NCBI GenBank assembly: GCA_028819345.1
Contig: JAPPLW010000068.1
Span: 1 to 64,000 of the forward strand
DNA: 64,000 bases
From: a bacterium
Lineage (GTDB): Bacteria; Actinomycetota; Acidimicrobiia; Spongiisociales; ZC4RG35
Reading direction: 5' to 3'
In this document: one piece after another, positions 1-64,000 of the stretch
Numbering within the stretch: the stretch's first letter is position 1
How the letters are laid out: every line of letters begins with the position of its first letter
Notes under the pieces: generated by a model
What the model was told of the DNA's origin: nothing
What the model saw: the letters and a program-made list of their open reading frames with translations, nothing else
The model's database searches: none
Program-made: the position numbers and the translations under genes

Positions 1-49
1 GCAACTGGGTACTTTCAGTGATCAGGTGTGAGCACTTTCAGTGATCGCC
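1..49. mobile_element. probable IS end (IS21-like) with short direct repeats
   Basis: A 13-base motif, ACTTTCAGTGATC, occurs twice in direct orientation at 11-23 and 34-46. Short repeats inside an insertion sequence terminus are typical of IS21-family ends. The integrase reading frame on the minus strand loses its family similarity exactly where these repeats start, as an insertion would produce. No transposase lies inside the window because it would be to the left. The family assignment is inference. Confidence 0.35.
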
Positions 50-568
50 ATCAGTTTCGGGTTTCGTATGCCAAATGGGAGCAAAGCATGCCATGATGTC
101 GCCGGTCGTGATTTCGGACACCAGCTTTTTTCCCAAAGGTGGGTGGGCGTAGGTATAGAGACTGGTTTCCCAATTCCCTCGGCTCCGGCTGCCTGGTCGC
201 CATTTGGCTGAGTGAAGTTCAATCACTCTTGCGGCGGCTTCGGTGAAGGTTGGTGTGGTGGCACCGCGGGGATTTCGGCCCTCCTCGACTGCTTGACGGT
301 TCTTGAGCGCTCTTCGTCTTGCTTCGGCGAGGGTAACTGCTGGGTAGCTTCCCAGTCCGAGGTTGGTTTCCTTTCCGTTGATGCGGATTCGTTGTGCCCA
401 GGTTTTGGAGAGGCGGCTGTTGACTTTGGTGGGTTTGACTAGTAGGGTGAGTCCATGGCCGCCGCGGCCATCTCCGTATCGGCCGGGTCGTCTGATGGTC
501 TTGACGAACGTGGCTGAGAGCGTGGTGGGTCGTTTGATTTCCTTGTTCTCCTGTATTCTGCTATTGGT
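38..568 (-). pseudogene. truncated tyrosine recombinase (phage-type integrase), N-terminal part
   Basis: The minus-strand frame is open from 568 to the TGA at 38-40. It reads like the arm-DNA-binding and core-binding region of P4-type tyrosine integrases: a basic start, RIRINGKETNLGLGSYPAVT, LAEARRRALKNRQAVEEGRN, then TFTEAAARVIELH, LYTYAHPPLGKKLVSEITT and IWHTKPET. The catalytic R-H-R-Y domain is missing, because similarity stops after KPET where the IS-like repeats begin. No ATG, GTG or TTG fits near the 5' end; CAGGAG precedes an ATC codon, so the start may also have decayed. It is an inactive remnant of an integrated element. Confidence 0.75.
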
Positions 569-847
569 TTAGTTATCAGTTTAATGGTGGTATCTTGCGG
601 TTATCCATGATACTACCTGAAACCAGAGTATAGGGACATTTAACGCACTGACCTGGGCAAACAGGATGCACGAGGGACTGCAGGAAACGCTATGAAACTA
701 ATAATATGGTTGACCGCACCTCCACCAAGAGTGCAGTGCGCCACTTCGTCTTGTGCTGTCCAAATCAAAGATTCCCGGATATGAGAACGGGGTGAGGGTA
801 TTATGCGATTGTCATGATGTGGTCACCGAGGTTAGGATTGGGAAACA
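569..847. other. intergenic; 9-bp inverted repeat near the integrase 5' end
   Basis: This non-coding stretch lies between the integrase remnant and sodC and is more AT-rich than its surroundings. An imperfect hairpin (9-bp arms GGTGGTATC at 586-594 and GATACTACC at 609-617, one G-T pair, 14-base loop) sits just upstream of the integrase frame. It could be an integrase-linked site or a terminator. I see no tRNA in it that would explain the integration. Confidence 0.35.
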
Positions 848-1381
848 GTGAAGACACGATGGACGTTCATGGCAGCGATGATGCTCGTAGCCCTGATGCT
901 GGCCGGGTGTGGCGAAGATGAGCCATCCGGGGTAGGCGCTACTGCGGCGGCGTCTATGTCCAGCCCGGACGGTATGCCGATGGGGACTGTCACCTTGGAG
1001 CAGGGACCTAACGGAGTGTTGATCTCGGCCGATGTCAATGACCTGGCTCCCGGGGCCCACGGTTTCCACATCCACTCGGTTGGTGCGTGCACACCGGATT
1101 TCTCGGCTGCTGGCGGACATTTCGCTCCAACAGACCACGGCCACGGTTTCATGCATCCCGACGGGTCACATGCTGGCGACCTACCGAATATCTACGCAGG
1201 GAGCGACGGTACCGCCCGGGCGGACGTTTTCACCGACCAGGTGACCCTGGCGGCTGATGCCGAGACATCCGTGTTTGACTCCGACGGCTCGGCGATCATC
1301 ATTCACGCTAAACCGGATTCCTACGGCGCCGATCCTGGCGCTGGAGACCGGGTGGCCTGCGGGGTAATAGAACAGAACTGA
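848..1381 (+). CDS. sodC: Cu/Zn superoxide dismutase, lipoprotein
   Basis: SodC disproportionates superoxide outside the membrane. The 177-residue product has an N-terminal hydrophobic segment ending in the lipobox LAGC (Cys21), so it should be a lipid-anchored surface protein. The copper ligands are visible in HGFHIHSVG (His74, His76), the bridging His91 is in AGGHFAP, and zinc ligands lie in DHGHG and HAGDLPN (His108, Asp111). A last copper His153 is in IIIHAKPDSYG. Cys81 and Cys171 can form the family disulphide. The GTG start at 848 gives a normal signal peptide; an ATG at 869 is an alternative that still keeps the lipobox. It appears to be monocistronic. Confidence 0.93.
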   Translation: MKTRWTFMAAMMLVALMLAGCGEDEPSGVGATAAASMSSPDGMPMGTVTLEQGPNGVLISADVNDLAPGAHGFHIHSVGACTPDFSAAGGHFAPTDHGHGFMHPDGSHAGDLPNIYAGSDGTARADVFTDQVTLAADAETSVFDSDGSAIIIHAKPDSYGADPGAGDRVACGVIEQN

Positions 1382-1727
1382 AAGTCGGTGAGCGTGCCCT
1401 CACAGTGGGCAGCGTCCTCATGGGGGAGGTATTCAACCTGGGTCTGACGTCTGTGCCTGCCTTTGGCGCGTGGGGGCGTTGGGTCGGCGGCCTCTTTAGC
1501 CGGAGAACGGGGCCGCTTCTGGTCAAACCTCCACTGTAGGAAACCCGCAAGACATCCGATGTATTGTGTACCATCATTACCAATAGAGGGAATGATGAAC
1601 CGTACCAATCCCGATGCTGCCAACGCATTGCCCGGCCCGTTCACCCTCGGATTGCTAACCCTCATCACCTGCCAAGCAGGCCAGATCTTTACCCATATTG
1701 GCCGGGACCACTAGAAAGGTAGAGCTC
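1382..1727. other. intergenic, with one doubtful small ORF
   Basis: No recognisable gene lies between sodC and the next small gene. A 40-codon frame at 1592-1714 starts ATGATG after AGAGGG and has a short hydrophobic middle (FTLGLLTLITCQ). It ends 13 bases before the next start. It could be a tiny membrane peptide translated with that gene, but nothing identifies it and its codon use is ordinary. Confidence 0.25.
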
Positions 1728-1997
1728 ATGCACCACACCGACCTCGCTGTTTACCGCAACCTGCAGGGCCGGTTGTACCGGGCCGCAGAGATAATCGACG
1801 GCGTCGCCACGTCTCTCCGCCTTTTCGACGCGACCGATCCCCAAGTCAAACAGCTCGATGGAACCATTTACGTCTTTGTCGACGGGACTTGGCAGAGTCT
1901 GGAGAACGTTCATCATGTCCTCACCGCGGCCGGGCAGACGGTGAGCAAGCTGATCAACATGGTCGAGGCGGACCTGGTACACGGAGAGCTGATTTGA
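1728..1997 (+). CDS. hypothetical protein, 89 aa
   Basis: I do not recognise this small soluble protein. It begins MHHTDLAVYRNLQGRLYR and is predicted mostly helical, with a central LDGTIYVFVDGTW that looks like a short beta hairpin. The ATG at 1728 is preceded by AAAGG at a suitable distance, so it is preferred to a GTG/TTG extension of ten residues. It lies tail to tail with the transglutaminase gene, 13 bases away. There is no signal peptide or membrane segment. Confidence 0.5.
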   Translation: MHHTDLAVYRNLQGRLYRAAEIIDGVATSLRLFDATDPQVKQLDGTIYVFVDGTWQSLENVHHVLTAAGQTVSKLINMVEADLVHGELI

Positions 1998-2010
1998 AGG
2001 GGGCGGTCCA

Positions 2011-2904
2011 CTAGAGGAGGGTTATCCGGACGTCTACCTCCAGTTTCGAGTCGCCTCCTCCCTCGATCACTCCGCGGGTGGGGGGGACGTCCCGGTAGTC
2101 GCGTCCTACCGCTATGCGCACGTATTTCTGGTCGGCGAGGGACCGGTTGGTGGGGTCTAGGCCGATCCAGCCCAGGTGGGGCAAGTGGGTCTCGGCCCAA
2201 GCGTGGGTGGCGGCCCCGAAGGCTGATCCGGGCTGTCCCAACCCGGGGCCGGTGACGTACAGGTATCCCGACACGTAGCGGGTCGGCACGCCCCAGGAGC
2301 GGGCGATGGCGACCAGTACGTGGGCGTAGTCTTGGCACACGCCCTTCCCCGAGGCGAGGAATTCGTCGATTGTGGAGTCCACCGACGTGGCGCCCGGCAG
2401 GTACTCGAAGGCGTCGTTGAGCGCCTCCGAGAGCGCGATGAGGTCGGCCAGGGGATCGTCTCGGGGTTCGACTCCCAGGCCCTTGACGAACTCGGAAAGG
2501 GCAGGGGAGGGGCGGGCCACGGGGCTCGAGCCGGTGAAGTCCCACCACTTGGGGTCGGCGCCCACTGCCCGGACCTCCTCCCAGGTGCTCACCCCCAGGC
2601 GTTCAGGCAGGGCGGGCGGCGGTTCCATCTCCACCTCGGAGGTCGAGACGACCTCTAAGGAGTCGTGATCTAGGTGGAGGGTCAGGATGTGCCGGGTATT
2701 GCCGAACGGGTCGTCCTCGGTCGTCAGCCTGGCGGGAGGGGTCGTCTTGACGGAGAAGCTCACCAGCCTCTGGCCGGGAGACTGGAGGGGTTGGAGGCAC
2801 AGTGACATGACGCATCGACGGACCGGTTCGCTGTATACGAAGCGCGAGAGGTGTTCGATGCGGTAGCGCGACGAATCCTGAGCGCCTTCGGCGGGCGCGG
2901 TCAT
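2011..2904 (-). CDS. transglutaminase-like protease-fold protein
   Basis: This 297-residue cytoplasmic protein has the bacterial transglutaminase-like N-terminal beta domain (residues 12-95) and a transglutaminase core. The catalytic triad is visible: Cys190 in GKGVCQDYAHV, His234 in ATHAWAETHLP and Asp250 in GWIGLDPTNR. Proteins of this family (COG1305) act as papain-fold amidases or proteases rather than as cross-linking enzymes; the substrate is unknown. It is the last gene of a three-gene operon, and its ATG overlaps the stop of the alpha-E gene by four bases. With the ATP-grasp and alpha-E proteins it forms a widespread conserved cassette, suggesting one makes and the other cleaves an amide bond. 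That role is inference. Confidence 0.88.
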   Translation of the reverse strand: MTAPAEGAQDSSRYRIEHLSRFVYSEPVRRCVMSLCLQPLQSPGQRLVSFSVKTTPPARLTTEDDPFGNTRHILTLHLDHDSLEVVSTSEVEMEPPPALPERLGVSTWEEVRAVGADPKWWDFTGSSPVARPSPALSEFVKGLGVEPRDDPLADLIALSEALNDAFEYLPGATSVDSTIDEFLASGKGVCQDYAHVLVAIARSWGVPTRYVSGYLYVTGPGLGQPGSAFGAATHAWAETHLPHLGWIGLDPTNRSLADQKYVRIAVGRDYRDVPPTRGVIEGGGDSKLEVDVRITLL

Positions 2905-3890
2905 TGGTCGTGCCTGCCGGCCCTCCCTTGGTCAGGCGCGAGGACCGGGTAGTCGAAGTAGGTCTTCGTCACCAGGTGGTGGAGTTGGCGGCACCCGTCG
3001 CCGATCTTCCCCAGAAGGGCGTGGCCGTCGGCGCCGCCGGGCCATTCGACACCGACCAACTGGCGGAGGTACTCGGCCTGGCTACGGGTCCGGGCGGTGG
3101 CCTCGGTGTCGGGCCCGGCTCCGATGGCGGCCAACTCGGTGCACAACTCGGCCACGGACAGGCTCAACGAGTCGGGGAGTTGGGGGTTGGTGACCAAGAG
3201 GCCCAGGACGCGGTCTGGGTCGATGGCGGCGCTGGAGGCGCGGTTGTAGGCCTCGAACGCGTAGTAGTGGCGGAGAAGGCTGGTCCAGTAAGCGTCCGCC
3301 GGGATCTCGAACAAGTGGACCGCTGAGATCTGGGCCATCAGGAGGGAGGCGGAGAGTTGGACTCTCTCGAGGTAGTTTCCCAACTGGACGAAGTGCCAGG
3401 CGTCGTCGCGGTACAGGGTGGACGAGGTCACGCCACGGAACGTGTCGATCTCCGCGGCGGTCTCGGCGTAGAAATTCTCAGGAGACCTGACCCATATGTC
3501 CTGCATCTCCATGTCCTGGAGCCGGAGGTGCGACTGGTTCAGGCAGGTCCACATCTCGGCGGAGATGTGGTGGCGCATCTGGCGGGCGTTCTCCCGTCCC
3601 TGGGCGAAGCAACTGCGGATCGAGTCGGGGTTGGTGGGTTCGAAGGTCAGGTCGTCGGCCAGCGCGAACGAGTCGACTAGGGCGAACAGGTCGTCGCTGT
3701 CGAGTTCGAGCGCGCCGCTGAGCGGTTCCCGGTCCAGTGCCCCGTATATGCGGTGCCAGCCGAAGTAGATGTCCCGGGGCGGGCTGTCGGCGAGCGACTC
3801 GGTCTGCTGTCGGAGCAGCCGGGACAGGTGGCTGGCTCTCTCCAGGTAACGGCCCATCCAATACAGCCCCGCGGCGCTTCTCGACAGCAT
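2901..3890 (-). CDS. alpha-E domain protein (DUF403)
   Basis: The start MLSRSAAGLYWMGRYLERASHLSRLL is the hallmark of the alpha-E superfamily (COG2307), an all-helical domain of unknown activity. The length of 329 residues is normal. It has no signal peptide and no membrane segment. It sits between the circularly permuted ATP-grasp gene (6 bases upstream) and the transglutaminase gene (4-base overlap), the usual order for this cassette. Alpha-E proteins are sometimes fused to the ATP-grasp protein, so a complex of the two is likely. The substrate of the cassette has not been established to my knowledge. Confidence 0.9.
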   Translation of the reverse strand: MLSRSAAGLYWMGRYLERASHLSRLLRQQTESLADSPPRDIYFGWHRIYGALDREPLSGALELDSDDLFALVDSFALADDLTFEPTNPDSIRSCFAQGRENARQMRHHISAEMWTCLNQSHLRLQDMEMQDIWVRSPENFYAETAAEIDTFRGVTSSTLYRDDAWHFVQLGNYLERVQLSASLLMAQISAVHLFEIPADAYWTSLLRHYYAFEAYNRASSAAIDPDRVLGLLVTNPQLPDSLSLSVAELCTELAAIGAGPDTEATARTRSQAEYLRQLVGVEWPGGADGHALLGKIGDGCRQLHHLVTKTYFDYPVLAPDQGRAGRHDQ

Positions 3891-3896
3891 CGGCGA

Positions 3897-5330
3897 TCAG
3901 TCGTCCAGTACCCAGAAGTCCTTGCCGCCCCCGCCCTGGCTGGAGTTGACAACCAGGCTCCCGCGGCGCAGGGCGATGCGGCAGAACGCCCCCGGCACGA
4001 TCCGGGTCTCGGCGCCGGTCAGGATGAAGGGCCGCAGGTCCACGTGCCGCGGCTCCAGCCGTCCCTCGATGAGGCACGGCGCACGCGACAGGGCGAGGGT
4101 GGGCTGGGATATGTAGTCGGCGGGGTCCGCCCTCAGCAGGGCTGCGAACTCGTTGCGCTCCTCCGCGGTCGAGTGGGGGCCGATCAGCATCCCGTACCCG
4201 CCCGACTCGCCGACCCGCTTGACCACCAGGCGTTCGAGGTTGTCGAGGGTGTACTCGAGGTCCTCGGGGCGTCTGCACAGGTAGGTCTCGACGTTCTGGA
4301 TCAAGGGCTCTTCGCCCAGGTAGTAGCGGATCATGTCGGGAACGAAGGCGTAGACGCTCTTGTCGTCCGCCACCCCGGTTCCGGGAGCGTTGACGAGCGA
4401 CACGTTCCCCAGGCGGGCGGCATGCAGCAGGCCCGGGACCCCGAGCAGCGAGTCGGGACGGAAGACCAGGGGGTCCAGGAAGTCGTCGTCGACGCGCCGG
4501 TAGATAACGTCGACTCGTCTCAGCCCCGACGTGGTGCGCATGTACACGTAGCCGTCCTCGACCAGGAGGTCCCGGCCCTCAACCAGGTCGGCGCCGATCT
4601 GGCGCGCCAGGAACATGTGCTCATAGAACGCCGAGTTGTAGATCCCGGGGGTGAGAAGCGCCATGGCGGGATCGGAGCGGCCCTCGGGAGCCAGTTCCCG
4701 CAGGGTCCGGGCGAGGATGAGCCCGTAGTTCTCGATGTCGCGTACCCGCGAGAGCCGGTACAGGAGCCGGTGGGCGGACTTGGTCGCCTTCCGGATGGCG
4801 AGCATGTATGACACGCCCGAGGGGACGCGCAGGTTGTCCTCGAGGACGCGGAAACCGTCATTGGTGCGGACCAGGTCGGTCCCGCAAACCGCCACCCAGA
4901 CCCCGTGGGGAGCCCTGAACCCTCTCATCTCCAGGCGGTACTGGGGACAGTCCCGCACCATGTCCGCCGGGATCACTCCGTCGGCGATGATGCGGGCTTC
5001 GCCGTAGATGTCCTCCAGAAACCGGTTGAGGGCCGACAGCCGCTGTTTGAGACCGGCGGTGAGGTCCCCCCACTCAGTGGCCGACATCACCCGCGGTACG
5101 GAGTCGATGGGGATGATGCGCTCGGTCTCCTCATCGTCGCCGTAGACGGTGAAGGTGATCCCCTCGTTGGTGAACGACCGGGTGACCCATTCGCCGATGG
5201 CGCTCAGATCGGCCGACGACATCGACCCCAGCGTGTCGTACAGATCCTCACAGTGGGGGTGCGGTGTGCCGTCGGAGCCGAACATCTCGTCGAAGACGGC
5301 CGGGTCCAGGTCGTAAGAATCGAAGTTCAC
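3897..5330 (-). CDS. circularly permuted type-2 ATP-grasp protein
   Basis: The protein belongs to COG2308 (circularly permuted ATP-grasp), related to glutathionylspermidine synthase-type amide ligases. Recognisable blocks are LVRTNDGFRVLEDNLRVPSG, VVKRVGESGGYGMLIGP, the nucleotide-binding part, and a C-terminal LVVNSSQGGGGKDFWVL. The frame is open further upstream, but GTG at 5330 follows a strong GGAGGAG and gives the normal start VNFDSYDLDP, 477 residues. It is first gene of the operon with alpha-E and transglutaminase genes. It probably ligates a carboxylate to an amine using ATP; the substrate is not known. The divergent neighbour is an MMPL transporter. Confidence 0.9.
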   Translation of the reverse strand: MNFDSYDLDPAVFDEMFGSDGTPHPHCEDLYDTLGSMSSADLSAIGEWVTRSFTNEGITFTVYGDDEETERIIPIDSVPRVMSATEWGDLTAGLKQRLSALNRFLEDIYGEARIIADGVIPADMVRDCPQYRLEMRGFRAPHGVWVAVCGTDLVRTNDGFRVLEDNLRVPSGVSYMLAIRKATKSAHRLLYRLSRVRDIENYGLILARTLRELAPEGRSDPAMALLTPGIYNSAFYEHMFLARQIGADLVEGRDLLVEDGYVYMRTTSGLRRVDVIYRRVDDDFLDPLVFRPDSLLGVPGLLHAARLGNVSLVNAPGTGVADDKSVYAFVPDMIRYYLGEEPLIQNVETYLCRRPEDLEYTLDNLERLVVKRVGESGGYGMLIGPHSTAEERNEFAALLRADPADYISQPTLALSRAPCLIEGRLEPRHVDLRPFILTGAETRIVPGAFCRIALRRGSLVVNSSQGGGGKDFWVLDD

Positions 5331-5617
5331 GCCTGCTTCGCTCCTCCGATGCTGTGTCTGGTTCGAACTGCCGTCATCACTTCCCTTCCGTTCCCTCCGG
5401 CCTTTTGGTGATTGTAGGTGTGGATGACTCTCCGAGGCCTTGCAGCGTTGCTGGTTCGTGACATCGTGACCCCGGTCGGCCCGGCGTCCGTGGAGGGAGT
5501 CGGCGGTGGAGGGGAGCTGTCTTCCTTTCCACATAAGTTGGGCTCGAAAGTTAAGATTCGACGAGTCTGGCTCCGGAGGTTGGCGGTCGGTGTTTCGATA
5601 TTGAACAAGGGTCCTGA

Positions 5618-8125
5618 GTGCTTCGCTCGTCCCGAATAGTCGATCTGGCGACCGGGGCGGTGGCGGCGCGTCCCTGGATCACGGTGGCGGCGGTGTTGGC
5701 GGCCACCTTGCTGTTCGGCGGGGGTCTCGCATTTCGGTCCCCGCAGGCCGAGACCGGCGCCTATCTCCCCTCCGACAGTGACGCCGCCAGGGCGGCCGAG
5801 ACCATCGACGAACTGTTCGGAGGCTCCTCCGACGCAGTCGTAACGACGGTCATTTTCCGAGGTCACGCCCTGTCGCCCGGGGGCCTGGCGCAGATGGACG
5901 ACTTGCTGGACCGGATCGAAGCGGAGCCGAGCGTGGCGGAGACTCTGACCGCCACCCATGCCATCGTGGCGCCGACGTCGGTGGTCGGCGGGGTCCTGGA
6001 GGCCGACGGCTTCGACTCGGTGACGCAGGCAGAGATCAACGCGGCAATCGAGCGGTTGCAGACCGAGCCCGGGTTGGCTCGGCTGCAGACCGCGTTCCTG
6101 GAAATCACCGGTACCGACAGCGACGGCACCCTCATATCGGTGGCCACCATCAGGTTGCGCGAAACCGAGGATGATGTCGTCAGGCAGGCCCAGTTGAAGA
6201 TCCACGACCTGGCGGAGGAATCACGGGGACCGCTGCTGGTGGGCACCGTGTCTCCCGCCCTGATCGAGGAGGTGTACCAGGAGGCCACGGGCCCGGGCTT
6301 CGTACCTCTGATGGTCCTGGCCGTCCTGGTGGTTTCGGCGTTGATGCTGCTGTTCATGCGTTCGGGACTGGACCTGCTGCTGACCCTCATGGGCCTGGGG
6401 CTGGCCCTGGTCTGGACCCTCGGAGCAGAAGGCTGGCTGGGACCCCGAGCCCTGGCTCTCATCGGTCCACCCAACGCCTTCGGCGCCATGGTGCCAATCA
6501 TCCTCATCGGCCTGGCCGTGGACTACGTCATCCAGTCGCTTTCCCGCTATCGGGAGCAGCGGATTGCCGGAGAGCCGGTCGCAGACGCGATGCGGGGCGG
6601 GTTGCGGAAGGTGATCATCCCGGTGGCGCTGGCGGCCGGCACGACCGTGGTCAGCCTGCTCAGCAACCTCCTGTCGCCGGTTGCGCCCGTGGGGGACTTC
6701 GGAGTGGTCGCCGCCGTGGGTGTGGGGCTCAGTTTCGTCGTGATGCTGACGTTCGTGCCGGCTGTCCGAACCATCATCGATCGGCGCAGGGAGGAGCGGG
6801 GCGCCCTCCGGGCGGCCCGGCCCATCTCCGAATCGCTGCCCGGGGTCGGGTGGGCGGCGCGGCTGCTGGGAATGGCCTCGGTGCGCTGGCCCGTGCCGCT
6901 TCTGGCGGTAGTTGCCGCCGCCACCATCGGGTTCGGGTTCGCGGCTTCTTCAGTCACCACCGACTTCAGTCATCGGGACCTGCTGCCCGGCGGGGGGAAC
7001 CTGAACCGGGACCTGGACACCCTGAGGGCGGCTGTCGGCGGTTCGACGGAGGTTGTGGATGTCCTCGTGAAGGCGGAGATAACCGAACCGCGGACCCTGT
7101 TCAACCTGGTGGACCTGACATCCGCCTTCGATGACAACTTGCGACGCCCCCGCGGCGCGGTATCGGGAATCCAGACATCCCCGGGCATCGTGGTCGTCGA
7201 CTGGATCACCGATGACGGCACACCGGGGGATAGGTACGACCCCGAACTGGAGGCCCTGTTCAACCGGGCCACAGCAGGTCTCCGGGTCGATCGCGAGTTG
7301 GTCCAGGAGTTCGTCGAGAGGATGAAGGAGAGAGAGCCTGATGAGATGGCTCGCGTCCTGGCCGAAGACCCCGACGGGGTGGACACGATGCTTCTCCAGT
7401 TCCAGGCCTTCACCGGCGACCAGCAGCGAACCAGATGGATGCAGGAAGACATCGAAGGACTCTGGTTCGGAGGCGACGAAGAGATCACCGTCACGTCCTC
7501 GGAGATCCGGTACGTGGTGGTCAATGACGAGATCAGGGAGACCCAGACTCAGACGACCGTGATGGCCATCGTGGTCGCCCTCGCCATCCTCATGCTCTTC
7601 TTCAGGATCACCATGCGCCAGTCCGTACTGGGCGTCATTGCGGTGGCGCCCGTCGTCGTGTCCCTCATCTGGATGCTGGGCACTATGGGGTTACTCGGCA
7701 TCCCCTACACCATCACCACGTCCGCGGTCACCGCCCTGGTGATCGGAGTCGGTGTGGACTACACGATTCACATCGTCTATCGGTACCAGGAGGAACACTC
7801 ACAGGTCCGCGACCCGGAGACGGCCATGGCCCGGACGCTCTCCACCACCGGATCGGCCCTGATGGGATCCGCTCTGACAACGGCGCTGGGGATGAGCGTG
7901 CTGGCGCTGTCGGACCTCGTGGTGTTCCGGAACTTCGGCCTGATGGTGGCGCTGGCCCTCATCTATTCGCTGATTGTCTCGACCTTCCTCCTGCCGCCGA
8001 CCATGACCGTCTGGGCGGCATACCAGAACATGCGAATGCGCTACAGAGCCCGGCGTATGCTGGACGACACCCACGTGAAGTCCGAACATGCCCACCGGGC
8101 TCTTGGGCTCAAGGAGTCTGGTTAG
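5618..8125 (+). CDS. RND/MMPL family transporter
   Basis: An 835-residue polytopic membrane protein with the RND layout: one N-terminal helix (about 17-40), a large external loop, a block of five helices, then the same arrangement again in the second half. Conserved membrane motifs are GLAVDYVIQSLSRYREQ in the first half and GVGVDYTIHIVYRYQEE in the second, with the Asp expected in proton-coupled RND proteins. It is likely an exporter of lipids or hydrophobic compounds; the cargo cannot be read from sequence. It starts with GTG at 5618 and AAGG upstream. It is unlinked in operon terms, ending in a strong hairpin just before a convergent gene. Confidence 0.9.
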   Translation: MLRSSRIVDLATGAVAARPWITVAAVLAATLLFGGGLAFRSPQAETGAYLPSDSDAARAAETIDELFGGSSDAVVTTVIFRGHALSPGGLAQMDDLLDRIEAEPSVAETLTATHAIVAPTSVVGGVLEADGFDSVTQAEINAAIERLQTEPGLARLQTAFLEITGTDSDGTLISVATIRLRETEDDVVRQAQLKIHDLAEESRGPLLVGTVSPALIEEVYQEATGPGFVPLMVLAVLVVSALMLLFMRSGLDLLLTLMGLGLALVWTLGAEGWLGPRALALIGPPNAFGAMVPIILIGLAVDYVIQSLSRYREQRIAGEPVADAMRGGLRKVIIPVALAAGTTVVSLLSNLLSPVAPVGDFGVVAAVGVGLSFVVMLTFVPAVRTIIDRRREERGALRAARPISESLPGVGWAARLLGMASVRWPVPLLAVVAAATIGFGFAASSVTTDFSHRDLLPGGGNLNRDLDTLRAAVGGSTEVVDVLVKAEITEPRTLFNLVDLTSAFDDNLRRPRGAVSGIQTSPGIVVVDWITDDGTPGDRYDPELEALFNRATAGLRVDRELVQEFVERMKEREPDEMARVLAEDPDGVDTMLLQFQAFTGDQQRTRWMQEDIEGLWFGGDEEITVTSSEIRYVVVNDEIRETQTQTTVMAIVVALAILMLFFRITMRQSVLGVIAVAPVVVSLIWMLGTMGLLGIPYTITTSAVTALVIGVGVDYTIHIVYRYQEEHSQVRDPETAMARTLSTTGSALMGSALTTALGMSVLALSDLVVFRNFGLMVALALIYSLIVSTFLLPPTMTVWAAYQNMRMRYRARRMLDDTHVKSEHAHRALGLKESG

Positions 8126-8127
8126 GT

Positions 8128-8153
8128 GGAGGTGCGGGGTTGCCCGCACCTCC
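8128..8153. terminator. bidirectional hairpin terminator
   Basis: A perfect 11-bp stem, GGAGGTGCGGG and CCCGCACCTCC, closes on a GTTG tetraloop. It fills the 37-base gap between the convergent MMPL and DUF378 genes and so can serve both strands. There is no U-tract, as is common in high-GC actinobacteria. Confidence 0.8.
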
Positions 8154-8162
8154 AACAAGACC

Positions 8163-8357
8163 TCAACCCAGGGTGAACAGCGCCAGTACCCCGGCGATAC
8201 CCACGAGCACGTAGACAATCCGTGAGACTGCGTTGGTGTCTCCGAACTTGCCTGCAGTTGTGACGGCGGCAACCAGGTCGAACCGGAACAGGCCGACCAG
8301 TCCCCAGTTCAAGGCGCCTATGGCAGCCAGGATGACTCCTATGTCGAAGATGTCCAT
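8163..8357 (-). CDS. DUF378 small membrane protein
   Basis: The 64-residue product MDIFDIGVILAAIGALNWGLVGLF... has two hydrophobic helices (about 5-27 and 43-62) and the family signature AIGALNWGLVGLF of DUF378/YuzA-type proteins. ATG 8357 has an excellent ribosome site (AAGGAGAAGT), so the longer frame beginning at 8402 is rejected. Function is unknown; members are associated with cell-envelope stress. The gene carries the same promoter element as the fasciclin gene (8384-8411) and therefore probably belongs to the regulon of the adjacent ECF sigma factor. Confidence 0.85.
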   Translation of the reverse strand: MDIFDIGVILAAIGALNWGLVGLFRFDLVAAVTTAGKFGDTNAVSRIVYVLVGIAGVLALFTLG

Positions 8358-8383
8358 ACTTCTCCTTTCGGGTATACAGATGA

Positions 8384-8411
8384 CTACGGAGAGAAGCGGC
8401 ACTTTGGATGC
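8384..8411 (-). promoter_or_regulatory. putative ECF (SigK-type) promoter of the DUF378 gene
   Basis: Read on the minus strand the site is GCATCC, 16 bases, CCGTAG, followed 27 bases later by the DUF378 start. The same two hexamers at the same spacing, plus conserved flanks (TTCTCT before CCGTAG and ATCTGTA soon after), stand before the fasciclin gene at 10890-10917. The elements resemble the CCATCC / CCGAAT type reported for mycobacterial SigK, from memory. Recognition by the neighbouring sigma factor is inference. Confidence 0.65.
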
Positions 8412-8451
8412 AGGTTCGGCGAAGAATCCGAAGATTCGACGGATTCGACGG

Positions 8452-9099
8452 TCAGTTCACATCCATCAGGGCGCCACGCAGGATCGACCGTCCCGAGTGG
8501 CCGGCGTCGCCGTCCCGGGGTTCGACGCTGATGTCGACCACGAAGTAGACGGCGGGGTCATGGCTGCGGGGCACCTCGAGGCTCTCGGGATCCGTGGGAC
8601 TCACCACGCCGAGGGAGATCAAATCAACCACGTTGCCCTGCTCGTCGGGTTGGATCAGCCACACTTCCAGGTCGGCGCCGGCGCCGGGGGAGGGAAGGGT
8701 TGCGTCGACCAGTGCGACGGTCAGCCTGCCGTCTTCGGAGACCAGATCGGCCCCGGCTGCGGCGGTGGCGCCCAGGGAGTCGAAGCTCAGGGGGTCGTAT
8801 GCAAGGGTCGCGGTGGCGAGGACCTCTTCGGCGTCCTCGCTCAGGGAGACGAGCACAACTACGCCTATGAACGCGGCCACCACCGCGGCGGCGACTCCCA
8901 TGAACACCCGGCGTAGATTCCGGCGCCGCGAGTGGAGCGGGACCACGGAGGCCGGCGCATCCCTGTCGGCGCCCACGGCTGACTCGATGCCCTGCCAGAT
9001 CTCGTCGGGCGGATCCAGCAGTTCGAGGTCACTCTCCTCCATCCCCTCGAGCAGTGCTTCGAGGGCTTGGTCGCGAGGGTCGAAGTTCTTGTTATTCAT
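8452..9099 (-). CDS. anti-sigma factor, RskA-like
   Basis: The 215-residue protein has a cytoplasmic N-terminal part (1-63), one membrane helix (about 64-86, VFMGVAAAVVAAFIGVVVLVSL) and an extracytoplasmic C-terminal domain resembling the anti-sigma-K domain (LEVWLIQPDEQGNVVDLISLGVV...). It overlaps the sigma gene by eight bases, so the pair is translationally coupled. By family analogy it holds the sigma factor at the membrane until regulated proteolysis releases it. A classic zinc-binding ZAS motif (HxxxCxxC) is not visible, in line with the RskA group. Confidence 0.85.
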   Translation of the reverse strand: MNNKNFDPRDQALEALLEGMEESDLELLDPPDEIWQGIESAVGADRDAPASVVPLHSRRRNLRRVFMGVAAAVVAAFIGVVVLVSLSEDAEEVLATATLAYDPLSFDSLGATAAAGADLVSEDGRLTVALVDATLPSPGAGADLEVWLIQPDEQGNVVDLISLGVVSPTDPESLEVPRSHDPAVYFVVDISVEPRDGDAGHSGRSILRGALMDVN

Positions 9100-9655
9100 A
9101 AGCCGACTCCAGTTGGCTTCGAAGCTGAATCAAGCTGCGCCGGATGTCGCTCTTGACGGTGCCGAGCGGCATCGACATGCGTTCGGCGATCTGGCGGTGC
9201 GTCAGGTCGTCGAAGTAGTGCAGCGTCACGACCCGTCTTGCCCGGTCCGGCAGTGATCGTAGGGCATCGGCCACCATCAACTTCTCGGCGATCACCTCGA
9301 TCTGATCGCGTGCCACCAACTCGGCGGGATCGCGAATGTCACGACGATCGGAGTGTCGTCTCTCGGCGCGGAGGTTGTCGATGATCCGGTTTTTGGTGAT
9401 AGCGACGAGCCAGCTGATCAGGGTGCCCCTTGCCGGATCGAACCTGTGTCGATTCCTCCAGGCGCTGATGAACACTTCCTGGGTCACGTCCATGGACCGA
9501 GTCTCATCGAGGGCCCGGCGGCAGTAGGTGTAGACCAACTTACCATGCTGCAAGTAGGCTGCCTTCAGGGCCTGTTCCTCGCCCCGAGCGAACGCCTTCT
9601 CCACGTTGCTGATCGACTCGGACCTGGAGACAGCCACGTAAGCAGTGTAGGTCAA
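9092..9655 (-). CDS. ECF RNA polymerase sigma factor, SigK-like
   Basis: The 187-residue product has region 2 (DVTQEVFISAWRNRHRFDP and WLVAITKNRIIDNLR) and region 4 (LHYFDDLTHRQIAERMSMP with GTVKSDIRRSL), the full ECF plan. The longest frame starts with TTG 9655; a GTG at 9637 is equally possible. The downstream overlapping gene encodes an RskA-like anti-sigma factor, and the gene upstream encodes a fasciclin lipoprotein. That trio mirrors sigK-rskA with mpt70/mpt83 of mycobacteria. Two shared promoter elements nearby are its likely targets. I see no copy of the element in front of the sigma gene itself. Confidence 0.88.
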   Translation of the reverse strand: MTYTAYVAVSRSESISNVEKAFARGEEQALKAAYLQHGKLVYTYCRRALDETRSMDVTQEVFISAWRNRHRFDPARGTLISWLVAITKNRIIDNLRAERRHSDRRDIRDPAELVARDQIEVIAEKLMVADALRSLPDRARRVVTLHYFDDLTHRQIAERMSMPLGTVKSDIRRSLIQLRSQLESAYE

Positions 9656-9796
9656 GCGAGGGACCTATCGAGGATCACAGCCGCGAGCGCCCTTCTGATG
9701 GCGGAGCGGCGCGCGCCATCGATGATCGAGCCGGGCCGCTGCGCCCGGATCGGGGAAGGAGAACACCCTTCCGAGCGCAGCGAGCCCAGCCCCCCA

Positions 9797-10855
9797 CTAC
9801 CCCTCGTTGGGTGGGAGCAGGACGGTGTCGATGACGTGGATGATGCCGTTGGTGGTCTGGATGTCGGTGGCGACCACGGTGGCGTCGTTGACGCGGACGG
9901 TGTCGCCGTCGATGGTGATGGTGATGTCGGCGCCGTTGACGGTGGTGACGCTCTCTCCATTGAGGGTTGCTACCAGTTCGGAGGGCGCTTCTGTTGCCAG
10001 GACGTGGTAGGTGAGGACAGCGGTCAACAGTTCGGTGTTGGCGAGCAGTTCTCCGGCGGTGACGTCAAGGTTGGCGAGGGCGGTGGCGAAGGCTTCTTCG
10101 GTTGGTGCGAACACGGTGAAGGGGCCTTCGCTGTTGAGCGTGTCGACCAGTCCGGCTGCTTGTACCGCTGCGATGAGGGTGGGGAACGCTCCGGACGCGA
10201 CAGCGACCTCGACGATGGTCCCGGACGGTTCCGGCTGCTCTTCGGTCTCGGAGGCTTCCGGCTCCTCCTGTGCGGATGGGAGCAGGACGGTGTCGATGAC
10301 GTGGATGATGCCGTTGGTGGTCTGGATGTCGGTGGCGACCACGGTGGCGTCGTTGACGCGGACGGTGTCGCCGTCGATGGTGATGGTGATGTCGGCGCCG
10401 TTGACGGTGGTGACGCTCTCTCCATTGAGGGTTGCTACCAGTTCGGAGGGCGCTTCTGTTGCCAGGACGTGGTAGGTGAGGACAGCGGTCAACAGTTCGG
10501 TGTTGGCGAGCAGTTCTCCGGCGGTGACGTCAAGGTTGGCGAGGGCGGTGGCGAAGGCTTCTTCGGTTGGTGCGAACACGGTGAAGGGGCCTTCGCTGTT
10601 GAGCGTGTCGACCAGTCCGGCTGCTTGTACCGCTGCGATGAGGGTGGGGAACGCTCCGGACGCGACAGCGACCTCGACGATGGTCCCGGAGGCTTCCGGC
10701 TGCTCTTCGGTCTCGGAGGCTTCCGGCTCCTCCTGTGCGGATGGCGGTTGGGTTGTCGTCTCCACGACCTCCTCGGAAGTGTCCTCGCCGCATGCTGCCG
10801 CCATCAACGACACTGCAAGCGCTACAGCAAGGAACCGTGGAATGGTCCTGAACAT
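9797..10855 (-). CDS. fasciclin (FAS1) lipoprotein with two near-identical domains
   Basis: The 352-residue protein starts with a signal peptide ending in MAAAC (Cys22), so it is a surface lipoprotein. It carries two FAS1 domains with H1 (VFAPTEEAF) and H2 (NGIIHVIDTVLLP) motifs, each preceded by an acidic linker with EEPEASETEEQPE. The two domains differ by one residue (Pro versus Ala in the linker), reflecting a recent 465-base duplication. FAS1 proteins mediate adhesion or surface structure. Start ATG 10855 follows GGAGAG. The upstream SigK-type promoter ties it to the sigma/anti-sigma pair downstream. Domain length of about 130 residues is usual. Confidence 0.92.
   Translation of the reverse strand: MFRTIPRFLAVALAVSLMAAACGEDTSEEVVETTTQPPSAQEEPEASETEEQPEASGTIVEVAVASGAFPTLIAAVQAAGLVDTLNSEGPFTVFAPTEEAFATALANLDVTAGELLANTELLTAVLTYHVLATEAPSELVATLNGESVTTVNGADITITIDGDTVRVNDATVVATDIQTTNGIIHVIDTVLLPSAQEEPEASETEEQPEPSGTIVEVAVASGAFPTLIAAVQAAGLVDTLNSEGPFTVFAPTEEAFATALANLDVTAGELLANTELLTAVLTYHVLATEAPSELVATLNGESVTTVNGADITITIDGDTVRVNDATVVATDIQTTNGIIHVIDTVLLPPNEG
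9812..10276. repeat. 465-bp tandem repeat, copy 1 (FAS1 unit)
   Basis: This stretch repeats immediately at 10277-10741 with an exact offset of 465 bases, a multiple of three. I find two substitutions, close together in the linker codon that changes Pro to Ala. The unit covers one acidic linker plus one FAS1 domain, so the copy number could vary without breaking the frame. Confidence 0.95.
10277..10741. repeat. 465-bp tandem repeat, copy 2 (FAS1 unit)
   Basis: Second copy of the unit at 9812-10276. It encodes the membrane-proximal FAS1 domain and its linker. Near identity down to third codon positions indicates a very recent duplication or ongoing gene conversion. Confidence 0.95.
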
Positions 10856-10889
10856 GGTTTCTCTCCATCTTTCGGCGGTTTACAGATAA

Positions 10890-10917
10890 CTACGGAGAGA
10901 AGTGGGATTATGGATGC
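10890..10917 (-). promoter_or_regulatory. putative ECF (SigK-type) promoter of the fasciclin gene
   Basis: On the minus strand GCATCC, 16 bases, CCGTAG lies 35 bases before the fasciclin start. It matches the element at 8384-8411 in both hexamers and spacing, and in much of the flank, although the two genes are unrelated. Conservation of a non-coding block at two unrelated starts around a sigma gene argues for a shared promoter. Confidence 0.7.
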
Positions 10918-11074
10918 AGGTTTCAAGGTTCCCGTGAAGGACCGCGACCTCGGTGTCTCCTACAATTGAAACCGACGCCACCCGGGACTACAAGGTCAAC
11001 CACCTGTCGCCGGACTCGTAACCTACCTCTGCCGGAAGGATGTCTACCGGGCGAGTCGACCCTGCGGAGCAATC

Positions 11075-12232
11075 GTGATCATTCTTGCAAACGGCAACAC
11101 CACCGAGGTCGCCCAACGGACCGAGGACGCCGAGCGTCTGTGGGTGCGGGTGGGCGACCTCCCCGGCGCCACCGGCTGGCAGATGAAGCCGCAGGGCATG
11201 TGCCTGGGTGAGATGTGCGTGCCGCTCCCCGACGACAAGGTCGAGGAATGGATAGCCGACGCCGAGGACTGGGTGTGGATGTGCTACTCGGAGTTCGCCG
11301 ACATGATCGGCCAGCAGTACGCGCGGGACGGCGACGTGTGGAGCCTGGGCTCGGTGCCCGACGTGCGTCGCTCCGGGCTGGAAATCGGCATAGCTCCCGA
11401 CTTCGAGGTGACCGAGCGCAGCGGCGACACGTTGCGGCTCTCGGACTTCCGCGGCCGGAAGGTGGTGCTGTTCACCTGGGCGTCGTGGTGAGGGTGCCGG
11501 GTCAGCCTGCCGGTCTGGCAGGAGTTGTACGAGTCCATCGGTTCCGACCGGTTCGAGCTGATCAGCGTGGCACAGGACTCGGGGGACCCCAAGGCCGTTG
11601 GCAGGTGGTTCGACCGGGCTTCGCCCACCTTCCGATGCGTCATCGACCCGACACACCAGATCAGCTCGCTGTTCGGCTGGGTGAACGTGCCCTCGGCGGC
11701 GTGGATCGACGAGGACGGGACCATCGTTCGCAGCAATGAGGGGACGTACCCGGGCGAGTCGACCGTCAGGTTCGGTCTCGGCAAGGTGCGCTTCGGCGAC
11801 AACTCATTCGCCCGGGCGACTCGCGACTGGATCGAGCGTGGAGCCGACAGCGAGCATGTCTGGTCCAGCACCGAACTCGCCGAGCGGCTCAAGCCTGTCG
11901 ACGACGACACCCGACTGGCGGAAGCGACGTTCAAACTGGCCCTGCACTTCGAGGCGGTCGGCGACAGCGAGCGAGCGTTGAAACACTTCGCCGCCGCACA
12001 GCGCCTGGCGCCCGACAACTGGATCTACCACCGGCAGGGTTGGACTCACCGGGGAGCGCTCTATGCCGGCCTGAAGGTGCTGAGGAGGAGCAACCACCTG
12101 CAGAAGAACACCGACAGGAGCTTCTACGACCCCACGGGGTTGCCCGGTGAGGACTTTCGCCGGTTCACCCAGCCCGAGTGGCTGTGGACCCCTGCGGTCC
12201 GGCGGTTCAAGCAACTGCTCGGCCGCCAATAG
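11075..12232 (+). CDS. selenocysteine-containing thioredoxin-fold (redoxin) protein
   Basis: The gene runs through an in-frame TGA at 11489-11491 and gives a 385-residue protein if codon 139 is read as selenocysteine. Both sides are coding in the same frame: VVLFTWASW-U-GCRVSLPVWQELYE is the strand-turn-helix of an AhpC/TlpA-type redoxin, and related proteins have Cys there. The active site is therefore U139-G-C141. N-terminal residues 1-95 form an unassigned domain rich in Cys and Trp (KPQGMCLGEMCVPLPD). Residues 95-240 are the redoxin fold, and a helical TPR-like tail follows (ALKHFAAAQRLAPDNW). GTG 11075 with GGAG upstream is the likely start. A hairpin of SECIS type follows the UGA, and selC is also in this window. 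It probably reduces peroxides or disulphides in the cytoplasm; the substrate is unknown. Confidence 0.88.
11489..11522 (+). promoter_or_regulatory. UGA (Sec) codon with bacterial SECIS-like hairpin
   Basis: Fourteen bases after the TGA a 6-bp stem CCTGCC (11506-11511) and GGCAGG (11517-11522) closes the loop GGTCT (11512-11516). The loop has the GGUCU sequence of the E. coli fdhF SECIS and lies about 20 bases past the UGA, the range at which SelB-binding hairpins act. Stem, loop and position are seen directly; SelB binding is inference. Confidence 0.8.
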
Positions 12233-12253
12233 GCTGGGGAGGCGCTCCGTTCC

Positions 12254-14818
<2,565 letters not shown>

Positions 14819-15802
14819 CTAGGCCTCCGAGCTGAGGATCTCCGCCAAACGGTCCGCGCCGATGCTTCCGCCGCTCAGGACGCAGGCGACCGGACCATCT
14901 CGGTCCTCTCCCAGGGCGGCCGCCAGGGACATGGCGCCCGACCCCTCGACGACCAGCTTGTTGCCCAAGGCCAGACGGGCGATGGCGGTGCGGACGTCGG
15001 TCTCCGACACCAGCACCACCCTGTCGACGGAGGAACTCACCAGGGGGTACATCTCATCGACCACCACCGGCACCATGGTGCCGTCGCAGATGGTGTCTCC
15101 CGTCTCGACCCATCTCGGCTCTCCGGCGTCCAGGGCTGCCCGGAGAGACGGACAGGCCGTGCTCTGCACTCCCACGACCTCGGTGTCCGGTCGGAGTTCC
15201 TTGATCACGCTGCCGATGCCGGACACCAGCCCGCCGCCACCCACCGGCACGTAGACCGCCGCCACCTCGGGGAGGTCTTCCAGGATCTCCAGCCCGATGG
15301 TTCCCGAGCCCGCCAGCATCGACGGATCCCCCCAGGGGTTGAGGTAGCTGTACGGCTCCTTCTCCCATCCCTTGTCGAACACGTAGTCCATCAGCGCCGA
15401 GAACGGGACCGGCACCGGCGTCACGCCGTAGGCGCGGACCCCGTTGACCTTCACCTGCGGGGCGCTGTCGGGCAGGAGACTCCGGGCCGGAACACCTAGC
15501 AACTGGGCCGAGTAGCCCAGGGCCTGGGCGGTGTTGCCGGCGCTCTGGGTGGTGAACCCCCTCTGGAGTTCGTCTTCGGAGAGCGATCGCGCCCAGTTGT
15601 ACACCCCTCGCAGCTTGAACGATCCGACCGGCTGGAGGCATTCCGCCTTGAGCCAGATCGCCGGGCCGGACTCCGAAGACTTGTACTTCACCAGCGGGGT
15701 GCGCAACGCCACCCCCCTGATCCGTTGGGCGGCCTCCTGCACGTCTGCGACTGAAGGCGGCGGTATGGGAGGATCTCCGGATCCGGTCCTCATCTGGCTC
15801 AT
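14819..15802 (-). CDS. threonine/serine dehydratase family PLP enzyme
   Basis: This 327-residue fold-type II PLP enzyme carries the Schiff-base lysine in GSFKLRG (Lys63), the SAGNTAQALGYSAQ cofactor loop and the phosphate-binding PVGGGGLVSGIGSVI. It most resembles catabolic threonine ammonia-lyases or serine dehydratases without the C-terminal ACT regulatory domain, deaminating hydroxy amino acids to oxo acids. ATG 15802 follows AAGGAG. The asparagine of the usual SxGN(H/F)A loop is followed by Thr rather than the common His/Phe, so substrate preference may differ. It stands alone with long flanking gaps. Confidence 0.85.
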   Translation of the reverse strand: MSQMRTGSGDPPIPPPSVADVQEAAQRIRGVALRTPLVKYKSSESGPAIWLKAECLQPVGSFKLRGVYNWARSLSEDELQRGFTTQSAGNTAQALGYSAQLLGVPARSLLPDSAPQVKVNGVRAYGVTPVPVPFSALMDYVFDKGWEKEPYSYLNPWGDPSMLAGSGTIGLEILEDLPEVAAVYVPVGGGGLVSGIGSVIKELRPDTEVVGVQSTACPSLRAALDAGEPRWVETGDTICDGTMVPVVVDEMYPLVSSSVDRVVLVSETDVRTAIARLALGNKLVVEGSGAMSLAAALGEDRDGPVACVLSGGSIGADRLAEILSSEA

Positions 15803-16164
15803 GCGGCCAACTCCTTGTCATAGTTGCCTGTATTACAGAGTAGGTCGGAGCACGTTTGCCCGGAGACGGATTCCCATTAAGACCGCTTCCGGCTTCTACT
15901 AGCGCAAAATCGCTGGAATACAGCCTTATTCACACAAAATTGTTGGTATAAGAGCCTATTTAGGCAAATAGCCTGAGTTAACTGTGCTCAAATGCTGCTG
16001 GTTGGTGCGGCTCAGGGTCAGTATCCGGCTCTGCCACTACTGACCGATTTCGGAAGCCGGGTCTTGGCGAGCTGTGGTCGACCGACTGGTCCACAGGTCA
16101 TAGGTGCCGGAGGGCGGCAAGCGGGTCTATCCGCTGCGTGCACCCGAGTTATAGGCTCGCACAC
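15803..16164. other. AT-rich intergenic region with imperfect repeats
   Basis: There is no coding frame here. Two imperfect copies of a 26-base unit start with CAAAAT at 15905 and 15935, exactly 30 bases apart. A hairpin CTATTT-AGGC-AAATAG follows at 15956-15971. Base composition is clearly lower in GC than the rest of the window, which suggests acquired or regulatory DNA. Confidence 0.4.
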
Positions 16165-16989
16165 TCACGATGAAGGAATCCCGTGTTGCTGGAGGCGTCG
16201 GCGGAGGATCTCTAACAGAGGCAGAGTTATGTCACGTCTGTTCTTGTCACGCACTATGGCGGGAAGACCGATAACAAGGGTTCCAGCGAGTTCTCCCCCT
16301 ACCAGCTGAACTTCTCTGTAGGTCCGGCTCAGGCGCCTGTTGATCGATTCCTGGTAGTCTGGCCGCCGCCGCTGACCACTTTCTCTGAGGATCGTCATCC
16401 ATGGAAGTCCATCAACATGATTCGCCAGCGTCACGATGCAACGAGGCCTGGGATGAGCCAAACAGAGCAGTCGCCAACCAATCTCCTCTCCTCGTTCTTG
16501 GAGAGGCAGCGGAACATCCGAAAGCCTTGAACCCCGGAACGGAATGATGTTCATGGATGGCGTATTCCGAAGGAATGCTATGGCCTTCGAGTTGAGGCGC
16601 TCCTCTGGCCTTGGGTTCGGGTCCTCTATAGCCTCCATCGCTTTACTCGCCGACGCGCCTACAAAGATCATGGCTATCGCTTGAATCGCACGCTGTAATC
16701 GTGCCGCTCCCGCCTCCGCGCCCCAATTGTCATCCAGATAAGCCGAATACCCGGGGTCGCGGAATGGGCGGTCAACATCATCCGTGTGGGCGTTCCCTGG
16801 ACCGCCTGCCGGATTCATCCCTACTATCGCTAACCCACTGCCCTGCTCAAAGCTCTCCACACTGGAATAGAGAAGCCGATAATTCGGTGTTCCGGTTTCA
16901 CCCAGCCATCCCCTCTCCTCACAAAGGGACACACACTCTCCCGATAGAGCCTCAAGCCGTGAACGCATCCCCATCACGCTCCCTGCCAA
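16165..16989 (-). CDS. hypothetical protein, possibly uracil-DNA glycosylase fold
   Basis: I do not recognise this 274-residue protein with certainty. Three features recall the uracil-DNA glycosylase superfamily: GLAIVGMNPAGGPGN near residue 55 (like the GxNPxxxG loop), SMNIIPFRGSRL in the middle, and a strand-turn LVIGLPAIVRD before the C-terminal helix. There is no signal peptide or membrane helix. Its codon use and GC are lower than those of its neighbours and the 5' flank is AT-rich, so it may have been acquired. Start sites at ATG 16989 or the internal ATG at 16974 are both possible. Confidence 0.5.
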   Translation of the reverse strand: MAGSVMGMRSRLEALSGECVSLCEERGWLGETGTPNYRLLYSSVESFEQGSGLAIVGMNPAGGPGNAHTDDVDRPFRDPGYSAYLDDNWGAEAGAARLQRAIQAIAMIFVGASASKAMEAIEDPNPRPEERLNSKAIAFLRNTPSMNIIPFRGSRLSDVPLPLQERGEEIGWRLLCLAHPRPRCIVTLANHVDGLPWMTILRESGQRRRPDYQESINRRLSRTYREVQLVGGELAGTLVIGLPAIVRDKNRRDITLPLLEILRRRLQQHGIPSS

Positions 16990-17071
16990 GACATCATTTC
17001 GGCATGGTACCCCAGAAATAACGCTGAATCGCCCCGACTTTCATAGGGAGTGAGGTGTCCCAGGTTGGACC

Positions 17072-18433
17072 TCAGAGCTCCAGGAGGGCTTGCTCCACGA
17101 CCTCGGGCAGGGCGGGATGGATGTAGTACTGGCCGCGGGCCATCTCGTCGACGGTCAGGTCGAAGTGCATGCCCTGGATGAGTTGCTGGATGAGGGTGGG
17201 CGCCTGCGGGCCGATGATGTGGGCGCCGAGGAGGCGGCGGGTCTCAGCATGGGCGATCACCTTGGCTACGCTGTCGGTGTCTTCCATCGCCCAACCGTAG
17301 GCGGCGGCCGCGTAGGGTTGGACGTGGCTGACATGGGGGATGCCTTGGCGGAGGCACTCCTGCTCGGTGAGGCCGACGCTGGCGATCTGGGGATAGCCGA
17401 ACACCGCGTGGGGGATGAACCGGTGGTCGACGGTGGCCGGATTGTCCGGGTTGCTGAGGTTGTGGCGCACCACCCGGGCCTCGTGGTTGGCGACATGCTT
17501 CAACTGCACCGGGTTGGTGATGTCGCCCAGGGCCCACACACCTTCCACGTTGGTTCTCAGTTGCTCGTCGGTGACCACGAACCCCCGGTTGTCGACCGCA
17601 ATGCCTCCCGCCTCCACCTCGAGTTGGTCGGTGTTCGGCCTTCGCCCCGTCGCCACCAGCAACTCGTCGCCCCTCAGCTCCGAGGGCTCGCCTCCCGGGC
17701 CCTCCAGGCTGATCACCACCTCGCCGTTCTCCCGGCGGGCCCCGAGGATCCGGGTGTGCGTGCGCACGTCGAACCGGCGGGAGTAGGCGGCGGTGAACCG
17801 GCTGCTGATGTCGTGGTCCTCGCGGCGCAGGAAGGTGTCGCCCCGCAGCAGGAAGGTCACCTTCGAGCCGAACGCTCCCATCACGCCGCCCAGTTCGGCC
17901 GCTATGTAGCCGGCGCCAATGACCAGCAGCCGGTCGGGCAGGTCGTCGAGGCGCATCACCGTGTCCGAGGTGTGGTAGCCACAGTCGGCCAGGCCCGGCA
18001 CCGGGGGCAGGGTTGGCCGGCCGCCCGCGGCGATCACGATCCGGTCGGCGGTGATCACCTCGTCACCGACGGCCACCTGTTTGTGTCCGGTGAACCGGCC
18101 CGAACCCGTGAAGACGGTGACGTGGGGCAGGCCTTCCCGGTAGGAGCGCCCCCCCTCGGCGATCGGGTCGATCCGGCCGAAGATCCGGTCCCGGATGGCG
18201 GGCCAGTCCGCGCCTTCGAAGCGGGTGTGGACTCCCAGGCGGTCGCTGTCCGACGCCAACTCCGCCATCTCGGCGGCGTACACGAACATCTTGGACGGTA
18301 TGCAGCCGACGTTGAGACAGGTGCCGCCGAACGGGCCCCGCTCCACCACGGCGATCTCCCAGTTGTCGTGCTCGGGTCCGATCACCGAGTTGCCGGATCC
18401 GGTGCCGATGATCATCAGGTCGAAGTTGCGCAT
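17072..18433 (-). CDS. mtr: mycothione reductase
   Basis: This FAD-dependent disulphide reductase of 453 residues keeps mycothiol reduced. The N-terminal FDLMIIGTGSGNS with the FAD fold, the redox pair GGTCLNVGCIPSK (Cys39, Cys44), the NADPH fold LLVIGAGYIAAELG, and the C-terminal active-site block YYIHPALPEVVEQALL are all present. The GTGSGN start and the HPALPEVVEQAL ending fit mycothione reductase better than lipoamide dehydrogenase. It lies two bases after the UV-dimer glycosylase stop, as the last gene of an operon with the MMPL gene. It points to a mycothiol-using actinobacterium. Confidence 0.9.
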   Translation of the reverse strand: MRNFDLMIIGTGSGNSVIGPEHDNWEIAVVERGPFGGTCLNVGCIPSKMFVYAAEMAELASDSDRLGVHTRFEGADWPAIRDRIFGRIDPIAEGGRSYREGLPHVTVFTGSGRFTGHKQVAVGDEVITADRIVIAAGGRPTLPPVPGLADCGYHTSDTVMRLDDLPDRLLVIGAGYIAAELGGVMGAFGSKVTFLLRGDTFLRREDHDISSRFTAAYSRRFDVRTHTRILGARRENGEVVISLEGPGGEPSELRGDELLVATGRRPNTDQLEVEAGGIAVDNRGFVVTDEQLRTNVEGVWALGDITNPVQLKHVANHEARVVRHNLSNPDNPATVDHRFIPHAVFGYPQIASVGLTEQECLRQGIPHVSHVQPYAAAAYGWAMEDTDSVAKVIAHAETRRLLGAHIIGPQAPTLIQQLIQGMHFDLTVDEMARGQYYIHPALPEVVEQALLEL

Positions 18434-18435
18434 TC

Positions 18436-18945
18436 TCAGTCCTGTTCTGATGGTCGGGCCGAAGCCTGGTCGGCTAACGCTCGAATTTTAGGTTTGCCTG
18501 AGGACCTGTCGGCGACCCGTTCCCACGACGCCACCGGCCCCGGTACCACAGTGAAGGAGGGATGTGGCTCAGGAATGCGGACCCCGACCAGCAAATCGAG
18601 TCCCGTCGGGTCCCGTCGCTGCAGCTTGGCGGCCAGGTGTTCCAGTTCGTAGGAGAGTTGGCCCTCGGTCACCTCGATGGCTGTGAGCGGCGCCGCCGCG
18701 GTCTGGATCTTTCCCCGGTCGAAACGGTATCCCCTGGAGCTGGCCTCATCTATGACCCCGTCCAGGTACGAGGCGATGGCAGTTGCGGGGGTTGGGTGGT
18801 CCCGGAAGCGGTCGAGTTGAGGATGGCTGCGATAGCCGCGGGTGTGGCCGCCGAGCACTTTCTGCGCCAGAAGCCCTTCTCGCCATAGGGCCACCAGGCC
18901 TTTCCGGTCCAGGTACCGCGGGTGGAGCGACCAGAGTCGCATCAT
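18436..18945 (-). CDS. pyrimidine-dimer DNA glycosylase (T4 DenV-like)
   Basis: The 169-residue protein belongs to the Pyr_excise family. It opens MMRLWSLHPRYLDRKGLVALWREGLLAQKVL, the conserved segment where the N-terminal amine attacks the dimer, and goes on with GYRSHPQLDRFRDHPTPATAIASYLDGV. The enzyme nicks DNA at UV photodimers. Its start overlaps the MMPL stop by four bases and it ends two bases before mtr, so the three are one transcript. The C-terminal 40 residues extend beyond the core. Confidence 0.85.
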   Translation of the reverse strand: MMRLWSLHPRYLDRKGLVALWREGLLAQKVLGGHTRGYRSHPQLDRFRDHPTPATAIASYLDGVIDEASSRGYRFDRGKIQTAAAPLTAIEVTEGQLSYELEHLAAKLQRRDPTGLDLLVGVRIPEPHPSFTVVPGPVASWERVADRSSGKPKIRALADQASARPSEQD

Positions 18946-21257
18946 GGACCCTTCAGGTCGGCGACCCGGCGTGGGGATTCATCCCTGTCGGTCGTGGTCT
19001 GGAGCGGAGCGCTTTCATCTCCGTCCCGGGTGCCAAGAACGGCCGAAGCTTGGCGCGACGGCCACCAGTTCCAACGGCCCAGCAGGGCGACCAGCGCCGG
19101 CACTATCAACGTGCGGGTTATGAACGTGTCGATCAGCACTCCCACGGCAACCGCGAACCCGAGTTGCAGCAGGTCCTGGAGCGGAAGGGTCATCAGCGCC
19201 GAGAAGGTGCCGGCCAGGATGATCCCCGCAGAGGTGATGACCGGACCGGTGCGGGCGAGGGCGTAGCGGGTGGCATGCTTGAGGGGGGATCGCCGCGCCT
19301 CCTCGCGGATGCGCGACATCAGGTAGATGTTGTAGTCGACGCTCAACGCGTTCAGGAAGACGAAGAGGAAGAACGGGACGGCGTACCCGATGCCGACATG
19401 ATCGAATATCAGTATGAACACCGCCACCGACAGGCCGAGGGTTGCAAAGTAGGTGAAGGCGATCGTGGCCATCAGGTAGAGGGGAGCGATCAACGACCGC
19501 AGCAGCACCGCCAGTACCAGGCCGATGGCCAGAAGGATGAGAGGCAGCACCACCAGAGAGTCCCGGTTTCCCGCGGTGCGAGTGTCGTAGGCCTCCGCCG
19601 TGTCGCCTCCGATCAGCAGGCTGCCGGGGGACAGGCCCAGTGACGCTCCCGTCTGGCGGGCAAGGCTGCGCAGGTCGGGCACGGCATCGAGGGCCTCCCG
19701 GGAAAAGGGATTCTCCTCCAGCACCAGGTCGATGCGGCCGGCGCTCCCATCAGGGGAGACGAACCGCTGCGCGATCGCCTCCGGTAGCACCGAGGCGGGG
19801 GGTCCGTCGGTGCCGAGGGGCCGGCTGGGACCGGAGGCGTCGGCGACGGCCGGGTGCCCGGCGAGTTCCAGGGTGAGGGCGTCCAGTTGTTGGAGGGAGG
19901 CCGGATCGAGCGCGTCGGCGCCCGGGGGCAGGGACACGTAGAGCCGGGTGGGGGAGAGTTCGCCCGCCGGAAACCCGCTCCGCAGCAACTCGAAGCTGCG
20001 GACCGACTCGGCATTCTCGGGCAGGCTCTCCAGTTGGTCGTAGTTGGTCTGGTAAGGGATCAGGCCTGCCAGCAGCACACCGAGACCCAACACCGTGACG
20101 GTGAGGGAGATGCCTGGTCGCCGCAGGACCACCGCCCCCACCCTCCCGTACACGCTGCGCCTCCAGTCGAGTTGCCTTCCGGTCTCGGCACCCAGGCGGG
20201 GTTGCATCGGCCAGAAGGCGCGCCTTCCGAAGATGGTCAGCAATGCCGGGATGAGGGTCAGCGCGGCCAGCATCATCAGAGCTACGGCGATAGCGATCAC
20301 GGGACCGAGCGCCTGGTAGGAACGCAGCGTTGCCAGCCCCAGAGCGACGCAGGCGACCAGGATGGTGGCGCCCGCCGAGGCCACCGCTCCGCCGACGCCC
20401 CGCATCGTACGTCTCATGGCCTCGTGGCGGTCGCTGTGCCTGGTCAATTCCTCGCGAAAGCGCGCCGAGACGAACAGCACGTAGTCGGTTCCGGTGCCGA
20501 ACAGCACGACGGTCATGATCCCGGTGGTCTGCCCGGAGATCGGGAGATCGAGATTGAGGGCGAACCAGGCGGCGATGGCGCCGGCGACCTGAAAGACCAG
20601 TCCCACGCCCAGGAGCGGGATCGCCGCCATGACCGGGGATCGGTAGATGATGATCAGCAGCACCAGCACCAGGAGGACGGTCACCAGCAGAAGCAGGCTG
20701 TCGATGTTGGCGAACACCCCGACCAGGTCCACCACCAACCCGCCGGGTCCTCCCACGGCAATCTCCACGCCGGTCAGACCGATGGAGGCCGAGCGGTCGC
20801 GGATGCTGCGCACCGTGTCGGTGAACGGATCTTCGGCAGGCTCGCCCAACACCTCCACAAAGACATACATGGTGGTGCCGTCTGGAGAAACCAGGCCGGA
20901 CCCTTGACCCATGGCCGGGTCGGGACTCAAGACCCGCCCCACGTTGTCAGGCGCCTCGGGGCCGGACAACCAGTCTGCGATCCTGGCCGCAGCCTCATAG
21001 GAGCCGGGGCCGAGGCCGGCCGGGTCGCGCAAAACGATCAAAACGGGTGTGCCGGCCGACGGGAAACGTTCCTGCGCGAACTCGAATGCCCGGGTTGCCT
21101 CGGCGTCGCCGGGTAGGAACAGGGCCTGCTCGTTCTCCGTGGCCTCGTTCAACATGGGGAGTTGCGAGATCAATAGACCAGCGGCGAAGAGCCAGGCGAC
21201 GAGGGTTACCCACTTACCGCGGGGACTGGATGCAAAGTCGGTTAGATGGCCGAGCAC
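18942..21257 (-). CDS. MMPL family transporter
   Basis: A second RND/MMPL exporter, 771 residues, distinct from the one at 5618-8125. Each half has the loop-plus-helices layout. The membrane motifs are GTGTDYVLFVSARFREELTRH in the first half and NALSVDYNIYLMSRIREEARR in the second. Such proteins move lipids or hydrophobic compounds across actinobacterial membranes. The start is GTG 21257. It leads the operon followed by the UV-dimer glycosylase and mycothione reductase, an unusual mixture of transport, DNA repair and thiol redox functions. Confidence 0.88.
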   Translation of the reverse strand: MLGHLTDFASSPRGKWVTLVAWLFAAGLLISQLPMLNEATENEQALFLPGDAEATRAFEFAQERFPSAGTPVLIVLRDPAGLGPGSYEAAARIADWLSGPEAPDNVGRVLSPDPAMGQGSGLVSPDGTTMYVFVEVLGEPAEDPFTDTVRSIRDRSASIGLTGVEIAVGGPGGLVVDLVGVFANIDSLLLLVTVLLVLVLLIIIYRSPVMAAIPLLGVGLVFQVAGAIAAWFALNLDLPISGQTTGIMTVVLFGTGTDYVLFVSARFREELTRHSDRHEAMRRTMRGVGGAVASAGATILVACVALGLATLRSYQALGPVIAIAVALMMLAALTLIPALLTIFGRRAFWPMQPRLGAETGRQLDWRRSVYGRVGAVVLRRPGISLTVTVLGLGVLLAGLIPYQTNYDQLESLPENAESVRSFELLRSGFPAGELSPTRLYVSLPPGADALDPASLQQLDALTLELAGHPAVADASGPSRPLGTDGPPASVLPEAIAQRFVSPDGSAGRIDLVLEENPFSREALDAVPDLRSLARQTGASLGLSPGSLLIGGDTAEAYDTRTAGNRDSLVVLPLILLAIGLVLAVLLRSLIAPLYLMATIAFTYFATLGLSVAVFILIFDHVGIGYAVPFFLFVFLNALSVDYNIYLMSRIREEARRSPLKHATRYALARTGPVITSAGIILAGTFSALMTLPLQDLLQLGFAVAVGVLIDTFITRTLIVPALVALLGRWNWWPSRQASAVLGTRDGDESAPLQTTTDRDESPRRVADLKGP

Positions 21258-21534
21258 CGTCCACTTCCGTTCGGGGAGGCGGGGCTGGCCGGTGCGGCGT
21301 GACCCTTAAACAGCGTTAGCAATTCCACGCGTCGGCTGTGGTACGAAGATGGCAGGCCGTCGGACATGTGGAGCAGTATCTCATTTGCCTGACCAGGTGA
21401 GCTGCTTCCTGTAAGTCCTGTCGAGGCATCGGATGTCCAAAGAGAGTACAGGAATCGCGATCAAATGTTGGAGGGTTGCAGATCGAGGCCCAAACCTTGG
21501 GAGGTCCTGGCGCCCGGGCTCCGCCTCCGCTTTG
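21258..21534. other. divergent intergenic region
   Basis: This is the left part of the 310-base gap between the MMPL gene and the GntR gene. I see no conserved gene; one weak upstream extension of the GntR frame has no similarity to GntR proteins. The regulatory elements visible are at the right end and are listed separately. Confidence 0.4.
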
Positions 21535-21567
21535 TATAACTGGATTAGTTCTAGTTATAATAGAACT
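21535..21567 (+). promoter_or_regulatory. leaderless promoter with two overlapping GntR operators
   Basis: The -10 box TATAAT lies at 21556-21561 and the ATG follows six bases later, so transcription should start at the start codon (leaderless mRNA). TTGTAT at 21532-21537 is a possible -35 with 18-base spacing. Two perfect palindromes overlap it: TATAACT (21535-21541) with AGTTATA (21553-21559), and AGTTCTA (21547-21553) with TAGAACT (21561-21567). Autorepression by the GntR protein is the natural reading. Confidence 0.75.
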
Positions 21568-21915
21568 ATGCTCTGGAAGATCGACACTCAGTCTCCGCAG
21601 CCTCTGCACGAGCAACTGGCCGGCCAGGTCAGGCGCGCCATTGCCACCCGGGCACTGGTGGAAGGCGAGAAATTGCCTCCGGCGCGGGAAGTGGCCAGGG
21701 GCCTGGGAGTGAATATGCACACGGTCCTGCGGGCGTTCCAGACCCTGCGGGACGAGGGACTGCTGGAGGTCCGCAGAGGCCGAGGCACCTCCGTGGCTGC
21801 CAACGCCCAGCCGGTGACCCGCCACGTTGAACTGGCCCGCAGTCTGGTGAGCCAAGCCCGCCGAGCCGGGCTCGAAGATCGTGAAATCCTGCAACTCGTG
21901 GAGGTGCAATTGTGA
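21568..21915 (+). CDS. GntR family transcriptional regulator, YtrA type
   Basis: The 115-residue protein has the YtrA-subfamily plan: winged helix with PLHEQLAGQVRRAIATRALVEGEKLPPAREVARGLGVNMHTVLRAFQTLRDEGLLEVRRGRGTSV, then a short helical dimerisation tail. Such regulators usually control a membrane protein encoded next to them. The DUF1648 gene overlaps its stop by four bases (GTGA). No ribosome site precedes ATG 21568; instead a -10 box stands six bases away, so the transcript is likely leaderless. The palindromes in the promoter are the likely operator. Confidence 0.92.
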   Translation: MLWKIDTQSPQPLHEQLAGQVRRAIATRALVEGEKLPPAREVARGLGVNMHTVLRAFQTLRDEGLLEVRRGRGTSVAANAQPVTRHVELARSLVSQARRAGLEDREILQLVEVQL

Positions 21916-22907
21916 AAGAGAAGACAAGCCGCACAGTGCTTGGCGTCGTCATTCCGGTGGCGGTGGCGGCCACCGGCCTGGTTCCCTATCGGGCCTATCG
22001 ATCCGACCTGCCCGACCGGATAGCCAGTCACTTCGGCGTCTCCGGAAGAGCGGACGGTTCGATGACACCCGAGGTGTTCCTGGTCGTATGCGGGGCAATG
22101 ATGGCGATTGGCCTGGGAGCCTGTGTGACCGTCGCCCTGGCCCGGCGGAGGTTCCAGCCCATGGTTGCGCCGAGCGTTTCGGCAGTGGGCGCCTTCTTGG
22201 GAGCCGTCTCGGCGGGGATCCTCGCCATCACCGTCATCAGCCAACGTGGGCTGGATCGATGGCAGGACGCCACCCTCCCTCCGTGGGCCGTGATCGCCTG
22301 GATCATCGGCAGCGTGGCGTTGGCCGGTGTGGCCGCGTGGATAGCTTCCTCGCTTCCATGCAGGCGGCAGGCCGGGGCGGACGCCGCGCCTCCGGCGATG
22401 GATCTCTCCCCCACAGAGCGGGTGTTCTGGAGCGCCACCCTGTCCGCCAGGTGGCCGTTGGTGTTGGGCCTGGCCATCTTGCTGGTCGGCCTGGCTCTGT
22501 TGCTGATCACGGAGTTGTGGATCGGTCTGGTCATGCTGGGCATCTCGATTCTCATGACCTTCTTCGGGCGGATACGGGTCACCGCCGACCGGTCGGGGCT
22601 TTCTGTGCGGTACGGGTTCCTGGGCTGGCCTCGCAGGTCGATTTCCATCCGGCGCATCGCCGTGGCTCGGGCCGTGGATATTCGGCCAACCGAATGGGGC
22701 GGATGGGGCTACCGGGGCAGCCTGGCCATCATGAGGCGGGCCGCGGTGGTGCTGCGCGCCGGTCCCGGTATCCGCCTTGACCTGCACGATGGAAGAGTCT
22801 TCGCGGTGACCATCGATGACCCGGAAGATCCGGTCCTCTTGCTAAATGCTGAAATCTCGCGCCGGGCCGCCCTAAACCCGGCTTCCGAAAGGGAGTCAAT
22901 GTCCTGA
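21912..22907 (+). CDS. DUF1648 membrane protein
   Basis: A 331-residue polytopic protein with about five to six hydrophobic helices (9-25, 54-75, 88-110, 124-146, 178-215). The N-terminal LPDRIASHFGVSGRADGSMTPE is the DUF1648 signature (seen in SdpI-like immunity proteins). The C-terminal 100 residues are soluble and beta-rich (ITADRSGLSVRYGFLGWPRRSI-like PH fold). The GTG start overlaps the GntR stop, so the two genes are co-translated. The pair GntR plus DUF1648 is common in actinobacteria; it may sense or resist envelope-active compounds, which is inference. Confidence 0.8.
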   Translation: MKEKTSRTVLGVVIPVAVAATGLVPYRAYRSDLPDRIASHFGVSGRADGSMTPEVFLVVCGAMMAIGLGACVTVALARRRFQPMVAPSVSAVGAFLGAVSAGILAITVISQRGLDRWQDATLPPWAVIAWIIGSVALAGVAAWIASSLPCRRQAGADAAPPAMDLSPTERVFWSATLSARWPLVLGLAILLVGLALLLITELWIGLVMLGISILMTFFGRIRVTADRSGLSVRYGFLGWPRRSISIRRIAVARAVDIRPTEWGGWGYRGSLAIMRRAAVVLRAGPGIRLDLHDGRVFAVTIDDPEDPVLLLNAEISRRAALNPASERESMS

Positions 22908-22914
22908 GTGGATC

Positions 22915-23766
22915 GTGAACGCCACCAGCACCAGTGAGATCGTTACAGCAGCCGATGGTTTCAGGGAACTGCGCAGACGATGGCGATCTCGAGATCCATG
23001 GGCGTCGGCTCTCCTGATTCACGGCGCAGCCGAACACTCGGGCCTCTGGGAACTGGTCGGCGCCCGGTTGTCGTCGGCGGGAATAGACACCCACGGGTTC
23101 GACCTCCGGGGATGCGGCGCCTCCGGCGGGCGCCGCGCCGACATCGAGGATTGGACTGACTTTCTCCGCCAGGTTCGCGACAATCTGGTCCCACTCCTGT
23201 CCACCGACCTGCCGGTCGTGCTCCTTGGTCACTCCCTCGGAGGTCTGATAGCGGTTGAATACGCCCTGTCGGACCATTCCCAACCGGATTTGGTGGTCCT
23301 CCACGCACCTGCGGTCGGGAATTTCATCCCGGCCTGGCAGCGCCGCCTGGCGCCCTTGTTGGCCAGGCTTGCGCCTCGCATGACGTTCGCCAACTGGATC
23401 GATCTCAACAGGGTGTTCACCGACCCGGCGACGGTTGATCTCCATAGGGCCGACCCCCTGAGGACGACCCGCACCACGGCGCGCCTGGCGGCGCTGCTGC
23501 TGGAACACATGGAGCGGGCCGGACGCTCAGTCGATCAATACAACGCCCGCACGCTGGTGCTTCACGGCGCCGCAGACCACCTCGTCCCCCTGTCTGCCAC
23601 CAAGGCGATGGGGGACCTCCCGTCGGTTGACCGCAAGACATATCCCGGGATCAGGCACGGAACGATCATCGAGCCCCAGGGGATGGGGATGGTTGATGAC
23701 ATAGCCGCCTGGGTCCAGGAGCAGACAACCCGAGGTGGACGCCAGGAATCCCTTCTCGAAACCTAG
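22915..23766 (+). CDS. alpha/beta hydrolase, lysophospholipase/monoglyceride-lipase type
   Basis: The 283-residue enzyme has an intact catalytic triad: Ser107 in LLGHSLGG, Asp221 in VLHGAADHLVP and His248 in GIRHGTI. The oxyanion loop is LIHGAAEHSG near residue 35 and the DLRGCGASGG block matches the serine aminopeptidase S33 / monoacylglycerol lipase group. The GTG start is eight bases after the DUF1648 stop. The next gene (GS-like) follows closely, so it may lead the amide/ester catabolic run that continues to 27465. The actual substrate is not predictable. Confidence 0.85.
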   Translation: MNATSTSEIVTAADGFRELRRRWRSRDPWASALLIHGAAEHSGLWELVGARLSSAGIDTHGFDLRGCGASGGRRADIEDWTDFLRQVRDNLVPLLSTDLPVVLLGHSLGGLIAVEYALSDHSQPDLVVLHAPAVGNFIPAWQRRLAPLLARLAPRMTFANWIDLNRVFTDPATVDLHRADPLRTTRTTARLAALLLEHMERAGRSVDQYNARTLVLHGAADHLVPLSATKAMGDLPSVDRKTYPGIRHGTIIEPQGMGMVDDIAAWVQEQTTRGGRQESLLET

Positions 23767-23853
23767 GCTTTGAAGGTGAATCCTGCGCACACAGCAGGTG
23801 ACCCGGTACAACCCCGCCGACATTCGCCGAGAGATCGAGGAGGTGGTTCGGGC

Positions 23854-25149
23854 ATGGATCTGACGTGGCTGGCCCACACCGACCTGGCGGCGATCAGCCG
23901 CGGCCGGGCGATTCCCGACTATGACCCGGAGGGATCGCAATCGGTTGGCTGGGTCCCGGCGGACCTGGCCCTCGACCCGTTCGGGGGGTTGGTCGACAAT
24001 CCCTGGGGACCGGTTGGAGACTTGCGATTGGTGCCCGATCCCACCACGCTGGTCCACATCCCGGGTACACCCACGGCGTCGGAGATGAACTTCGTGCTCT
24101 GCACGGCTACCGACCTGGAGGGCAAACCCTGGCGATCCTGTCCTCGCGGGGCGCTCTTGTCTCAGGCCACGCGGCTCGAGGAGGACTTCGGCCTGCTGTT
24201 GCTCGCCGCCTTCGAACAGGAATTCTCACATGTGACCAGTGCGGCGCCCCCCGCACCCTTCTCGCTCGAGGCCGCCCGGGTTGTCGAGCCGTTGCTGGAG
24301 GAGATCTTCGGCGCGCTTGATGAGGCGGGCGTCGAGCCCGAGAACATCCTCCCTGAGTTCGGCCAGCACCAGTTCGAGGTCACGACCCGCCCCGCAGTTG
24401 GGGTTGCAGCCGCGGACAGGGCGGTGATAACCCGGACGGTGGTCAGAGAGATCGCCCGCCGGCAGGGTCGTCGCGTCACCTTCGCTCCGGTCATCGGCCC
24501 GGGTGCGGGGACCAACGGCGTGCACATCCACTTCAGCCTCCTCGACCGCCAGGGCCGGCCTGTCACCCACGATCCCCGCGGCGACCACGGCCTCTCCCCG
24601 GCCGCCCAGCAGTTCGCGGCCGGGATTGTCGCCCACCTCCCGGCGCTCACCGCCCTCACAGCCCCGACCGTGGCGTCTTACCTTCGGCTTCAGCCTCACT
24701 CCTGGAGCGCGGCCTACGTGGTGTTCGGAAACCAGAATCGCGAGGCTGCGGTCCGCGTCGCCCCCAGGTCGAGAGTGGACGGCGATCACGATCACGAACG
24801 GGCGAACCTCGAGTACCGGCCATCCGATGGAGCCGCCAATCCATATCTTGCGCTCACGGGCATCCTGATCGCCGGCATGGACGGATTGGAGAGAGAACTC
24901 CCGTGTCCGGAGTCAGTCGAATTCGACCCGTCCGTGCTCTCGGAGGCAGAGTTGAAGGAGAGGGGCATCACCCGGTTGCCCCAATCGCTGGGCGAGGCGC
25001 TGGACTGCCTGGAGCAGGACTCGATGATCGCGGAGGCTCTCGACTCGGATCTGCTGGAGTGCTACCTGACCATGAAGAGAAACGAAGTGGCGATGTTCGC
25101 CGGGGTTGACGAGGCTGAACTCATAGCCAGGTACGTTGATGCGTACTAG
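23854..25149 (+). CDS. glutamine synthetase-like enzyme (FluG/PuuA-type)
   Basis: A 431-residue member of the GS family with the catalytic C-terminal domain: AAFEQEFSHV, PEFGQHQFEVTTRP, GTNGVHIHFSLLD and NREAAVRVAPRS are the metal and ATP/glutamate-binding blocks. It is shorter than GlnA-I and lacks its adenylylation region, so it likely makes a gamma-glutamyl or other amide from an amine. ATG 23854 follows GAGGAGG; longer frames have no ribosome site. The stop overlaps the start of an amidohydrolase. GS plus amidohydrolase is the domain pair fused in fungal FluG. Confidence 0.88.
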   Translation: MDLTWLAHTDLAAISRGRAIPDYDPEGSQSVGWVPADLALDPFGGLVDNPWGPVGDLRLVPDPTTLVHIPGTPTASEMNFVLCTATDLEGKPWRSCPRGALLSQATRLEEDFGLLLLAAFEQEFSHVTSAAPPAPFSLEAARVVEPLLEEIFGALDEAGVEPENILPEFGQHQFEVTTRPAVGVAAADRAVITRTVVREIARRQGRRVTFAPVIGPGAGTNGVHIHFSLLDRQGRPVTHDPRGDHGLSPAAQQFAAGIVAHLPALTALTAPTVASYLRLQPHSWSAAYVVFGNQNREAAVRVAPRSRVDGDHDHERANLEYRPSDGAANPYLALTGILIAGMDGLERELPCPESVEFDPSVLSEAELKERGITRLPQSLGEALDCLEQDSMIAEALDSDLLECYLTMKRNEVAMFAGVDEAELIARYVDAY

Positions 25150-26278
25150 CTGCCAATCGGAGACGGCCTCGGCCATCGCCGATCTGGAGTTGGTGGACCA
25201 CCACTGTCACGGCGTCAGCTCTGCGCCGCTGAGCAACGAAGACTTCGCCTCCCTTCTGACCGAGGGCGGCCGGGAGATGCTGTCGGCCATCGACCCGATC
25301 GCATCGCCCCTGGGCATGGCCGTGCGATCACTCTGCGCGCCGCTTCTTGATCTCGATCCGCACACTCCGATCACCGAGTACTTGAGGCGCCGGTCCTCGC
25401 TAGGGGAACCGGCGGTGGCCCGAAGAATGCTGGCCGGCGCCGGACTCAGTGACCTCATCATCGACACCGGTCATCTGTCCGATCAGGTGCTCAGCCCCGA
25501 CGGCATGAAGAAGGCGGGCGACTTCGAGACCCACGAGATCGTCCGTGTCGAAGCCGTGGCCGAAGAGGTCTTCGCCTCGGTGGGCGGCGAGGGCTTCGTC
25601 GATGAGTTCGCCCGCCGGCTGGTGAGCCGGGCCAGGGGAGCGGTGGGGCTCAAATCGATCATCGCCTACCGGGCCGGTCTCGACATCGACCCCGACCGCC
25701 CGTCTGTGGAAGCCGTCTCGGGGGCGCTGGCCGGATGGACTCCCGGCAGCCGCCTGGAGGACGTCGTCCTGCTACGTCACTGCCTGTGGGTCGGCCTGGG
25801 AGTGGCAGAGGACCTTGGAATCCCCCTCCAGCTTCACAGTGGCTTCGGTGATCGGGACCTCGAACTGTGGCGTGCGGACCCGACTCGTTTCACGCCCTGG
25901 CTCAGGCGGATCCCTCGGTCGGTGAACATCTGCTTCCTTCACTGCTGGCCCTACCACCGGCAGGCCGCCTACCTGGCCGCGGTCTATCCGAATGTCTACA
26001 TCGACACCGGTGAGGTCAACACCCATGCCGCCCTCGGGTATGACCGTATCCTCGCCGAGACCCTCGAGGTGGCGCCCTTCGAGAAGGTGCTGTACTCCAG
26101 CGACGCCTTCGGCCTTCCCGAGCTCTACTACGTCGGGTCCATGCGATTCCGGAGCGCTCTGGGCTCGTTGCTTGAGGACTGGCAGAGACGCGGCTTCTGC
26201 TCGCTTTCCTACGCGGTGGAAATAGCGACCGCCATCGGACGCACCAACGCCGAGAAGCTCTACCGGTTGGGCCGGTGA
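25139..26278 (+). CDS. amidohydrolase family 2 protein
   Basis: This metal-dependent TIM-barrel hydrolase of about 379 residues shows DHHCHGV near the N-terminus (the HxH metal site), LQLHSGFGD, FLHCWPYHR and YSSDAFG at the strand ends. It belongs to the amidohydrolase_2 group related to the FluG N-terminal half. The ATG at 25139 overlaps the GS stop. A TTG three bases earlier is also possible. With the GS-like and M20 genes it forms a tight operon for building and cleaving amide bonds, direction unknown. Confidence 0.85.
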   Translation: MRTSCQSETASAIADLELVDHHCHGVSSAPLSNEDFASLLTEGGREMLSAIDPIASPLGMAVRSLCAPLLDLDPHTPITEYLRRRSSLGEPAVARRMLAGAGLSDLIIDTGHLSDQVLSPDGMKKAGDFETHEIVRVEAVAEEVFASVGGEGFVDEFARRLVSRARGAVGLKSIIAYRAGLDIDPDRPSVEAVSGALAGWTPGSRLEDVVLLRHCLWVGLGVAEDLGIPLQLHSGFGDRDLELWRADPTRFTPWLRRIPRSVNICFLHCWPYHRQAAYLAAVYPNVYIDTGEVNTHAALGYDRILAETLEVAPFEKVLYSSDAFGLPELYYVGSMRFRSALGSLLEDWQRRGFCSLSYAVEIATAIGRTNAEKLYRLGR

Positions 26279-27465
26279 CCCCGCTTCTGAAGAGCCTTCT
26301 CAGCCAAATCCGGGAGGATTCGGCGCGGCTGGTCAGTCTCAGACACGCTCTCCACGCGGTCCCCGAGCCGGGCAACCAGGAGTGGGAGACCGCCGAGTTG
26401 ATCCGGCGCCACCTGGGGACGACCTCCCATGAGATCGACACCGCAACGGTGGTGCACATCGGGCCGGTGGAGAAAGGCGCCGTGATCCTGAGAGCCGAAC
26501 TCGACGGTCTCGAGGTTGCCGAACCCCCGCGTTGCGATTACGCCTCGACCAACGGTTGGATGCACGCCTGCGGCCATGACATCAACATGGCGGCCCTCGT
26601 GGGGACGGTCACCGCCCTCCTCACGGTCGAAGACCGGCTACCGGTGGGCGTCACCGCCGTCTTTCAGCCGTCCGAGGAGACGTACCCGTCGGGAGCCCGA
26701 CGCCTGGTGAACGATGCGGAGAGGCTGTTTGCCAACCCCGTCGCCGCCATCGCCGTCCATACCCATCCGCGAGTGCCGGTCAACCACGTGGCGGTGGGAG
26801 AGGGCACGATCAACGCCTCCTCGGACGCGTTCGAGATCACCATCGAGGGCAGGGGCGGGCACGGTGGCTATCCCCATGAATCAGACGATGTCATCGGAGC
26901 CATGAGCGCCACGATCATGGCTCTCCAACAGATCCCCGGCCGGAGAGTCGACCCGTTGGAGCCGGTGGTGGTCTCGGTCGGATCGGTCCACAGCGGGACC
27001 GCGCCCAACGTCCTCCCCGGTTCTGCCACCTGCACCGGGACCCTTCGAGCCATGACCGCTGGAAGCCGAACGGCGCTGCAGGAGTTGGTGGAGGAGACCG
27101 CTTCTGCCACCGCCGCCGCCCACGGGTGTCGCGCCTCGGTGCGCCTGGAACGGGGCGAGCCCCCGCTGGTCAACGCCCCGGCCCTGGTGGAGGCCTTCAG
27201 GCGCTGGGCCCCGGAGGCGTCCCTTCCGACCGTCGCCCAGTTCAGGTCGATGGGCGCCGACGACTTCTCCTTCTTCGGAGAGATCGCTCCCACCCTGATG
27301 GTGTTCGCCGGGGCGCCCTCCCAATTCGGCGAAGCCCACCTGCACAGCCCTGACTACGTGCCCCACGACGAGGCCGTCCTCCTGGCGGCCGCCGCTTACT
27401 GCTGCGGCGTGGCCGCTGGGTTTGAAGCGGCAGTGGAGGCGGATGGGCTGAACCCTCTGCAATGA
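26275..27465 (+). CDS. M20 family amidohydrolase/peptidase
   Basis: A 396-residue zinc hydrolase of the aminoacylase/carboxypeptidase type. Metal-binding motifs are WMHACGHDINMAALVG, the catalytic EET in FQPSEETYPSGA, and HTHPRVPVNHVAV. The lid/dimerisation domain follows (FEITIEGRGGHGGYPHE). It cleaves an N-acyl or amide bond of an amino-acid conjugate. The GTG start overlaps the amidohydrolase stop by four bases (GTGA), so the three genes are coupled. Confidence 0.9.
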   Translation: MTPLLKSLLSQIREDSARLVSLRHALHAVPEPGNQEWETAELIRRHLGTTSHEIDTATVVHIGPVEKGAVILRAELDGLEVAEPPRCDYASTNGWMHACGHDINMAALVGTVTALLTVEDRLPVGVTAVFQPSEETYPSGARRLVNDAERLFANPVAAIAVHTHPRVPVNHVAVGEGTINASSDAFEITIEGRGGHGGYPHESDDVIGAMSATIMALQQIPGRRVDPLEPVVVSVGSVHSGTAPNVLPGSATCTGTLRAMTAGSRTALQELVEETASATAAAHGCRASVRLERGEPPLVNAPALVEAFRRWAPEASLPTVAQFRSMGADDFSFFGEIAPTLMVFAGAPSQFGEAHLHSPDYVPHDEAVLLAAAAYCCGVAAGFEAAVEADGLNPLQ

Positions 27466-27541
27466 GGATCCGCCCAACCTTCCGACTCAAGAGATGGCGC
27501 AGCGGCTGCCACCGGGAGAGGTGTGCTGCCGGGAGGGTCGA

Positions 27542-28201
27542 CTAAGCGGGTCGCGCGTCCCCAAGCGGCGCCGCCGTGCGAGCCGCAACCTCGTCGAAGG
27601 ACACGCCGGGAGACAGTTCGACGACCTCGAATCCGTTGGGGGTGATATCGATCACCGCCAGGTCGGTGTAGACGCGGTCCACCACGCGGGCGCCGGTGAG
27701 GGGATAGGAGCAGCGCTCGACCAGCTTGGGCGTCCCGTCCCGGGTGCAGTGTCTGGTGATCACGTACACGGCCTTCACGCCGGACACGAGGTCCATGGCT
27801 CCGCCCACCGCCGGGATGGCGCCCTCCCCACCGGTCGACCAGTTGGCCAGGTCGCCGTTGGCCGCCACCTCCAGGGCGCCCAGCACGCTGAGATCGAGGT
27901 GACCGCCGCGGATCATGGCGAAGCTGTCGGCCTGATGGAAATAGGAGGCGCCCGGCCGGGTGGTGACCTGTTTCTTGCCGGCGTTGATCAGTTCGGGATC
28001 TCCCTTGCCGGGCTCGGGCGACGGGCCCATTCCCAACAGCCCGTTCTCGATGTGCAGCACGATCTCCCGGTCGTCGGGGATGAAGAGGGCGATCAACTCG
28101 GGCAGTCCGATGCCCAGGTTGACATAGGAGCCGTCGGGGATGTCCTGCGCGGCCCGCCGGGCGACCTGGCGGGTCGTCAGGCCCATGGCGGCGGGGCTCA
28201 T
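27542..28201 (-). CDS. scoB: 3-oxoacid CoA-transferase subunit B
   Basis: The 219-residue beta subunit has the catalytic Glu in LHIENGLLGMGPSP (the ENG motif), and the conserved SFAMIRGGHLDLSVLGALEV and TDLAVIDI blocks. Together with subunit A it moves CoA between succinyl-CoA and acetoacetate or a related 3-oxoacid. The frame is open far upstream, but ATG 28201 overlaps the scoA stop by four bases and gives the family's start. It ends convergently to the M20 gene with no strong terminator visible. Confidence 0.92.
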   Translation of the reverse strand: MSPAAMGLTTRQVARRAAQDIPDGSYVNLGIGLPELIALFIPDDREIVLHIENGLLGMGPSPEPGKGDPELINAGKKQVTTRPGASYFHQADSFAMIRGGHLDLSVLGALEVAANGDLANWSTGGEGAIPAVGGAMDLVSGVKAVYVITRHCTRDGTPKLVERCSYPLTGARVVDRVYTDLAVIDITPNGFEVVELSPGVSFDEVAARTAAPLGDARPA

Positions 28202-28908
28202 GGGTAGCGAGCCCCCCGGGCGACCAACTCCGACTCGTGCTGCGGGTTCGGCACGTGCACCACGTGATCGACGAAAATGCCCGGCGTGATCACCGCTTCG
28301 GGATCCAGGCCTCCCGGCTTGACCACCGAGGAGGCCTGTGCCACCGTGTTCCGGCCGGCCATGGCCATCAGAGGGGAGAAATTGCGGGCGGTCTTGTTGT
28401 AGACCAGGTTGCCGTGGGAGTCGGCGGTCCGGGCCTTGATGAGGGACCAGTCCGCCACCAGGGCATGCTCCAGCAGGCAGGGACGACCGTTGAACTCCCG
28501 TCGTTCCTTCCCGGCTTCCAGGTCGGTACCGGCGGCGGTGGGGGTGTAGAAGGCCGGGATGCCCGCCCCTCCGGCTCTGATCCGCTCCGCCAGGGTGCCC
28601 TGGGGGACCAGTTCCAGTTGGATCCGGCCGGCGTTGAAGAGGTCCGGGAACACGGTGGAGTTGGTGCTGCGGGGGAAGGAGCACACGATCTTGGCGACCT
28701 GGCCGGCCCGGATGAGAGCGGCCAGTCCTATCTCCCCGCTGCCGGAGTTGTTGCTGATCACGGTGAGGTTGGCGGCGCCGTGGTCGATCAGGGCGTGGAT
28801 CAGTTCGATCGGGCTGCCCGCCTCGCCGAACCCGCCGATCATCACGGTGTCGCCGTCGCCGATTCCAGCCACGGCCTCTCGGGGGCTACCGACCCGTTTG
28901 TCGATCAT
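28198..28908 (-). CDS. scoA: 3-oxoacid CoA-transferase subunit A
   Basis: The 236-residue alpha subunit contains the CoA-binding loop IGGFGEAGSP near residue 27 and the characteristic NNSGSGEIGLAALIRAGQVAK, GIPAFYTPTAAGT and YNKTARNFSPLMAMA segments. It is the first gene of a two-gene operon with scoB. The two subunits form the heterotetramer that uses ketone-body type acids. Start ATG 28908 yields the usual N-terminus. Confidence 0.92.
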   Translation of the reverse strand: MIDKRVGSPREAVAGIGDGDTVMIGGFGEAGSPIELIHALIDHGAANLTVISNNSGSGEIGLAALIRAGQVAKIVCSFPRSTNSTVFPDLFNAGRIQLELVPQGTLAERIRAGGAGIPAFYTPTAAGTDLEAGKERREFNGRPCLLEHALVADWSLIKARTADSHGNLVYNKTARNFSPLMAMAGRNTVAQASSVVKPGGLDPEAVITPGIFVDHVVHVPNPQHESELVARGARYP

Positions 28909-29392
28909 GTCGGCAGCCGATCGGGAAGCATCGAGCGCTCGGTGGAACCGGGTGGCTTTGACTCAGGGGTATTCGGAACTCGCAGCTTCATCGAAGAAGA
29001 CCGGTCCTCGCAATCGTCCAACCAGAGGGCATGGGGCTAGGAACCCACAATACACGCCACGTCCCGATGCCGGGCTTCAACCGGGCCAGCGGGAGAGGGA
29101 AAAACCGAGACAGATTGGTGGGGGCGGGGGAGGGCCGGACCCTAGTCTGGATGGAAAAGCGAGACCGGGTCCAGGGTGTCCCGCGCGCGGCTCCTGCCCC
29201 GGCGGCTCCCGGACGGGGTCCTGTCCGGAGAACGAGGATGCGAAAGCGGATAGCCTGGCCGCCAGGAAGTGCGCGAACAATAGGATGTGAACACCCCCGC
29301 CGACCGTGCGGATGGCCGGGGATCGGTGTGGATGGACCGGCGATCTCACTGCGGCGCGACCCGCTGATAGCCCTCTGCAGAGTGTCCCGGTA
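28909..29392. other. long leader/intergenic region with three hairpins
   Basis: No gene is recognisable here. Three stems stand in series. Stem one is GGACCC (29137-29142) with GGGTCC (29167-29172), continued by an inner GTCT / AGAC helix. Stem two is CCGGAC (29209-29214) with GTCCGG (29223-29228). Stem three is CCTGGC (29254-29259) with GCCAGG (29261-29266). They lie on the sense side of the permease genes and may form a structured 5' leader. I do not recognise a known riboswitch. Confidence 0.4.
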
Positions 29393-30484
29393 GTGGCGGC
29401 TCGATGGGTCCCTGACGGGCCGAGCAAGCTGATGCTCGGTTCGGTGCTGATAGCGTCAACCTATTCCCTGGTGGTGGATGTGGGCCTGGGGACCGAGGGC
29501 GACCCGTGGGTGTTCCAGGTCGGCGCCATGTCCGGCAAGCTCATCTCGATACTCCTCTACCTGGCGCTGGCCCATCCCGAGTTCCGGCAACGGCATGTCG
29601 CCACTCTGCTGCTGAGACGCGCCTTCGGATGGTTGGCGTTCTGGCGACTCGCCGGCGATTCTCTGGAGCGGAGGAAGCAGCGAAGGTCCGCCCTGTGGAT
29701 TCTGGCCTCCGGCTACTCCCAGTTCAGCATCACCTGCTTCGTCTGGTCGACGCGTTTTGTGGACACCGCGGTGTCGGCGATCGTGGTGGGAGCGTTTCCC
29801 GCCCTGTTCGTGATGCTCATGGGACGCCAGGACCGCACCATGGGAGCCGGCGGCCGCTACCGGAGCCTGACCAAGGTGGATGGCGTCACGATGACCTTGG
29901 CGTTCGGCGGGATGGCGACGGTGGCGTGGGGCGCCGCGGCCGTGGTCGATCTGGAGGGTGCATTGTGGCGGACGCTGGTGGGGGTGTTCCTGGCGGCCGC
30001 CGCCACCACCGGGGGGTTGCTGTCGGCGAAGAGTTTCAAGTGGGGCGTGTACCGAGCCAGGGAGACGGGCGCCACCGGAGTGGGTTCGGAGTCGGCGTTG
30101 GTGCTGATCTCCTACGCGGCGGGGACCGTGCTGGCCCTTCCCCTGATCGCGGGCATGGCGGTGACCACCGGGTGGCGGATGTCGAACGCCGGTTTCTCCA
30201 TGGCGCTGGTCTGCGGCCTGGTGGTCATGTTTCCCGCCAACATCCTGTTCATCCGGGCCAATCTGTCCACCCGGCGCCTGTCGGTGAACAACCTGATATA
30301 CGCGGAGATGTTGTTCTCGCTCCTGTGGCTGTGGATGTTCACCACCATCGACGTGGGCAGCCCGACACTGGTCTTTGCGGGCGCGGTGACGGTCATCGTG
30401 GCCAACGTTCTCTCCGCGGGGGTGGGCGAGTGGATGATCGGTAAGGCCAATCACCGCCGTCGAGGTGACCCGGTACATCGATGA
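29393..30484 (+). CDS. DMT/EamA-like membrane permease, copy 1
   Basis: A 363-residue protein with about ten hydrophobic helices and features of the drug/metabolite transporter type, such as GMATVAWGAAAVVDLEG and repeated Gly-rich helices. GTG 29393 aligns the start with its paralogue (PSKLMLGSVLIASTYSLVVDVGLG), so the longer ATG frame from 29306 is less likely. It overlaps the next gene by four bases. The function is unknown; conserved blocks shared with copy 2 (ERRKQRRSALWIL, FVDTAVSAIVVGAFPALFV, LLWLWMFTTIDVG) mark the active parts. Confidence 0.75.
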   Translation: MAARWVPDGPSKLMLGSVLIASTYSLVVDVGLGTEGDPWVFQVGAMSGKLISILLYLALAHPEFRQRHVATLLLRRAFGWLAFWRLAGDSLERRKQRRSALWILASGYSQFSITCFVWSTRFVDTAVSAIVVGAFPALFVMLMGRQDRTMGAGGRYRSLTKVDGVTMTLAFGGMATVAWGAAAVVDLEGALWRTLVGVFLAAAATTGGLLSAKSFKWGVYRARETGATGVGSESALVLISYAAGTVLALPLIAGMAVTTGWRMSNAGFSMALVCGLVVMFPANILFIRANLSTRRLSVNNLIYAEMLFSLLWLWMFTTIDVGSPTLVFAGAVTVIVANVLSAGVGEWMIGKANHRRRGDPVHR

Positions 30485-31542
30485 GGACCTTGCCGGGCTC
30501 CACGAAAATGATGTTGGGCAACGTGCTCATATCATCCACCTATCCATTGTGGGTGGATCTGGGCCTGGCCACCGGGGATGACCCCTGGGCGTTCCAGTTC
30601 GGCGCCCTTTCCGGCAAGTTCGCGGCGACGGTGCTCTACCTGCTGCTGTTCCACCCTGAACTGTTGCAGCGGGACGTGGCGGCGCTGGTCTTGAGGCGCT
30701 CATTCGGATGGATGGCGTGGTGGCGATATGCGGGCGACCCGGTGGAGAGCAGGAAGCAGCGGCGATCCGCGGTGGGGATACTGGCGTCGACGTACTCCCA
30801 TTTCAGCATCGTGTTCTTCGTGCTGTCCATCCAGTTCGTGGACACCGCCGTGTCCACGATCATCGTCGGAGCCTTCCCTGCGCTGTTCGTGCTGGTGATG
30901 GGCCGGCAGGACCGAGCCAGCGGAAGGGGGGACCGGTACCGGAGGCTGACCCTGGTGGATGCAGCGGCGCTGGCGCTGGCATTCGGCGGGATGGGGGCGG
31001 TTACCTGGGGAGGCGCCGGCGGGGTGGACCTGGAAGGTTCGTTGCCGCGGACGCTGCTGGGCGTCGGTCTGGCGGCCGCCATCACCACCGGCGGGGTGCT
31101 GACGGCCAAGAGCTTCAGGTGGGGTGTCGAGATGGCCGCGGAGACGGGCGACAGGGGACCGCGACCGGAGTCGGCGATGGTGATAGTGGCCTATGGAGTC
31201 GGAAACCTGCTGTCGCTGCCCTTTCTGGCGGGGGCGGCGGCGATGGGCGGATGGCGGATGTCCACCACCGGCATGGCGACAGCGGTGTTTTGCGGGCTCT
31301 TCATCATGCTTCCCGGCAATGCGCTGTTCATCAGGTCCAATCTGTTCACCGAACAACTGTCGGTCAACAACCTGGTCTACGTCCAGACGGTGTTCTCGCT
31401 GTTGTGGCTGTGGATGTTCACCACCATCGAGGTGGGCAACCCGACCCTGGTCCTGGTGGGCGCGGTGGTCGTCATCGTGGCAAACGTGCTGTCCGGAGGG
31501 CTCGGGGATTGGATCGTCGGCAGGGCGAAGCATCCTCGATGA
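30481..31542 (+). CDS. DMT/EamA-like membrane permease, copy 2
   Basis: A 353-residue paralogue of the preceding gene, sharing all helices and most motif blocks (ESRKQRRSAVGIL, FVDTAVSTIIVGAFPALFVLVMGRQDR, SVNNLVYVQTVFSLLWLWMFTTIEVGNP). ATG 30481 overlaps the stop of copy 1, so the two are translated together and may form a heterodimer, as small DMT pairs do. The divergence is too great for a recent duplication. The cargo is unknown. Confidence 0.78.
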   Translation: MRTLPGSTKMMLGNVLISSTYPLWVDLGLATGDDPWAFQFGALSGKFAATVLYLLLFHPELLQRDVAALVLRRSFGWMAWWRYAGDPVESRKQRRSAVGILASTYSHFSIVFFVLSIQFVDTAVSTIIVGAFPALFVLVMGRQDRASGRGDRYRRLTLVDAAALALAFGGMGAVTWGGAGGVDLEGSLPRTLLGVGLAAAITTGGVLTAKSFRWGVEMAAETGDRGPRPESAMVIVAYGVGNLLSLPFLAGAAAMGGWRMSTTGMATAVFCGLFIMLPGNALFIRSNLFTEQLSVNNLVYVQTVFSLLWLWMFTTIEVGNPTLVLVGAVVVIVANVLSGGLGDWIVGRAKHPR

Positions 31543-31563
31543 GGCGGGCCGCCCCGTTTCCAC

Positions 31564-31596
31564 AGCCCTGGACAGCACCACCGTTCCCCCAGGGTT
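31564..31596 (+). terminator. possible terminator after the permease pair
   Basis: CCCTGG (31564-31569) can pair with CCAGGG (31587-31592), followed directly by TTTT. The loop of 17 bases is long, so this is a weak candidate. It lies 22 bases after the stop of permease copy 2. Confidence 0.35.
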
Positions 31597-31742
31597 TTGC
31601 CGGATGTCGACCCTGCTGCCCACGTGGGACCTCATCCGGCAAGACGCCGCCCTAGGCTATAGCACATCGCAGGTGTTCCCAACATGATCATTGCCGCCCG
31701 ACAAACCGGGGCCGTACCCCGGGTCGCAGTTCTTGGCAGGAG

Positions 31743-32387
31743 TTGCCAAGTGGGCGGTTCCGGGTGGGCTTGATCTTTGAGCCCGCAAGGAAGTACTCCC
31801 GATCCGATGTCAGCGAGTTGCTGGGCCTGGGCAAGAAAGCCAAGGGCGGGATCTGGGTTTCGGGGATAAGGGAAGGCGAGGGCGAGTTCATCATCTTCAC
31901 AAATGTGGGGACTAAGGGGACCATTGGCGACGACTTCGGCAATCGGTGGGAAGGAGGTTGCCTTCGCTGGTATCACAAGAAGAATTCCCATGTGGAGTGG
32001 CCCAGTGTCCGCAAGCTCCTGGACGCCGGGCGAGCACACATCTTCTGGCGATACTCGAACCAGGATCTGTTCGAATACGCGGGCAATGGCGCGATAGCGG
32101 AGGTCTCCAGGAGTACTCCGGTGGGGATTCTCTGGTCATTTGAAGACGGGGTCTCCCGGAAGAGTCTTCGGGGAGGCGCCACCGCACTGGGCAGAGTGCC
32201 TGTCCCATCTCACCAGTTCCAGGTTGGCGATCGGGTGCGCCACCCGGGTTTGGGGCCTGGCCGGGTGCTTGCCATCACCAGTGGGGATTCGGATGCCTTG
32301 GCCACCGTCTTTTTCGCCGGGTTGGAGGAAAGGAAACAGGTCTCGGTGGTGGACGTGGAGAAAATGGCGGGCTTTGGTCCTGGTTAG
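31743..32387 (+). CDS. DUF3427-like domain with UvrD/PcrA-type Tudor tail
   Basis: The 214-residue protein has two parts. Residues 5-130 (GLIFEPARKYSRSDVSELLGL, then FIIFTNVG, DFGNRWEGGCLRWYHKKNSH) resemble the DUF3427 domain normally found at the C-terminus of helicase-nucleases. Residues 158-210 (FQVGDRVRHPGLGPGRVLAI, TVFFAGLEERKQVSVVDVEKM) match the Tudor-like tail of UvrD/PcrA helicases. No helicase motor is attached. TTG 31743 or GTG 31764 could start it. It may be a stand-alone accessory of a defence or repair system, or a surviving fragment. Confidence 0.55.
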   Translation: MPSGRFRVGLIFEPARKYSRSDVSELLGLGKKAKGGIWVSGIREGEGEFIIFTNVGTKGTIGDDFGNRWEGGCLRWYHKKNSHVEWPSVRKLLDAGRAHIFWRYSNQDLFEYAGNGAIAEVSRSTPVGILWSFEDGVSRKSLRGGATALGRVPVPSHQFQVGDRVRHPGLGPGRVLAITSGDSDALATVFFAGLEERKQVSVVDVEKMAGFGPG

Positions 32388-32456
32388 CGTCGACTCCGCC
32401 GGCCACGCCTTACTGAAGAACTGGGTTGCGGCGCGGGACTCATTTCGGTAGTCGTT

Positions 32457-33155
32457 TCAGTCGTCTCCGCGGATTCGCTCGTCGGGGGTGAGCCCGGACA
32501 GGGCTTGAATCGAGGTGGGCGGTTCCGGATCACCTGCCAGGTCCGAGGATGGGACGGCCGGCTCGAAGCGGGTGCTGATGGGCACCACGCCCGCCCACCA
32601 GGGACCGGCCAGGTCCTCGGGTTCGTCCACGGGATCCCCGCGGCGGACCTTGGCGGACGCCTCGGCCAGCGGGAGTTCCAGCACCAGCGTGCTGCGGAGG
32701 TCCGACGCCGACGGCAGGCGGGTGTTGTCCCAGTTGGCGACCACGTGGTCGGTGATGATCCTCAGCGCCCTGAGTTTCCTGTCGCCGTCGACTATTTTCC
32801 GGGCGCTGCCCCTCACCACCACCGATCGGTAGTTCATGGAGTTGTGGAAGGGGGTTCGGGCCATGACCAGTCCGTCCAGATGGGTGACGGTGACGCAGAC
32901 TTCCTGTCCGTGGCTGGTGCGGAGGAGGTGGTTGGCCACCGCCCCGTGGAGGTAGAGGTGCTCGTCGTCGCGACCGTACGCCATGGGGAGCACCACCGGG
33001 CCGTCGGGAGTGGAGACGCCGACGTGGGCTATCAACCCGGCGTCGAGGATTCCGAGGACCTCGGAACGCTCGTACCGGGCCCGGGCGGCCAGGCGACGCA
33101 CCCGGACCCGCTCCGAGGGCGGTCCGGATTTCTCCGGGGGCGGGCTCTCGGACAT
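32457..33155 (-). CDS. pyridoxamine 5'-phosphate oxidase-family flavin-binding protein (NimA-like)
   Basis: A split-barrel protein of 232 residues with the block YERSEVLGILDAGLIAHVGVSTPDGPVVLPMAYGRDDEHLYLHGA, typical of the NimA/flavin-nucleotide-binding group. FHNSMNYRSVVVRGSARKI and the WAGVVPISTRFEPAVP tail complete the fold. Such proteins bind FMN or F420 and reduce small molecules. An ATG at 33155 is used; TTG at 33164 would add three residues. It is unrelated in operon terms to the second PPOX-fold gene 120 bases away, although both read leftwards. Confidence 0.82.
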   Translation of the reverse strand: MSESPPPEKSGPPSERVRVRRLAARARYERSEVLGILDAGLIAHVGVSTPDGPVVLPMAYGRDDEHLYLHGAVANHLLRTSHGQEVCVTVTHLDGLVMARTPFHNSMNYRSVVVRGSARKIVDGDRKLRALRIITDHVVANWDNTRLPSASDLRSTLVLELPLAEASAKVRRGDPVDEPEDLAGPWWAGVVPISTRFEPAVPSSDLAGDPEPPTSIQALSGLTPDERIRGDD

Positions 33156-33285
33156 AGGAGGCAAGGCTAGGGGAGGGCACCGCGCCGGATAGGGTGATTT
33201 CGCCCGCCGAGATCCCCGGGTCGGCTCTCCAAACCCCTGACGAAGGGAAGGCCGAGAGGTCAGCCGGACGACCTGCCGGAAGAGC

Positions 33286-33765
33286 TCACACGCGAGTCTC
33301 GCGGAGCCCGCCCTCCGGCGTCCATGAGGAAACCAGCAGGCCGCGGTCCACCACCCGCGCCAGCACCACCCCGGTGATGTCGACCCAGAACAGCGCCATA
33401 CCCGAGGTGTCGTTGATGGGAAACCGATGGCCCTTCACGAACAGCGACACCTCGGGTGGGAGCGCCGGGACCGCCCGGCCGTCCACGCGGGCGTCGCCGA
33501 GGGTCAACCGCTCGTCGTCGGGTGCGCTGTGGATCGAGAGCCGGGCGTCCCGGCGCAGGTCGTTTGTCTTCCGGGAGGTGTGTTCCATGGCCAGCCACAG
33601 GTGACCGTCCCGGATGGGGGCCTCCATCCCCGACAGCCGCGGCGCCCCGTCCCGTCGAAGCGTCGCCATCACCGCGTGGCGGTGACTCTCGAACCTCTCG
33701 CGCACCGATTCCGCCAGATCCGGCTCGGCCTCTTGGAAGCTGGCCCACGTCACCGCCACTTGCAA
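33286..33765 (-). CDS. pyridoxamine 5'-phosphate oxidase-like (PPOX-class) protein
   Basis: This 159-residue split-barrel protein shows HRHAVMATLRRDGAPRLSGMEAPIRDGHLWLAMEHTSRKTNDLRRDARLSIHS, the FMN/F420-binding barrel common in actinobacteria. The C-terminal FWVDITGVVLARV strand completes it. The longest frame starts with TTG 33765, but GTG 33759 has AGGTGG upstream at better spacing. Its cofactor and substrate are unknown. Confidence 0.8.
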   Translation of the reverse strand: MQVAVTWASFQEAEPDLAESVRERFESHRHAVMATLRRDGAPRLSGMEAPIRDGHLWLAMEHTSRKTNDLRRDARLSIHSAPDDERLTLGDARVDGRAVPALPPEVSLFVKGHRFPINDTSGMALFWVDITGVVLARVVDRGLLVSSWTPEGGLRETRV

Positions 33766-33931
33766 ACCACCTACCGGCCCAGCGTATCAGCTCTGCCGGC
33801 CCTGAGCGGGGACGTTCAGCCGGGAAATAGGTGGCCGAATCCTTGGCAATCCCCATCCCCGGTAAGTACGCTGAGAGAGAGTTCGGTAATGCAGGAATAG
33901 GACTGATAAGGCACTAACGGAGGCTTTGGAT

Positions 33932-34303
33932 ATGAGACGGCTGATCTTGACGTTGCTCGCGATTGTGCTGCTGGCGGCCTGTGGCGACGGGACCTCAGCG
34001 GAAGAGGAGGCCATCGCCTCGCGGACCCCCACCGGTACCGAGGAAGCTCAACAGGCTCTTGAGAACTTTATGGGACAGCCGTTCATCACCGAGGCGCAGA
34101 GGGAGCAGAGCACGGACATGATTTGGCGAGCCTGTGCGTCCTTCCAGGACGGGGCCACGTGGCAGGAGGTCGAAGACGCGGAGATCGCCGCCCTTGCGGA
34201 GGGAGGCAGGACCCTGAGCCCCATCGAGATAAGCGGCATGCGCACCGCCGCCGGGCTGGGCCTCGCCGCCTACTGTCCCCAGCACGCGGACAAGGCGCCG
34301 TAG
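33932..34303 (+). CDS. small lipoprotein of unknown function
   Basis: The 123-residue product has a signal peptide ending in LLAAC (Cys17), so it should be a lipid-anchored exported protein. The mature part is acidic and helical (EEEAIASRTPTGTEEAQQALENFMG), with two further cysteines (WRACASFQDG and AAYCPQH) that could form a disulphide. ATG 33932 follows GGAGG eight bases upstream. The family is not recognised. It ends close to the convergent radical SAM gene. Confidence 0.7.
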   Translation: MRRLILTLLAIVLLAACGDGTSAEEEAIASRTPTGTEEAQQALENFMGQPFITEAQREQSTDMIWRACASFQDGATWQEVEDAEIAALAEGGRTLSPIEISGMRTAAGLGLAAYCPQHADKAP

Positions 34304-34345
34304 AGATCCCCACGGGGGCCACCGGTTCCTGACCTCCGCGCCGCC

Positions 34346-35317
34346 CTAAAGCAGACGACCCTGGCGTGGTTTCTTGGGCGCGGGCGCTTTCGCCCTGGCG
34401 GGCCGGCGGGCCGGATTGGAGTTCCGGCGCGAGCGGGTGCGACGGGGTAGGTAGGAACGGTTCCGGTAGAGGTCCTGATAGGTGCCTACCAGGTCCGGGA
34501 ATTCCCCCTCAAGCCATTCCATGAAGTGTTCCTTGACGCCCGGCCGGAGATGCAGGCGGATGGGAGCCGCGTAGTCCGCCCCCGCGTCCCGGCAGGCTCG
34601 CATCACCTCGCCCACCTGGCGGGGCGAGTCGGAGATGCCGGGGAGGAGCGGCGCCACCAGCACCCCGGAGGGGACGCCCAGTTCCTTCAGCCTCGATACG
34701 GCTTCCAGGCGCTTCCGGGGGTGGGGAGTGCCGGGCTCGGTCTTTCTCCACACCTCGGTGTCGAGGGTTCCCACCGAGAAGCTGACCGTGACTTCCGCTT
34801 TCTTCGCCGCCTCCGCGAAGAGGTGCCGGTCCCGGAGCGCCAGAGGAGACTTGGTGAGGACCGAGAAGGGGTTGGAGCGTTCGGTGAGCACCTCCACCAC
34901 CCCCCTGGTCAGGCGGTACTTTCCCTCGGCCGGCTGGTAGGGGTCGGTGTTGGTGCCCATGGCGATGGGATGGCCTGCCCAGTTCCTCGGCTCGGTCTGC
35001 GCCTTGGTCAGTTCCGCGGCGTTGACCTTTACCACGATCCTTCGGTCGAAGTCCTCGCCGATGCCCAGCCCCAGGTAGTCATGGGAGGTGCGGGCGAAAC
35101 AGTACACGCAGGCGTGGGAGCATCCCCGGTAGCAGTTGATGGTGTACTCGAAGGGAAAGAAATTCGTGTAGGGGACCCGGTTGATGATGGACTTGGCCTC
35201 GACCTCGAGGAAGGTCAGGCCCCGGTACTGACCCTTGCCGGCCACCCGGCGGCAAGCCTCGAAGAGTTCGGCCGGTTTGTCCCCGGCGAGGGTCCAGCGC
35301 AGGTTGGAGGCAGCCAT
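34346..35317 (-). CDS. radical SAM protein, Rv2578c/SplB-related
   Basis: The 323-residue enzyme carries the cluster motif CSHACVYCF (Cys66, Cys70, Cys73) after FEYTINCYRG and belongs to the spore photoproduct lyase-related Rv2578c group. Glycine and Asp/Gln blocks GTNTDPYQPAEGKY and LVAPLLPGISDSP follow. The C-terminal 40 residues are strongly basic (RRTRSRRNSNPARRPARAKAP), which suits nucleic-acid binding. An actinobacterial LexA box lies 18 bases before ATG 35317, so it is probably part of the SOS response; from memory Rv2578c also has an SOS box. The repair chemistry is unproven. Confidence 0.9.
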   Translation of the reverse strand: MAASNLRWTLAGDKPAELFEACRRVAGKGQYRGLTFLEVEAKSIINRVPYTNFFPFEYTINCYRGCSHACVYCFARTSHDYLGLGIGEDFDRRIVVKVNAAELTKAQTEPRNWAGHPIAMGTNTDPYQPAEGKYRLTRGVVEVLTERSNPFSVLTKSPLALRDRHLFAEAAKKAEVTVSFSVGTLDTEVWRKTEPGTPHPRKRLEAVSRLKELGVPSGVLVAPLLPGISDSPRQVGEVMRACRDAGADYAAPIRLHLRPGVKEHFMEWLEGEFPDLVGTYQDLYRNRSYLPRRTRSRRNSNPARRPARAKAPAPKKPRQGRLL

Positions 35318-35334
35318 GGGACGCCTTTATGCTA

Positions 35335-35350
35335 TCGAACATATGTTCGA
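35335..35350. promoter_or_regulatory. LexA-binding SOS box
   Basis: TCGAACATATGTTCGA is a perfect match to the actinobacterial LexA consensus TCGAAC-N4-GTTCGA. It sits inside a longer perfect 24-base palindrome, 35331-35354, and lies 18 bases before the radical SAM start and about 69 bases before the acyl-CoA dehydrogenase start. It can repress one or both divergent genes. Confidence 0.88.
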
Positions 35351-35418
35351 TAGCCAAACGGGGCGCTCTGAGGGGCGGCCAAGGCGTAAAATTGGCTTTG
35401 GCATCGAAAAGGAACCGG

Positions 35419-36567
35419 TTGGAGTCCCACAGCATCTACGAGACCGAGGACCTGGCGGCGATCCGCGCCGAGACCAGGCGGTTCGTGGAGAATGAAGTCG
35501 TTCCCCACGGAGAGAAGTGGGAGGCCGACGGCCGGGTTCCCCGGGAGCTCTTCGCCAAGTTGGGAGAGATCGGGCTGTTCGGGCTGCGGATCCCAGAGTC
35601 CCGCGGCGGGGTGGGTATGGGCCATCTGGCCTCGGCGACGGTGGCGGAGGAGTTCGGCAAGAGCACCTTCGGCGGGGTGATGGCCAGCGTGGCGGTTCAC
35701 TCCGAACTCGCCATGCCCTATGTCTACCGCTACGGGTCCCCGGAGTTGCAGGACCGGTACCTCCCGGGGATGATGAGCGGGGAGTTGATCGGCGCCCTGG
35801 CGGTGTCCGAGCCCGACGCGGGCTCCGATGTGGCGGCCATGAAGACCCGGGCGGTGCGCGACGGCGACGAGTTCGTGGTGAACGGCACCAAGATGTTCAT
35901 CTCCAACGGAGCCAGCAGCGATGTGGTGGTGCTTTCGGCCAAGACCGACCTCTCGGTGGCCCCGCACCGGGGGATCAGCCTGTTCCTGGTGGAGAAGGGG
36001 ACCCGGGGGTTCTCGGTCAGCCGCACCCTCGACAAGCACGGCTGGCGTTCCTCGGACACCGCCGAGTTGGTCTTCGAGGACTGCCGGGTGCCGGCTGACA
36101 ACCTGATCGGTGAACCCAATCGGGGCTTCTACGCCATAATGCGCAACTTCCAGAACGAGCGGTTGGTCCTGGCGGCGGCCGCGCTGGGAGAGGCCAAGAA
36201 GGCCCTCGAGATGACGGTCGAATACGTCAAGAGCCGCCGCGCCTTCGGGAAGGTCCTGTGGGCCAAGCAGGCCATCCGCCTGAGGCTCGCCGAGTTGGCG
36301 GCCTCGGTGGAGGCCGGGGCGCAACTCCTCTATCACTCGGCCTGGTTGCTGGACCAGGGCCAGGGGGCGGTCCGGGAGATCTCCATGGTCAAGGCCTTCA
36401 TGAGCGAGTTGGTCAACCGGGTGCTCTACAGTTGCGTGCAGTTCCACGGCGGGATGGGCTACATGCGGGAGTCGCCGATCGAGAGGATGTCCCGGGACGC
36501 CCGGTTGCACCCCATCGGCGGCGGGGCGACCGAGGTGATGCTGGAAGAGATCGCCAAGAAGATGTGA
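35419..36567 (+). CDS. acyl-CoA dehydrogenase
   Basis: A 382-residue flavoenzyme of beta-oxidation. Characteristic blocks are ALAVSEPDAGSDVAAMKT, TKMFISNGASSDVVVL, the FAD site QNERLVLAAAALGEAKKALEM, and the C-terminal QFHGGMGYMRESPIERMSRDARLHPIGGGATEVM with the catalytic-Glu region. TTG 35419 follows AAAGGA and gives the normal start (ESHSIYETEDLAAIRAETRRF). The earlier ATG at 35329 would read through the LexA palindrome, so it is rejected. Electrons would go to the EtfBA encoded at 60460-62174. Confidence 0.92.
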   Translation: MESHSIYETEDLAAIRAETRRFVENEVVPHGEKWEADGRVPRELFAKLGEIGLFGLRIPESRGGVGMGHLASATVAEEFGKSTFGGVMASVAVHSELAMPYVYRYGSPELQDRYLPGMMSGELIGALAVSEPDAGSDVAAMKTRAVRDGDEFVVNGTKMFISNGASSDVVVLSAKTDLSVAPHRGISLFLVEKGTRGFSVSRTLDKHGWRSSDTAELVFEDCRVPADNLIGEPNRGFYAIMRNFQNERLVLAAAALGEAKKALEMTVEYVKSRRAFGKVLWAKQAIRLRLAELAASVEAGAQLLYHSAWLLDQGQGAVREISMVKAFMSELVNRVLYSCVQFHGGMGYMRESPIERMSRDARLHPIGGGATEVMLEEIAKKM

Positions 36568-36586
36568 ACGGCCTACGGTTGATGAG

Positions 36587-37231
36587 ATGGACCCCGATCG
36601 CCTCCTGAACTTGCGTACCGATTATGAGAGTGCGGGGCTGTCGCGTTCCGATTTGACCCCCGAACCCTTCGAGCTGTTCTCCGGATGGTTCTCGGATGCC
36701 TTGGAGTCGGGTCTGGTGGAGCCGCACGCGTTCATCCTGGCGACGGCCGACCGGGGGGGCCGGCCCTCGGCACGGACCGTCCTGGTGAGGGAGATGGACT
36801 CCCGGGGGATCGTGTTCTACACCAACTACGGCAGCCGGAAGGGCGCCGAGTTGGCCGAGAACCCCCGCGCCTCAGCGGTGTTCCTGTGGATGCCACTGCA
36901 TCGCCAGGTACGGATCGAGGGGAGGGTGGAGAAGGTGGCCGCCACCCAGTCGGACGCCTATTTCAACGCCCGCCCGCCGGGTTCGCGGCTCAGCGCCGCA
37001 GCCTCTCCTCAGAGCCAGCCGGTCCCCAGCCGGGCCTGGCTGGAGGAGCGTACGGAGGAACTCCGGCGCCGGTACCCGGACGGGGACCTCCGTCGACCCG
37101 AGGAGTGGGGGGGTTACCGGTTGATGCCCGACTACTACGAGTTCTGGCGGGGCCGTCCCAGCCGCCTTCACGACCGCTTCGAGTACCGCTTGCGCGACGG
37201 GGCGTGGGTGACCGAACGGCTGGCACCCTGA
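36587..37231 (+). CDS. pdxH: pyridoxamine/pyridoxine 5'-phosphate oxidase
   Basis: The 214-residue FMN enzyme makes pyridoxal 5'-phosphate. Signature segments are FILATADRGGRPSARTVLVREMDSRGIVFYTNYGSRKGAEL, WMPLHRQVRIEGRVEKV, the YFNARPPGSRLSAAASPQSQ substrate loop and the C-terminal WGGYRLMPDYYEFWRGRPSRLHDRFEYR. The start ATG 36587 fits the family. It lies 19 bases after the acyl-CoA dehydrogenase gene and 22 bases before the MBL-fold gene, so it may be cotranscribed with either. Confidence 0.95.
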   Translation: MDPDRLLNLRTDYESAGLSRSDLTPEPFELFSGWFSDALESGLVEPHAFILATADRGGRPSARTVLVREMDSRGIVFYTNYGSRKGAELAENPRASAVFLWMPLHRQVRIEGRVEKVAATQSDAYFNARPPGSRLSAAASPQSQPVPSRAWLEERTEELRRRYPDGDLRRPEEWGGYRLMPDYYEFWRGRPSRLHDRFEYRLRDGAWVTERLAP

Positions 37232-37253
37232 TCTCCCGGGGGCCGAAGGCGTG

Positions 37254-38003
37254 ATGCGACTGACCATTCTCGGATCGAGCGGCACCTACCCCGCACCCTC
37301 CAATCCCGCCTCCGGTTACCTGATCGAATCCGGTGCCACCAGGGTCTGGTGCGAGGCGGGCCCCGGTACGTTCGCGGCGCTGAGCCGCACCCTGGATTGG
37401 GAGCTCGTGGACGCGGTGGTGGTCTCCCACCGCCATCCCGACCATTGCATGGACCTGGTCTCCGCCTACCACGCCTTCGCCTACGGACCCTATCCTCGTC
37501 GGGGGATCCCCCTGTATGCCCCCGACCAGGTGTTCGCATCTTTGCTGTCACTTCTCGGCCAGGACGCGGGGGGCCGATTCGCCCGGGTGTTCGATCTTCA
37601 CACCGTTTCGGACGGCGACGAGATCACCCTGGGAGAGTTGGAGGTCTCCTTCGCCGAGGCCGACCACCCGGTTCCCACGGTTGCGTCCCGGTGGACCGAT
37701 GGGCATAAGTCCCTTGCCTACTCGGCCGACACCGGGCCGAAGGGCGACTGGCCGCGGCTGGTCAAAGACGCGCACCTGTTCCTGTGCGAGGCATCGCTCG
37801 GCGCCGACCCCCCGCCGGGAGCTGCGCCGCATCACCTGGAGGCAGCGGAAGCGGGCCGGATCGCCAGGACACAGGGTGCCCGCCGACTGATGCTCACCCA
37901 CATCCCGCCCCATATCGATCGGCGGCTGGCCGTGCTGGGCGCGGAGCGGACCTTCGACCGGCCGGTGGCGCTGGCGGTTCCCGGCGCGGCTCACCGGGTA
38001 TGA
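37254..38003 (+). CDS. metallo-beta-lactamase-fold phosphodiesterase (Rv1339-like)
   Basis: A 249-residue MBL-fold hydrolase with the metal motif SHRHPDH (His59, His61, Asp63, His64), the ADHPVPTVASR loop and LMLTHIPPHID near the C-terminus. It precedes rph and rdgB, the same order as Rv1339-rph-Rv1341 in mycobacteria; Rv1339 is a cyclic-AMP phosphodiesterase as I recall. A GTG stands three bases before the ATG. Cytoplasmic. A general RNase Z role is less likely because the tRNA-recognition insertion is missing. Confidence 0.85.
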   Translation: MRLTILGSSGTYPAPSNPASGYLIESGATRVWCEAGPGTFAALSRTLDWELVDAVVVSHRHPDHCMDLVSAYHAFAYGPYPRRGIPLYAPDQVFASLLSLLGQDAGGRFARVFDLHTVSDGDEITLGELEVSFAEADHPVPTVASRWTDGHKSLAYSADTGPKGDWPRLVKDAHLFLCEASLGADPPPGAAPHHLEAAEAGRIARTQGARRLMLTHIPPHIDRRLAVLGAERTFDRPVALAVPGAAHRV

Positions 38004-38026
38004 CCGATCGCTATACCCTGTAGCTG

Positions 38027-38728
38027 ATGGCGCGAACTCGACCCTCTAACGAACTGCGGCCCGTCCGCCTGCACATGGGCTTCACCGACGCCACGCCCGG
38101 GTCGGTGCTGATCGAGATGGGCGCCACCAAGGTGCTGTGCACCGCGGCGGTGGAGGAGAGACGACCTCCGTGGATCACCGGACGGGACCACGGGTGGGTG
38201 ACCGCCGAATACGCCATGCTCCCCGGGTCGTCGGACCAGAGGGTCCGCCGCGATCACTACCAGAAGGGAAGGGCGCTGGAGATCTCCCGGTTGATAGGCC
38301 GATCGCTCCGGTCGGTGGTGAACCTGAGGACCATGGGGGAGTGCGCCATCCGGGTCGACTGCGACGTGATCCAAGCCGATGGAGGGACCCGGACGGCGGC
38401 GGTGACCGGAGCCTGGCTGGCCATGACCGAGGCGCTTCGATGGGCCGCCTCCCAGGGGATCGCCAACGCCGAGGCGGGCTTCGACCAGGTGGCGGCCATC
38501 TCGGTGGGGATGGTGGAAGGGGAGGCGCTATTGGATCTCGACTACCGGGACGACAGCTCCGCAGATGTGGACTTCAACGTGGTGATGTCGGGAAGGGGTC
38601 TTCTGGTGGAGGTGCAGGGCACCGCCGAGGGAGCGCTCTTCGACCGGGCCGACCTCGATCAGATGCTCGACCTCGCCGAGGCGGGGATCTCCGAGTTGCT
38701 ATCCGTCCAGAGGCAGGCGCTGGGCTAA
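38027..38728 (+). CDS. rph: ribonuclease PH
   Basis: The 233-residue exoribonuclease trims tRNA 3' ends phosphorolytically. Family blocks are NELRPVRLHMGFTDATPGSVLIEMGATKVLCTAAVEE, HGWVTAEYAMLPGSSDQRVRRDH, IGRSLRSVVNL and DCDVIQADGGTRTAAVTGAWLAM. Twenty-three bases separate it from the MBL-fold gene, and rdgB follows immediately. Confidence 0.97.
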   Translation: MARTRPSNELRPVRLHMGFTDATPGSVLIEMGATKVLCTAAVEERRPPWITGRDHGWVTAEYAMLPGSSDQRVRRDHYQKGRALEISRLIGRSLRSVVNLRTMGECAIRVDCDVIQADGGTRTAAVTGAWLAMTEALRWAASQGIANAEAGFDQVAAISVGMVEGEALLDLDYRDDSSADVDFNVVMSGRGLLVEVQGTAEGALFDRADLDQMLDLAEAGISELLSVQRQALG

Positions 38729-38745
38729 CCAACGTCTTGACGAGA

Positions 38746-39330
38746 GTGGACAAGAGACCGGACCGGCTGGTGGTGGCGTCGGCCAATCCCGACAAGATCG
38801 CCGAGGTCGAGAAGATCTGGGAGGAACTGGGGGTGGGGAGCCGGATCGTGAGAGGTCTGAGCTGGGAGGACGTGGAGGAGACCGGAGAGACCCTGGAGGA
38901 GAACGCCCTGCTGAAGGCGAGGGCGGTGGCCGCCGCCACGGGATTGCCATCTCTGGCCGATGACACCGGCTTGGAGGTCGATGCCTTGGGGGGCCGCCCG
39001 GGCGTGCGGTCGGCCCGTTACGCCGGGGAGAACGCCACCTACCAGGACAACGTCGCCCTGTTGCTCACCGAGATGGAGGGCCGAAAAGACAGGTCGGCGC
39101 GGTTTCGCACCGTGACGGCGCTGGTGTGGCCGTCAGGCCAAGTCCTGGTGGCCAACGGCGCCCTGGAGGGCAGGATCACCTCCGCCGCCAGGGGAGAGGG
39201 CGGGTTCGGATACGACTCGGTATTCGAAGTCGGCGACCGGACCCTTGCCGAGATCACACCCGCCGAGAAGAACCGGATATCGCACCGGAGCCGGGCTCTG
39301 CGTGCTCTGGCCTCTCTGCTTCGGACCTGA
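38746..39330 (+). CDS. rdgB: RdgB/HAM1 non-canonical purine NTP pyrophosphatase
   Basis: This about 194-residue enzyme removes dITP/XTP from the nucleotide pool. Motifs are VVASANPDKIAEVEKIW, SLADDTGLEVDALGGRPGVRSARYAG and GGFGYDSVFEV..RTLAEITPAEKNRISHRSRAL. The start is GTG 38746 or TTG 38737; both lie just after the rph stop. The longer open frame upstream overlaps rph and is rejected. Gene order rph-rdgB is widespread. Confidence 0.93.
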   Translation: MDKRPDRLVVASANPDKIAEVEKIWEELGVGSRIVRGLSWEDVEETGETLEENALLKARAVAAATGLPSLADDTGLEVDALGGRPGVRSARYAGENATYQDNVALLLTEMEGRKDRSARFRTVTALVWPSGQVLVANGALEGRITSAARGEGGFGYDSVFEVGDRTLAEITPAEKNRISHRSRALRALASLLRT

Positions 39331-39398
39331 CAGCTCGCCGTGGAGGTTGAACCCTAGAGCCGCTGCCGGGCAAGTGCTCGGGGAGTGGGGCACATCTG

Positions 39399-40709
39399 CT
39401 AGCGGGAAGGAACTCGACTTCTCGGTCTGCTCCGGTTGTGCCGTTTGGGGTTGGTCTGATACACCCTTCGACGGTTGCCGGCCGTCCTTGCGGAGCCGGG
39501 CTTCGATCGGTGGCCGCCAGGCCTGCCCTGGGCTCGACCATTACGACCCGCGGTTGGGTTATCGGGCCGGGGGCGGCGCTTGACCGGCGATGGGTCGGCG
39601 TCGAGGCGGTCGGGGCTGGTGATGGGTTGTTTCAGGCCGAGCTGGCGCTGGATCCTCTTCGCCCCCCCAACCTGGTCGGGCTGGATCAGCGACACCACCA
39701 GTCCGCTCCGCCCGGCCCGGGCCGTGCGCCCCGAGCGGTGCAGGTATGCCTTCTGGTCCTCCGGCGGGTCAAAGTGGATGACCGACGCCACGCCCTCCAC
39801 GTGGATCCCCCGAGCGGCGACGTCGGTCGCCACCAGTGCCTCGACCCGGCCGGTGGTGAATTCCTTGAGGGTGCGGGTGCGTCGGCTCTGGGTGTGGCCT
39901 CCGTGTAGAGCGGCGGCCCTGACCCCACGCTTGGCGAGTTGGCGGGCCAGCCGGTCTGAGCCATGCCGGGTCCGGCAGAACACGATCGTCGACCCCGTGG
40001 CGCTGATCAAGTCAACACAGGTGGCGATCCGCCGGTTCTTGTCCACAGTCCAGAATCGGTGGTCGGCCGCGGCTATGTCGGGTTTCATCTCCCCGACCTC
40101 ATGGGTGACCGGGTGATGTTGATAATCGCGGGTTAGCTTGGCCACGTCGCGGTCGAGAGTCGCCGAGAACATGAGGGTCTGACGTCGGGCGGCGGTTTGA
40201 TCGAGGAGGCGTCGAACGGCGGGAAGAAACCCCATGTCGGCCATGCGGTCGGCTTCGTCGATGACCACCTGGTCCACCTCATGCAGGCTCACCGCCCTCC
40301 GGTCGATCAGATCTTCGAGCCTCCCGGGGCATGCGACGAGAATCTCGACGCCTCTCTGCAGCTTCTTCAGTTGGGCGCCGTAGCCGACGCCGCCGTACAC
40401 GACCCCCACGCGGACCTGGCCGGAAAAGGTGCGCAGTTCCGACGCGATCTGATCGGCCAACTCTCGGGTTGGGGACAGAACCAGGGCTCGGGGCCGTCTG
40501 GACTTGGCGCGGTGGGCATTGACGACCAGGGGTATGCCGAAGGCGAGGGTCTTTCCCGACCCCGTGGGTGCTCGTCCGCAGATGTCCCGGCCCGCAAGGG
40601 CGTCAGCGAGGACGGCGGCTTGGATTTCGAACGGTTTGTGGATGCCGCTGCGTGCAAGCGCACGACAAACGGATTCAGGCACGCCCAAGCGGGCGAAAGT
40701 GGGTGACAT
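39399..40709 (-). CDS. DEAD-box RNA helicase
   Basis: The 436-residue helicase has Q motif (FEIQ), motif I APTGSGKT (47-54), PTRELADQ, motif II VIDEADRM (Asp151 to Asp154), SAT (182-184), and in the second domain IVFCRTRHGSDRLA, ATDVAARGIHVEGV and HRSGRTARAG. It is a complete RhlE-type protein with a basic, disordered C-terminal tail (about 360-436) rich in Arg, Gly and Pro that may bind RNA. It is convergent with rdgB and has no obvious operon partner. Confidence 0.93.
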   Translation of the reverse strand: MSPTFARLGVPESVCRALARSGIHKPFEIQAAVLADALAGRDICGRAPTGSGKTLAFGIPLVVNAHRAKSRRPRALVLSPTRELADQIASELRTFSGQVRVGVVYGGVGYGAQLKKLQRGVEILVACPGRLEDLIDRRAVSLHEVDQVVIDEADRMADMGFLPAVRRLLDQTAARRQTLMFSATLDRDVAKLTRDYQHHPVTHEVGEMKPDIAAADHRFWTVDKNRRIATCVDLISATGSTIVFCRTRHGSDRLARQLAKRGVRAAALHGGHTQSRRTRTLKEFTTGRVEALVATDVAARGIHVEGVASVIHFDPPEDQKAYLHRSGRTARAGRSGLVVSLIQPDQVGGAKRIQRQLGLKQPITSPDRLDADPSPVKRRPRPDNPTAGRNGRAQGRPGGHRSKPGSARTAGNRRRVYQTNPKRHNRSRPRSRVPSR

Positions 40710-41089
40710 TAGTGCTGGGGGCTCCTCCCTCGCGCGTGGCGAGACCTAGGGTTCGCTGATGTCTGGAAAGTCGGCAATACAACAACGCTGTGCCGGGGTG
40801 GTCTACACAGGATCAGTGCCGAAGACTTAGCTGCGAACCCCACTACCGGAATATCCGGTTAGATGATCCAAGTGTAACGCCACCGGCCGCACAATCCTCA
40901 TCCTTTCAAAACACCTGGGAGTCCGGCGGGTCCTGACTCCTCTCCGGCCGGGCTGTCACCACCGAACGAATGACCCGAACGGAAGGGAGCCGGAACTGGC
41001 AAGAGAGTCGGCGAAGAATAGCTCTGACCAGGAGTGACTTCCCTATCGGTTGCTGCAAGGCCGGGATGAAGGCTGCCGCTGGCAAGGAC
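40710..41089. other. intergenic region between two leftward genes
   Basis: No gene is visible here. An inverted repeat GGAGTC (40918-40923) with GACTCC (40935-40940) could be part of a terminator or regulatory site, although it lacks a U-tract. The part next to the helicase start probably carries its promoter; I cannot assign boxes. Confidence 0.35.
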
Positions 41090-42316
41090 CTACCGGGGTG
41101 CAGCGGCCAGGACGGACAGGACATGGTCGATGTCGGCGACGGTGTGATCGGCGTTCACCTGAAGGCGGATCTCCTCGTCGCCCCTGGGAACCACCGGGTA
41201 GGCGAGGCCGGTTGCCAGGACTCCACCCTCGAAGAGCGCCGCCACCAGGCGACGGGTCGCTTCGGTGTCGCGGAGCATCAGGGGCACGATCGGGTGCTCA
41301 CCGGGAATGATCTCGTAACCCAGCGCCCCCAGGTTGGCCTCCATCCGATAGGTCAGGTCCTTCAGGCGGTCCAGGAGACCCACCCCTTCGGGACTGTCCA
41401 GGATCCTCAGGGCGGCGAGAGCCGCGGCAGCCTCGGAGGCGGTGATCGGGTTGGAGTAGATGTAGAAGGGAGAGGTCTCGCGGAGGTAGCCGATCACCGA
41501 ACTTTCGGAGACCACGTACCCCCCGTTGACCGCCAGTGCCTTGCCCAAAGTGCCGATCAGGACATCAGCGGGCGGGCTCGCCGTGTATTCCTCGGTGCCC
41601 CGGCCCGTGGGTCCGAAGGCGCCGACTCCGTGAGAGTCATCCACCACCACCAGCACGTTCTCGGGGAAATTGTGATCATGACGGCGGGCGATGTTCATGA
41701 TCTCGTCGAGCGGTGCATGGTCGCCGCGCATGGAGAAGATGCCGTCGGTCACGACGATTGCCCGTCTCGCCCGGCCGGCCGTGTCGGCGAGTTGGCGGTC
41801 GAGCGCCGCCATGTCCAGATGGGGATACACGGACTTGCTCAGAGGCCGAGAGAGGCGGATGGCGTTGATGATCGAGTTGTGGTTGAGTTCGTCGGAGATC
41901 AACGTGGTGGTCGAATCGATCAGTGGAACCAAAGTGCCCATCACCGCCGCGTAGGCCGAGGAGAAGATCATCCCCTCCGGGCGGCGGTGGAAGGTGGCCA
42001 GGGCGCGCTCCAGTTCCACATGGGGAGTGTGGGTACCCGTAATGAACCGCACCGCGCCGGGACCGGTCCCCATCGCCCGGGAGGTCTCCTCCTCAGCCCG
42101 GATCACCTCGGGATGCAACGCCAGCCCCAGGTAGGAGTTGGAGTTCACCCGGATGAAGGAACGGTCCCCGTAACCCTCCAACAGGTATCTCGGGCCTCTC
42201 TCCCCCTCAGGACGAACCACCTCCCGTATGATGATTTCGCTGCCCTTGGCCGTCCCCTGTTCACAGAGGAGGGCAACATGGCGGTCGAGTTCGGGGATCA
42301 ATCGGTCCAGGGGCAT
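41090..42316 (-). CDS. alpha-oxoamine synthase (KBL/BioF-like) PLP enzyme
   Basis: A 408-residue fold-type I PLP enzyme with NSNSYLGLALHPEVI, GTGPGAVRFITGTHTPHVELERALATFHRRPEGMIFSSAYAAVMG, VVDDSHGVGAFGPTGRG and the Lys loop IGTLGKALAVNGGYV. It belongs with 2-amino-3-ketobutyrate CoA ligase and 8-amino-7-oxononanoate synthase. KBL is the better guess because no bio genes are near, but no threonine dehydrogenase is near either. Start ATG 42316. Confidence 0.85.
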   Translation of the reverse strand: MPLDRLIPELDRHVALLCEQGTAKGSEIIIREVVRPEGERGPRYLLEGYGDRSFIRVNSNSYLGLALHPEVIRAEEETSRAMGTGPGAVRFITGTHTPHVELERALATFHRRPEGMIFSSAYAAVMGTLVPLIDSTTTLISDELNHNSIINAIRLSRPLSKSVYPHLDMAALDRQLADTAGRARRAIVVTDGIFSMRGDHAPLDEIMNIARRHDHNFPENVLVVVDDSHGVGAFGPTGRGTEEYTASPPADVLIGTLGKALAVNGGYVVSESSVIGYLRETSPFYIYSNPITASEAAAALAALRILDSPEGVGLLDRLKDLTYRMEANLGALGYEIIPGEHPIVPLMLRDTEATRRLVAALFEGGVLATGLAYPVVPRGDEEIRLQVNADHTVADIDHVLSVLAAAPR

Positions 42317-42343
42317 TCCTGCCTCGTGGTAGCTGGTAGTTGT

Positions 42344-42574
42344 TCAGTTTGAGTTGCCAGGGCGCTCCCGTCGGCTTCTCTGCCTCTGCGCGTGAGTCTT
42401 CGCACCATACCGGATAAGCAACACACCACTGACAGTTATGAGAGCTGCGAGGATCAACACGAAGGCTCTCTCACCTGGCGTGAGTGCTAATTCCCCGGAG
42501 GTTTGCAATGTCCCCGCCAGCCATAGAACAGCGGCGATGGCTAAGGTGATAACACCGAAGATCACACCTGTCAT
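42344..42574 (-). CDS. small two-helix membrane protein
   Basis: The 76-residue protein has hydrophobic helices at about 3-21 and 38-58 and a very basic C-terminus (KTHAQRQRSRRERPGNSN), expected in the cytoplasm. The family is not recognised. It lies 27 bases upstream of the KBL-like gene on the same strand. TACACT 9-14 bases upstream of the ATG could be a -10 box, but no ribosome site is seen, so the mRNA might be nearly leaderless. Confidence 0.5.
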   Translation of the reverse strand: MTGVIFGVITLAIAAVLWLAGTLQTSGELALTPGERAFVLILAALITVSGVLLIRYGAKTHAQRQRSRRERPGNSN

Positions 42575-42695
42575 AATCCAAACAAGTGTAAAGCGTTAGG
42601 GGTGAGGGCACTCCGCTCCCATCGGGGACGGGAGGCTCTTTGCCGCCCCCCTTCGGGTCGACAGCCTTGCCCGCCCGCAGGTATTGTGCTGACTC

Positions 42696-43196
42696 ATGAA
42701 TGAGACCTACAGAACCATCCTGGGCCTCCGGGCGATCCGGGAGTTTCAGGACCGTCCTCTTGACCAAGAAGACCTCGATGCGGTGCTTGAGGCGGCCCGG
42801 TGGACGGGCAGCGCCAAGAACCTCCAGAACTGGGCGGTGATCATCGTCCGCGACCGGGAGCAGATCGAGCGGGTGGCCGCCTGCGGCAACGGCACCGGGC
42901 CCCTCATGGCCGCACCGGTGACGCTGGTCCTCGTCCAGGAACCGGGAGCGTACGAGTTGGATACCGGACGGATGTCACAGAACATCATGCTGGCGGCAGA
43001 CGTCCTGGGTATGGCCACCTGCCCCATAACCCTCCACCAGGACGAAGACGCGGCCCAGGTCCTAGGACTCCCGCCAGGCTGGCGCTGCCGCTACGCCATC
43101 GCCCTCGGCTACCCACACCCCACCGCCCGCCCCAAGAACTTCGGAGGCCGAAAGCCCATCGAGGAGATCACCCACCACGACTCCTTCGGTCAGTGA
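42696..43196 (+). CDS. nitroreductase family protein
   Basis: The 166-residue FMN protein has the family start YRTILGLRAIREFQDRPLDQEDLDAVLEAARWTGSAKNLQNW (the RxxR phosphate-binding region), a central VTLVLVQEP strand, and SQNIMLAADVLGMAT followed by YAIALGYPHP. It is complete for a short nitroreductase and probably reduces a quinone or nitro compound with NAD(P)H. It is monocistronic, convergent with the HEAT-like gene. Confidence 0.88.
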   Translation: MNETYRTILGLRAIREFQDRPLDQEDLDAVLEAARWTGSAKNLQNWAVIIVRDREQIERVAACGNGTGPLMAAPVTLVLVQEPGAYELDTGRMSQNIMLAADVLGMATCPITLHQDEDAAQVLGLPPGWRCRYAIALGYPHPTARPKNFGGRKPIEEITHHDSFGQ

Positions 43197-43216
43197 CCAA
43201 ACTCTGAAGGTCGAAA

Positions 43217-43717
43217 TCAGCGACTCTTCAGAATGTTGCGAATTCTTGCCCTAACCGAGGGAGCCTCCGATTCGATGGCCCTGGTCAGCATGAGGTTCAC
43301 CTCCTCTCGGTATCGCGGGAAACGAAGCGACAGTTCGTTATATCCGTTATAGGCCCACGCCCTGAGGAACTTGTTGTCGCTTTCGAGACAGGAGTCCAGA
43401 AACTCCTCAACACCAGCGCTTTCGTCCTCAGGAATGTCGAGATAAGGAAGGCATTGGAGGATGTGCAGTTTGCTTTCCCAATGCTCTTGGTCAGGGAGTA
43501 CGCACAAGATCGCTCGGGAACCCCTAGGGGAAAGGGAGTTGCCCGCGTCAAGATGTCTCTTCAGCAGCCAGGTCGCCGCCGGTTGCAATTCGACATCTGC
43601 AATGTGCTCCAAGATCGTCGCAAGGAAACCTTCTTCATCGCAATGGCGTTCATATGTCGACTGCAACGCGGCAGCGGACTTGTTATCCCAAGAAGCAATC
43701 TCGTCCAATAATGTCAT
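43217..43717 (-). CDS. HEAT-like helical protein, 166 aa
   Basis: This protein of unknown function is all-helical with a HEAT-type pattern (DNKFLRAWAYNGYNELSLRFPRYREEVNLMLTRAIESEAPSVRARIRNIL). A partial second copy of its first 50 residues and upstream DNA exists at 45770-45970. The intact copy begins MTLLDEIASWDNKSAAALQ at ATG 43717, with AGGAA about 12 bases upstream. No partner gene is obvious; the neighbourhood is accessory. GC is lower than in the core genes. Confidence 0.65.
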   Translation of the reverse strand: MTLLDEIASWDNKSAAALQSTYERHCDEEGFLATILEHIADVELQPAATWLLKRHLDAGNSLSPRGSRAILCVLPDQEHWESKLHILQCLPYLDIPEDESAGVEEFLDSCLESDNKFLRAWAYNGYNELSLRFPRYREEVNLMLTRAIESEAPSVRARIRNILKSR

Positions 43718-43814
43718 GTCACGCTCTGTTCCTGCGACGGCAGGGCGTCTGTGCTATGGCTATTCTGGCACCGAGGTGGGTTGAAGCACAGGATCCGGGC
43801 TGAAGCAGAGTGAC

Positions 43815-44270
43815 CTACAGAATGCAGAACTCGTTTCCCTCAGGATCGGTCATCAGCACCCAGCGGCCCACCGCCTCGTCGAAGCGCGCCACTTCCGAGG
43901 CTCCTCGCTCGATCATTGCCGCTACCCCGGCCTTCCGGATTTGGTCGTGCTGGTCTTCGGGCAGGGACCGGTCGATGATGTCGATGTCGATGTGCCACCG
44001 GTTCTTGGCAGTCTTGCCTTCCGGAACCTTCTGGAACACGATGCGAGGTCCGACTCCCTTCGGATCCATTATGGCGGTATATCGTTCCCGGTCCTCTGCC
44101 GACATGTCCAACGCGTCGGCGAATGCCTTCCAGGTCTCGAATCCCTGAGGGGGAGGCTGCGGAACATACCCCAGGGCAAAGGTCCAGAACTCCGCCATGA
44201 CGTTTGGGTCCGTCACGTCGACGATGACCGCCGTTATGCCGGGTGGATGGGGTGGTGTCATGAGAGTCAT
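43815..44270 (-). CDS. VOC (glyoxalase-like) family protein
   Basis: The roughly 151-residue protein shows two beta-alpha-beta halves of the vicinal oxygen chelate fold: ITAVIVDVTDPNVMAEFWTFALGY and, near the end, RWVLMTDPEGNEFCIL. The middle RIVFQKVPEGKTAKNRWHIDIDI is the usual second-half start. ATG 44270 or 44261 could start it; the longer frame is not supported. It may be a dioxygenase-like or antibiotic-binding protein; activity cannot be assigned. Confidence 0.82.
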   Translation of the reverse strand: MTLMTPPHPPGITAVIVDVTDPNVMAEFWTFALGYVPQPPPQGFETWKAFADALDMSAEDRERYTAIMDPKGVGPRIVFQKVPEGKTAKNRWHIDIDIIDRSLPEDQHDQIRKAGVAAMIERGASEVARFDEAVGRWVLMTDPEGNEFCIL

Positions 44271-44597
44271 GTGGGCCGATGCTATCAGCAGGTGGACGGA
44301 GTTGGGATAGGGCTTCGGAGGCTCTGTGAAGGGCGGCCAGGCCGGTCTCGCCAACCGAAAACTCGAGATCCCGCGCCAGCCGGTCCGCTATTTTGACCAA
44401 GCCCGCGCATCCCAGTGCCAACACTTAGGGGCCGTCCTGCTGGCTGGGTCCCGGCGTTCCAGCGCATCCTGGCAGGGCTCCCAGGGAACAAGGCAGCCGC
44501 CCGCCGTTGCGGGCGATCGGCCCCAAGCATCACACACAGCGCCAAACAAGCAACCTAGGAGGGCGTGCTCTGGGCGGGGCCGGTAGATTGTGGGAGG
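44271..44597. other. intergenic region with strong hairpin
   Basis: No gene is visible between the divergent VOC and acyltransferase genes. A 7-bp stem CGCCCGC (44498-44504) with GCGGGCG (44509-44515) has a four-base loop and lies about 80 bases before the acyltransferase. It might terminate transcription or fold in the 5' leader. Confidence 0.4.
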
Positions 44598-45692
44598 ATG
44601 GTGGCGTCGGAGCGGGATCGTTTTGTAGATCTTCTGCGTTCGTTCTCGTTGGTTGTGGTGGTGGTGTGGCATTGGGTTTTCACGATTCTGGTGGTTTCTC
44701 CGGAGACGGTGTCGCCTTCCAATCCGATCGGTTTCACCCGGGGCCTGTGGGTGGCCACTTGGTTGTTGCAGGTGATGCCGGTGTTCTTTTTCGTGGGCGG
44801 GTATACGCACTTCCGGTCCTTCCGCAACTACACTCCTGGGACCTCCCGGCGGTTTCTCAAGCGTCGGATGGGGAGGTTGGTGGCACCGGCTCTGGGTCTG
44901 GTGGCGGTGTGGCTGTTCGTCGGCTGGGTGCTGGAGGTCACCCTCGATCCGGCTTGGGTCTGGTCGGCTGTGATCCTGGTGCTGTCGCCGCTGTGGTTCC
45001 TTGTCGTGTACGTGGTGATGGTCCTTATCGCTCCGATCGCGATACGGGCTCATCGGCGGTGGGGGGAGATTGCCGCGGTGTGGCTGCTGGGACTTGCCGG
45101 TGTGTTGGACGTGCTCCGGTTCAGCCACGGTCAGGGTTGGGCTGCCTGGGTCAACTTCTTGGTGATCTGGGGTTTGGCCCACCAACTCGGTTTTTTCTAC
45201 GACCGGATGATCACCGCGCCTCCCCGGACCGGTTGGACGATGTTCTGGGTGGGTCTTTTCGCTCTTGTCGCCCTGACAAATATGGGGTTCTACCCGCGTT
45301 CCCTGGTGGGTGTACCCGGTGAGCGTTTTTCCAACATGGGACCGCCGACCCTGGCGATTGTTGCTTTGACGATTCTGCAGGTGGGGCTGGTGCTGGTGGT
45401 CCGGCCCAGGGTGCTGGCCTGGTTGGAGAGAGGCGCCCTGAAGCAACTGGTGGTCGGCTGGATCAATGAGCACGCTATGCCGCTGTATCTGTTGCACTCC
45501 ACCGGAATGGCGATTGTGGTTGCAATTCTGTTCGGCTTCGGGTACCGACCACCCTCCGAGCCCACTCTCCAATGGTGGCTCACCAGGCCCATCTGGCTGA
45601 TCGGGCCCGCCTTAGCCACCTGGCCCCTCCTATCCCTATACCGGATGACCAGACGTTCGCCAACACCCCCCATCCCCAAAACGGCCGACTAG
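44598..45692 (+). CDS. membrane acyltransferase (acyltransferase 3 family)
   Basis: A 364-residue membrane protein with ten or so helices. The N-terminal RDRFVDLLRSFSLVVVVVWHWVF carries the conserved His-Trp/Asp pattern of acyltransferase 3 proteins, and VFFFVGGYTHFRSFRN with RRFLKRRMGRLVAP continues it. HSTGMAIVV sits near the C-terminus. Such enzymes acylate surface sugars or lipids. ATG 44598 is used rather than the frame extension to 44565. Coding is on the GC-rich side and typical of the core, unlike the genes that follow. Confidence 0.85.
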   Translation: MVASERDRFVDLLRSFSLVVVVVWHWVFTILVVSPETVSPSNPIGFTRGLWVATWLLQVMPVFFFVGGYTHFRSFRNYTPGTSRRFLKRRMGRLVAPALGLVAVWLFVGWVLEVTLDPAWVWSAVILVLSPLWFLVVYVVMVLIAPIAIRAHRRWGEIAAVWLLGLAGVLDVLRFSHGQGWAAWVNFLVIWGLAHQLGFFYDRMITAPPRTGWTMFWVGLFALVALTNMGFYPRSLVGVPGERFSNMGPPTLAIVALTILQVGLVLVVRPRVLAWLERGALKQLVVGWINEHAMPLYLLHSTGMAIVVAILFGFGYRPPSEPTLQWWLTRPIWLIGPALATWPLLSLYRMTRRSPTPPIPKTAD

Positions 45693-45730
45693 TCAGGACA
45701 GGACGGCGGGAGACCAGGGCCGTAGACAGA

Positions 45731-45769
45731 GTGGAGATCACTGCGGACTTGGTGGAAAAGGCCGGCCAG
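45731..45769 (+). pseudogene. VapC (PIN) gene fragment, 13 codons
   Basis: These 39 bases match codons 78-90 of the intact VapC gene (46497-46535) at 36 of 39 positions; all three differences are silent third-position changes. The fragment encodes VEITADLVEKAGQ and then runs straight into a HEAT-gene remnant. It is what is left of a second VapC gene. The silent changes imply that it was under selection before it was broken. Confidence 0.8.
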
Positions 45770-45915
45770 GTCGCCACCCGTTGCAAATCGACATCTGCAA
45801 TGTGCTCCAAGATCGTCGCAAGGAAGTCTTCTTCACCGCTGTGGCGCTCACATGTCGACTGCAACGCGGCGGCGGATTTGTTGTCCCAGGAGGCAATCTT
45901 TTCCAACAGTGTCAT
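45770..45915 (-). pseudogene. truncated copy of the HEAT-like gene
   Basis: Codons 1-49 of a HEAT-like gene survive (MTLLEKIASWDNKSAAALQSTCERH...LATILEHIADVDLQRVATW), closely related to the intact gene at 43217-43717. Similarity also extends through the upstream region to about 45970. The copy breaks at the shared sequence GCCAG where the VapC fragment begins. Two of the losses are structural, so no functional product is expected. Confidence 0.8.
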
Positions 45916-45960
45916 CTCACACTTGGTTCCTTGCGACGTCAGGGCAGTCTGTGCTGTGGC

Positions 45961-46000
45961 TATAATAGGTCTGACAAATCTAGCCATATAGTCAAAGGAG
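45961..46000 (+). promoter_or_regulatory. vapBC promoter/RBS region derived from the HEAT duplicate
   Basis: TATAAT at 45961-45966 is a good -10 box and AAAGGAG at 45994-46000 is the vapB ribosome site. The DNA just upstream is the 5' flank of the duplicated HEAT gene (TGTGCTGTGGCTAT is shared with 43750 and following bases). The antitoxin operon therefore appears to use a promoter created at the edge of the duplication. No good -35 box is visible. Confidence 0.5.
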
Positions 46001-46008
46001 CGACGAAA

Positions 46009-46269
46009 ATGCCGGAAGTCGGAATCAGAGTGCTGCGAGACAATCTGAGCCGCTATATCAGCAGGGTAAGGGAGGGTGAGGAGGTGATCGTGACCGACCA
46101 CGGCAAGCCGGTGGCCCGAATCGCGCCCCTCGACCGGCCGGACCTGCTGGAGCGACTCATATCCGAGGGGGTGGTTACGCCCCCACTTGACAGAGAACGT
46201 ACCTCGCCCGGCAAGCGGGTTAAACCAGCAGTGCCCGTCTCCCCCCTGATTATCGAAGACCGGCGGTGA
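46009..46269 (+). CDS. vapB: type II antitoxin, Phd/YefM (VapB) family
   Basis: The 86-residue antitoxin begins MPEVGIRVLRDNLSRYISRVREGEEVIVTDHGKPVARIAPL, the Phd/YefM fold that binds DNA as a dimer. The C-terminal half (DRERTSPGKRVKPAVPVSPLII) is the toxin-wrapping tail. ATG 46009 follows AAAGGAG eight bases upstream; the longer frame reads through the HEAT remnant and is rejected. It overlaps vapC by four bases (GTGA), the usual coupling. It represses its own promoter by family analogy. Confidence 0.92.
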   Translation: MPEVGIRVLRDNLSRYISRVREGEEVIVTDHGKPVARIAPLDRPDLLERLISEGVVTPPLDRERTSPGKRVKPAVPVSPLIIEDRR

Positions 46270-46700
46270 TCGCCTACTTCGATACCTCGGCGATGATCCC
46301 CCTTCTCATTGATGAGCCTTTGTCCAAACTCGCGGAACGGGTTTGGCAGCGGGCATCTTGGGTGGCCAGTGCCCGGACTTCCTACGTTGAAGCTCGTTCC
46401 GGCTTGGCGCGAGCTTGCCGGATGGAACGTATCTCGCCGTCTGAGTTGAGGGAAGCTATAGAAGGTCTGGAAAAACTCCACCGTCAGATCCATCAGGTGG
46501 AGATCACCGCCGACTTGGTGGAGAAGGCCGGCCAGTTGGCCGAGGAGTTGGCATTGAGAGCCTATGACGCCATCCAACTCGCCGCAGCTGCGTCCCTGGA
46601 CATTGATGACCTGGTCGTGATAACCGGCGATAGGCAACTTGCAGCAGCGGCGCAAACTCTGGGGCTTTCCTCCATCTCCGACCAGGGAACGCCGACATGA
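46266..46700 (+). CDS. vapC: type II toxin VapC, PIN-domain RNase
   Basis: A 144-residue PIN ribonuclease with the full acidic set: Asp6 in YFDTSAMIPLL, Glu42 in SYVEARSGLAR, Asp101 in RAYDAIQLAAA and Asp122 in VVITGDRQL. Such toxins cut tRNA or rRNA when the antitoxin is lost. The GTG start overlaps the vapB stop. A 39-base fragment of a very close relative lies upstream at 45731-45769, so the locus once held two VapC genes. The pair looks intact. Confidence 0.93.
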   Translation: MIAYFDTSAMIPLLIDEPLSKLAERVWQRASWVASARTSYVEARSGLARACRMERISPSELREAIEGLEKLHRQIHQVEITADLVEKAGQLAEELALRAYDAIQLAAAASLDIDDLVVITGDRQLAAAAQTLGLSSISDQGTPT

Positions 46701-46761
46701 ACCCGGTAAACGAGTTGGCTCTCGAGCGACGATGCGGGCAATTGGGTGGTGATTGGGTGAC

Positions 46762-47406
46762 ATGAGCGAATCTACAGTAAGAAACCTCATCTCTGGCATA
46801 GCGGCGATAGCCGAATTGCTAGGAGACGATTACGAGCCGGTTGAGCACGGACGGGTAATCCTGCCGTTTACCGTTATGCGCCGACTTGATTGCGTGCTCG
46901 AGCCCACCAAGGACAGAGTGTTAGAGGCTGCGAGTCAACTCTCCGGTTCTTCCAAGAACCGGGGTCAGCTGCTAGAAGGTGCTGCGGGGCACCCGTATTA
47001 CAACACCTCTCCTTACACCTTTACGTCTCTGCTCTCTGATCCCGAAAATCTGGCAACTAGCTTGCAAAAATACATTGCTGAGTTCTCGGCTCCAGTCCGC
47101 GAGGTTCTGACCCACTTCAGTGTCGATGCCCACATGAGACGCTTGGTTGCGAACGACCTGCTGTATCCGTTGATGTCGAGGTTTAGGGCTCTTGATTTGA
47201 GGCGCGGAATGGTATCAGACCAAGAAATGGGTTCTATCTACGAGGGCTCTAGTTGGGGCAGTGTGAGCACAAGGACAACAATAGAGCGCCGAAGTGACAA
47301 CCCCATTGATCTCCTTATGCCGTCCGAACAATGTCTTCGGGTGCTGAATCACTTTGACAGATATGTGTCCAGCGCGTATAGCCAGCCGCCGCAGTTCGGT
47401 TTCTGA
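46762..47406 (+). pseudogene. truncated type I restriction HsdM N-terminal fragment
   Basis: The first 150 or so residues match HsdM proteins: AAIAELLGDDYEPVEHGRVILPFTVMRRLDCVLEPTKDRVLEAA, NTSPYTFTSLL, LQKYIAEFSAPVREVL, LVANDLLYPLMSRF and MVSDQEMGSIYE. A full HsdM continues after MGxxFE with the methyltransferase domain (FxGxG and NPPF motifs). Here the frame loses similarity after SIYE and stops at 47404-47406 without those motifs. No HsdS or HsdR is near. Lower GC than the flanks suggests transfer. Start ATG 46762. Confidence 0.8.
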
Positions 47407-47478
47407 ATCTGCCTCGCCAACGCCGAAGTCCGCCACAGGCGTTTCAAAGACACTGCTTACGGGGAAAGCTCAACACCG

Positions 47479-47961
47479 CTATGGGACAACGCCCCTTGAG
47501 AAGAAGCATCTCCACAGCAACCGGGGGGCCATGGGATCGTTGGCGTCCCGGGCTTGCATCACTGCATAAATGTTTTGGATGAGACGTTTCCATCCCTCAT
47601 CGTCTCCCCCTCCCGGCCAATAGAGGGCCAACTCAATGTCGGTTCCCTTTGCTAGGGTTTCCTGTATCCGTTCTCTCCAATGCTGGAACGAATGGTGGTG
47701 CAGACTTGAGTGGGCATTCTGTACGAGGTGTTTGTTCCTCAACACTGTGTCCCACAGCTGTTGCAGGAGATGCTGTCGATGACTCTCCTGTGCTATTGCT
47801 GTGGCGATCTGTTCCGTGACCGCATCAAAGGCGCGGATTCTGGCTAGGGCCTCTTGGTCTTTTCGATGCTCGTCAGCTACCCGTTCTTTCTCTTTTCGCT
47901 TTGCATTCAGCTGCCCGTTCTTCCTTTTTGGCCTTGCAATCCTTCTTGCGATGCCGCTCAA
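47479..47961 (-). CDS. hypothetical protein, probable 3' half of a frameshifted gene
   Basis: This 160-codon frame starts in a lysine/arginine/glutamate-rich coiled coil (NAKRKEKERVADEHRKDQEALARIRAFDAV) and goes on to an unassigned domain with WGRCF and YWPGGGDDEGWKRLIQNIYAVMQARD. It overlaps the TM-bearing frame at 47873-48151 in another phase; the coiled coil of that frame continues here after a shift of one base, so the two are probably one broken gene. The first residues before NAKRK look non-coding. The family is not recognised. Confidence 0.5.
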   Translation of the reverse strand: MSGIARRIARPKRKNGQLNAKRKEKERVADEHRKDQEALARIRAFDAVTEQIATAIAQESHRQHLLQQLWDTVLRNKHLVQNAHSSLHHHSFQHWRERIQETLAKGTDIELALYWPGGGDDEGWKRLIQNIYAVMQARDANDPMAPRLLWRCFFSRGVVP

Positions 47962-48151
47962 AGGAGGCGAACAGCCATCCCTGATAAAGGATCAATGACA
48001 CTATGCCCGCCGCTATTAGTCCCTTCTGGACGGTGTCGTCCATCCTGAGGACGTGGGTGATGAGTGCTGTCCCAAAGAACACAAGGGCCGTTACCACGCC
48101 CATGCTGCTGTGGGCTTTCCATAAACCGAGAACAGAGATGAGCTTTTCCAT
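47873..48151 (-). CDS. hypothetical membrane protein, probable 5' half of a frameshifted gene
   Basis: The frame from ATG 48151 gives MEKLISVLGLWKAHSSMGVVTALVFFGTALITH (membrane helix about 18-33), a second helix at about 46-63 and a charged coiled coil, FERHRKKDCKAKKEERAAECKAKRERTGS. It stops at 47873. Reading on in the other phase near 47884-47900, inside the A-rich GCGAAAAGAGAAAGAA on the minus strand, restores a continuous coiled coil and 130 further residues. A one-base gain in an A run or an assembly error would explain this. Confidence 0.5.
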   Translation of the reverse strand: MEKLISVLGLWKAHSSMGVVTALVFFGTALITHVLRMDDTVQKGLIAAGIVSLILYQGWLFASFERHRKKDCKAKKEERAAECKAKRERTGS

Positions 48152-48222
48152 CAATGCAGTTTCCAAAACTGAAACATCAAGCCCAGATTAGAAAAGCCTC
48201 TGAACTGAGTAAACATCCCTAC

Positions 48223-48317
48223 TGGCGGAGGCGGACGGGAATCGAACCCGCCGGGGGTCTTTTGACCCCCCACCGGTTTTGAAGACCGGGGAGCCCACCA
48301 GGCGCTCGCTCGCCTCC
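48223..48317 (-). tRNA. selC: tRNA-Sec (anticodon UCA)
   Basis: This 95-base minus-strand tRNA has the marks of tRNA-Sec: anticodon stem CCGGT/ACCGG around the loop CTTCAAA (anticodon UCA), an extra-long variable arm with a 7-bp stem GGGGGTC-AAAA-GACCCCC, a T arm with TTCGATT and an encoded CCA (48223-48225). Acceptor GGAGGCG pairs with CGCCTCC; the eighth pair would be A-C. Together with the UGA gene at 11075-12232 it shows that the organism decodes UGA as selenocysteine. selA, selB and selD are not in the window. Confidence 0.93.
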
Positions 48318-48350
48318 GAATTGGAAGGGTACCGGGGAGAGGCTGTTACC

Positions 48351-48782
48351 GTGATGGGTATGGCCTCCCATCTGCAGGACACGGTTCCCGTAATAAGGGT
48401 CACTGGACTGGTTGAGAGCCCTGGCGAGTGGGCGATGGAGGATCTGGCCGGGTTGTCGGGGCAGGTTGGTGAGGGGGAGATACAGGGACGCGGGGTCTTG
48501 GCCGGGGCTGTCTTGGAGGCGGCGGGTCCACAGGGCGGCTACGTGTCGGTGGAGAGTGATGACGGGGCTTACCGGGCATCCATTCCTCTGGAAGAACTCT
48601 CCTCCAAGGGAGTGGTGGTCTATGGGTTGGGTGATGACCGTCTTCCCCTCGAGAGGGGCGGCCCGTTCCGGATACTGGTTCCCGAGGGGCGCACCCTGTG
48701 CTGGAACGTCAAGGGAGTGGGGGAGATGCGGGTCACCGCCGAACCGGAGCCCGACAGCGTGCCTGCCAATCCCACCCACTAG
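48351..48782 (+). CDS. sulfite-oxidase-like (molybdopterin-binding fold) small protein
   Basis: The roughly 143-residue product resembles the Moco-binding domain of sulfite oxidase relatives: VIRVTGLVESPGEWAMEDLAGL, a central YRASIPLEEL and LPLERGGPFRILVPEG, then CWNVKGVGEM. The cysteine that should bind molybdenum is not at its expected place (a GEIQGRG segment instead), so it is probably not a normal enzyme. GTG 48351 has GGGGAGAGG upstream; longer frames would overlap selC. It may be an oxidoreductase accessory. Confidence 0.6.
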   Translation: MMGMASHLQDTVPVIRVTGLVESPGEWAMEDLAGLSGQVGEGEIQGRGVLAGAVLEAAGPQGGYVSVESDDGAYRASIPLEELSSKGVVVYGLGDDRLPLERGGPFRILVPEGRTLCWNVKGVGEMRVTAEPEPDSVPANPTH

Positions 48783-48832
48783 AGGTGGGGTTGCGCGCCA
48801 ATGTCCCCTCGGGGTCGTATTCTTAATGATTG

Positions 48833-49405
48833 ATGAGTCAGCGCACTTCTCAGCGTTCGGCGGCCGGTCCCACTTTCGGGGAGATACTCGAGAGTTTCCG
48901 CCGTCGGCGCGGTCTGAATAGGAGGCAACTCGCCCGCCAGCTTGGGGTTCCCCAGGCGCAGGTGAAGGACTGGGAGCGGGGAGTGGAGATACCGATCCAT
49001 CCGGGGTTGCTTCGTTCCCTGGAGGTGGTCCTGGAGATGCCCGAGGGTCTCCTGTCGCGGGCCGCCGGATTCGGAGCGCCCGATCCGGAGACGCCGAGGA
49101 TGACGATCCGCCAGTCGCTGGACAGTCTGGCCGAGTCGCGAGACGAGCCGTCCGAACATCCCCTGGATCTCGAACCTGAGGCGCCGGCCGCCCCTCCGCA
49201 GCAGGTGGCCTCGCAGGGATCGCCCAATGGGAGTGCGGTCGCCTTCTCCTACCGGTACAACGCTCCCGAGGAACGATGGGTGTACCGGATCCGGCTGTTG
49301 CTCACCGCGGCGGGAGTCGCACTGATGGGCCTTTTGCTCCTGTGGTCGTCGCGCCGGGTCTGGGCGGAGCTGGGGGTTCTTTGGGACGCGGTCTTCGGGT
49401 CATGA
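48833..49405 (+). CDS. membrane-anchored XRE-type HTH protein
   Basis: A 190-residue protein with an N-terminal Cro/C1-type helix-turn-helix (TFGEILESFRRRRGLNRRQLARQLGVPQAQVKDWERGVEIPI, about 15-55), a Pro-rich linker and a C-terminal membrane helix (LLLTAAGVALMGLLLLWSS). It resembles RodZ-like topology in miniature but lacks an external domain. It lies about 50 bases downstream of the Moco-fold gene and ends 13 bases before a dehydrogenase gene, likely within one operon. Its target is unknown. Confidence 0.75.
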   Translation: MSQRTSQRSAAGPTFGEILESFRRRRGLNRRQLARQLGVPQAQVKDWERGVEIPIHPGLLRSLEVVLEMPEGLLSRAAGFGAPDPETPRMTIRQSLDSLAESRDEPSEHPLDLEPEAPAAPPQQVASQGSPNGSAVAFSYRYNAPEERWVYRIRLLLTAAGVALMGLLLLWSSRRVWAELGVLWDAVFGS

Positions 49406-49418
49406 CTTCGCCTTGCCG

Positions 49419-50351
49419 ATGAGCGGTCCGCACCGGGTGGTGCTCCATCCCTGTCACCCCTGGGGCGTGCGCGACAGCCTGGCCAAGGTCCCGGGAGTGG
49501 AAGTGATCTCCCCGCCGGACTTGGAGAGCTTGACCGAAAGCCTCGAGGATCCCCGGTCGGAGATCCTGGTCAGCTTCATCTGGACCGACGAGTGCCTTGC
49601 GCTCGGTCTGCGTTGGATACAGTCGATCTCCTCGGGTTGCGACAGCTACCCCTGGGAGGAGTTGGAGGCGGCGGGTATCCGATTGACCTCGGGGCGGGGC
49701 GCCAACGCTCCGGCGGTGGCCGAGCACGCCTTCGCGCTGTTGTTGGCCATGACCCGGCGGGTGGGAAAGTCGGTGCGCTACGGGGACCGGGGGATCTGGA
49801 GGCAGGCGATGTGTCACGAACTGACCGGCGCCACCCTGGGAATACTGGGACTGGGGGCGGTGGGGGAGGAGATAGCCTGGCGGGCCAAGGCCTGGGGGAT
49901 GGAGGTGATCGGCACCAAGCGGCACCCCGACTCCTACGAGGGGTCGGCCTCAGAGGTATATGGTCCCGAGGGGACAGTCGAGGTCTTCCGGAGGGCGGAC
50001 GCGGTGATCAACGCGCTGCCCTGTGGACGTGGAGCGCCGCCGCAGGTGGGGGCCGCCGAACTCGAGGCCCTGGGGGACGGGTGGTTCGTGAACGTGGGCC
50101 GGGGCTCGACTGTGGACACCGAGGCGCTGTTGGAGGCACTTGACTCGGGAGTACTCCGCGGGGCGGGCCTGGACGTCACCTATCCCGAGCCACCTGCCGA
50201 GGACTCGCCCTTGTGGACCCATCACAAGGTGGTGCTCACTCCCCACCTGGGGGGCTTTTCTCCCCAGTACGCCGATCGCCTGGCCGAGATCTTCGCGGTC
50301 AATCTTCAAGCCTTCCGCGGAGAGGGGGAGTGGGTTAATGTGGTGGTGTGA
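49419..50351 (+). CDS. D-2-hydroxyacid dehydrogenase family protein
   Basis: The 310-residue NAD(P)-dependent enzyme has the Rossmann motif TLGILGLGAVGEEIAWRAKAWGMEV, the catalytic Arg region FVNVGRGSTVDTEAL, the Glu/Asp block GAGLDVTYPEPPAED and His in LTPHLGGFSP, all as in phosphoglycerate-dehydrogenase relatives. ATG 49419 is used; a TTG upstream is weaker. It reduces an oxo-acid or oxidises a D-hydroxy acid; the substrate is unknown. Confidence 0.88.
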   Translation: MSGPHRVVLHPCHPWGVRDSLAKVPGVEVISPPDLESLTESLEDPRSEILVSFIWTDECLALGLRWIQSISSGCDSYPWEELEAAGIRLTSGRGANAPAVAEHAFALLLAMTRRVGKSVRYGDRGIWRQAMCHELTGATLGILGLGAVGEEIAWRAKAWGMEVIGTKRHPDSYEGSASEVYGPEGTVEVFRRADAVINALPCGRGAPPQVGAAELEALGDGWFVNVGRGSTVDTEALLEALDSGVLRGAGLDVTYPEPPAEDSPLWTHHKVVLTPHLGGFSPQYADRLAEIFAVNLQAFRGEGEWVNVVV

Positions 50352-50409
50352 GTCGCCACCTCGATGCGGCCCGGGTGAATAGCTCCTACCCGCAGGAACA
50401 ACCGGTCAT

Positions 50410-51129
50410 ATGAGCAAGATCAGCCATCAGGAGGGGATAGTGCTTCGCAGCTACCCCTTCGGGGAAGCGGACCGGGTTGTGGTGCTGCTCAGTCCCGAGA
50501 GAGGGAAGCTTCGCACCGTGGCCCGGGGCGTCCGCCGGGTGAGGAGCCGCCTCCGGGGCCGGCTGGAGCCCTTCTGCCGGGTGGAGTTGGTGTTGCATCG
50601 CGGCCGGGAACTCGATCTGATCACCTCGGTCACGGTGGTGTCTGCCTATCCGGAGTTGCGGACCGACCTGGATCGCCTGCTGGCCGCCTCGACGATGGTG
50701 AACGCGGCGGACGGGGTCGCCCAGCCCGAGCAGAGCTCGCAGGCGCTGTTCGGCCTGTTGGCCGAGAGCCTGGAGGTGCTGTCGTCCGCAGACGACATCC
50801 CCGGTTTGACCACCGCCTTCCTGCTGCGCCTGGCGGAGGTGGTGGGGGTGGCGCCGGCCCTGGAGTGGTGCGCCTCCTGCGGGGGAACGGACGGTCTCGC
50901 CAGGTTCAGCTTCGCAGGTGGAGGGGTGACGTGTGAGAGATGTCACACCCAGGGATCGGTGCGGCTTGTGGGGGGAGTGACCCAGCACCTCCGCGACCTG
51001 GCCCGGGCCGACCTGGGTGATCTGCCCCCGACCACCGTCGATCTGTCTACCCAGGCCATGAGCGTGGTCTGCAGGTTCCTGGAGGTGCATCTGGACCGGA
51101 GTTTTCGCTCGTTGGCCGCGCCCTCATGA
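50410..51129 (+). CDS. recO: DNA repair protein RecO
   Basis: RecO loads RecA via RecR at gaps. The 239-residue protein has the OB-fold start GIVLRSYPFGEADRVVVLLSPERGKLRTVARGVRR and a zinc cluster CASCGG (about 157-162) with CERC (176-179). It overlaps uppS by four bases. Gene order recO-uppS-glyS-dnaG-rpoD matches other actinobacteria. Confidence 0.95.
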   Translation: MSKISHQEGIVLRSYPFGEADRVVVLLSPERGKLRTVARGVRRVRSRLRGRLEPFCRVELVLHRGRELDLITSVTVVSAYPELRTDLDRLLAASTMVNAADGVAQPEQSSQALFGLLAESLEVLSSADDIPGLTTAFLLRLAEVVGVAPALEWCASCGGTDGLARFSFAGGGVTCERCHTQGSVRLVGGVTQHLRDLARADLGDLPPTTVDLSTQAMSVVCRFLEVHLDRSFRSLAAPS

Positions 51130-51848
51130 GCTTCGCTCCTCCGCGCCACGTGGGCGTGATTATGGACGGCAACGGGCGCTGGGCCGCCAAGCGCGGCCTC
51201 CCCCGGGTGGCCGGGCACGCCGCGGGGGAGAAGGCTGTCCTGGACGTGCTGGAGGGCGCCTTGGAGGCGGGGATCGAGTGGTTCACCCTGTTCCTGTTCT
51301 CCACCGAGAACTGGCAGCGCTCGGCCGAGGAGGTCTCCTTTCTGATGAAGTTCTGCGACGACCTGCTGTTGCGTCGGGGGCATGAACTGGTGGAGCGGGG
51401 AGCGCGCCTGCATGTGGCGGGGGATCTCTCGGACCCGCGGATACCCGACACTGTCCGGCGGCGGATCGAGGAGACCCGGGCTCTCACCGCCCACAACACC
51501 AGGTTGAACCTGGTGATCGCCTTCAACTACGGGTCCCGCCGGGAGATAGCCGACGCGGCGCGCGCCCTGGCGGCTGACGTGGCGGCGGGGCGTATCCGAC
51601 CAGGTGAGGTGGACGAGTCCGCCCTGGCGGCCCGGTTGGGCGTCCCCGAGATGCCCGACGCCGACCTGATCATCCGCACCTCCGGGGAGAGCCGGCTGTC
51701 CAACTTCCTCCTGTGGCAGGCGGCTTACGCCGAGTTGTACTTCACCGAGGTGCTGTGGCCCGACTTCAACCGCACTCACCTGGCCGAGGCGATCGCCGAC
51801 TACCAACGGAGGGAGCGTCGTTTTGGCCGGGTGCGGGAATCCCTGTAG
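51126..51848 (+). CDS. uppS: undecaprenyl/polyprenyl diphosphate synthase
   Basis: The 240-residue cis-prenyltransferase makes the lipid carrier for peptidoglycan. Motif VIMDGNGRWA with catalytic Asp14, RVAGHAAGEKAV, LFLFSTENWQRSAEEV, LNLVIAFNYGSRREI and DADLIIRTSGESRLSNFLLWQAAYAELYFTEVLWPDF are all present. The ATG overlaps the recO stop, so translation is coupled. Confidence 0.96.
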   Translation: MSFAPPRHVGVIMDGNGRWAAKRGLPRVAGHAAGEKAVLDVLEGALEAGIEWFTLFLFSTENWQRSAEEVSFLMKFCDDLLLRRGHELVERGARLHVAGDLSDPRIPDTVRRRIEETRALTAHNTRLNLVIAFNYGSRREIADAARALAADVAAGRIRPGEVDESALAARLGVPEMPDADLIIRTSGESRLSNFLLWQAAYAELYFTEVLWPDFNRTHLAEAIADYQRRERRFGRVRESL

Positions 51849-51881
51849 GGGCCCGCGGCGGGTAGCCTTGCGCTTGTCCTT

Positions 51882-53186
51882 ATGACCAGCCTGGAAACCA
51901 TCGTCAACCTGTCCCGCCGACGCGGGTTCGCCTTTCCGTCCTCGGAGATTTACGGGGGGCTGCGCTCCGCGTACGACTACGGCCCGCTGGGGGTGGAACT
52001 CCTCAGAAACGTGAAGAACGAGTGGTGGCGCTCGATGGTCAGCGCCCGCCGGGACGTGGTGGGCATCGACTCGGCGGTCATCCAGTCCCGCCGGGTCTGG
52101 CAGGCCTCCGGGCACGAGGCGGTGTTCACCGATCCGCTGGTGGAGTGCCGGGGCTGCCATCAGCGCTTCCGCCAGGACCGCCTTCCCCGCCCCGACCAGT
52201 GCCCGGGGTGCGGCAGGAGCGGCACCTTCACCGAGCCCCGGCACTTCAACCTGATGCTTCGCACCCACATGGGGCCGGTGGAGACCGATGACAACCTCGT
52301 CTACCTGCGGCCCGAGACCGCCCAGGGCATCTTCATCAACTTCGCCAACGTGCTCCGGGTCTCCCGCCAGAAGCTCCCCTTCGGGGTGGCCCAGGTCGGA
52401 AAGTCCTTCCGCAACGAGATCACCCCCGGCCAGTTCGTCTTCCGGACCCGGGAGTTCGAGCAGATGGAGATGGAGTGGTTCTGCCTCCCCTCCGAGGCGT
52501 CGGAGTGGTTCGAGTACTGGGTGGACGCCCGGCGCTCCTGGTACCTGGACCTGGGGATGAGTCCCGACAATCTACGGATCCGTCCCCACGGCGACGACGA
52601 GTTGTCCCACTACTCGGTGGGGACGGTCGACGTGGAGTACCGGTTCTCGTGGGGGTGGGACGAGTTGGAGGGGATCGCCAACCGGACCGATTTCGACCTC
52701 AGACAGCACGCCGAGCACTCCGGGGAGGACTTGAGCTACTTCGACCCGGCCACCGGCACACGGGTGGTCCCGTACGTGATAGAGCCGGCGGCGGGCGCAA
52801 CCCGCACCACCTTTGCCTTCCTGATAGACGCCTACCGGACCGAACAGGTCCGGGGCTCCGAACGGGTGGTCCTGGGGCTCGATCCGCGCCTGGCGCCCTA
52901 CAAGGCGGCGGTGCTTCCCCTTTCCCGGAAGCCCGAGTTGGTGGAGCCGGCCTCGCGGATCGCCGACGACCTGGGCCGGAGGTTGACGGTGGAGTTCGAC
53001 ATCACCCAATCGATAGGGCGCCGGTACCGCCGTCAGGACGAGATCGGCACGCCGTTGTGCGTCACCTATGACTTCGACTCGCTGGATGACCAGTCGGTGA
53101 CGGTCCGCCACCGCGACACCATGCACCAGGACCGGGTGGGCGCCGACCGGTTGTACCCCTACCTGGTGGAGCACCTGGGACTGTGA
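51882..53186 (+). CDS. glyS: glycyl-tRNA synthetase (homodimeric type)
   Basis: The 434-residue class II synthetase charges tRNA-Gly. It has LETIVNLSRRRGFAFPSSEIYGGLRSAYDYGPLGVELLRNVKNEWW, a zinc cluster CRGCHQRF...QCPGCG, the MGPVETDDNLVYLRPETAQGIFINF active-site segment, motif 2 FRTREFEQMEMEWF and the C-terminal anticodon-binding domain. It is short but complete for the alpha2 type, with no beta subunit. It lies between uppS and the YceI gene. Confidence 0.97.
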   Translation: MTSLETIVNLSRRRGFAFPSSEIYGGLRSAYDYGPLGVELLRNVKNEWWRSMVSARRDVVGIDSAVIQSRRVWQASGHEAVFTDPLVECRGCHQRFRQDRLPRPDQCPGCGRSGTFTEPRHFNLMLRTHMGPVETDDNLVYLRPETAQGIFINFANVLRVSRQKLPFGVAQVGKSFRNEITPGQFVFRTREFEQMEMEWFCLPSEASEWFEYWVDARRSWYLDLGMSPDNLRIRPHGDDELSHYSVGTVDVEYRFSWGWDELEGIANRTDFDLRQHAEHSGEDLSYFDPATGTRVVPYVIEPAAGATRTTFAFLIDAYRTEQVRGSERVVLGLDPRLAPYKAAVLPLSRKPELVEPASRIADDLGRRLTVEFDITQSIGRRYRRQDEIGTPLCVTYDFDSLDDQSVTVRHRDTMHQDRVGADRLYPYLVEHLGL

Positions 53187-54046
53187 GCCGCAGGGCCCTG
53201 GTCGGCGCGCTGGCGGTGGTGGTCGCCGCCGCGCTGGCGGGGGTGACCTGGTTCTACGTGGCGGGGAATGTGGGCGATCCCACCCCGGTGACCGCTCCCC
53301 CCATCACGTCGGAGACGACCGCCACGACCGGGACGACCGAGGAGACTCCCTCCAACACGGCGGCTCCTGCAGAGGAGGAGGCGGTTAGCGACGGTGAGGC
53401 CGAGGCTTCTCCGACCGAACCCGCCGCAGAACCTACCGGGGCGGAGGACACCGAGGAGGCCCCTGAGGAGGAGGCATCGGAAGAGGAGACCGTCGAATCG
53501 GGGGAGGTGGTGGAACTGGAGTTTTCGGAGGGCACCGAGGCGCGCTTTTCGATCTATGAGGACCTCCGGGGCGAGCCGTTCACGGTGGTGGGGGTGACCA
53601 CCGAGGTGGTGGGGAGGGTGAGGGTGGACCTCTCCGACCTGTCGCGTTCGCAGATGGGGGAGATCCTCATCAACGCCCGCACCTTCGCCACCGACTCCGG
53701 CAACCGGGACCGGGCCATCCGGGGTCCGATCCTGGCCGCCGAACAGTACGAGTTCATCACCTTCAGCCCCACCGGGATCACCGGCCTGTCGGGCGCCGCG
53801 GAGGCGGGAGGAGAGTACAGCTTCTCGGTGGCGGGCGACCTCACGGTGCGAGAGATCACCCGACCGGTCACCTTCACGGTGGTGGCCCGATGGGACGCCG
53901 ACGGGCGACTTCAGGGGTTGGCCTCCACCACGGTGCTCCGTTCGGACTTCGAACTTGGAGTTCCCTCGGTGCCGTTCGTGGCCAACGTCGCCGACGAGGT
54001 CGGGCTGGAACTGGCCTTCACCGCGGCGCCGGCCGGGCTAGGATGA
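53183..54046 (+). CDS. YceI-family protein with membrane anchor and acidic linker
   Basis: The 287-residue product has an N-terminal membrane helix (LVGALAVVVAAALAGVTWFYVAG), a long acidic Thr/Glu-rich linker (about 35-108) and a C-terminal YceI-type lipocalin barrel (ARFSIYEDLRGEPFTVVGVTTEVVGRVRVD, ATDSGNRDRAIRGPIL, FSPTGITGLSG, RPVTFTVVARW). The barrel usually binds isoprenoid lipids. GTG 53183 overlaps the glyS stop by four bases. The linker suggests extension through the cell wall. Confidence 0.88.
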   Translation: MSRRALVGALAVVVAAALAGVTWFYVAGNVGDPTPVTAPPITSETTATTGTTEETPSNTAAPAEEEAVSDGEAEASPTEPAAEPTGAEDTEEAPEEEASEEETVESGEVVELEFSEGTEARFSIYEDLRGEPFTVVGVTTEVVGRVRVDLSDLSRSQMGEILINARTFATDSGNRDRAIRGPILAAEQYEFITFSPTGITGLSGAAEAGGEYSFSVAGDLTVREITRPVTFTVVARWDADGRLQGLASTTVLRSDFELGVPSVPFVANVADEVGLELAFTAAPAGLG

Positions 54047-54052
54047 CAGCCC

Positions 54053-55915
54053 ATGGTTAGGGGGGATGACGACCGGGAGCGGGTCCGAGCGGCGGTCAAC
54101 CTGGTGGAGCAGTTCGCGGCCATCACCAAGGTGAAGCGGTCGGGCCGGAGCTTTACCGCACTCTGCCCGTTTCACCAGGAGAAGACGCCCTCTCTCTCCA
54201 TCGACCCGGCGAGGGGACTGTTCTACTGCTTCGGCTGCCACAAGGGCGGGGACGTGTTCACCCTGGTGCAGGAGACCCAGGGCCTCTCCTTTCCCGACGC
54301 CCTTCAGGCCCTGGCCAGACAGGCCGGCATCGTCTTAACCCACCGGCCGGGAGACGGGAAGCGGGCCGCCGAGCGCGAGCGCCTGGTGGACGTGATGCGC
54401 CGGGCGGTCGACTTCTACACCCGACGACTCCTCTCCGGCGCCGATGCGGGTCCCGCCCGCGCCTACCTGCGGTCCCGCGGCTACGACCGGGCGCTGATCG
54501 AGAAGTTCGGCCTGGGCTTCTCGCCCACCGAAGAGCCGTCGCTGGGGACCGAACTACGGTCGGCGGGGGTTTCCAACTCGGTGATGGAGCGGGCCGGTCT
54601 GGCGGTGCGGCGCGGATGGGACAGGGGCCCCGGCGACGACGGGGTCCGGGACCGTTTCTGGGGGCGCATTATGTTTCCGATCCACGACCTGCGGGGGGAC
54701 CCGGTGGGATTCGGCGCCCGCCTCATGAGCGGCGACGGGCCGAAGTACCTCAACTCGCCAGAGACGCCCCTCTACCGCAAATCGAGGCTTCTCTACGGCC
54801 TCCACCTGGCCCGGAGGGAAATCAGCCGGTCCGATCGGGCGGTGGTGGTGGAGGGGTACACCGACGTCATCGCCATGCACCAGGCCGGGATGGAGGCGGC
54901 GGTCGCCACCTGCGGGACCGCCCTGGGAGAGGACCACCTGGAGGTGCTGGGCCGGCTGGGACAGCGGATCGTCCTAGCCTTCGACGCCGACCGGGCGGGC
55001 TCCGACGCCGTGTTGAGAGGCGAGCGGGTGAGCCGCCGGAGCGGGCGCCGTCTGGACCTGCGGGTGGCCGAATTGCCCGACGGGAAGGACCCGGCGGACC
55101 TGTTGCAGGAGGACCGCTTGGAGGAGGTCCGCCAGGCCGTGGACGATTCCCGTCCGGCTCTCCAGTACCGCATGGAGAGGCGGTTGGCGGGAGTGGATCT
55201 CACCGACCCGGAGGCCCGCGCCAGGGCGGTGAACGAGCTGGGTCCGCTCCTGGCCGCGGTGGCCGACCAGGCCACCAGGGCCGAGTACGAACGGACCCTG
55301 TCGCGAATGACCGGTGCAGGCCTCTCCGAGATCCAGGCCGTGGTGCGCCGCGGAGCAAGGGGAGCGGGGAGAACGGGCAGAGCCGGGAGAACGGGCAGAA
55401 CGGGGACGAGGCGGCCGGACACTTCCGCGGCTTCGGCGCCCCGGGTCAGGGACCGGCATGCTCACAGGGGATCGGCCGTGGAGCGTGAGCTTCTCAAGGC
55501 GGTGCTGGCCAACCACCCGGCGCTCCGGGAACTGGAGGTGGACAGCACCCTGTTCGGCCAGGACCTCTACCGTCAGGCATTCCAGCAGGTGGAAGCCGAC
55601 TGGCGGGTCACCCCGATCGGCCAGCCCACGCCGATCGCATGGAGAGAGGAGGGTTCTTCCGAAGAATCGGAGCAGGAGGGGTCTCCCGGTGAGGTGGACC
55701 GGGAGTTGCTGGCGATTTCAGCCGACGGTTCGGAGCCCGGCGATCCGAGACCGCTGGTCATCCGGTGCCGGCGAGCGGCGCTGCGCCGGGAGATGGACGC
55801 CATCGGGGCGCGGATGCGGGCGCTGGCTGCCGACGATCCCCAACGCCCCCGGCTCCTCGCGCAGGTGGTGGAACTGGAGCGTCGGCGCCAGGAGTTGACC
55901 GGAGACCTGCGATGA
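54053..55915 (+). CDS. dnaG: DNA primase
   Basis: The 620-residue primase makes RNA primers. The zinc finger CPFHQEKTPSLSIDPARGLFYCFGCHKGGD has ligands Cys38, His41, Cys59 and Cys62. TOPRIM motifs are VVVEGYTDVIAMHQAG and LAFDADRAGSDAV. A low-complexity linker (GRTGRAGRTGRTGTRR) near 440-455 separates the core from the helicase-binding C-terminal domain. The stop overlaps the rpoD start. The linker comes from repeated GGGAGAACGGGCAGA units in the DNA. Confidence 0.96.
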   Translation: MVRGDDDRERVRAAVNLVEQFAAITKVKRSGRSFTALCPFHQEKTPSLSIDPARGLFYCFGCHKGGDVFTLVQETQGLSFPDALQALARQAGIVLTHRPGDGKRAAERERLVDVMRRAVDFYTRRLLSGADAGPARAYLRSRGYDRALIEKFGLGFSPTEEPSLGTELRSAGVSNSVMERAGLAVRRGWDRGPGDDGVRDRFWGRIMFPIHDLRGDPVGFGARLMSGDGPKYLNSPETPLYRKSRLLYGLHLARREISRSDRAVVVEGYTDVIAMHQAGMEAAVATCGTALGEDHLEVLGRLGQRIVLAFDADRAGSDAVLRGERVSRRSGRRLDLRVAELPDGKDPADLLQEDRLEEVRQAVDDSRPALQYRMERRLAGVDLTDPEARARAVNELGPLLAAVADQATRAEYERTLSRMTGAGLSEIQAVVRRGARGAGRTGRAGRTGRTGTRRPDTSAASAPRVRDRHAHRGSAVERELLKAVLANHPALRELEVDSTLFGQDLYRQAFQQVEADWRVTPIGQPTPIAWREEGSSEESEQEGSPGEVDRELLAISADGSEPGDPRPLVIRCRRAALRREMDAIGARMRALAADDPQRPRLLAQVVELERRRQELTGDLR

Positions 55916-57072
55916 GCCCGAAGGGAGGGGGCTTCGAGGCCTGGATGGGGACCATCCTTCGCCGAGGCCGCCAGCGGGGGTTCCTGACCGTTTCCGAACT
56001 GATGGCCGATCTGGACGAGTTCGACGAGGAATCGCAGGACGAGGAGGGAAGATGGATCAACCTGATGAACCGGCTGTCGGAGGAGGGCATCCGGGTTGTG
56101 GAGGAGGTGGAGGATGTGGGGGGAAGGCGTGACCGGCCGGGATCATCTCCGGCCGAGGCCCCGGGCGACCCGGTCACCCAGTACCTGAGGGAGATCGGGC
56201 GCTACGCGCTGCTCACGCCCGAACAGGAGGTGGAGTTGGCCGTGCAGATCGAGAGCGGTGTCCGGGCGGGGGAGAAACTGGCAGAAAAGGGACTTTCGGC
56301 CGGGGAGCGCCGAGACCTCAGGGGACGGGTGGAGCAGGGGGAGAGGGCGTACAACAGCATGGTCGAGTCCAACCTGCGGCTGGTGGTGTCCATCGCCCGC
56401 AAGACCTTCGGTTCCATGAACGGAGCGCTCCTGCTGGACTTGATCCAGGAGGGGAACCTCGGGCTGATGAGAGCCGCCCAGCGCTTCGACCACCGAAAGG
56501 GCTTCCGGTTCTCCACCTACGCGGTCTGGTGGATCAGACAACCCATGATCAGGATGTTCTCAGAGCAGTCCCGGCTGATCAGGGTCCCCGCTTACCTGGC
56601 AGCCCTGATACCGCCGCTCAACGACGCCCGCCGGGAGCTCACTCAGAAACATGGACGCCCGCCCACCACCGCCGAGTTGGCCGCCCGCCTGGAAGTTGGG
56701 CCGGAGGTGGTGGAGCGGATGGTGAGGCTGTCACAGCGTCCCATCTCCCTGCAGGACCCGGTGGGATCCGAAGACGACGGCACCACGGTGGGCGATCTGG
56801 TGGAGGACCTCAACGCCAAGGACCCGTTGGACGCCGCCACCCTGGCCTTCCTGCAGAGGTACCTGGCCCATGTGCTGAAGAACCTGAGAGACCGGGAACA
56901 GGAGATCCTGAGGCTGAGGTTCGGGCTGGAGGACGGGCGGGTCTGGACGCTGGGGGAACTCTCCCGGCAGTTCCGGGTGACCAAGGAGCGCATCCGTCAG
57001 ATGGAGCGCAAAGCCCTCTCCAAGATCCGCCACCATCGCTTCACCATCGGTCTCGACGAGTTCCTGGATTAG
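55912..57072 (+). CDS. rpoD: principal RNA polymerase sigma-70 factor
   Basis: The 386-residue sigma-70 has region 1.2 (DPVTQYLREIGRYALLTPEQEVELA), region 2 (LLDLIQEGNLGLMRAAQRFDHRKGFRFSTYAVWWIRQ), region 3 and region 4 (LRLRFGLEDGRVWTLGELSRQF, VTKERIRQMERKAL). Region 1.1 is short (about 10-55). The ATG overlaps the dnaG stop, the classic macromolecular-synthesis operon order. As it directs housekeeping promoters, it is the principal factor; no other group 1 candidate is in the window. Confidence 0.93.
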   Translation: MSPKGGGFEAWMGTILRRGRQRGFLTVSELMADLDEFDEESQDEEGRWINLMNRLSEEGIRVVEEVEDVGGRRDRPGSSPAEAPGDPVTQYLREIGRYALLTPEQEVELAVQIESGVRAGEKLAEKGLSAGERRDLRGRVEQGERAYNSMVESNLRLVVSIARKTFGSMNGALLLDLIQEGNLGLMRAAQRFDHRKGFRFSTYAVWWIRQPMIRMFSEQSRLIRVPAYLAALIPPLNDARRELTQKHGRPPTTAELAARLEVGPEVVERMVRLSQRPISLQDPVGSEDDGTTVGDLVEDLNAKDPLDAATLAFLQRYLAHVLKNLRDREQEILRLRFGLEDGRVWTLGELSRQFRVTKERIRQMERKALSKIRHHRFTIGLDEFLD

Positions 57073-57132
57073 GTTCGGCTCTCGGCGTGGCGCAGGGGGT
57101 CCTCACCGGGCCGGCGATGTCCGGGCCGATGA

Positions 57133-57351
57133 CTAAGCGAAGAAGCCACTGACCATTTCGGCCAGCACCGCCAGGCCGATGGCGCCTCCTACCCATTTCA
57201 TCCACCGAATGTCAATGCGCATCGCGTCCAGGTCTTTGCGCATCGCGTCTAGGTCTGTTCGGATCGCGTCCAAAACCATGGCCAGAGCATTTGTCTGGGG
57301 CTCCGTGAATCCCGCCTCCCGGAGGGCCGATCGTTGGCTAGGTTTCGTCAT
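57133..57351 (-). CDS. mini coiled-coil membrane protein, twin 1
   Basis: The 72-residue protein MTKPSQRSALREAGFTEPQTNALAMVLDAI has a coiled coil made of heptads (DAIRTDL, DAMRKDL, DAMRID) and a C-terminal helix (WVGGAIGLAVLAEMVSGFF). The LREAGFTEPQTNAL start resembles DUF1640/CCDC90-type proteins. The heptads are encoded by a 21-base repeat at 57217-57279. Start ATG 57351 follows a G-rich site. A paralogue lies 123 bases away (57474-57707). Function is unknown. Confidence 0.75.
   Translation of the reverse strand: MTKPSQRSALREAGFTEPQTNALAMVLDAIRTDLDAMRKDLDAMRIDIRWMKWVGGAIGLAVLAEMVSGFFA
57217..57279. repeat. 21-base heptad repeat, three units
   Basis: Units GCGCATCGCGTCCAGGTCTTT (57217-57237), a close copy at 57238-57258 and a degenerate copy at 57259-57279 encode successive coiled-coil heptads of twin 1. 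The unit is one heptad long, so gains or losses keep both frame and coil phase. Confidence 0.8.
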
Positions 57352-57473
57352 GCCACCCCCCGTTTCGTATTCCTTCCTCTGATGGTAGACGGACCATCCT
57401 GTAAACCGTGGCCGAAGAGGAGTGGATATCAGAGGTCGAACAGACGGGCTCCCAGCGGTGTCGGGCCGATGAA

Positions 57474-57707
57474 CTAGGAGAAGAAGCCGCTGACCACTTC
57501 TGCCAGCACGGTTAGGCCGATGGCCCCTCCCAACCATTTCATCCACCGCTGGTCAGTGCGAAGCACTTCCAGGACGCCCTTCAATTCTTCCTTGGTTGCC
57601 AGCAAGTCTTCCTTGGTTGCCAGCGGCTCCAAAGCCATGGCCAGAGCATTTGTCTGGGGCTCGGTGAATCCCGCTTCCCTGAGGGCCGATCGTTGGACTG
57701 CTTTCAT
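57474..57707 (-). CDS. mini coiled-coil membrane protein, twin 2
   Basis: The 77-residue paralogue of twin 1 shares QRSALREAGFTEPQTNALAM at the start and RWMKWLGGAIGLTVLAEVVSGFF at the end, but its coiled coil is different (LATKEDLLATKEELKGVLEVL). A pair of 21-base units at 57586-57627 encodes the repeated TKEDLLA. ATG 57707 follows GGGAGGTGG. With twin 1 the ends are conserved and the middle is not, as if only the anchor and head matter. Confidence 0.75.
   Translation of the reverse strand: MKAVQRSALREAGFTEPQTNALAMALEPLATKEDLLATKEELKGVLEVLRTDQRWMKWLGGAIGLTVLAEVVSGFFS
57586..57627. repeat. 21-base heptad repeat, two units
   Basis: TCTTCCTTGGTTGCCAGC begins both units (57586-57606 and 57607-57627). 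They encode the LATKEDL/E heptads of twin 2. The sequence is unrelated to the repeat of twin 1, so the two coils expanded independently. Confidence 0.8.
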
Positions 57708-57803
57708 CTTGCCACCTCCCGTGTTCAGATTCCTTTATCTGATGATAGGCGGACCCTCCCGGCTAACTGTGGCCGAAAGGGGCGTCGAGGTGAGGTCCGG
57801 TTC

Positions 57804-58373
57804 TCAACCTGTGCGGCGAGACCGGGCGCGTCCTCGGATCCAGGTCAAGACTCCCAGGGCCGCGACGGTCATCACCGCCGCCAGGAAGTTGAACAGTATG
57901 TCGATGGGGTCGAACACCCGGCTGGGAATGAACACCTGGAGGTATTCGTCAACGGTCCCCACCAGGGTGGTCACGAGGATGGCGAGGACGCCGGGGGACG
58001 GGATGCGTCGACCCCCGCCCTTTCCCTCCCAGAGCGCCTCGCGGATGAAGGTCGCCAGCACGCTGTATTCGATGAGGTGAGTGCGCTCGGCCAGCGTCGT
58101 CCTGGCGAACAGCATGAAATAGACCACGGCAATCCCCAGCAGGACCCCGATCTCCGCACCCCGAGGCCGGATCTGAAGGCCGTAGGCCAGCACGGTCATC
58201 GCCAAGAGGCCCACCACGAAGAAGAACAGGAAGACATCGAGCGGATCGCCGCCCTCGCTGGTCCGCCGGGCCAGAGTCCCCGTCAGGCCAAGGGTCGAGT
58301 AGATAGCTACCGCCGCCGCCAAGGCCCAGAGCCACAGGCGACGTTCCCGGGCCGTCACGAACAGGGCCATCAC
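57804..58373 (-). CDS. VanZ family membrane protein
   Basis: The 189-residue protein has five or so helices and the VanZ hallmarks: TLAERTHLIEYSVLATFIREAL, then VGTVDEYLQVFIPSRVFDPIDILFNFLAAVM with the DE and Q and R and D residues of the family. VanZ-type proteins alter the sensitivity to glycopeptides, although most are of unknown use. ATG 58370 or GTG 58373 starts it. It is followed by the mini coiled-coil pair on the same strand. Confidence 0.82.
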   Translation of the reverse strand: MMALFVTARERRLWLWALAAAVAIYSTLGLTGTLARRTSEGGDPLDVFLFFFVVGLLAMTVLAYGLQIRPRGAEIGVLLGIAVVYFMLFARTTLAERTHLIEYSVLATFIREALWEGKGGGRRIPSPGVLAILVTTLVGTVDEYLQVFIPSRVFDPIDILFNFLAAVMTVAALGVLTWIRGRARSRRTG

Positions 58374-58436
58374 GCGTCAACATAGCATCGGGACGCCCCG
58401 AGAGCCCACACCCCTCCCTCCGTGAAGGAACCGAAG

Positions 58437-58474
58437 TCCCGCCTGCGGGAATGGATCTACCTCCTGCGGGGAGG
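58437..58474 (-). terminator. double hairpin after the carbonic anhydrase gene
   Basis: Two small stems stand close together: TCCCG-CCTG-CGGGA (58437-58450) and CCTCC-TGCGG-GGAGG (58460-58474). They lie just past the stop of the carbonic anhydrase gene and before the VanZ start. There is no U-tract. The assignment as terminator is by position. Confidence 0.5.
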
Positions 58475-58479
58475 CAGGG

Positions 58480-58971
58480 TTAGGTGACCTCGTTCAGCCT
58501 CCCGGTGGCGCAGTCGTACACGAAGCCGCGAACGTCGCCCTTGTTGGGAACGAACGGGCTTGCCTGGATCCGCGCCATCGACTGTCTCACGTCATCGTCA
58601 AGGTCACCGAAAGCCTCCAGCGCGAAGGCCGGCCGCAGGCCGGTGTCGGCCGTGATGGCGTCCTTCACGTCGTCGTCGCGGAAGGTCAGCATCCCGCAGT
58701 CGGTGTGGTGAATGAGCATGATCGCCGTCGTGCCCAGCAGGCGTTGGGAGATGGTCAAAGAGCGGATGGCGTCGTCGGTGACCACGCCACCGGCGTTCCG
58801 GATGACGTGAGCATCGCCTTCGGCGATCCCCAGCAGGCTGTGGGTGTCAAGGCGTGCGTCCATGCACGCCACCACGGCCAGGCCGAGCCCGGGGGGCAGG
58901 GGCAGGTCGCCCTGGTCGAAACTATCCGCATAGCCGGCGTTGTTTGCGAGTAGATCGTCGATGACGGTCAT
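58480..58971 (-). CDS. beta-type carbonic anhydrase
   Basis: The 163-residue enzyme interconverts CO2 and bicarbonate. Zinc ligands Cys36 and Cys92 and His89 are visible in VACMDARLD and IHHTDCGML, with the catalytic Asp38/Arg40 pair. The RNAGGVVTDD loop is intact. ATG 58971 follows AAGGAG six bases upstream. It reads towards VanZ and is separate from the amt gene upstream. Confidence 0.95.
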   Translation of the reverse strand: MTVIDDLLANNAGYADSFDQGDLPLPPGLGLAVVACMDARLDTHSLLGIAEGDAHVIRNAGGVVTDDAIRSLTISQRLLGTTAIMLIHHTDCGMLTFRDDDVKDAITADTGLRPAFALEAFGDLDDDVRQSMARIQASPFVPNKGDVRGFVYDCATGRLNEVT

Positions 58972-59087
58972 TGAAATCTCCTTGTGGCTCTCTGTCGGGG
59001 TTCGTCCCCGGATCGGCGGTCAACCCTTGATGAGGAACCCCGCCGTTTCAAATAACAGCATGGGGGTGGTGGTTATTCCACCCTCGT

Positions 59088-60278
59088 TCAGCGGATCCAG
59101 TAGGCGTCCTCGCCGTGCTGGGCGATGTCCAGGCCGATGATCTCATCCTCGCGGCTGGCGCGCAGGCCGATCGTCCTGTCCAGGACCTTGGCCAGGATCC
59201 AGGTGGCGACGAAGCTGAAGGCGATCACGGCCACCACCCCCACCAACTGCTTGCCGAAGAAGGCGACGCCTCCGTAGATGAGGCCGTCGAACCCGCCGTA
59301 CGCCGTCGAGGAGAACACCCCGGTGAGCACCGATCCGATCACCCCACCGACCATGTGGATCCCCACCACGTCCAGGGAGTCGTCGTAGCCGAACCTCTCC
59401 TTGAGCCCCACCACCAGCGAGCAGATGTACCCGGCGGCCGCACCTATGACGATCGCGGCCGACGGGCTCACGAATCCGGCTGCCGGGGTGATGGCCACCA
59501 GTCCCGCAACCGCTCCGGAGACCAGGCCAAGCAGCGTGGGCCTGCGGTGGCGGGTCCAGTCGGAGACCATCCACCCGAAGGCCCCGAGTGAAGCGCCCAC
59601 CTGGGTGTTGAGCAGGGCGGTGATGGCCGCTCCGTCGGCGGCAAGGGCCGACCCGGCATTGAATCCGAACCAGCCGAACCAGAGTATCCCGGTACCGATC
59701 AGGGTGAGGGGAAGGGAGTGCGGCGGGTGTTCGATCCCGAAGTCCTGCCGGGGTCCCAGCACCCTGATCAGCGCCAGGGCGGCGATTCCGGAGTTGACAT
59801 GGATTACCAGGCCCCCCGCAAAGTCGCGGGCGCCCCACGAGTACAGCAATCCGTCAGCGGCGAATCCCCAGTGGGCCACCACGGGATAGATCAGAAGGGA
59901 CCAGAGCGCCGCGAAGATCACCCAAGAGGAGAATTTCATCCTCCCGGCCACGGCGCCTGCTATCAGGGCGGGAGTGATGATGGCGAACATCATCTGGAAG
60001 ACCGAGAAAAGCGTCTCCTCGTCACCGAGGTCAGCCAGGCCCACCTTGTCCAGATTGCCGATGATGCCCGCATCCCCCACCGTGACACCGAAGGCGAGCG
60101 AGTACCCGACCACCACCCAGATGATGGTGGCGATGGGGATGGTGACCACGTTCATCATCAGCATGTTCACTACGTTCTTGGAGTTCACCATGCCGCCGTA
60201 GAAGAGGGCAAGCCCAGGCACCATGAACAGCACGAGGGCGGAAGCGGTGACCATCCAAGCGATATTGCCAGCGTCCAA
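59088..60278 (-). CDS. amt: ammonium transporter Amt
   Basis: The 396-residue channel has about eleven helices. Characteristic parts are MVPGLALFYGGMVNSKNVVNML, IPVVAHWGFAADGLL, VIHVNSGIAALAL, LWFGWFGFNAGSALAAD and the twin-His segment DDSLDVVGIHMVGGVIGSVLTG. TTG 60278 follows GGAAGGA seven bases upstream and gives the usual N-terminus; ATG further upstream would add unrelated residues. No glnK gene follows, which is atypical for amt operons. Confidence 0.92.
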   Translation of the reverse strand: MDAGNIAWMVTASALVLFMVPGLALFYGGMVNSKNVVNMLMMNVVTIPIATIIWVVVGYSLAFGVTVGDAGIIGNLDKVGLADLGDEETLFSVFQMMFAIITPALIAGAVAGRMKFSSWVIFAALWSLLIYPVVAHWGFAADGLLYSWGARDFAGGLVIHVNSGIAALALIRVLGPRQDFGIEHPPHSLPLTLIGTGILWFGWFGFNAGSALAADGAAITALLNTQVGASLGAFGWMVSDWTRHRRPTLLGLVSGAVAGLVAITPAAGFVSPSAAIVIGAAAGYICSLVVGLKERFGYDDSLDVVGIHMVGGVIGSVLTGVFSSTAYGGFDGLIYGGVAFFGKQLVGVVAVIAFSFVATWILAKVLDRTIGLRASREDEIIGLDIAQHGEDAYWIR

Positions 60279-60459
60279 ATTCAGATCCTTCCTTTCCAGA
60301 TGTGGGCCACCCGGTCCGCCGGGGTCCATAGCTCTATAACCAGGTGATGATAAAGCTCCGGCGCCCGGCGAGCCGGTTCCTCGCGCCTTTTCGGCGTTGG
60401 GGATCTAAGTGGGGAACGACGGGCAGGGAGCCGAACCCGGCCGCAGGTCCGCTCCGGGA

Positions 60460-61413
60460 CTAGCCGCCGCCCAACTCCTCGATCAGCTTGGGCATCACCT
60501 TGTGGACGTCCCCCACGATTCCGAGGTCGGCGATGGTGAAGATGGGTGCGTCAGGGTCCTTGTTGATGGCGATGATGGTTTTGGCGTCCTTCATGCCCAC
60601 CAGGTGCTGCATGGCGCCGGAGATTCCGCAGGCGATGTAGACATCGGGCTTGACGGTCTTGCCGGTCTGCCCCACCTGCTTGGCGTAGGGCACCCAACCG
60701 GCGTCCACGATGGCGCGGGTGGCGCCGGTGGCCGCACCCAGCGGAGCAGCAAGCGACTCCACCATCGAGTAGTGCTCGGCTCCTCCCAGCCCCCGTCCTC
60801 CCGAGACAATTACCGCCGCCTCCTCCAGGTCGGGACCCTGCCGCTCCCGGGCGTGGCGCTCCGTGACCACCGCTCCGGCTCCTCCCACATCGGGGATCTC
60901 CACCGCGACCACCTCGGGCGTTGACCCGCCGACCGGCTCGGCGGGGAAAGACTTGGGTCTTACGATCGCCAGGTGTGGACGGGGGGCCTGAAATGCGGCC
61001 ACCGCGATCTCGGCGCCTCCCGATATCTCATGGCGGGTGGTTGCGGTCCCATCGGATTCGAGGCTCACATCCACCGCGTTGGAGAGGACCGGCAGCCCCA
61101 GCCGGACCGCCAGCCGGCCGGCCACATCCCGGTCGGTGTAGGCCTGTCCGAAGAGGATCATTCCGGGGGCCTGCTCTCCGGCCCGGGCGGCGATGGCCGC
61201 CGCCACCGGCGCAGCCGCCAGTGAGTCCCCGTGGTCGAAGTGGAGCACCGTCGCCGCTCCGTGATCTCCCAGGGTCTCCCAGGCCTGGGCCGATCCGGCG
61301 CCTGCGTAGAGAACGGTGGGCTCTCCGAGACTCCGCGCCTTGGCCAGAAGTTCCAGTCCCAGGGTGGATGGCGCTCCGTCCGTCTCTTCGCAGAAGACCC
61401 AGATCTCGGCCAT
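60460..61413 (-). CDS. etfA: electron-transfer flavoprotein alpha subunit
   Basis: The 317-residue FAD-binding subunit has the C-terminal signature AIGASRA-like block seen here as [85 protein letters not shown]. The N-terminal domain ([14 protein letters not shown]) carries the beta-subunit interface. It passes electrons from acyl-CoA dehydrogenases to the quinone pool. It follows etfB with a two-base gap. Confidence 0.95.
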
Positions 61414-61415
61414 GG

Positions 61416-62174
61416 CTAGACGACCTTCGCTTCCTGGAGCTTCTCCAGGATGAGAAGATGCCCCTCGCCCTCATCCTCCGCCACCACTCCGGCGGCCCGT
61501 TCCGGCGCGGGGACCACCGAGACCACCTCCTGGCCGACCGAGACTTCCACTCCCAGGTCGGCGACTTCCAGGGTCTCGGTGGGCTTCTGCTTGGCCTGCA
61601 TTATCCCTCTGAAAGTGGGGTAGCGGGGCTCCACCACCCCGGCCGTCACCGAGACCAGGGCGGGAAGGTCTGCTGTGACCACGTCGTAGCCGGCGCTGGT
61701 CTGGCGGTTGATCGTGACCCGGTCGCCGGAGACCTCCACTCCGGTGGCGTAGGTGAGGGCCGCCACTCCCAGCAGCTCGGCCATCATCTGGGGCACCACT
61801 CCCGAGTACCCGTCGGTGGACTCGGGGCCACAAATGACCAGGTCGAACCCGGTGCGTTCGGTCGCCGCCGCCAGAACCCGGGCGGTGGTCAGGGCGTCGG
61901 CGCCCGCCAGGGTCTCGTCCTCGATCATCACTGCCCGGTCGGCGCCCATCGCCAGTGCCTGGCGGATGCCCTGGGCGCGCCCCACGGGACCCATCGAGAC
62001 CAGGGTGACCGTTCCCTCGTTGGCCTCGGCCAATCTAAGGCCCATCTCCACGCCGTAGCGGTCGGTGTCGTCGAGGATCTGGTCCTCGGTGCGGACCAGC
62101 AGATGGGTTTCCGGATCGAATCGGGACGGGTTGGCAGGGTCGGGAATCTGCTTGACGCACACCAGTATCCGCAT
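61416..62174 (-). CDS. etfB: electron-transfer flavoprotein beta subunit
   Basis: The 252-residue subunit begins [14 protein letters not shown] and has the AMP site region [31 protein letters not shown] and [28 protein letters not shown] 62174 fits the family; the TTG at 62186 would add four residues. It precedes etfA, the standard order. An acyl-CoA dehydrogenase at 35419-36567 is a possible donor. Confidence 0.95.
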
Positions 62175-62195
62175 GGGCGCGTCCAAGGTTACTAG

Positions 62196-62219
62196 CCCCG
62201 GATCCTCCTAAATCCGGGG
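62196..62219 (-). terminator. hairpin terminator after punA
   Basis: An 8-bp stem CCCCGGAT (62196-62203) with ATCCGGGG (62212-62219) and an 8-base loop overlaps the punA stop codon and lies upstream of etfB. It would end the deoA-punA transcript before the etf genes. No U-tract is present. Confidence 0.7.
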
Positions 62220-63038
62220 TAGGAGCGCGGTGAGCAGTCGGCTGAAATCCTCTTTTACCAGCTCCGCGGTGGCCGCGACGTCCTCGTGGGTGAGACGGTG
62301 GGTGGCGATCCCGGCGGCCAGGTTGGTCACCACGGAGAGGCCGATGACCTGTCGCTCCATGTGGCGGGCGCAGATGACTTCGGGCACTGTGGACATGCCC
62401 ACCAGGTCGGCGCCCAGGCGGCGGGCCATCTCCACCTCGGCGGGCGTTTCGAAAGTCGGTCCCAGGAACCAGGCGTACACCCCTTCGGAGATGTCGATGT
62501 CCTGTTCGGCGGCGACTTCTGAGACCAACCGTCGCAGCCGGGGAGTGTAGGTGTCGGACATGTCGGGGAACCGGGTCCCCATCCGCGGGTCGTTGGGACC
62601 CACCAGCGGGTTGATGCCGGCCAGGTTGATGTGGTCGGAGATCGCCACTATTGATCCGGCGGTCATGCCGTCGCCGCAGCCTCCGGCGGCGTTGGTCACC
62701 ACCAGGGTGTGGCATCCGGCCACGAGCGACGCCCGGACCGCAAATGTCAGCACGTCGGGGCTGTAGCCCTCGTAGGCGTGGACCCTCCCCGAGAGCAGTA
62801 TCACCCGGTTGCCCCCGAACCGGGTCGAGTAGAGCGTGCCGGCGTGGCCTCTGACAGCCGGGACCGGAAAGCCCGGGATCCTGGGGTAGGGAACCGCCAC
62901 AGCGTCGTCCAGTTGCTCGGGGAAGTCCCCCGAAGCGGACCCGAGGACCACCACCACGTCGTGGCGGGCATGGCCCGTGGCCTCGGCTATGGCCCGGGCG
63001 GCGGCCTCCAGCCTCTCGTACAGGTCGTTTGTCGACAT
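62208..63038 (-). CDS. punA: purine-nucleoside phosphorylase (trimeric type)
   Basis: The 276-residue enzyme splits purine nucleosides with phosphate. Family blocks are VVVVLGSASGDFPEQL, VRGHAGTLYSTRFGGNRVILLSGRVHAYEGYSP, TNAAGGCGDGMTAGSIVAISDHINL, VYAWFLGPTFETPAEVEMARRLGADLVGMSTVPEVICARH. ATG 63038 is used; a TTG at 63044 would overlap the deoA stop. It is cotranscribed with deoA for nucleoside salvage. Confidence 0.95.
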   Translation of the reverse strand: MSTNDLYERLEAAARAIAEATGHARHDVVVVLGSASGDFPEQLDDAVAVPYPRIPGFPVPAVRGHAGTLYSTRFGGNRVILLSGRVHAYEGYSPDVLTFAVRASLVAGCHTLVVTNAAGGCGDGMTAGSIVAISDHINLAGINPLVGPNDPRMGTRFPDMSDTYTPRLRRLVSEVAAEQDIDISEGVYAWFLGPTFETPAEVEMARRLGADLVGMSTVPEVICARHMERQVIGLSVVTNLAAGIATHRLTHEDVAATAELVKEDFSRLLTALLPRI

Positions 63039-63040
63039 TC

Positions 63041-64000
63041 TCAATCCATCTCGCTGCTTCGGATTCTCTCGCCTATTAAAGGCGCGGCGTCCGGCGGTTG
63101 CTCGCTTATCGACCAGGCTCCCGCCAGGAAGTCGCGCACCGCCTCCCAGCGACTCTCCTCCTCGTAGGACACCTCGGCCAGGGTCTGGCCCCTCTCCACC
63201 CGATCACCGGGTTTGGCCAGGACCCTTACTCCCACCCCCGGATCGATCGAGTCCTCCTTGCGTTCCCGGCCCGCTCCCAGGCGGGTGGCGGCGATGCCCA
63301 CCGTCAGGGAGTGACATGCCGACACCCAGCCCGAAGCCGTCGCCCGCACCTCGGCGCGCCTACCAGCCGTCGGCAAGAGGGTTGGATCTTCCACCACCGC
63401 GGGGTCCCCTCCCTGGGCCTGAACCACCCGGCGGAATATCTCCAGGGCCTCCCCGGATCGCACCGCCCGGGTCAGCATCCGGCGGGCGGCCTGTTCATCG
63501 GAGGCCGCTCCCGCCAGGAGCAGCATCTCCGACCCCAGGGCCAGGGTCAGCTCCCACAGGTCCTCGGGCCCCTCGCCGCGAAGGGTCTGGATCGACTCGG
63601 TGATTTCGCAGGCGTTGCCCACCTCCCTCCCCAGCGGAGAGTCCATGCTGGTCAGGAAGGCGGTGGTCGCCACCCCGTGCGCCTTTCCCAGGCCGACCAT
63701 GGTGGTGGCCAGGCGCCGGGCCTGGGCCGGGTCGGGCATGAACGCCCCGACGCCGGTCTTGACGTCCAGTACCAGGCCGTCGAGGTCTTCGGCCAGTTTC
63801 TTGGACATGATCGAGGAGGCGATCAGGGGAAGGGAGGGAACGGTGCCGGTGGCGTCCCGCAGCGCATAGAGTTTGGCGTCGGCGGGCGCCAGGTTCTCCG
63901 ACTGTCCTCCGTAGACCATGCCGTGGGTCCGAAGCACCTCCATGAAACGGTCGGAACTCAGGGAAGTGCTCAACCCGGGAATGGCCTCCAGCTTGTCCCG
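63041..64000 (-). CDS. deoA: thymidine/pyrimidine-nucleoside phosphorylase, 5' part missing
   Basis: The gene is cut by the window edge, so only about 319 C-terminal codons are present. They read RDKLEAIPGLSTSLSSDRF, HGMVYGGQSENLAPADAKLYALRDATGTVPSLPLIASSIMSKKLAEDLDGLVLDVKTGVGAFM, typical of the phosphorylase core with the thymine-binding Arg/Ser/Lys residues. The C-terminal barrel follows (SGWVSACHSLTVGIAATRLGAGRERKEDSIDPGVGV). With punA two bases downstream it forms a nucleoside-salvage operon. Confidence 0.93.
   Translation of the reverse strand, partial: RDKLEAIPGLSTSLSSDRFMEVLRTHGMVYGGQSENLAPADAKLYALRDATGTVPSLPLIASSIMSKKLAEDLDGLVLDVKTGVGAFMPDPAQARRLATTMVGLGKAHGVATTAFLTSMDSPLGREVGNACEITESIQTLRGEGPEDLWELTLALGSEMLLLAGAASDEQAARRMLTRAVRSGEALEIFRRVVQAQGGDPAVVEDPTLLPTAGRRAEVRATASGWVSACHSLTVGIAATRLGAGRERKEDSIDPGVGVRVLAKPGDRVERGQTLAEVSYEEESRWEAVRDFLAGAWSISEQPPDAAPLIGERIRSSEMD

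Follow-up and report, generated by a model that had tools for sequence, protein, structure and literature searches.

A chimeric vapC-HEAT seam that may record an old tandem duplication in a variable defence hotspot

The processes closest to the one considered here appear in earlier papers. There, illegitimate recombination is named as a main source of small variable segments (PMC2884548), its homology-facilitated form is described (PMC3240628), PIN-domain genes are tandemly duplicated in Archaeoglobus (PMC2701414), and toxin-antitoxin pairs are found in defence islands, with prrC lying inside EcoprrI (PMC12707154). The locus analysed here combines several such elements. It lies in a window of 64,000 nucleotides, the whole stretch that we examined, on a contig of 77,938 bases from a draft genome of 2.8 Mb in 120 contigs. 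In it, a truncated piece of a vapC toxin gene is joined to a second, partial copy of a HEAT-like gene, directly upstream of an intact toxin-antitoxin pair. Our preferred reading, to which we assign a probability of about 0.53, is that this scar marks the join left by an old segmental (tandem) duplication in a variable defence hotspot.

The seam and the toxin-antitoxin pair

The features at and around the join are the following.

43217-43717, minus strand: intact HEAT-like (all-helical) gene of 166 aa, from its open reading frame and an AlphaFold2 model
45727-45769, plus strand: vapC stub, a vapC 3' fragment of which 13 codons remain before it is cut off at GCCAG, matching the living vapC at 36/39 positions
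45765-45769, no strand: GCCAG, the 5-bp microhomology at the seam, equal to 43567-43571 in the intact HEAT gene
45765-45915, minus strand: HEAT', a second HEAT copy reduced to its ATG and first ~49 codons
45957-45986, plus strand: predicted antitoxin operator TGGCTA-N18-TAGCCA, with a -10 element TATAAT at 45961-45966
46009-46269, plus strand: predicted vapB-type antitoxin gene of the Phd/YefM family (PF02604, E = 6.8e-10)
46266-46700, plus strand: predicted vapC toxin gene with a PIN domain (PF01850, E = 1.1e-12)

The stub proper (45731-45769) aligns with 46497-46535 of the living vapC, and all three differences are silent, because both stretches translate identically. A local alignment of 45727-45775 with 46494-46541 matches in 43 of 49 columns. 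The stub runs into GCCAG and then into the antisense of the first ~49 codons of HEAT' and its 5' flank; the 5' part and flank of the intact gene (43567-43763) align with 45765-45963 at 172 matches in 199 columns. These alignments agree with the initial annotation, which had described thirteen vapC codons with three silent changes, joined at a shared GCCAG to a copy of the start and flank of the HEAT gene, and had placed the TATAAT correctly. That annotation had also named chance similarity as what would overturn it. Searching the genome itself with 45680-46010 returned only two other places at E ≤ 0.001, at E = 2.7e-61 and 8.6e-10, values that exclude chance similarity of the seam pieces. At random joins between the two corresponding regions of a related genome, G003, at least 5 bp are shared with P = 0.0055 (200,000 draws). 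The exact seam pattern had no match among viral contigs. We conclude that the scar is the chimeric seam of a real rearrangement.

The HEAT-like protein matches no Pfam family at E ≤ 0.01, and so no HEAT family model. Its AlphaFold2 model has ten helices (mean pLDDT 94.1), and Foldseek matches to the model are weak (best E = 8.5e-3, none at E ≤ 0.001), the best of them including TOG, adaptor, karyopherin and condensin proteins. The matches include solenoid proteins, among them CAP-G with a TM score normalised to the query of 0.73, again not at E ≤ 0.001. The protein was found in 13 of the 149 genomes searched, its own included. In one relative, G005, the gene (L044:1902-2403, G005:C42) gives two separate matches, one to residues 1-72 and one to residues 76-166, and may be broken by a frameshift.

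Downstream of the seam, a PIN-domain toxin gene follows an antitoxin gene in one operon with a 4-nt overlap, and we predict that 46009-46700 encodes a VapBC-type toxin-antitoxin. The palindrome TGGCTA-N14..22-TAGCCA occurs once in the 64-kb window, and its N18 form precedes six of the seven closest vapBC copies: those of the window, G003, L047, G004 and G102, and one of the two in G002. In the remaining G002 copy, beside a long hsdR, the right half differs by one base. TATAAT is likewise present before six of the seven, the exception being G102. The palindrome was not found at the four more distant vapBC copies examined (G005, G099, G036 and G096). Four of the seven close copies (two in G002, and those of G004 and G102) lie away from HEAT, and the operator/-10 block is retained in copies so placed; the block, and with it the -10, thus belongs to vapBC itself. 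Similarity between HEAT and HEAT' stops inside this operator, so that roughly the outer 12-17 nt of what looks like HEAT flank belong to the vapBC module and not to HEAT. A sigma-70 consensus scan found no full -35/-10 promoter near vapBC (0, against a mean of 0.3 in shuffles), and at most the HEAT flank could contribute a weak -35. Capture of a HEAT promoter by vapBC is rejected on the same distribution of the block, and the proposal that the event rebuilt the vapBC promoter is not upheld. The living vapBC would be read from its own operator and -10, presumably under autoregulation.

Parental order and the surrounding hotspot

We compared the locus with related genomes, searching 149 with a 1.08-kb region; 17 had a DNA match, the genome itself included. 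The comparison covered eight HEAT homologue loci from relatives, all metagenome-assembled genomes, and stopped short of the HEAT flanks of the more distant G038, G051, G058, G076, G084 and G087 and of the vapBC copies of G024 and G076. Two relatives, G003 and L047 (SB0661_bin_38), share one gene order: HEAT on the minus strand, divergent from it an intact vapBC on the plus strand, an hsdR stub, a glyoxalase-acyltransferase pair (GA), and a vapC 3' fragment of about 230 nt that runs into another hsdR start. G003, L047 and the window share one breakpoint between acyltransferase and vapC. The acyltransferase is mostly deleted in L047, where an internal deletion at L047:4529-4530 joins the equivalents of window positions 44378 and 45495. 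Compared with G003, single-copy flanks range in identity from 88.7% to 98.4%. The highest value belongs to a DEAD-box helicase region (39398-40893), with neighbours at about 89-95%, which suggests gene exchange between species at that region.

Between the intact HEAT gene and the seam, the window contains the following.

43747-43763, plus strand: left half of the vapBC operator/promoter, GTCTGTGCTATGGCTAT, the same block that starts the vapBC module in G003, L047 and the window
43767-43784, plus strand, limits approximate: tail of an hsdR 5' stub on the right side of a deletion, matching L047 DNA from 43767 and G003 DNA from 43771
43815-44354, minus strand: glyoxalase-like gene, left part of GA (Pfam Glyoxalase_6, E = 3.3e-22)
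44565-45692, plus strand: acyltransferase gene, right part of GA (Pfam Acyl_transf_3, E = 6.4e-25)

From 43771 to 45775 the window is 93.9% identical to G003. The HEAT flank reaches the end of the half operator, where sequence colinear with the hsdR-like tail before GA takes over, while in G003 and L047 the flank continues through the whole operator and vapBC. For this reason the window probably once had a HEAT-vapBC pair at the left position, from which the first vapBC was deleted. At the counterpart of the hsdR tail, tblastn matches HsdR residues 14-37 in G003 and 14-34 in L047; the tail in the window itself gives no tblastn match to HsdR. The vapBC block was not seen upstream of HEAT in G001, G002, G004 or G005 (58-87 nt compared), nor in the ~100 nt of HEAT flank viewed in L052 and L053.

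The anatomy of the seam, the half operator beside HEAT and the truncations relative to the two relatives can be read directly from the alignments. The vapC fragment ends after 13 codons in the window and continues in both relatives. Because the stub shares its left breakpoint with the longer fragments, and truncation is irreversible, the window is the derived state. The opposite polarity, with the window as parent, is rejected, since both the truncated stub and the half operator have longer counterparts in G003 and L047. The idea that a HEAT-vapBC cassette was once a repeated module is borne out by the intact pairs in these relatives, and by the window's one living HEAT'-vapBC together with one cut junction of HEAT and half operator. 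The accompanying claim that the event moved a toxin-antitoxin locus next to HEAT is not supported, as the adjacency of HEAT and vapBC is older than the event.

Pieces of type I restriction-modification operons also adjoin vapBC. Those that follow vapC in the window are these.

46697-46726, plus strand: hsdR stub of ~10 codons overlapping the vapC stop (ATGA), recognised by DNA alignment with the hsdR starts of G002; its frame meets stops
46762-47406, plus strand: truncated HsdM N-terminal fragment (HsdM_N, E = 5.5e-17; tblastn, 49% to residues 1-161 of the G002 HsdM)

At 49% identity, the HsdM fragment is the remnant of an operon other than that of G002. In G002 (L040:3156-12717, G002:C67), vapBC is flanked by the hsdS and hsdR genes of a type I operon whose products, by Pfam, are HsdM (672 aa), HsdS (377 aa) and HsdR (1159 aa). 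There, a first vapBC with an hsdR start comes before an HsdS-like open reading frame of 144 aa, which matches HsdS residues 117-189 at 35%; a second vapBC and the long hsdR come next, and vapC overlaps the hsdR start. The arrangement may represent a second duplication of a vapBC-bearing unit. By tblastn, hsdR starts follow vapC at two places each in G003, L047 and G002, and in G102; in the window and G004 they are recognised by DNA alignment or translation only, and the window stub, being so short, has no tblastn match.

HEAT is separated from a conserved gene at 48.2 kb by ~4.5 kb in the window; the corresponding distance is ~5.3 kb in G001, ~1.9 kb in G005 and ~35 kb in G004, and in G002 and G003 the two genes are on different contigs. 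In G001 the interval holds a gene of the AIPR family, which is linked to abortive infection. We read this interval as a variable defence hotspot.

In G004, an 80-nt fragment of a nitroreductase gene (L042:4962-5041, G004:C12:65961-66040) lies 22 nt before the vapBC operator, with an alignment score of 91, where 200 shuffles reached at most 27. The nitroreductase gene borders HEAT, and the intact nitroreductase-HEAT pair of G004 is ~22 kb from the fragment in the same hotspot. This fragment appears to be a second, separate border-gene fossil attached to vapBC.

Duplication and competing explanations

Under the preferred reading, an ancestor with the order of G003 and L047 would have undergone a head-to-tail repeat of the segment from HEAT codon ~49 to codon 13 of the vapC fragment, by illegitimate recombination at the short homology GCCAG. 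The end of one unit, now the vapC stub, would thereby have been brought against the start of the next, now HEAT'. Later losses of vapBC from the left unit and of GA from the right unit would leave HEAT, half operator and hsdR tail, GA, vapC stub-HEAT', and vapBC. We infer the mechanism and the order of losses from the form of the seam and from what remains on each side. At the seam, the segment defined in G003 and L047 has its right end set against its own left end in the same orientation, and it is this form that leads us to prefer duplication over import. Left of the seam remain HEAT, the half operator, the hsdR tail and GA; to its right are HEAT', vapBC and the hsdR stub. The duplicated unit would measure 3,014 bp in G003 and 1,890 bp in L047. 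The seam itself probably has no present function. HEAT' has four nonsynonymous and one synonymous private changes, against 11 and 11 in six other copies together, numbers too few for decay to be apparent.

Several results count against this reading. The model requires two later deletions. HEAT' is no closer to its supposed parent, the resident HEAT (132/151), than to the HEAT of G003 (138/151) or L047 (135/151); G003 and resident HEAT themselves agree at 135/151. Downstream of vapBC, 46726-48225 has no match to the sequence after the vapC fragment in G003 or L047, and the right end of the duplicated unit is therefore not seen.

The HEAT' identities would also fit an origin of the HEAT'-vapBC segment in another species of the genus, with entry by homology-facilitated illegitimate recombination to replace a vapBC lost beside HEAT, an explanation that we regard as possible but less likely. 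Integration would have relied on vapC/hsdR homology at the right end and, at the left, on microhomology (GCCAG) within the resident vapC fragment. The range of flank identities to G003 is as expected if species exchange DNA, and the living vapBC looks mosaic: 46056-46245 is of G003/L047 type at 13/13 relaxed diagnostic sites and 46301-46379 of G002/G004 type at 10/12, the rest being mixed. The longest run gives a permutation P of 0.0016 and a runs test P of 0.019, both tests having been chosen after the pattern was seen; two sites of neither type were excluded from them, and G102, though included in the alignment, played no part in defining the sites. The single best breakpoint, however, is not significant, its statistic being reached by 1052 of 10,000 permutations. 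Among the genomes compared we found no donor with the right flank, and the right-hand crossover was not located. Site patterns in the order scar, resident, G003, L047 are ABAA 13, AABB 10, ABBB 9, AAAB 4, AABA 3, ABAB 2 and ABCC 1. At the ten AABB sites, which lie in coding sequence and flank, the scar agrees with the resident HEAT and differs from G003 and L047, although some of these states look ancestral. In a maximum-likelihood tree of nine HEAT 5' regions (supports 34-63), none of three placements of HEAT' is rejected (AU p 0.60, 0.37 and 0.46), so import fits as well as duplication does.

It is conceivable, and we suggest it as an unlikely extension only, that the vapBC-hsdR-start module acts as a recurrent recombination carrier in the genus: with hsd operons coming and going in the hotspot bordered by HEAT, an addictive vapBC would outlive them, drag along pieces of border genes, and provide a non-autonomous island with portable homology. 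In G003 and L047, GA is flanked by two vapC/hsdR' copies; in G002, two vapBC copies enclose an HsdS-like remnant. The border-gene pieces found beside vapBC are HEAT' in the window and the nitroreductase fragment in G004.

Template switching, with a single copying of ~960 bp of HEAT'-vapBC-hsdR' into the vapC fragment and a later loss of the original vapBC, would need no full tandem unit. This stretch is the sole one duplicated now, and a repeat search of 40-50 kb returned no second GA remnant, a search that copies under about 65% alike can escape. No diagnostic trace distinguishes such copying from tandem duplication with deletion of GA, and we judge it improbable. An assembly artefact is far less credible still: the draft is in 120 contigs, the relatives are metagenome-assembled genomes, and two close relatives with the sample label RHO1 make mixed populations plausible, but the seam sequences share only 5 bp, which makes a repeat-driven chimera unlikely, and HEAT' has at least 13 differences in 151 positions from every one of the eight HEAT copies in the comparison. 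That the 111-codon chimeric frame (minus strand, 45580-45915), which fuses the HEAT' N-terminus to antisense vapC and acyltransferase sequence, is a new functional gene can be dismissed almost entirely, since, open as it is and with a HEAT' part matching HEAT at 80% of residues, its tail is antisense to other genes and the exact 40-base junction occurs in none of the compared loci of other genomes, so that no conservation is apparent.

Comparison with known systems

With the parental order preserved in two relatives, and both seam and deletion footprint in the window, the locus offers a readable case history of defence hotspot remodelling. If vapBC is found in more genomes to outlive its type I operon and to carry pieces of border genes, the idea that embedded toxin-antitoxin pairs stabilise restriction-modification islands and seed their rearrangement becomes testable. 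The scar itself is a product of ordinary genome remodelling and not a new kind of system; the processes needed are known in kind.

Like the junctions of short-homology illegitimate recombination and tandem duplication in bacterial genomes (PMC2884548), the scar has a few bases of homology at the seam, a duplicated segment and later deletions. Unlike them, it is old or imported, its HEAT copies being 86-87% alike, and the second unit survives only in fragments. Homology-facilitated illegitimate recombination (PMC3240628) would be expected to leave one homologous end and one end with microhomology; for the scar, no donor was found and the right crossover was not located. The pair resembles PIN-domain VapC toxins with Phd/YefM-type antitoxins in its Pfam matches, its overlapping genes and the palindrome over its -10, and differs in the overlap of vapC with an hsdR start codon and, in G002, in its position between hsdS and hsdR. 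As with prrC in EcoprrI (PMC12707154), G002 carries a toxin-type gene inside an hsd operon; here, in contrast, it is a complete toxin-antitoxin pair, and the window keeps only stubs of the restriction-modification genes.

What the first reader, a model, noticed from the sequence alone, without database searches (positions are those of the whole stretch)
48223..48317. selC with atypical acceptor end marks a Sec-decoding organism
The tRNA has UCA anticodon and the very long variable arm of tRNA-Sec. It stands without selA, selB or selD. The eighth acceptor pair is A-C, so the stem may be 7+5 or 7+6 instead of the usual 8+5 bacterial layout. This and the UGA gene 37 kb away support each other.
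Basis: partly seen in the sequence, partly recalled or inferred. Interest (0 to 1): 0.6.

Follow-up and report, generated by a model that had tools for sequence, protein, structure and literature searches.

The report
Selenocysteine tRNA with shifted arm junction
This is a genuine selenocysteine tRNA gene in a bacterium that carries the whole selenocysteine machinery, and its odd "mismatch" is shared by most of its phylum and fits a seven-plus-six base-pair layout instead of the textbook eight-plus-five.

Summary
ARAGORN and Rfam both call a single-copy tRNA-Sec (79.5 bits; the genome's next RF01852 match scores 44.8). It is not tRNA-Ser or a pseudogene. selA-selB (adjacent) and selD, which itself contains an in-frame UGA, lie on other contigs of the same genome. 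The UGA gene 37 kb away is a ResA/WAxxUGC-like protein with a SECIS-like hairpin.

The "atypical" A8-C65 is not a defect of this gene. Among 147 distinct tRNA-Sec sequences from Actinomycetota, 96 have A/U at position 8, C/U at 65 and G48. These include named Mycobacterium, Streptomyces, Corynebacterium and Micromonospora. In them the eighth acceptor pair cannot form, but the base just 5' of the T-stem (G48) can pair with base 65. That gives 7+6 = 13 base pairs, the same helix length with the strand junction moved by one pair. Nearly all also share a G-U wobble next to it. Phycisphaerae and some Alphaproteobacteria show the same state. Relatives in the order and class use a 12-nt 7/5 form.

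I found 9/4, 8/5 and 7/5 described in the papers held here, but not 7/6; key papers were not held. The layout is inferred from sequence and folding, not measured.

The parts
48223..48317 (-). selC, tRNA-Sec, 95 nt including encoded CCA
48280..48282 (-). anticodon UCA (in loop CUUCAAA)
48311..48317 (-). acceptor stem 5' strand GGAGGCG, 7 pairs with 48227-48233
48310..48310 (-). A8, unpaired; opposite C65 in an 8+5 reading
48303..48303 (-). single purine bulge in the 6-bp D stem (GAGC-G-CC / GG-GCUC), present in most tRNA-Sec of the class
48252..48252 (-). G48, base just 5' of the five-pair T-stem; pairs with C at 48234 in the 7+6 reading
48234..48234 (-). C65 (eighth 3' position of the acceptor/T helix)
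48235..48251 (-). T arm GCGGG-UUCGAUU-CCCGU; outer pair is the G-U wobble shared by all 96 actinomycetotal 7+6 sequences
48326..48331 (-). TACCCT, possible -10 element conserved upstream of selC in the genus (no sigma-70 consensus hit)
   Evidence: inference
11144..12232 (+). UGA-containing ResA/WAxxUGC-like gene (profile match 11144-12058; start codon not settled)
11489..11491 (+). in-frame UGA in WASW-U-GCR
11506..11522 (+). SECIS-like hairpin CCUGCC-GGUCU-GGCAGG, 14 nt after UGA
   Evidence: reading as SECIS is inference

Best explanation
The gene is the single functional selC of a Sec-decoding actinomycetotal bacterium. Shown by sequence: UCA anticodon, G73, long variable arm, six-pair D stem, and selA, selB, selD and UGA genes in the same genome. 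Inferred: the amino-acid acceptor branch is a 13-pair helix divided 7+6. The eighth pair is made not by position 8 but by G48, so the crossover of the strands sits one pair closer to the acceptor end than in the E. coli 8+5 layout, and position 8 is released into the linker to the D stem. SerRS charges it, SelA converts Ser to Sec, and SelB, which prefers a 13-pair branch, delivers it to UGA codons followed by a SECIS hairpin. The neighbouring G49-U65' and C50-G64 pairs match those of E. coli-type tRNA-Sec, whose last acceptor pair and first two T-stem pairs are reported to reject EF-Tu, so that function is probably kept.
For: Identity. Machinery; 54 of 60 relatives have selB and 54 have selA above cut-off. 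UGA gene: one TGA in all 12 strong matches (own genome included), hairpin. Layout: in 24 members of the own family and 25 of the rest of the order, position 8 is A or U and 65 is C or U, never complementary, while G48 pairs with 65 as G-C or G-U. Over 123 distinct 13-nt actinomycetotal sequences, A/U at 8 goes with C/U at 65 (96/1 against 1/25; not phylogenetically corrected). RNAalifold on 8 relatives gives 7+6. Ensemble p(48:65) is 0.96 for this tRNA and median 0.94 over 101 sequences; p(8:65) is 0. Only one sequence has G8 with C65.
Against: G48 never varies, so there is no two-sided covariation for 48:65; the support is the joint switch at 8 and 65, base 65 staying a pyrimidine, and folding energy. 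Lineages with neither pair exist (9 distinct actinomycetotal sequences, 21 of the 77 named ones), so this pair is not strictly needed everywhere. No structure probing or crystal structure of such a tRNA was available. Nothing was measured in this organism.
Confidence: 0.66

Rival explanations
1. Ordinary 8+5 bacterial tRNA-Sec with a tolerated A-C mismatch at the eighth acceptor pair; G48 stays unpaired.
For: Other lineages carry G-A or G-G at the same place with no alternative pair, so a mismatch is tolerated somewhere in bacteria. Rfam aligns the two strands in an acceptor-stem register.
Against: The mismatch is A-C, U-C or U-U in relatives, not one isosteric pair. Position 65 is a pyrimidine in nearly all sequences where position 8 is A or U, which 8+5 does not predict. 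Forbidding 48:65 costs 2.4 kcal/mol.
Confidence: 0.17
2. 7/5 layout with one bulged base: G49 pairs with C65 and U65' bulges out, giving 12 pairs as in the known 12-pair tRNA-Sec.
For: U65' is invariant in all 96 actinomycetotal 7+6 sequences. Class relatives that lack one 3' nucleotide are plainly 7/5. Bulged 12-pair tRNA-Sec are described (PMC5330540).
Against: Ensemble p(49:65) has a median of 0.009 and never exceeds 0.5. A bulged base would not need to be U every time.
Confidence: 0.14
3. tRNA-Ser (UGA-reading variant) or a degenerate pseudo-tRNA.
For: Stands alone, away from selA, selB and selD in the assembly.
Against: RF01852 79.5 bits against at most 44.8 for other tRNAs of the genome; 7 intact acceptor pairs, 6-pair D stem with compensatory changes in relatives; conserved across the genus.
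Confidence: 0.01

Closest known systems
Bacterial tRNA-Sec, 8/5 type (E. coli selC)
   Same: UCA anticodon, G73, long variable arm, 6-pair D stem with 4-base loop, 13-nt 3' strand of the acceptor/T branch, G49-U65' and C50-G64 in the T-stem
   Different: Eighth acceptor pair C-G is lost (A8 opposite C65); G48 takes base 65; one purine bulge in the D stem
12-pair 7/5 bacterial tRNA-Sec (Cloacimonetes type, Rubrobacter and others; PMC5330540)
   Same: Seven-pair acceptor stem
   Different: Here the 3' strand keeps 13 nt and a sixth T-stem pair can form; true 12-nt forms occur in another family of the same order and in other families of the class
Archaeal/eukaryotic tRNA-Sec, 9/4 type
   Same: 13-pair branch with a junction shifted relative to 8/5
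   Different: Junction shifted the other way; different D arm; bacterial SelA route here
ResA-like WAxxUGC selenoproteins (NF041054), for the UGA gene of the window
   Same: WASW-U-GC motif, thioredoxin-like profile match, in-frame UGA in all close relatives
   Different: 255.9 bits, under the curated cut-off of 300

Membership tests
tRNA-Sec (RF01852) | score above gathering threshold over the whole model | tested here: met
   79.5 bits against 47, positions 1-91
tRNA-Sec (RF01852) | UCA anticodon | tested here: met
tRNA-Sec (RF01852) | discriminator G73 | tested here: met
   GCCA follows the acceptor stem
tRNA-Sec (RF01852) | 6-pair D stem with 4-base loop (SelA recognition) | tested here: met
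   6 pairs plus one bulged purine, loop UGGU
tRNA-Sec (RF01852) | 13-pair acceptor/T branch (12-pair members are also known) | tested here: inconclusive
   13 pairs if G48 pairs with C65 (p 0.96); not measured
bacterial 8/5 sub-type of tRNA-Sec | eighth acceptor pair between position 8 and 65 | tested here: not met
   A-C here; A-C, U-C or U-U in every 13-nt relative of the order examined
12-pair 7/5 tRNA-Sec | 12-nt 3' strand of the branch | tested here: not met
   13 nt here
Sec-decoding trait | selA, selB and selD in the genome | tested here: met
   411.4, 289.3 and 377.2 bits, all above cut-off
Sec-decoding trait | UGA gene with downstream SECIS hairpin that is recoded | tested here: inconclusive
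   UGA and hairpin present and conserved in genus; recoding not measured
NF041054 WAxxUGC selenoprotein | score above curated cut-off 300 | tested here: not met
   255.9 bits; WAxxUGC-like only

The most novel reading that the evidence does not exclude
A fourth tRNA-Sec layout, 7/6, is the standard form in most Actinomycetota and arose separately in Phycisphaerae and some Alphaproteobacteria. The 13-pair helix is kept while the strand junction slides by one pair, nearly always together with a G49-U65' wobble that may carry the EF-Tu-rejecting role.
Probability: 0.4. Interest if true: 0.55.

Novelty: new variant of a known kind. Interest (0 to 1): 0.38.

Why it matters
Reviews and search tools treat bacterial tRNA-Sec as 8/5. 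If a large part of a major phylum, including Mycobacterium and Streptomyces, uses 7/6, then SelB and SelA probably read the length of the 13-pair helix and not the position of the junction. That can be tested directly and gives a new handle for engineering Sec insertion. The gene itself is ordinary for its lineage.

Tried and rejected
tRNA-Ser and pseudogene readings were rejected on score and conservation. A first parser mis-registered 12-nt tRNAs by one base; it was replaced by one that uses the discriminator G and both strand lengths, which left 14 sequences unparsed. The organism could not be named: a named locus cannot serve as the centre of a genome search. The family of roughly 1-Mb genomes in its class suggests Acidimicrobiia (inference only). 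Literature searches for a 7/6 tRNA-Sec found none, but the library lacks most subscription papers; Mukai et al. 2017 was not held.

Full report
What is there. ARAGORN reports one tRNA gene in the window, tRNA-SeC with anticodon TCA at 48223-48317 on the minus strand. Rfam RF01852 matches over its full 91 positions with 79.5 bits, gathering score 47. In the whole 2.8-Mb genome it is the only match above the cut-off; the remaining matches, tRNA-Ser-like, reach at most 44.8 bits. The transcript folds at -55.0 kcal/mol, z = -3.55.

Is the organism Sec-decoding? Yes on genomic evidence. selA and selB are neighbours on contig C108 (42950-46038; 411.4 and 289.3 bits). selD on C100 (377.2 bits) contains an in-frame TGA. 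selA, selB and selD each reach their cut-off in 54 of 60 relatives. The gene 37 kb away in the window has a TGA at 11489-11491 in the context WASW-U-GCR. It is closest to NF041054, ResA-like WAxxUGC protein, at 255.9 bits, below that family's cut-off of 300. All 12 strong matches in this genome and its relatives carry one TGA. Fourteen nucleotides after the TGA stands the hairpin CCUGCC-GGUCU-GGCAGG. It is kept in the genus, and a different hairpin lies at the same place in more distant relatives. From general knowledge, the GGUCU loop resembles that of the E. coli fdhF SECIS; recoding itself was not measured.

The acceptor end. The acceptor stem has seven standard pairs. Position 8 is A, opposite C. 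Numbering here: 65 is the eighth base of the acceptor/T 3' strand counted back from the discriminator; 65' is its 5' neighbour; 48 is the base just 5' of the five-pair T-stem. In all members of the genus, in 24 family members and in 25 further members of the order, position 8 is A or U and position 65 C or U, so they never pair. G48 can always pair with 65, as G-C or G-U. Folding puts 48:65 at p = 0.96 for this tRNA. Forbidding the pair costs 2.4 kcal/mol, and 8:65 has p = 0. RNAalifold on eight diverse relatives gives seven acceptor and six T pairs, and compensatory changes in the D and anticodon stems confirm the alignment.

How common it is. I parsed 147 distinct actinomycetotal tRNA-Sec sequences. 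96 are 7+6 only, 24 have the 12-nt 7/5 form, 17 are 8+5, 9 form neither pair and 1 could form either. 30 of 57 families are purely 7+6. Named genomes with the 7+6 state include Mycobacterium interjectum, Streptomyces shenzhenensis, Corynebacterium kefirresidentii, Micromonospora andamanensis, Pseudonocardia nigra and Planobispora takensis. Outside the phylum they include Phycisphaeraceae, Methylobacterium and Sabulicella. Solirubrobacterales in the same phylum keep C8-G65, 8+5. Within the 123 distinct 13-nt actinomycetotal sequences, A/U at 8 and C/U at 65 go together 96 to 1 against 1 to 25 (relatedness not corrected). All 96 have G49-U65' as the outer T-stem pair, while the 8+5 and 'neither' groups of the phylum mostly have G-C there. 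Another family of the same order, and several families of the class, have lost one 3' nucleotide and are 7/5. A simple path is 8+5, then 7+6 with G-U, then 7/5 by loss of U65' (inference).

How it probably works. According to PMC6267555, the last acceptor pair and first two T-stem pairs of tRNA-Sec act against EF-Tu, and shortening the acceptor stem of E. coli tRNA-Sec moves it from SelB to EF-Tu. PMC7609411 says SelA reads the D arm. Here the D arm has its six pairs plus one bulged purine that is typical of this class. The G49-U65' and C50-G64 pairs equal those of an E. coli-type sequence (L261), and helix length is preserved by G48-C65. I infer normal function through SerRS, SelA and SelB with the junction shifted by one pair.

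What is known. The Secmarker paper (PMC5330540) lists 8/5, 9/4 and 12-pair forms including 7/5. Because that program assumes 13 pairs when it looks for the discriminator, a 7/6 form with 13 pairs would raise no flag (inference). I found no 7/6 tRNA-Sec in the held papers, but key papers are not held. I therefore file it as a tRNA-Sec that fails the 8/5 sub-type test, and as a possible new layout variant.

Limits. G48 is invariant, so the 48:65 pair has no two-sided covariation. Lineages exist with neither pair. Fourteen sequences could not be parsed.

Noticed in passing
window 48223-48226: This selC encodes GCCA, whereas the five sampled congeners have GCTA there, so their CCA end must be added after transcription.
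   Followed up: partly
G000:C100:13418-14332: selD of this genome and of most relatives has an in-frame TGA, so SelD is probably itself a selenoprotein; a few relatives (such as G009, G011, G014, G025) have none.
   Followed up: no
G040, G053, G148, G160 (family f8 of the order): 12-nt 7/5 tRNA-Sec in the same order as the 13-nt form, with selA and selB present at least in G040 and G053.
   Followed up: partly
window 48354-48782: Divergent ORF with an oxidoreductase molybdopterin-binding domain (PF00174) starts about 36 bases from the selC 5' end, so the selC promoter probably overlaps its start.
   Followed up: partly
L224, L228, L232, L299 and others: Many named Bacillota, Armatimonadota and Gemmatimonadota tRNA-Sec have G-A, A-A or G-G at the eighth acceptor pair and no alternative pair: 21 of 77 parsed named sequences form neither.
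   Followed up: no
window 9797-10855 (-): One ORF holds two near-identical halves (SGTIVEVAVASGAFPTLIAAVQAAGLVDTL repeated), looking like duplicated fasciclin-type domains (domain name from memory).
   Followed up: no
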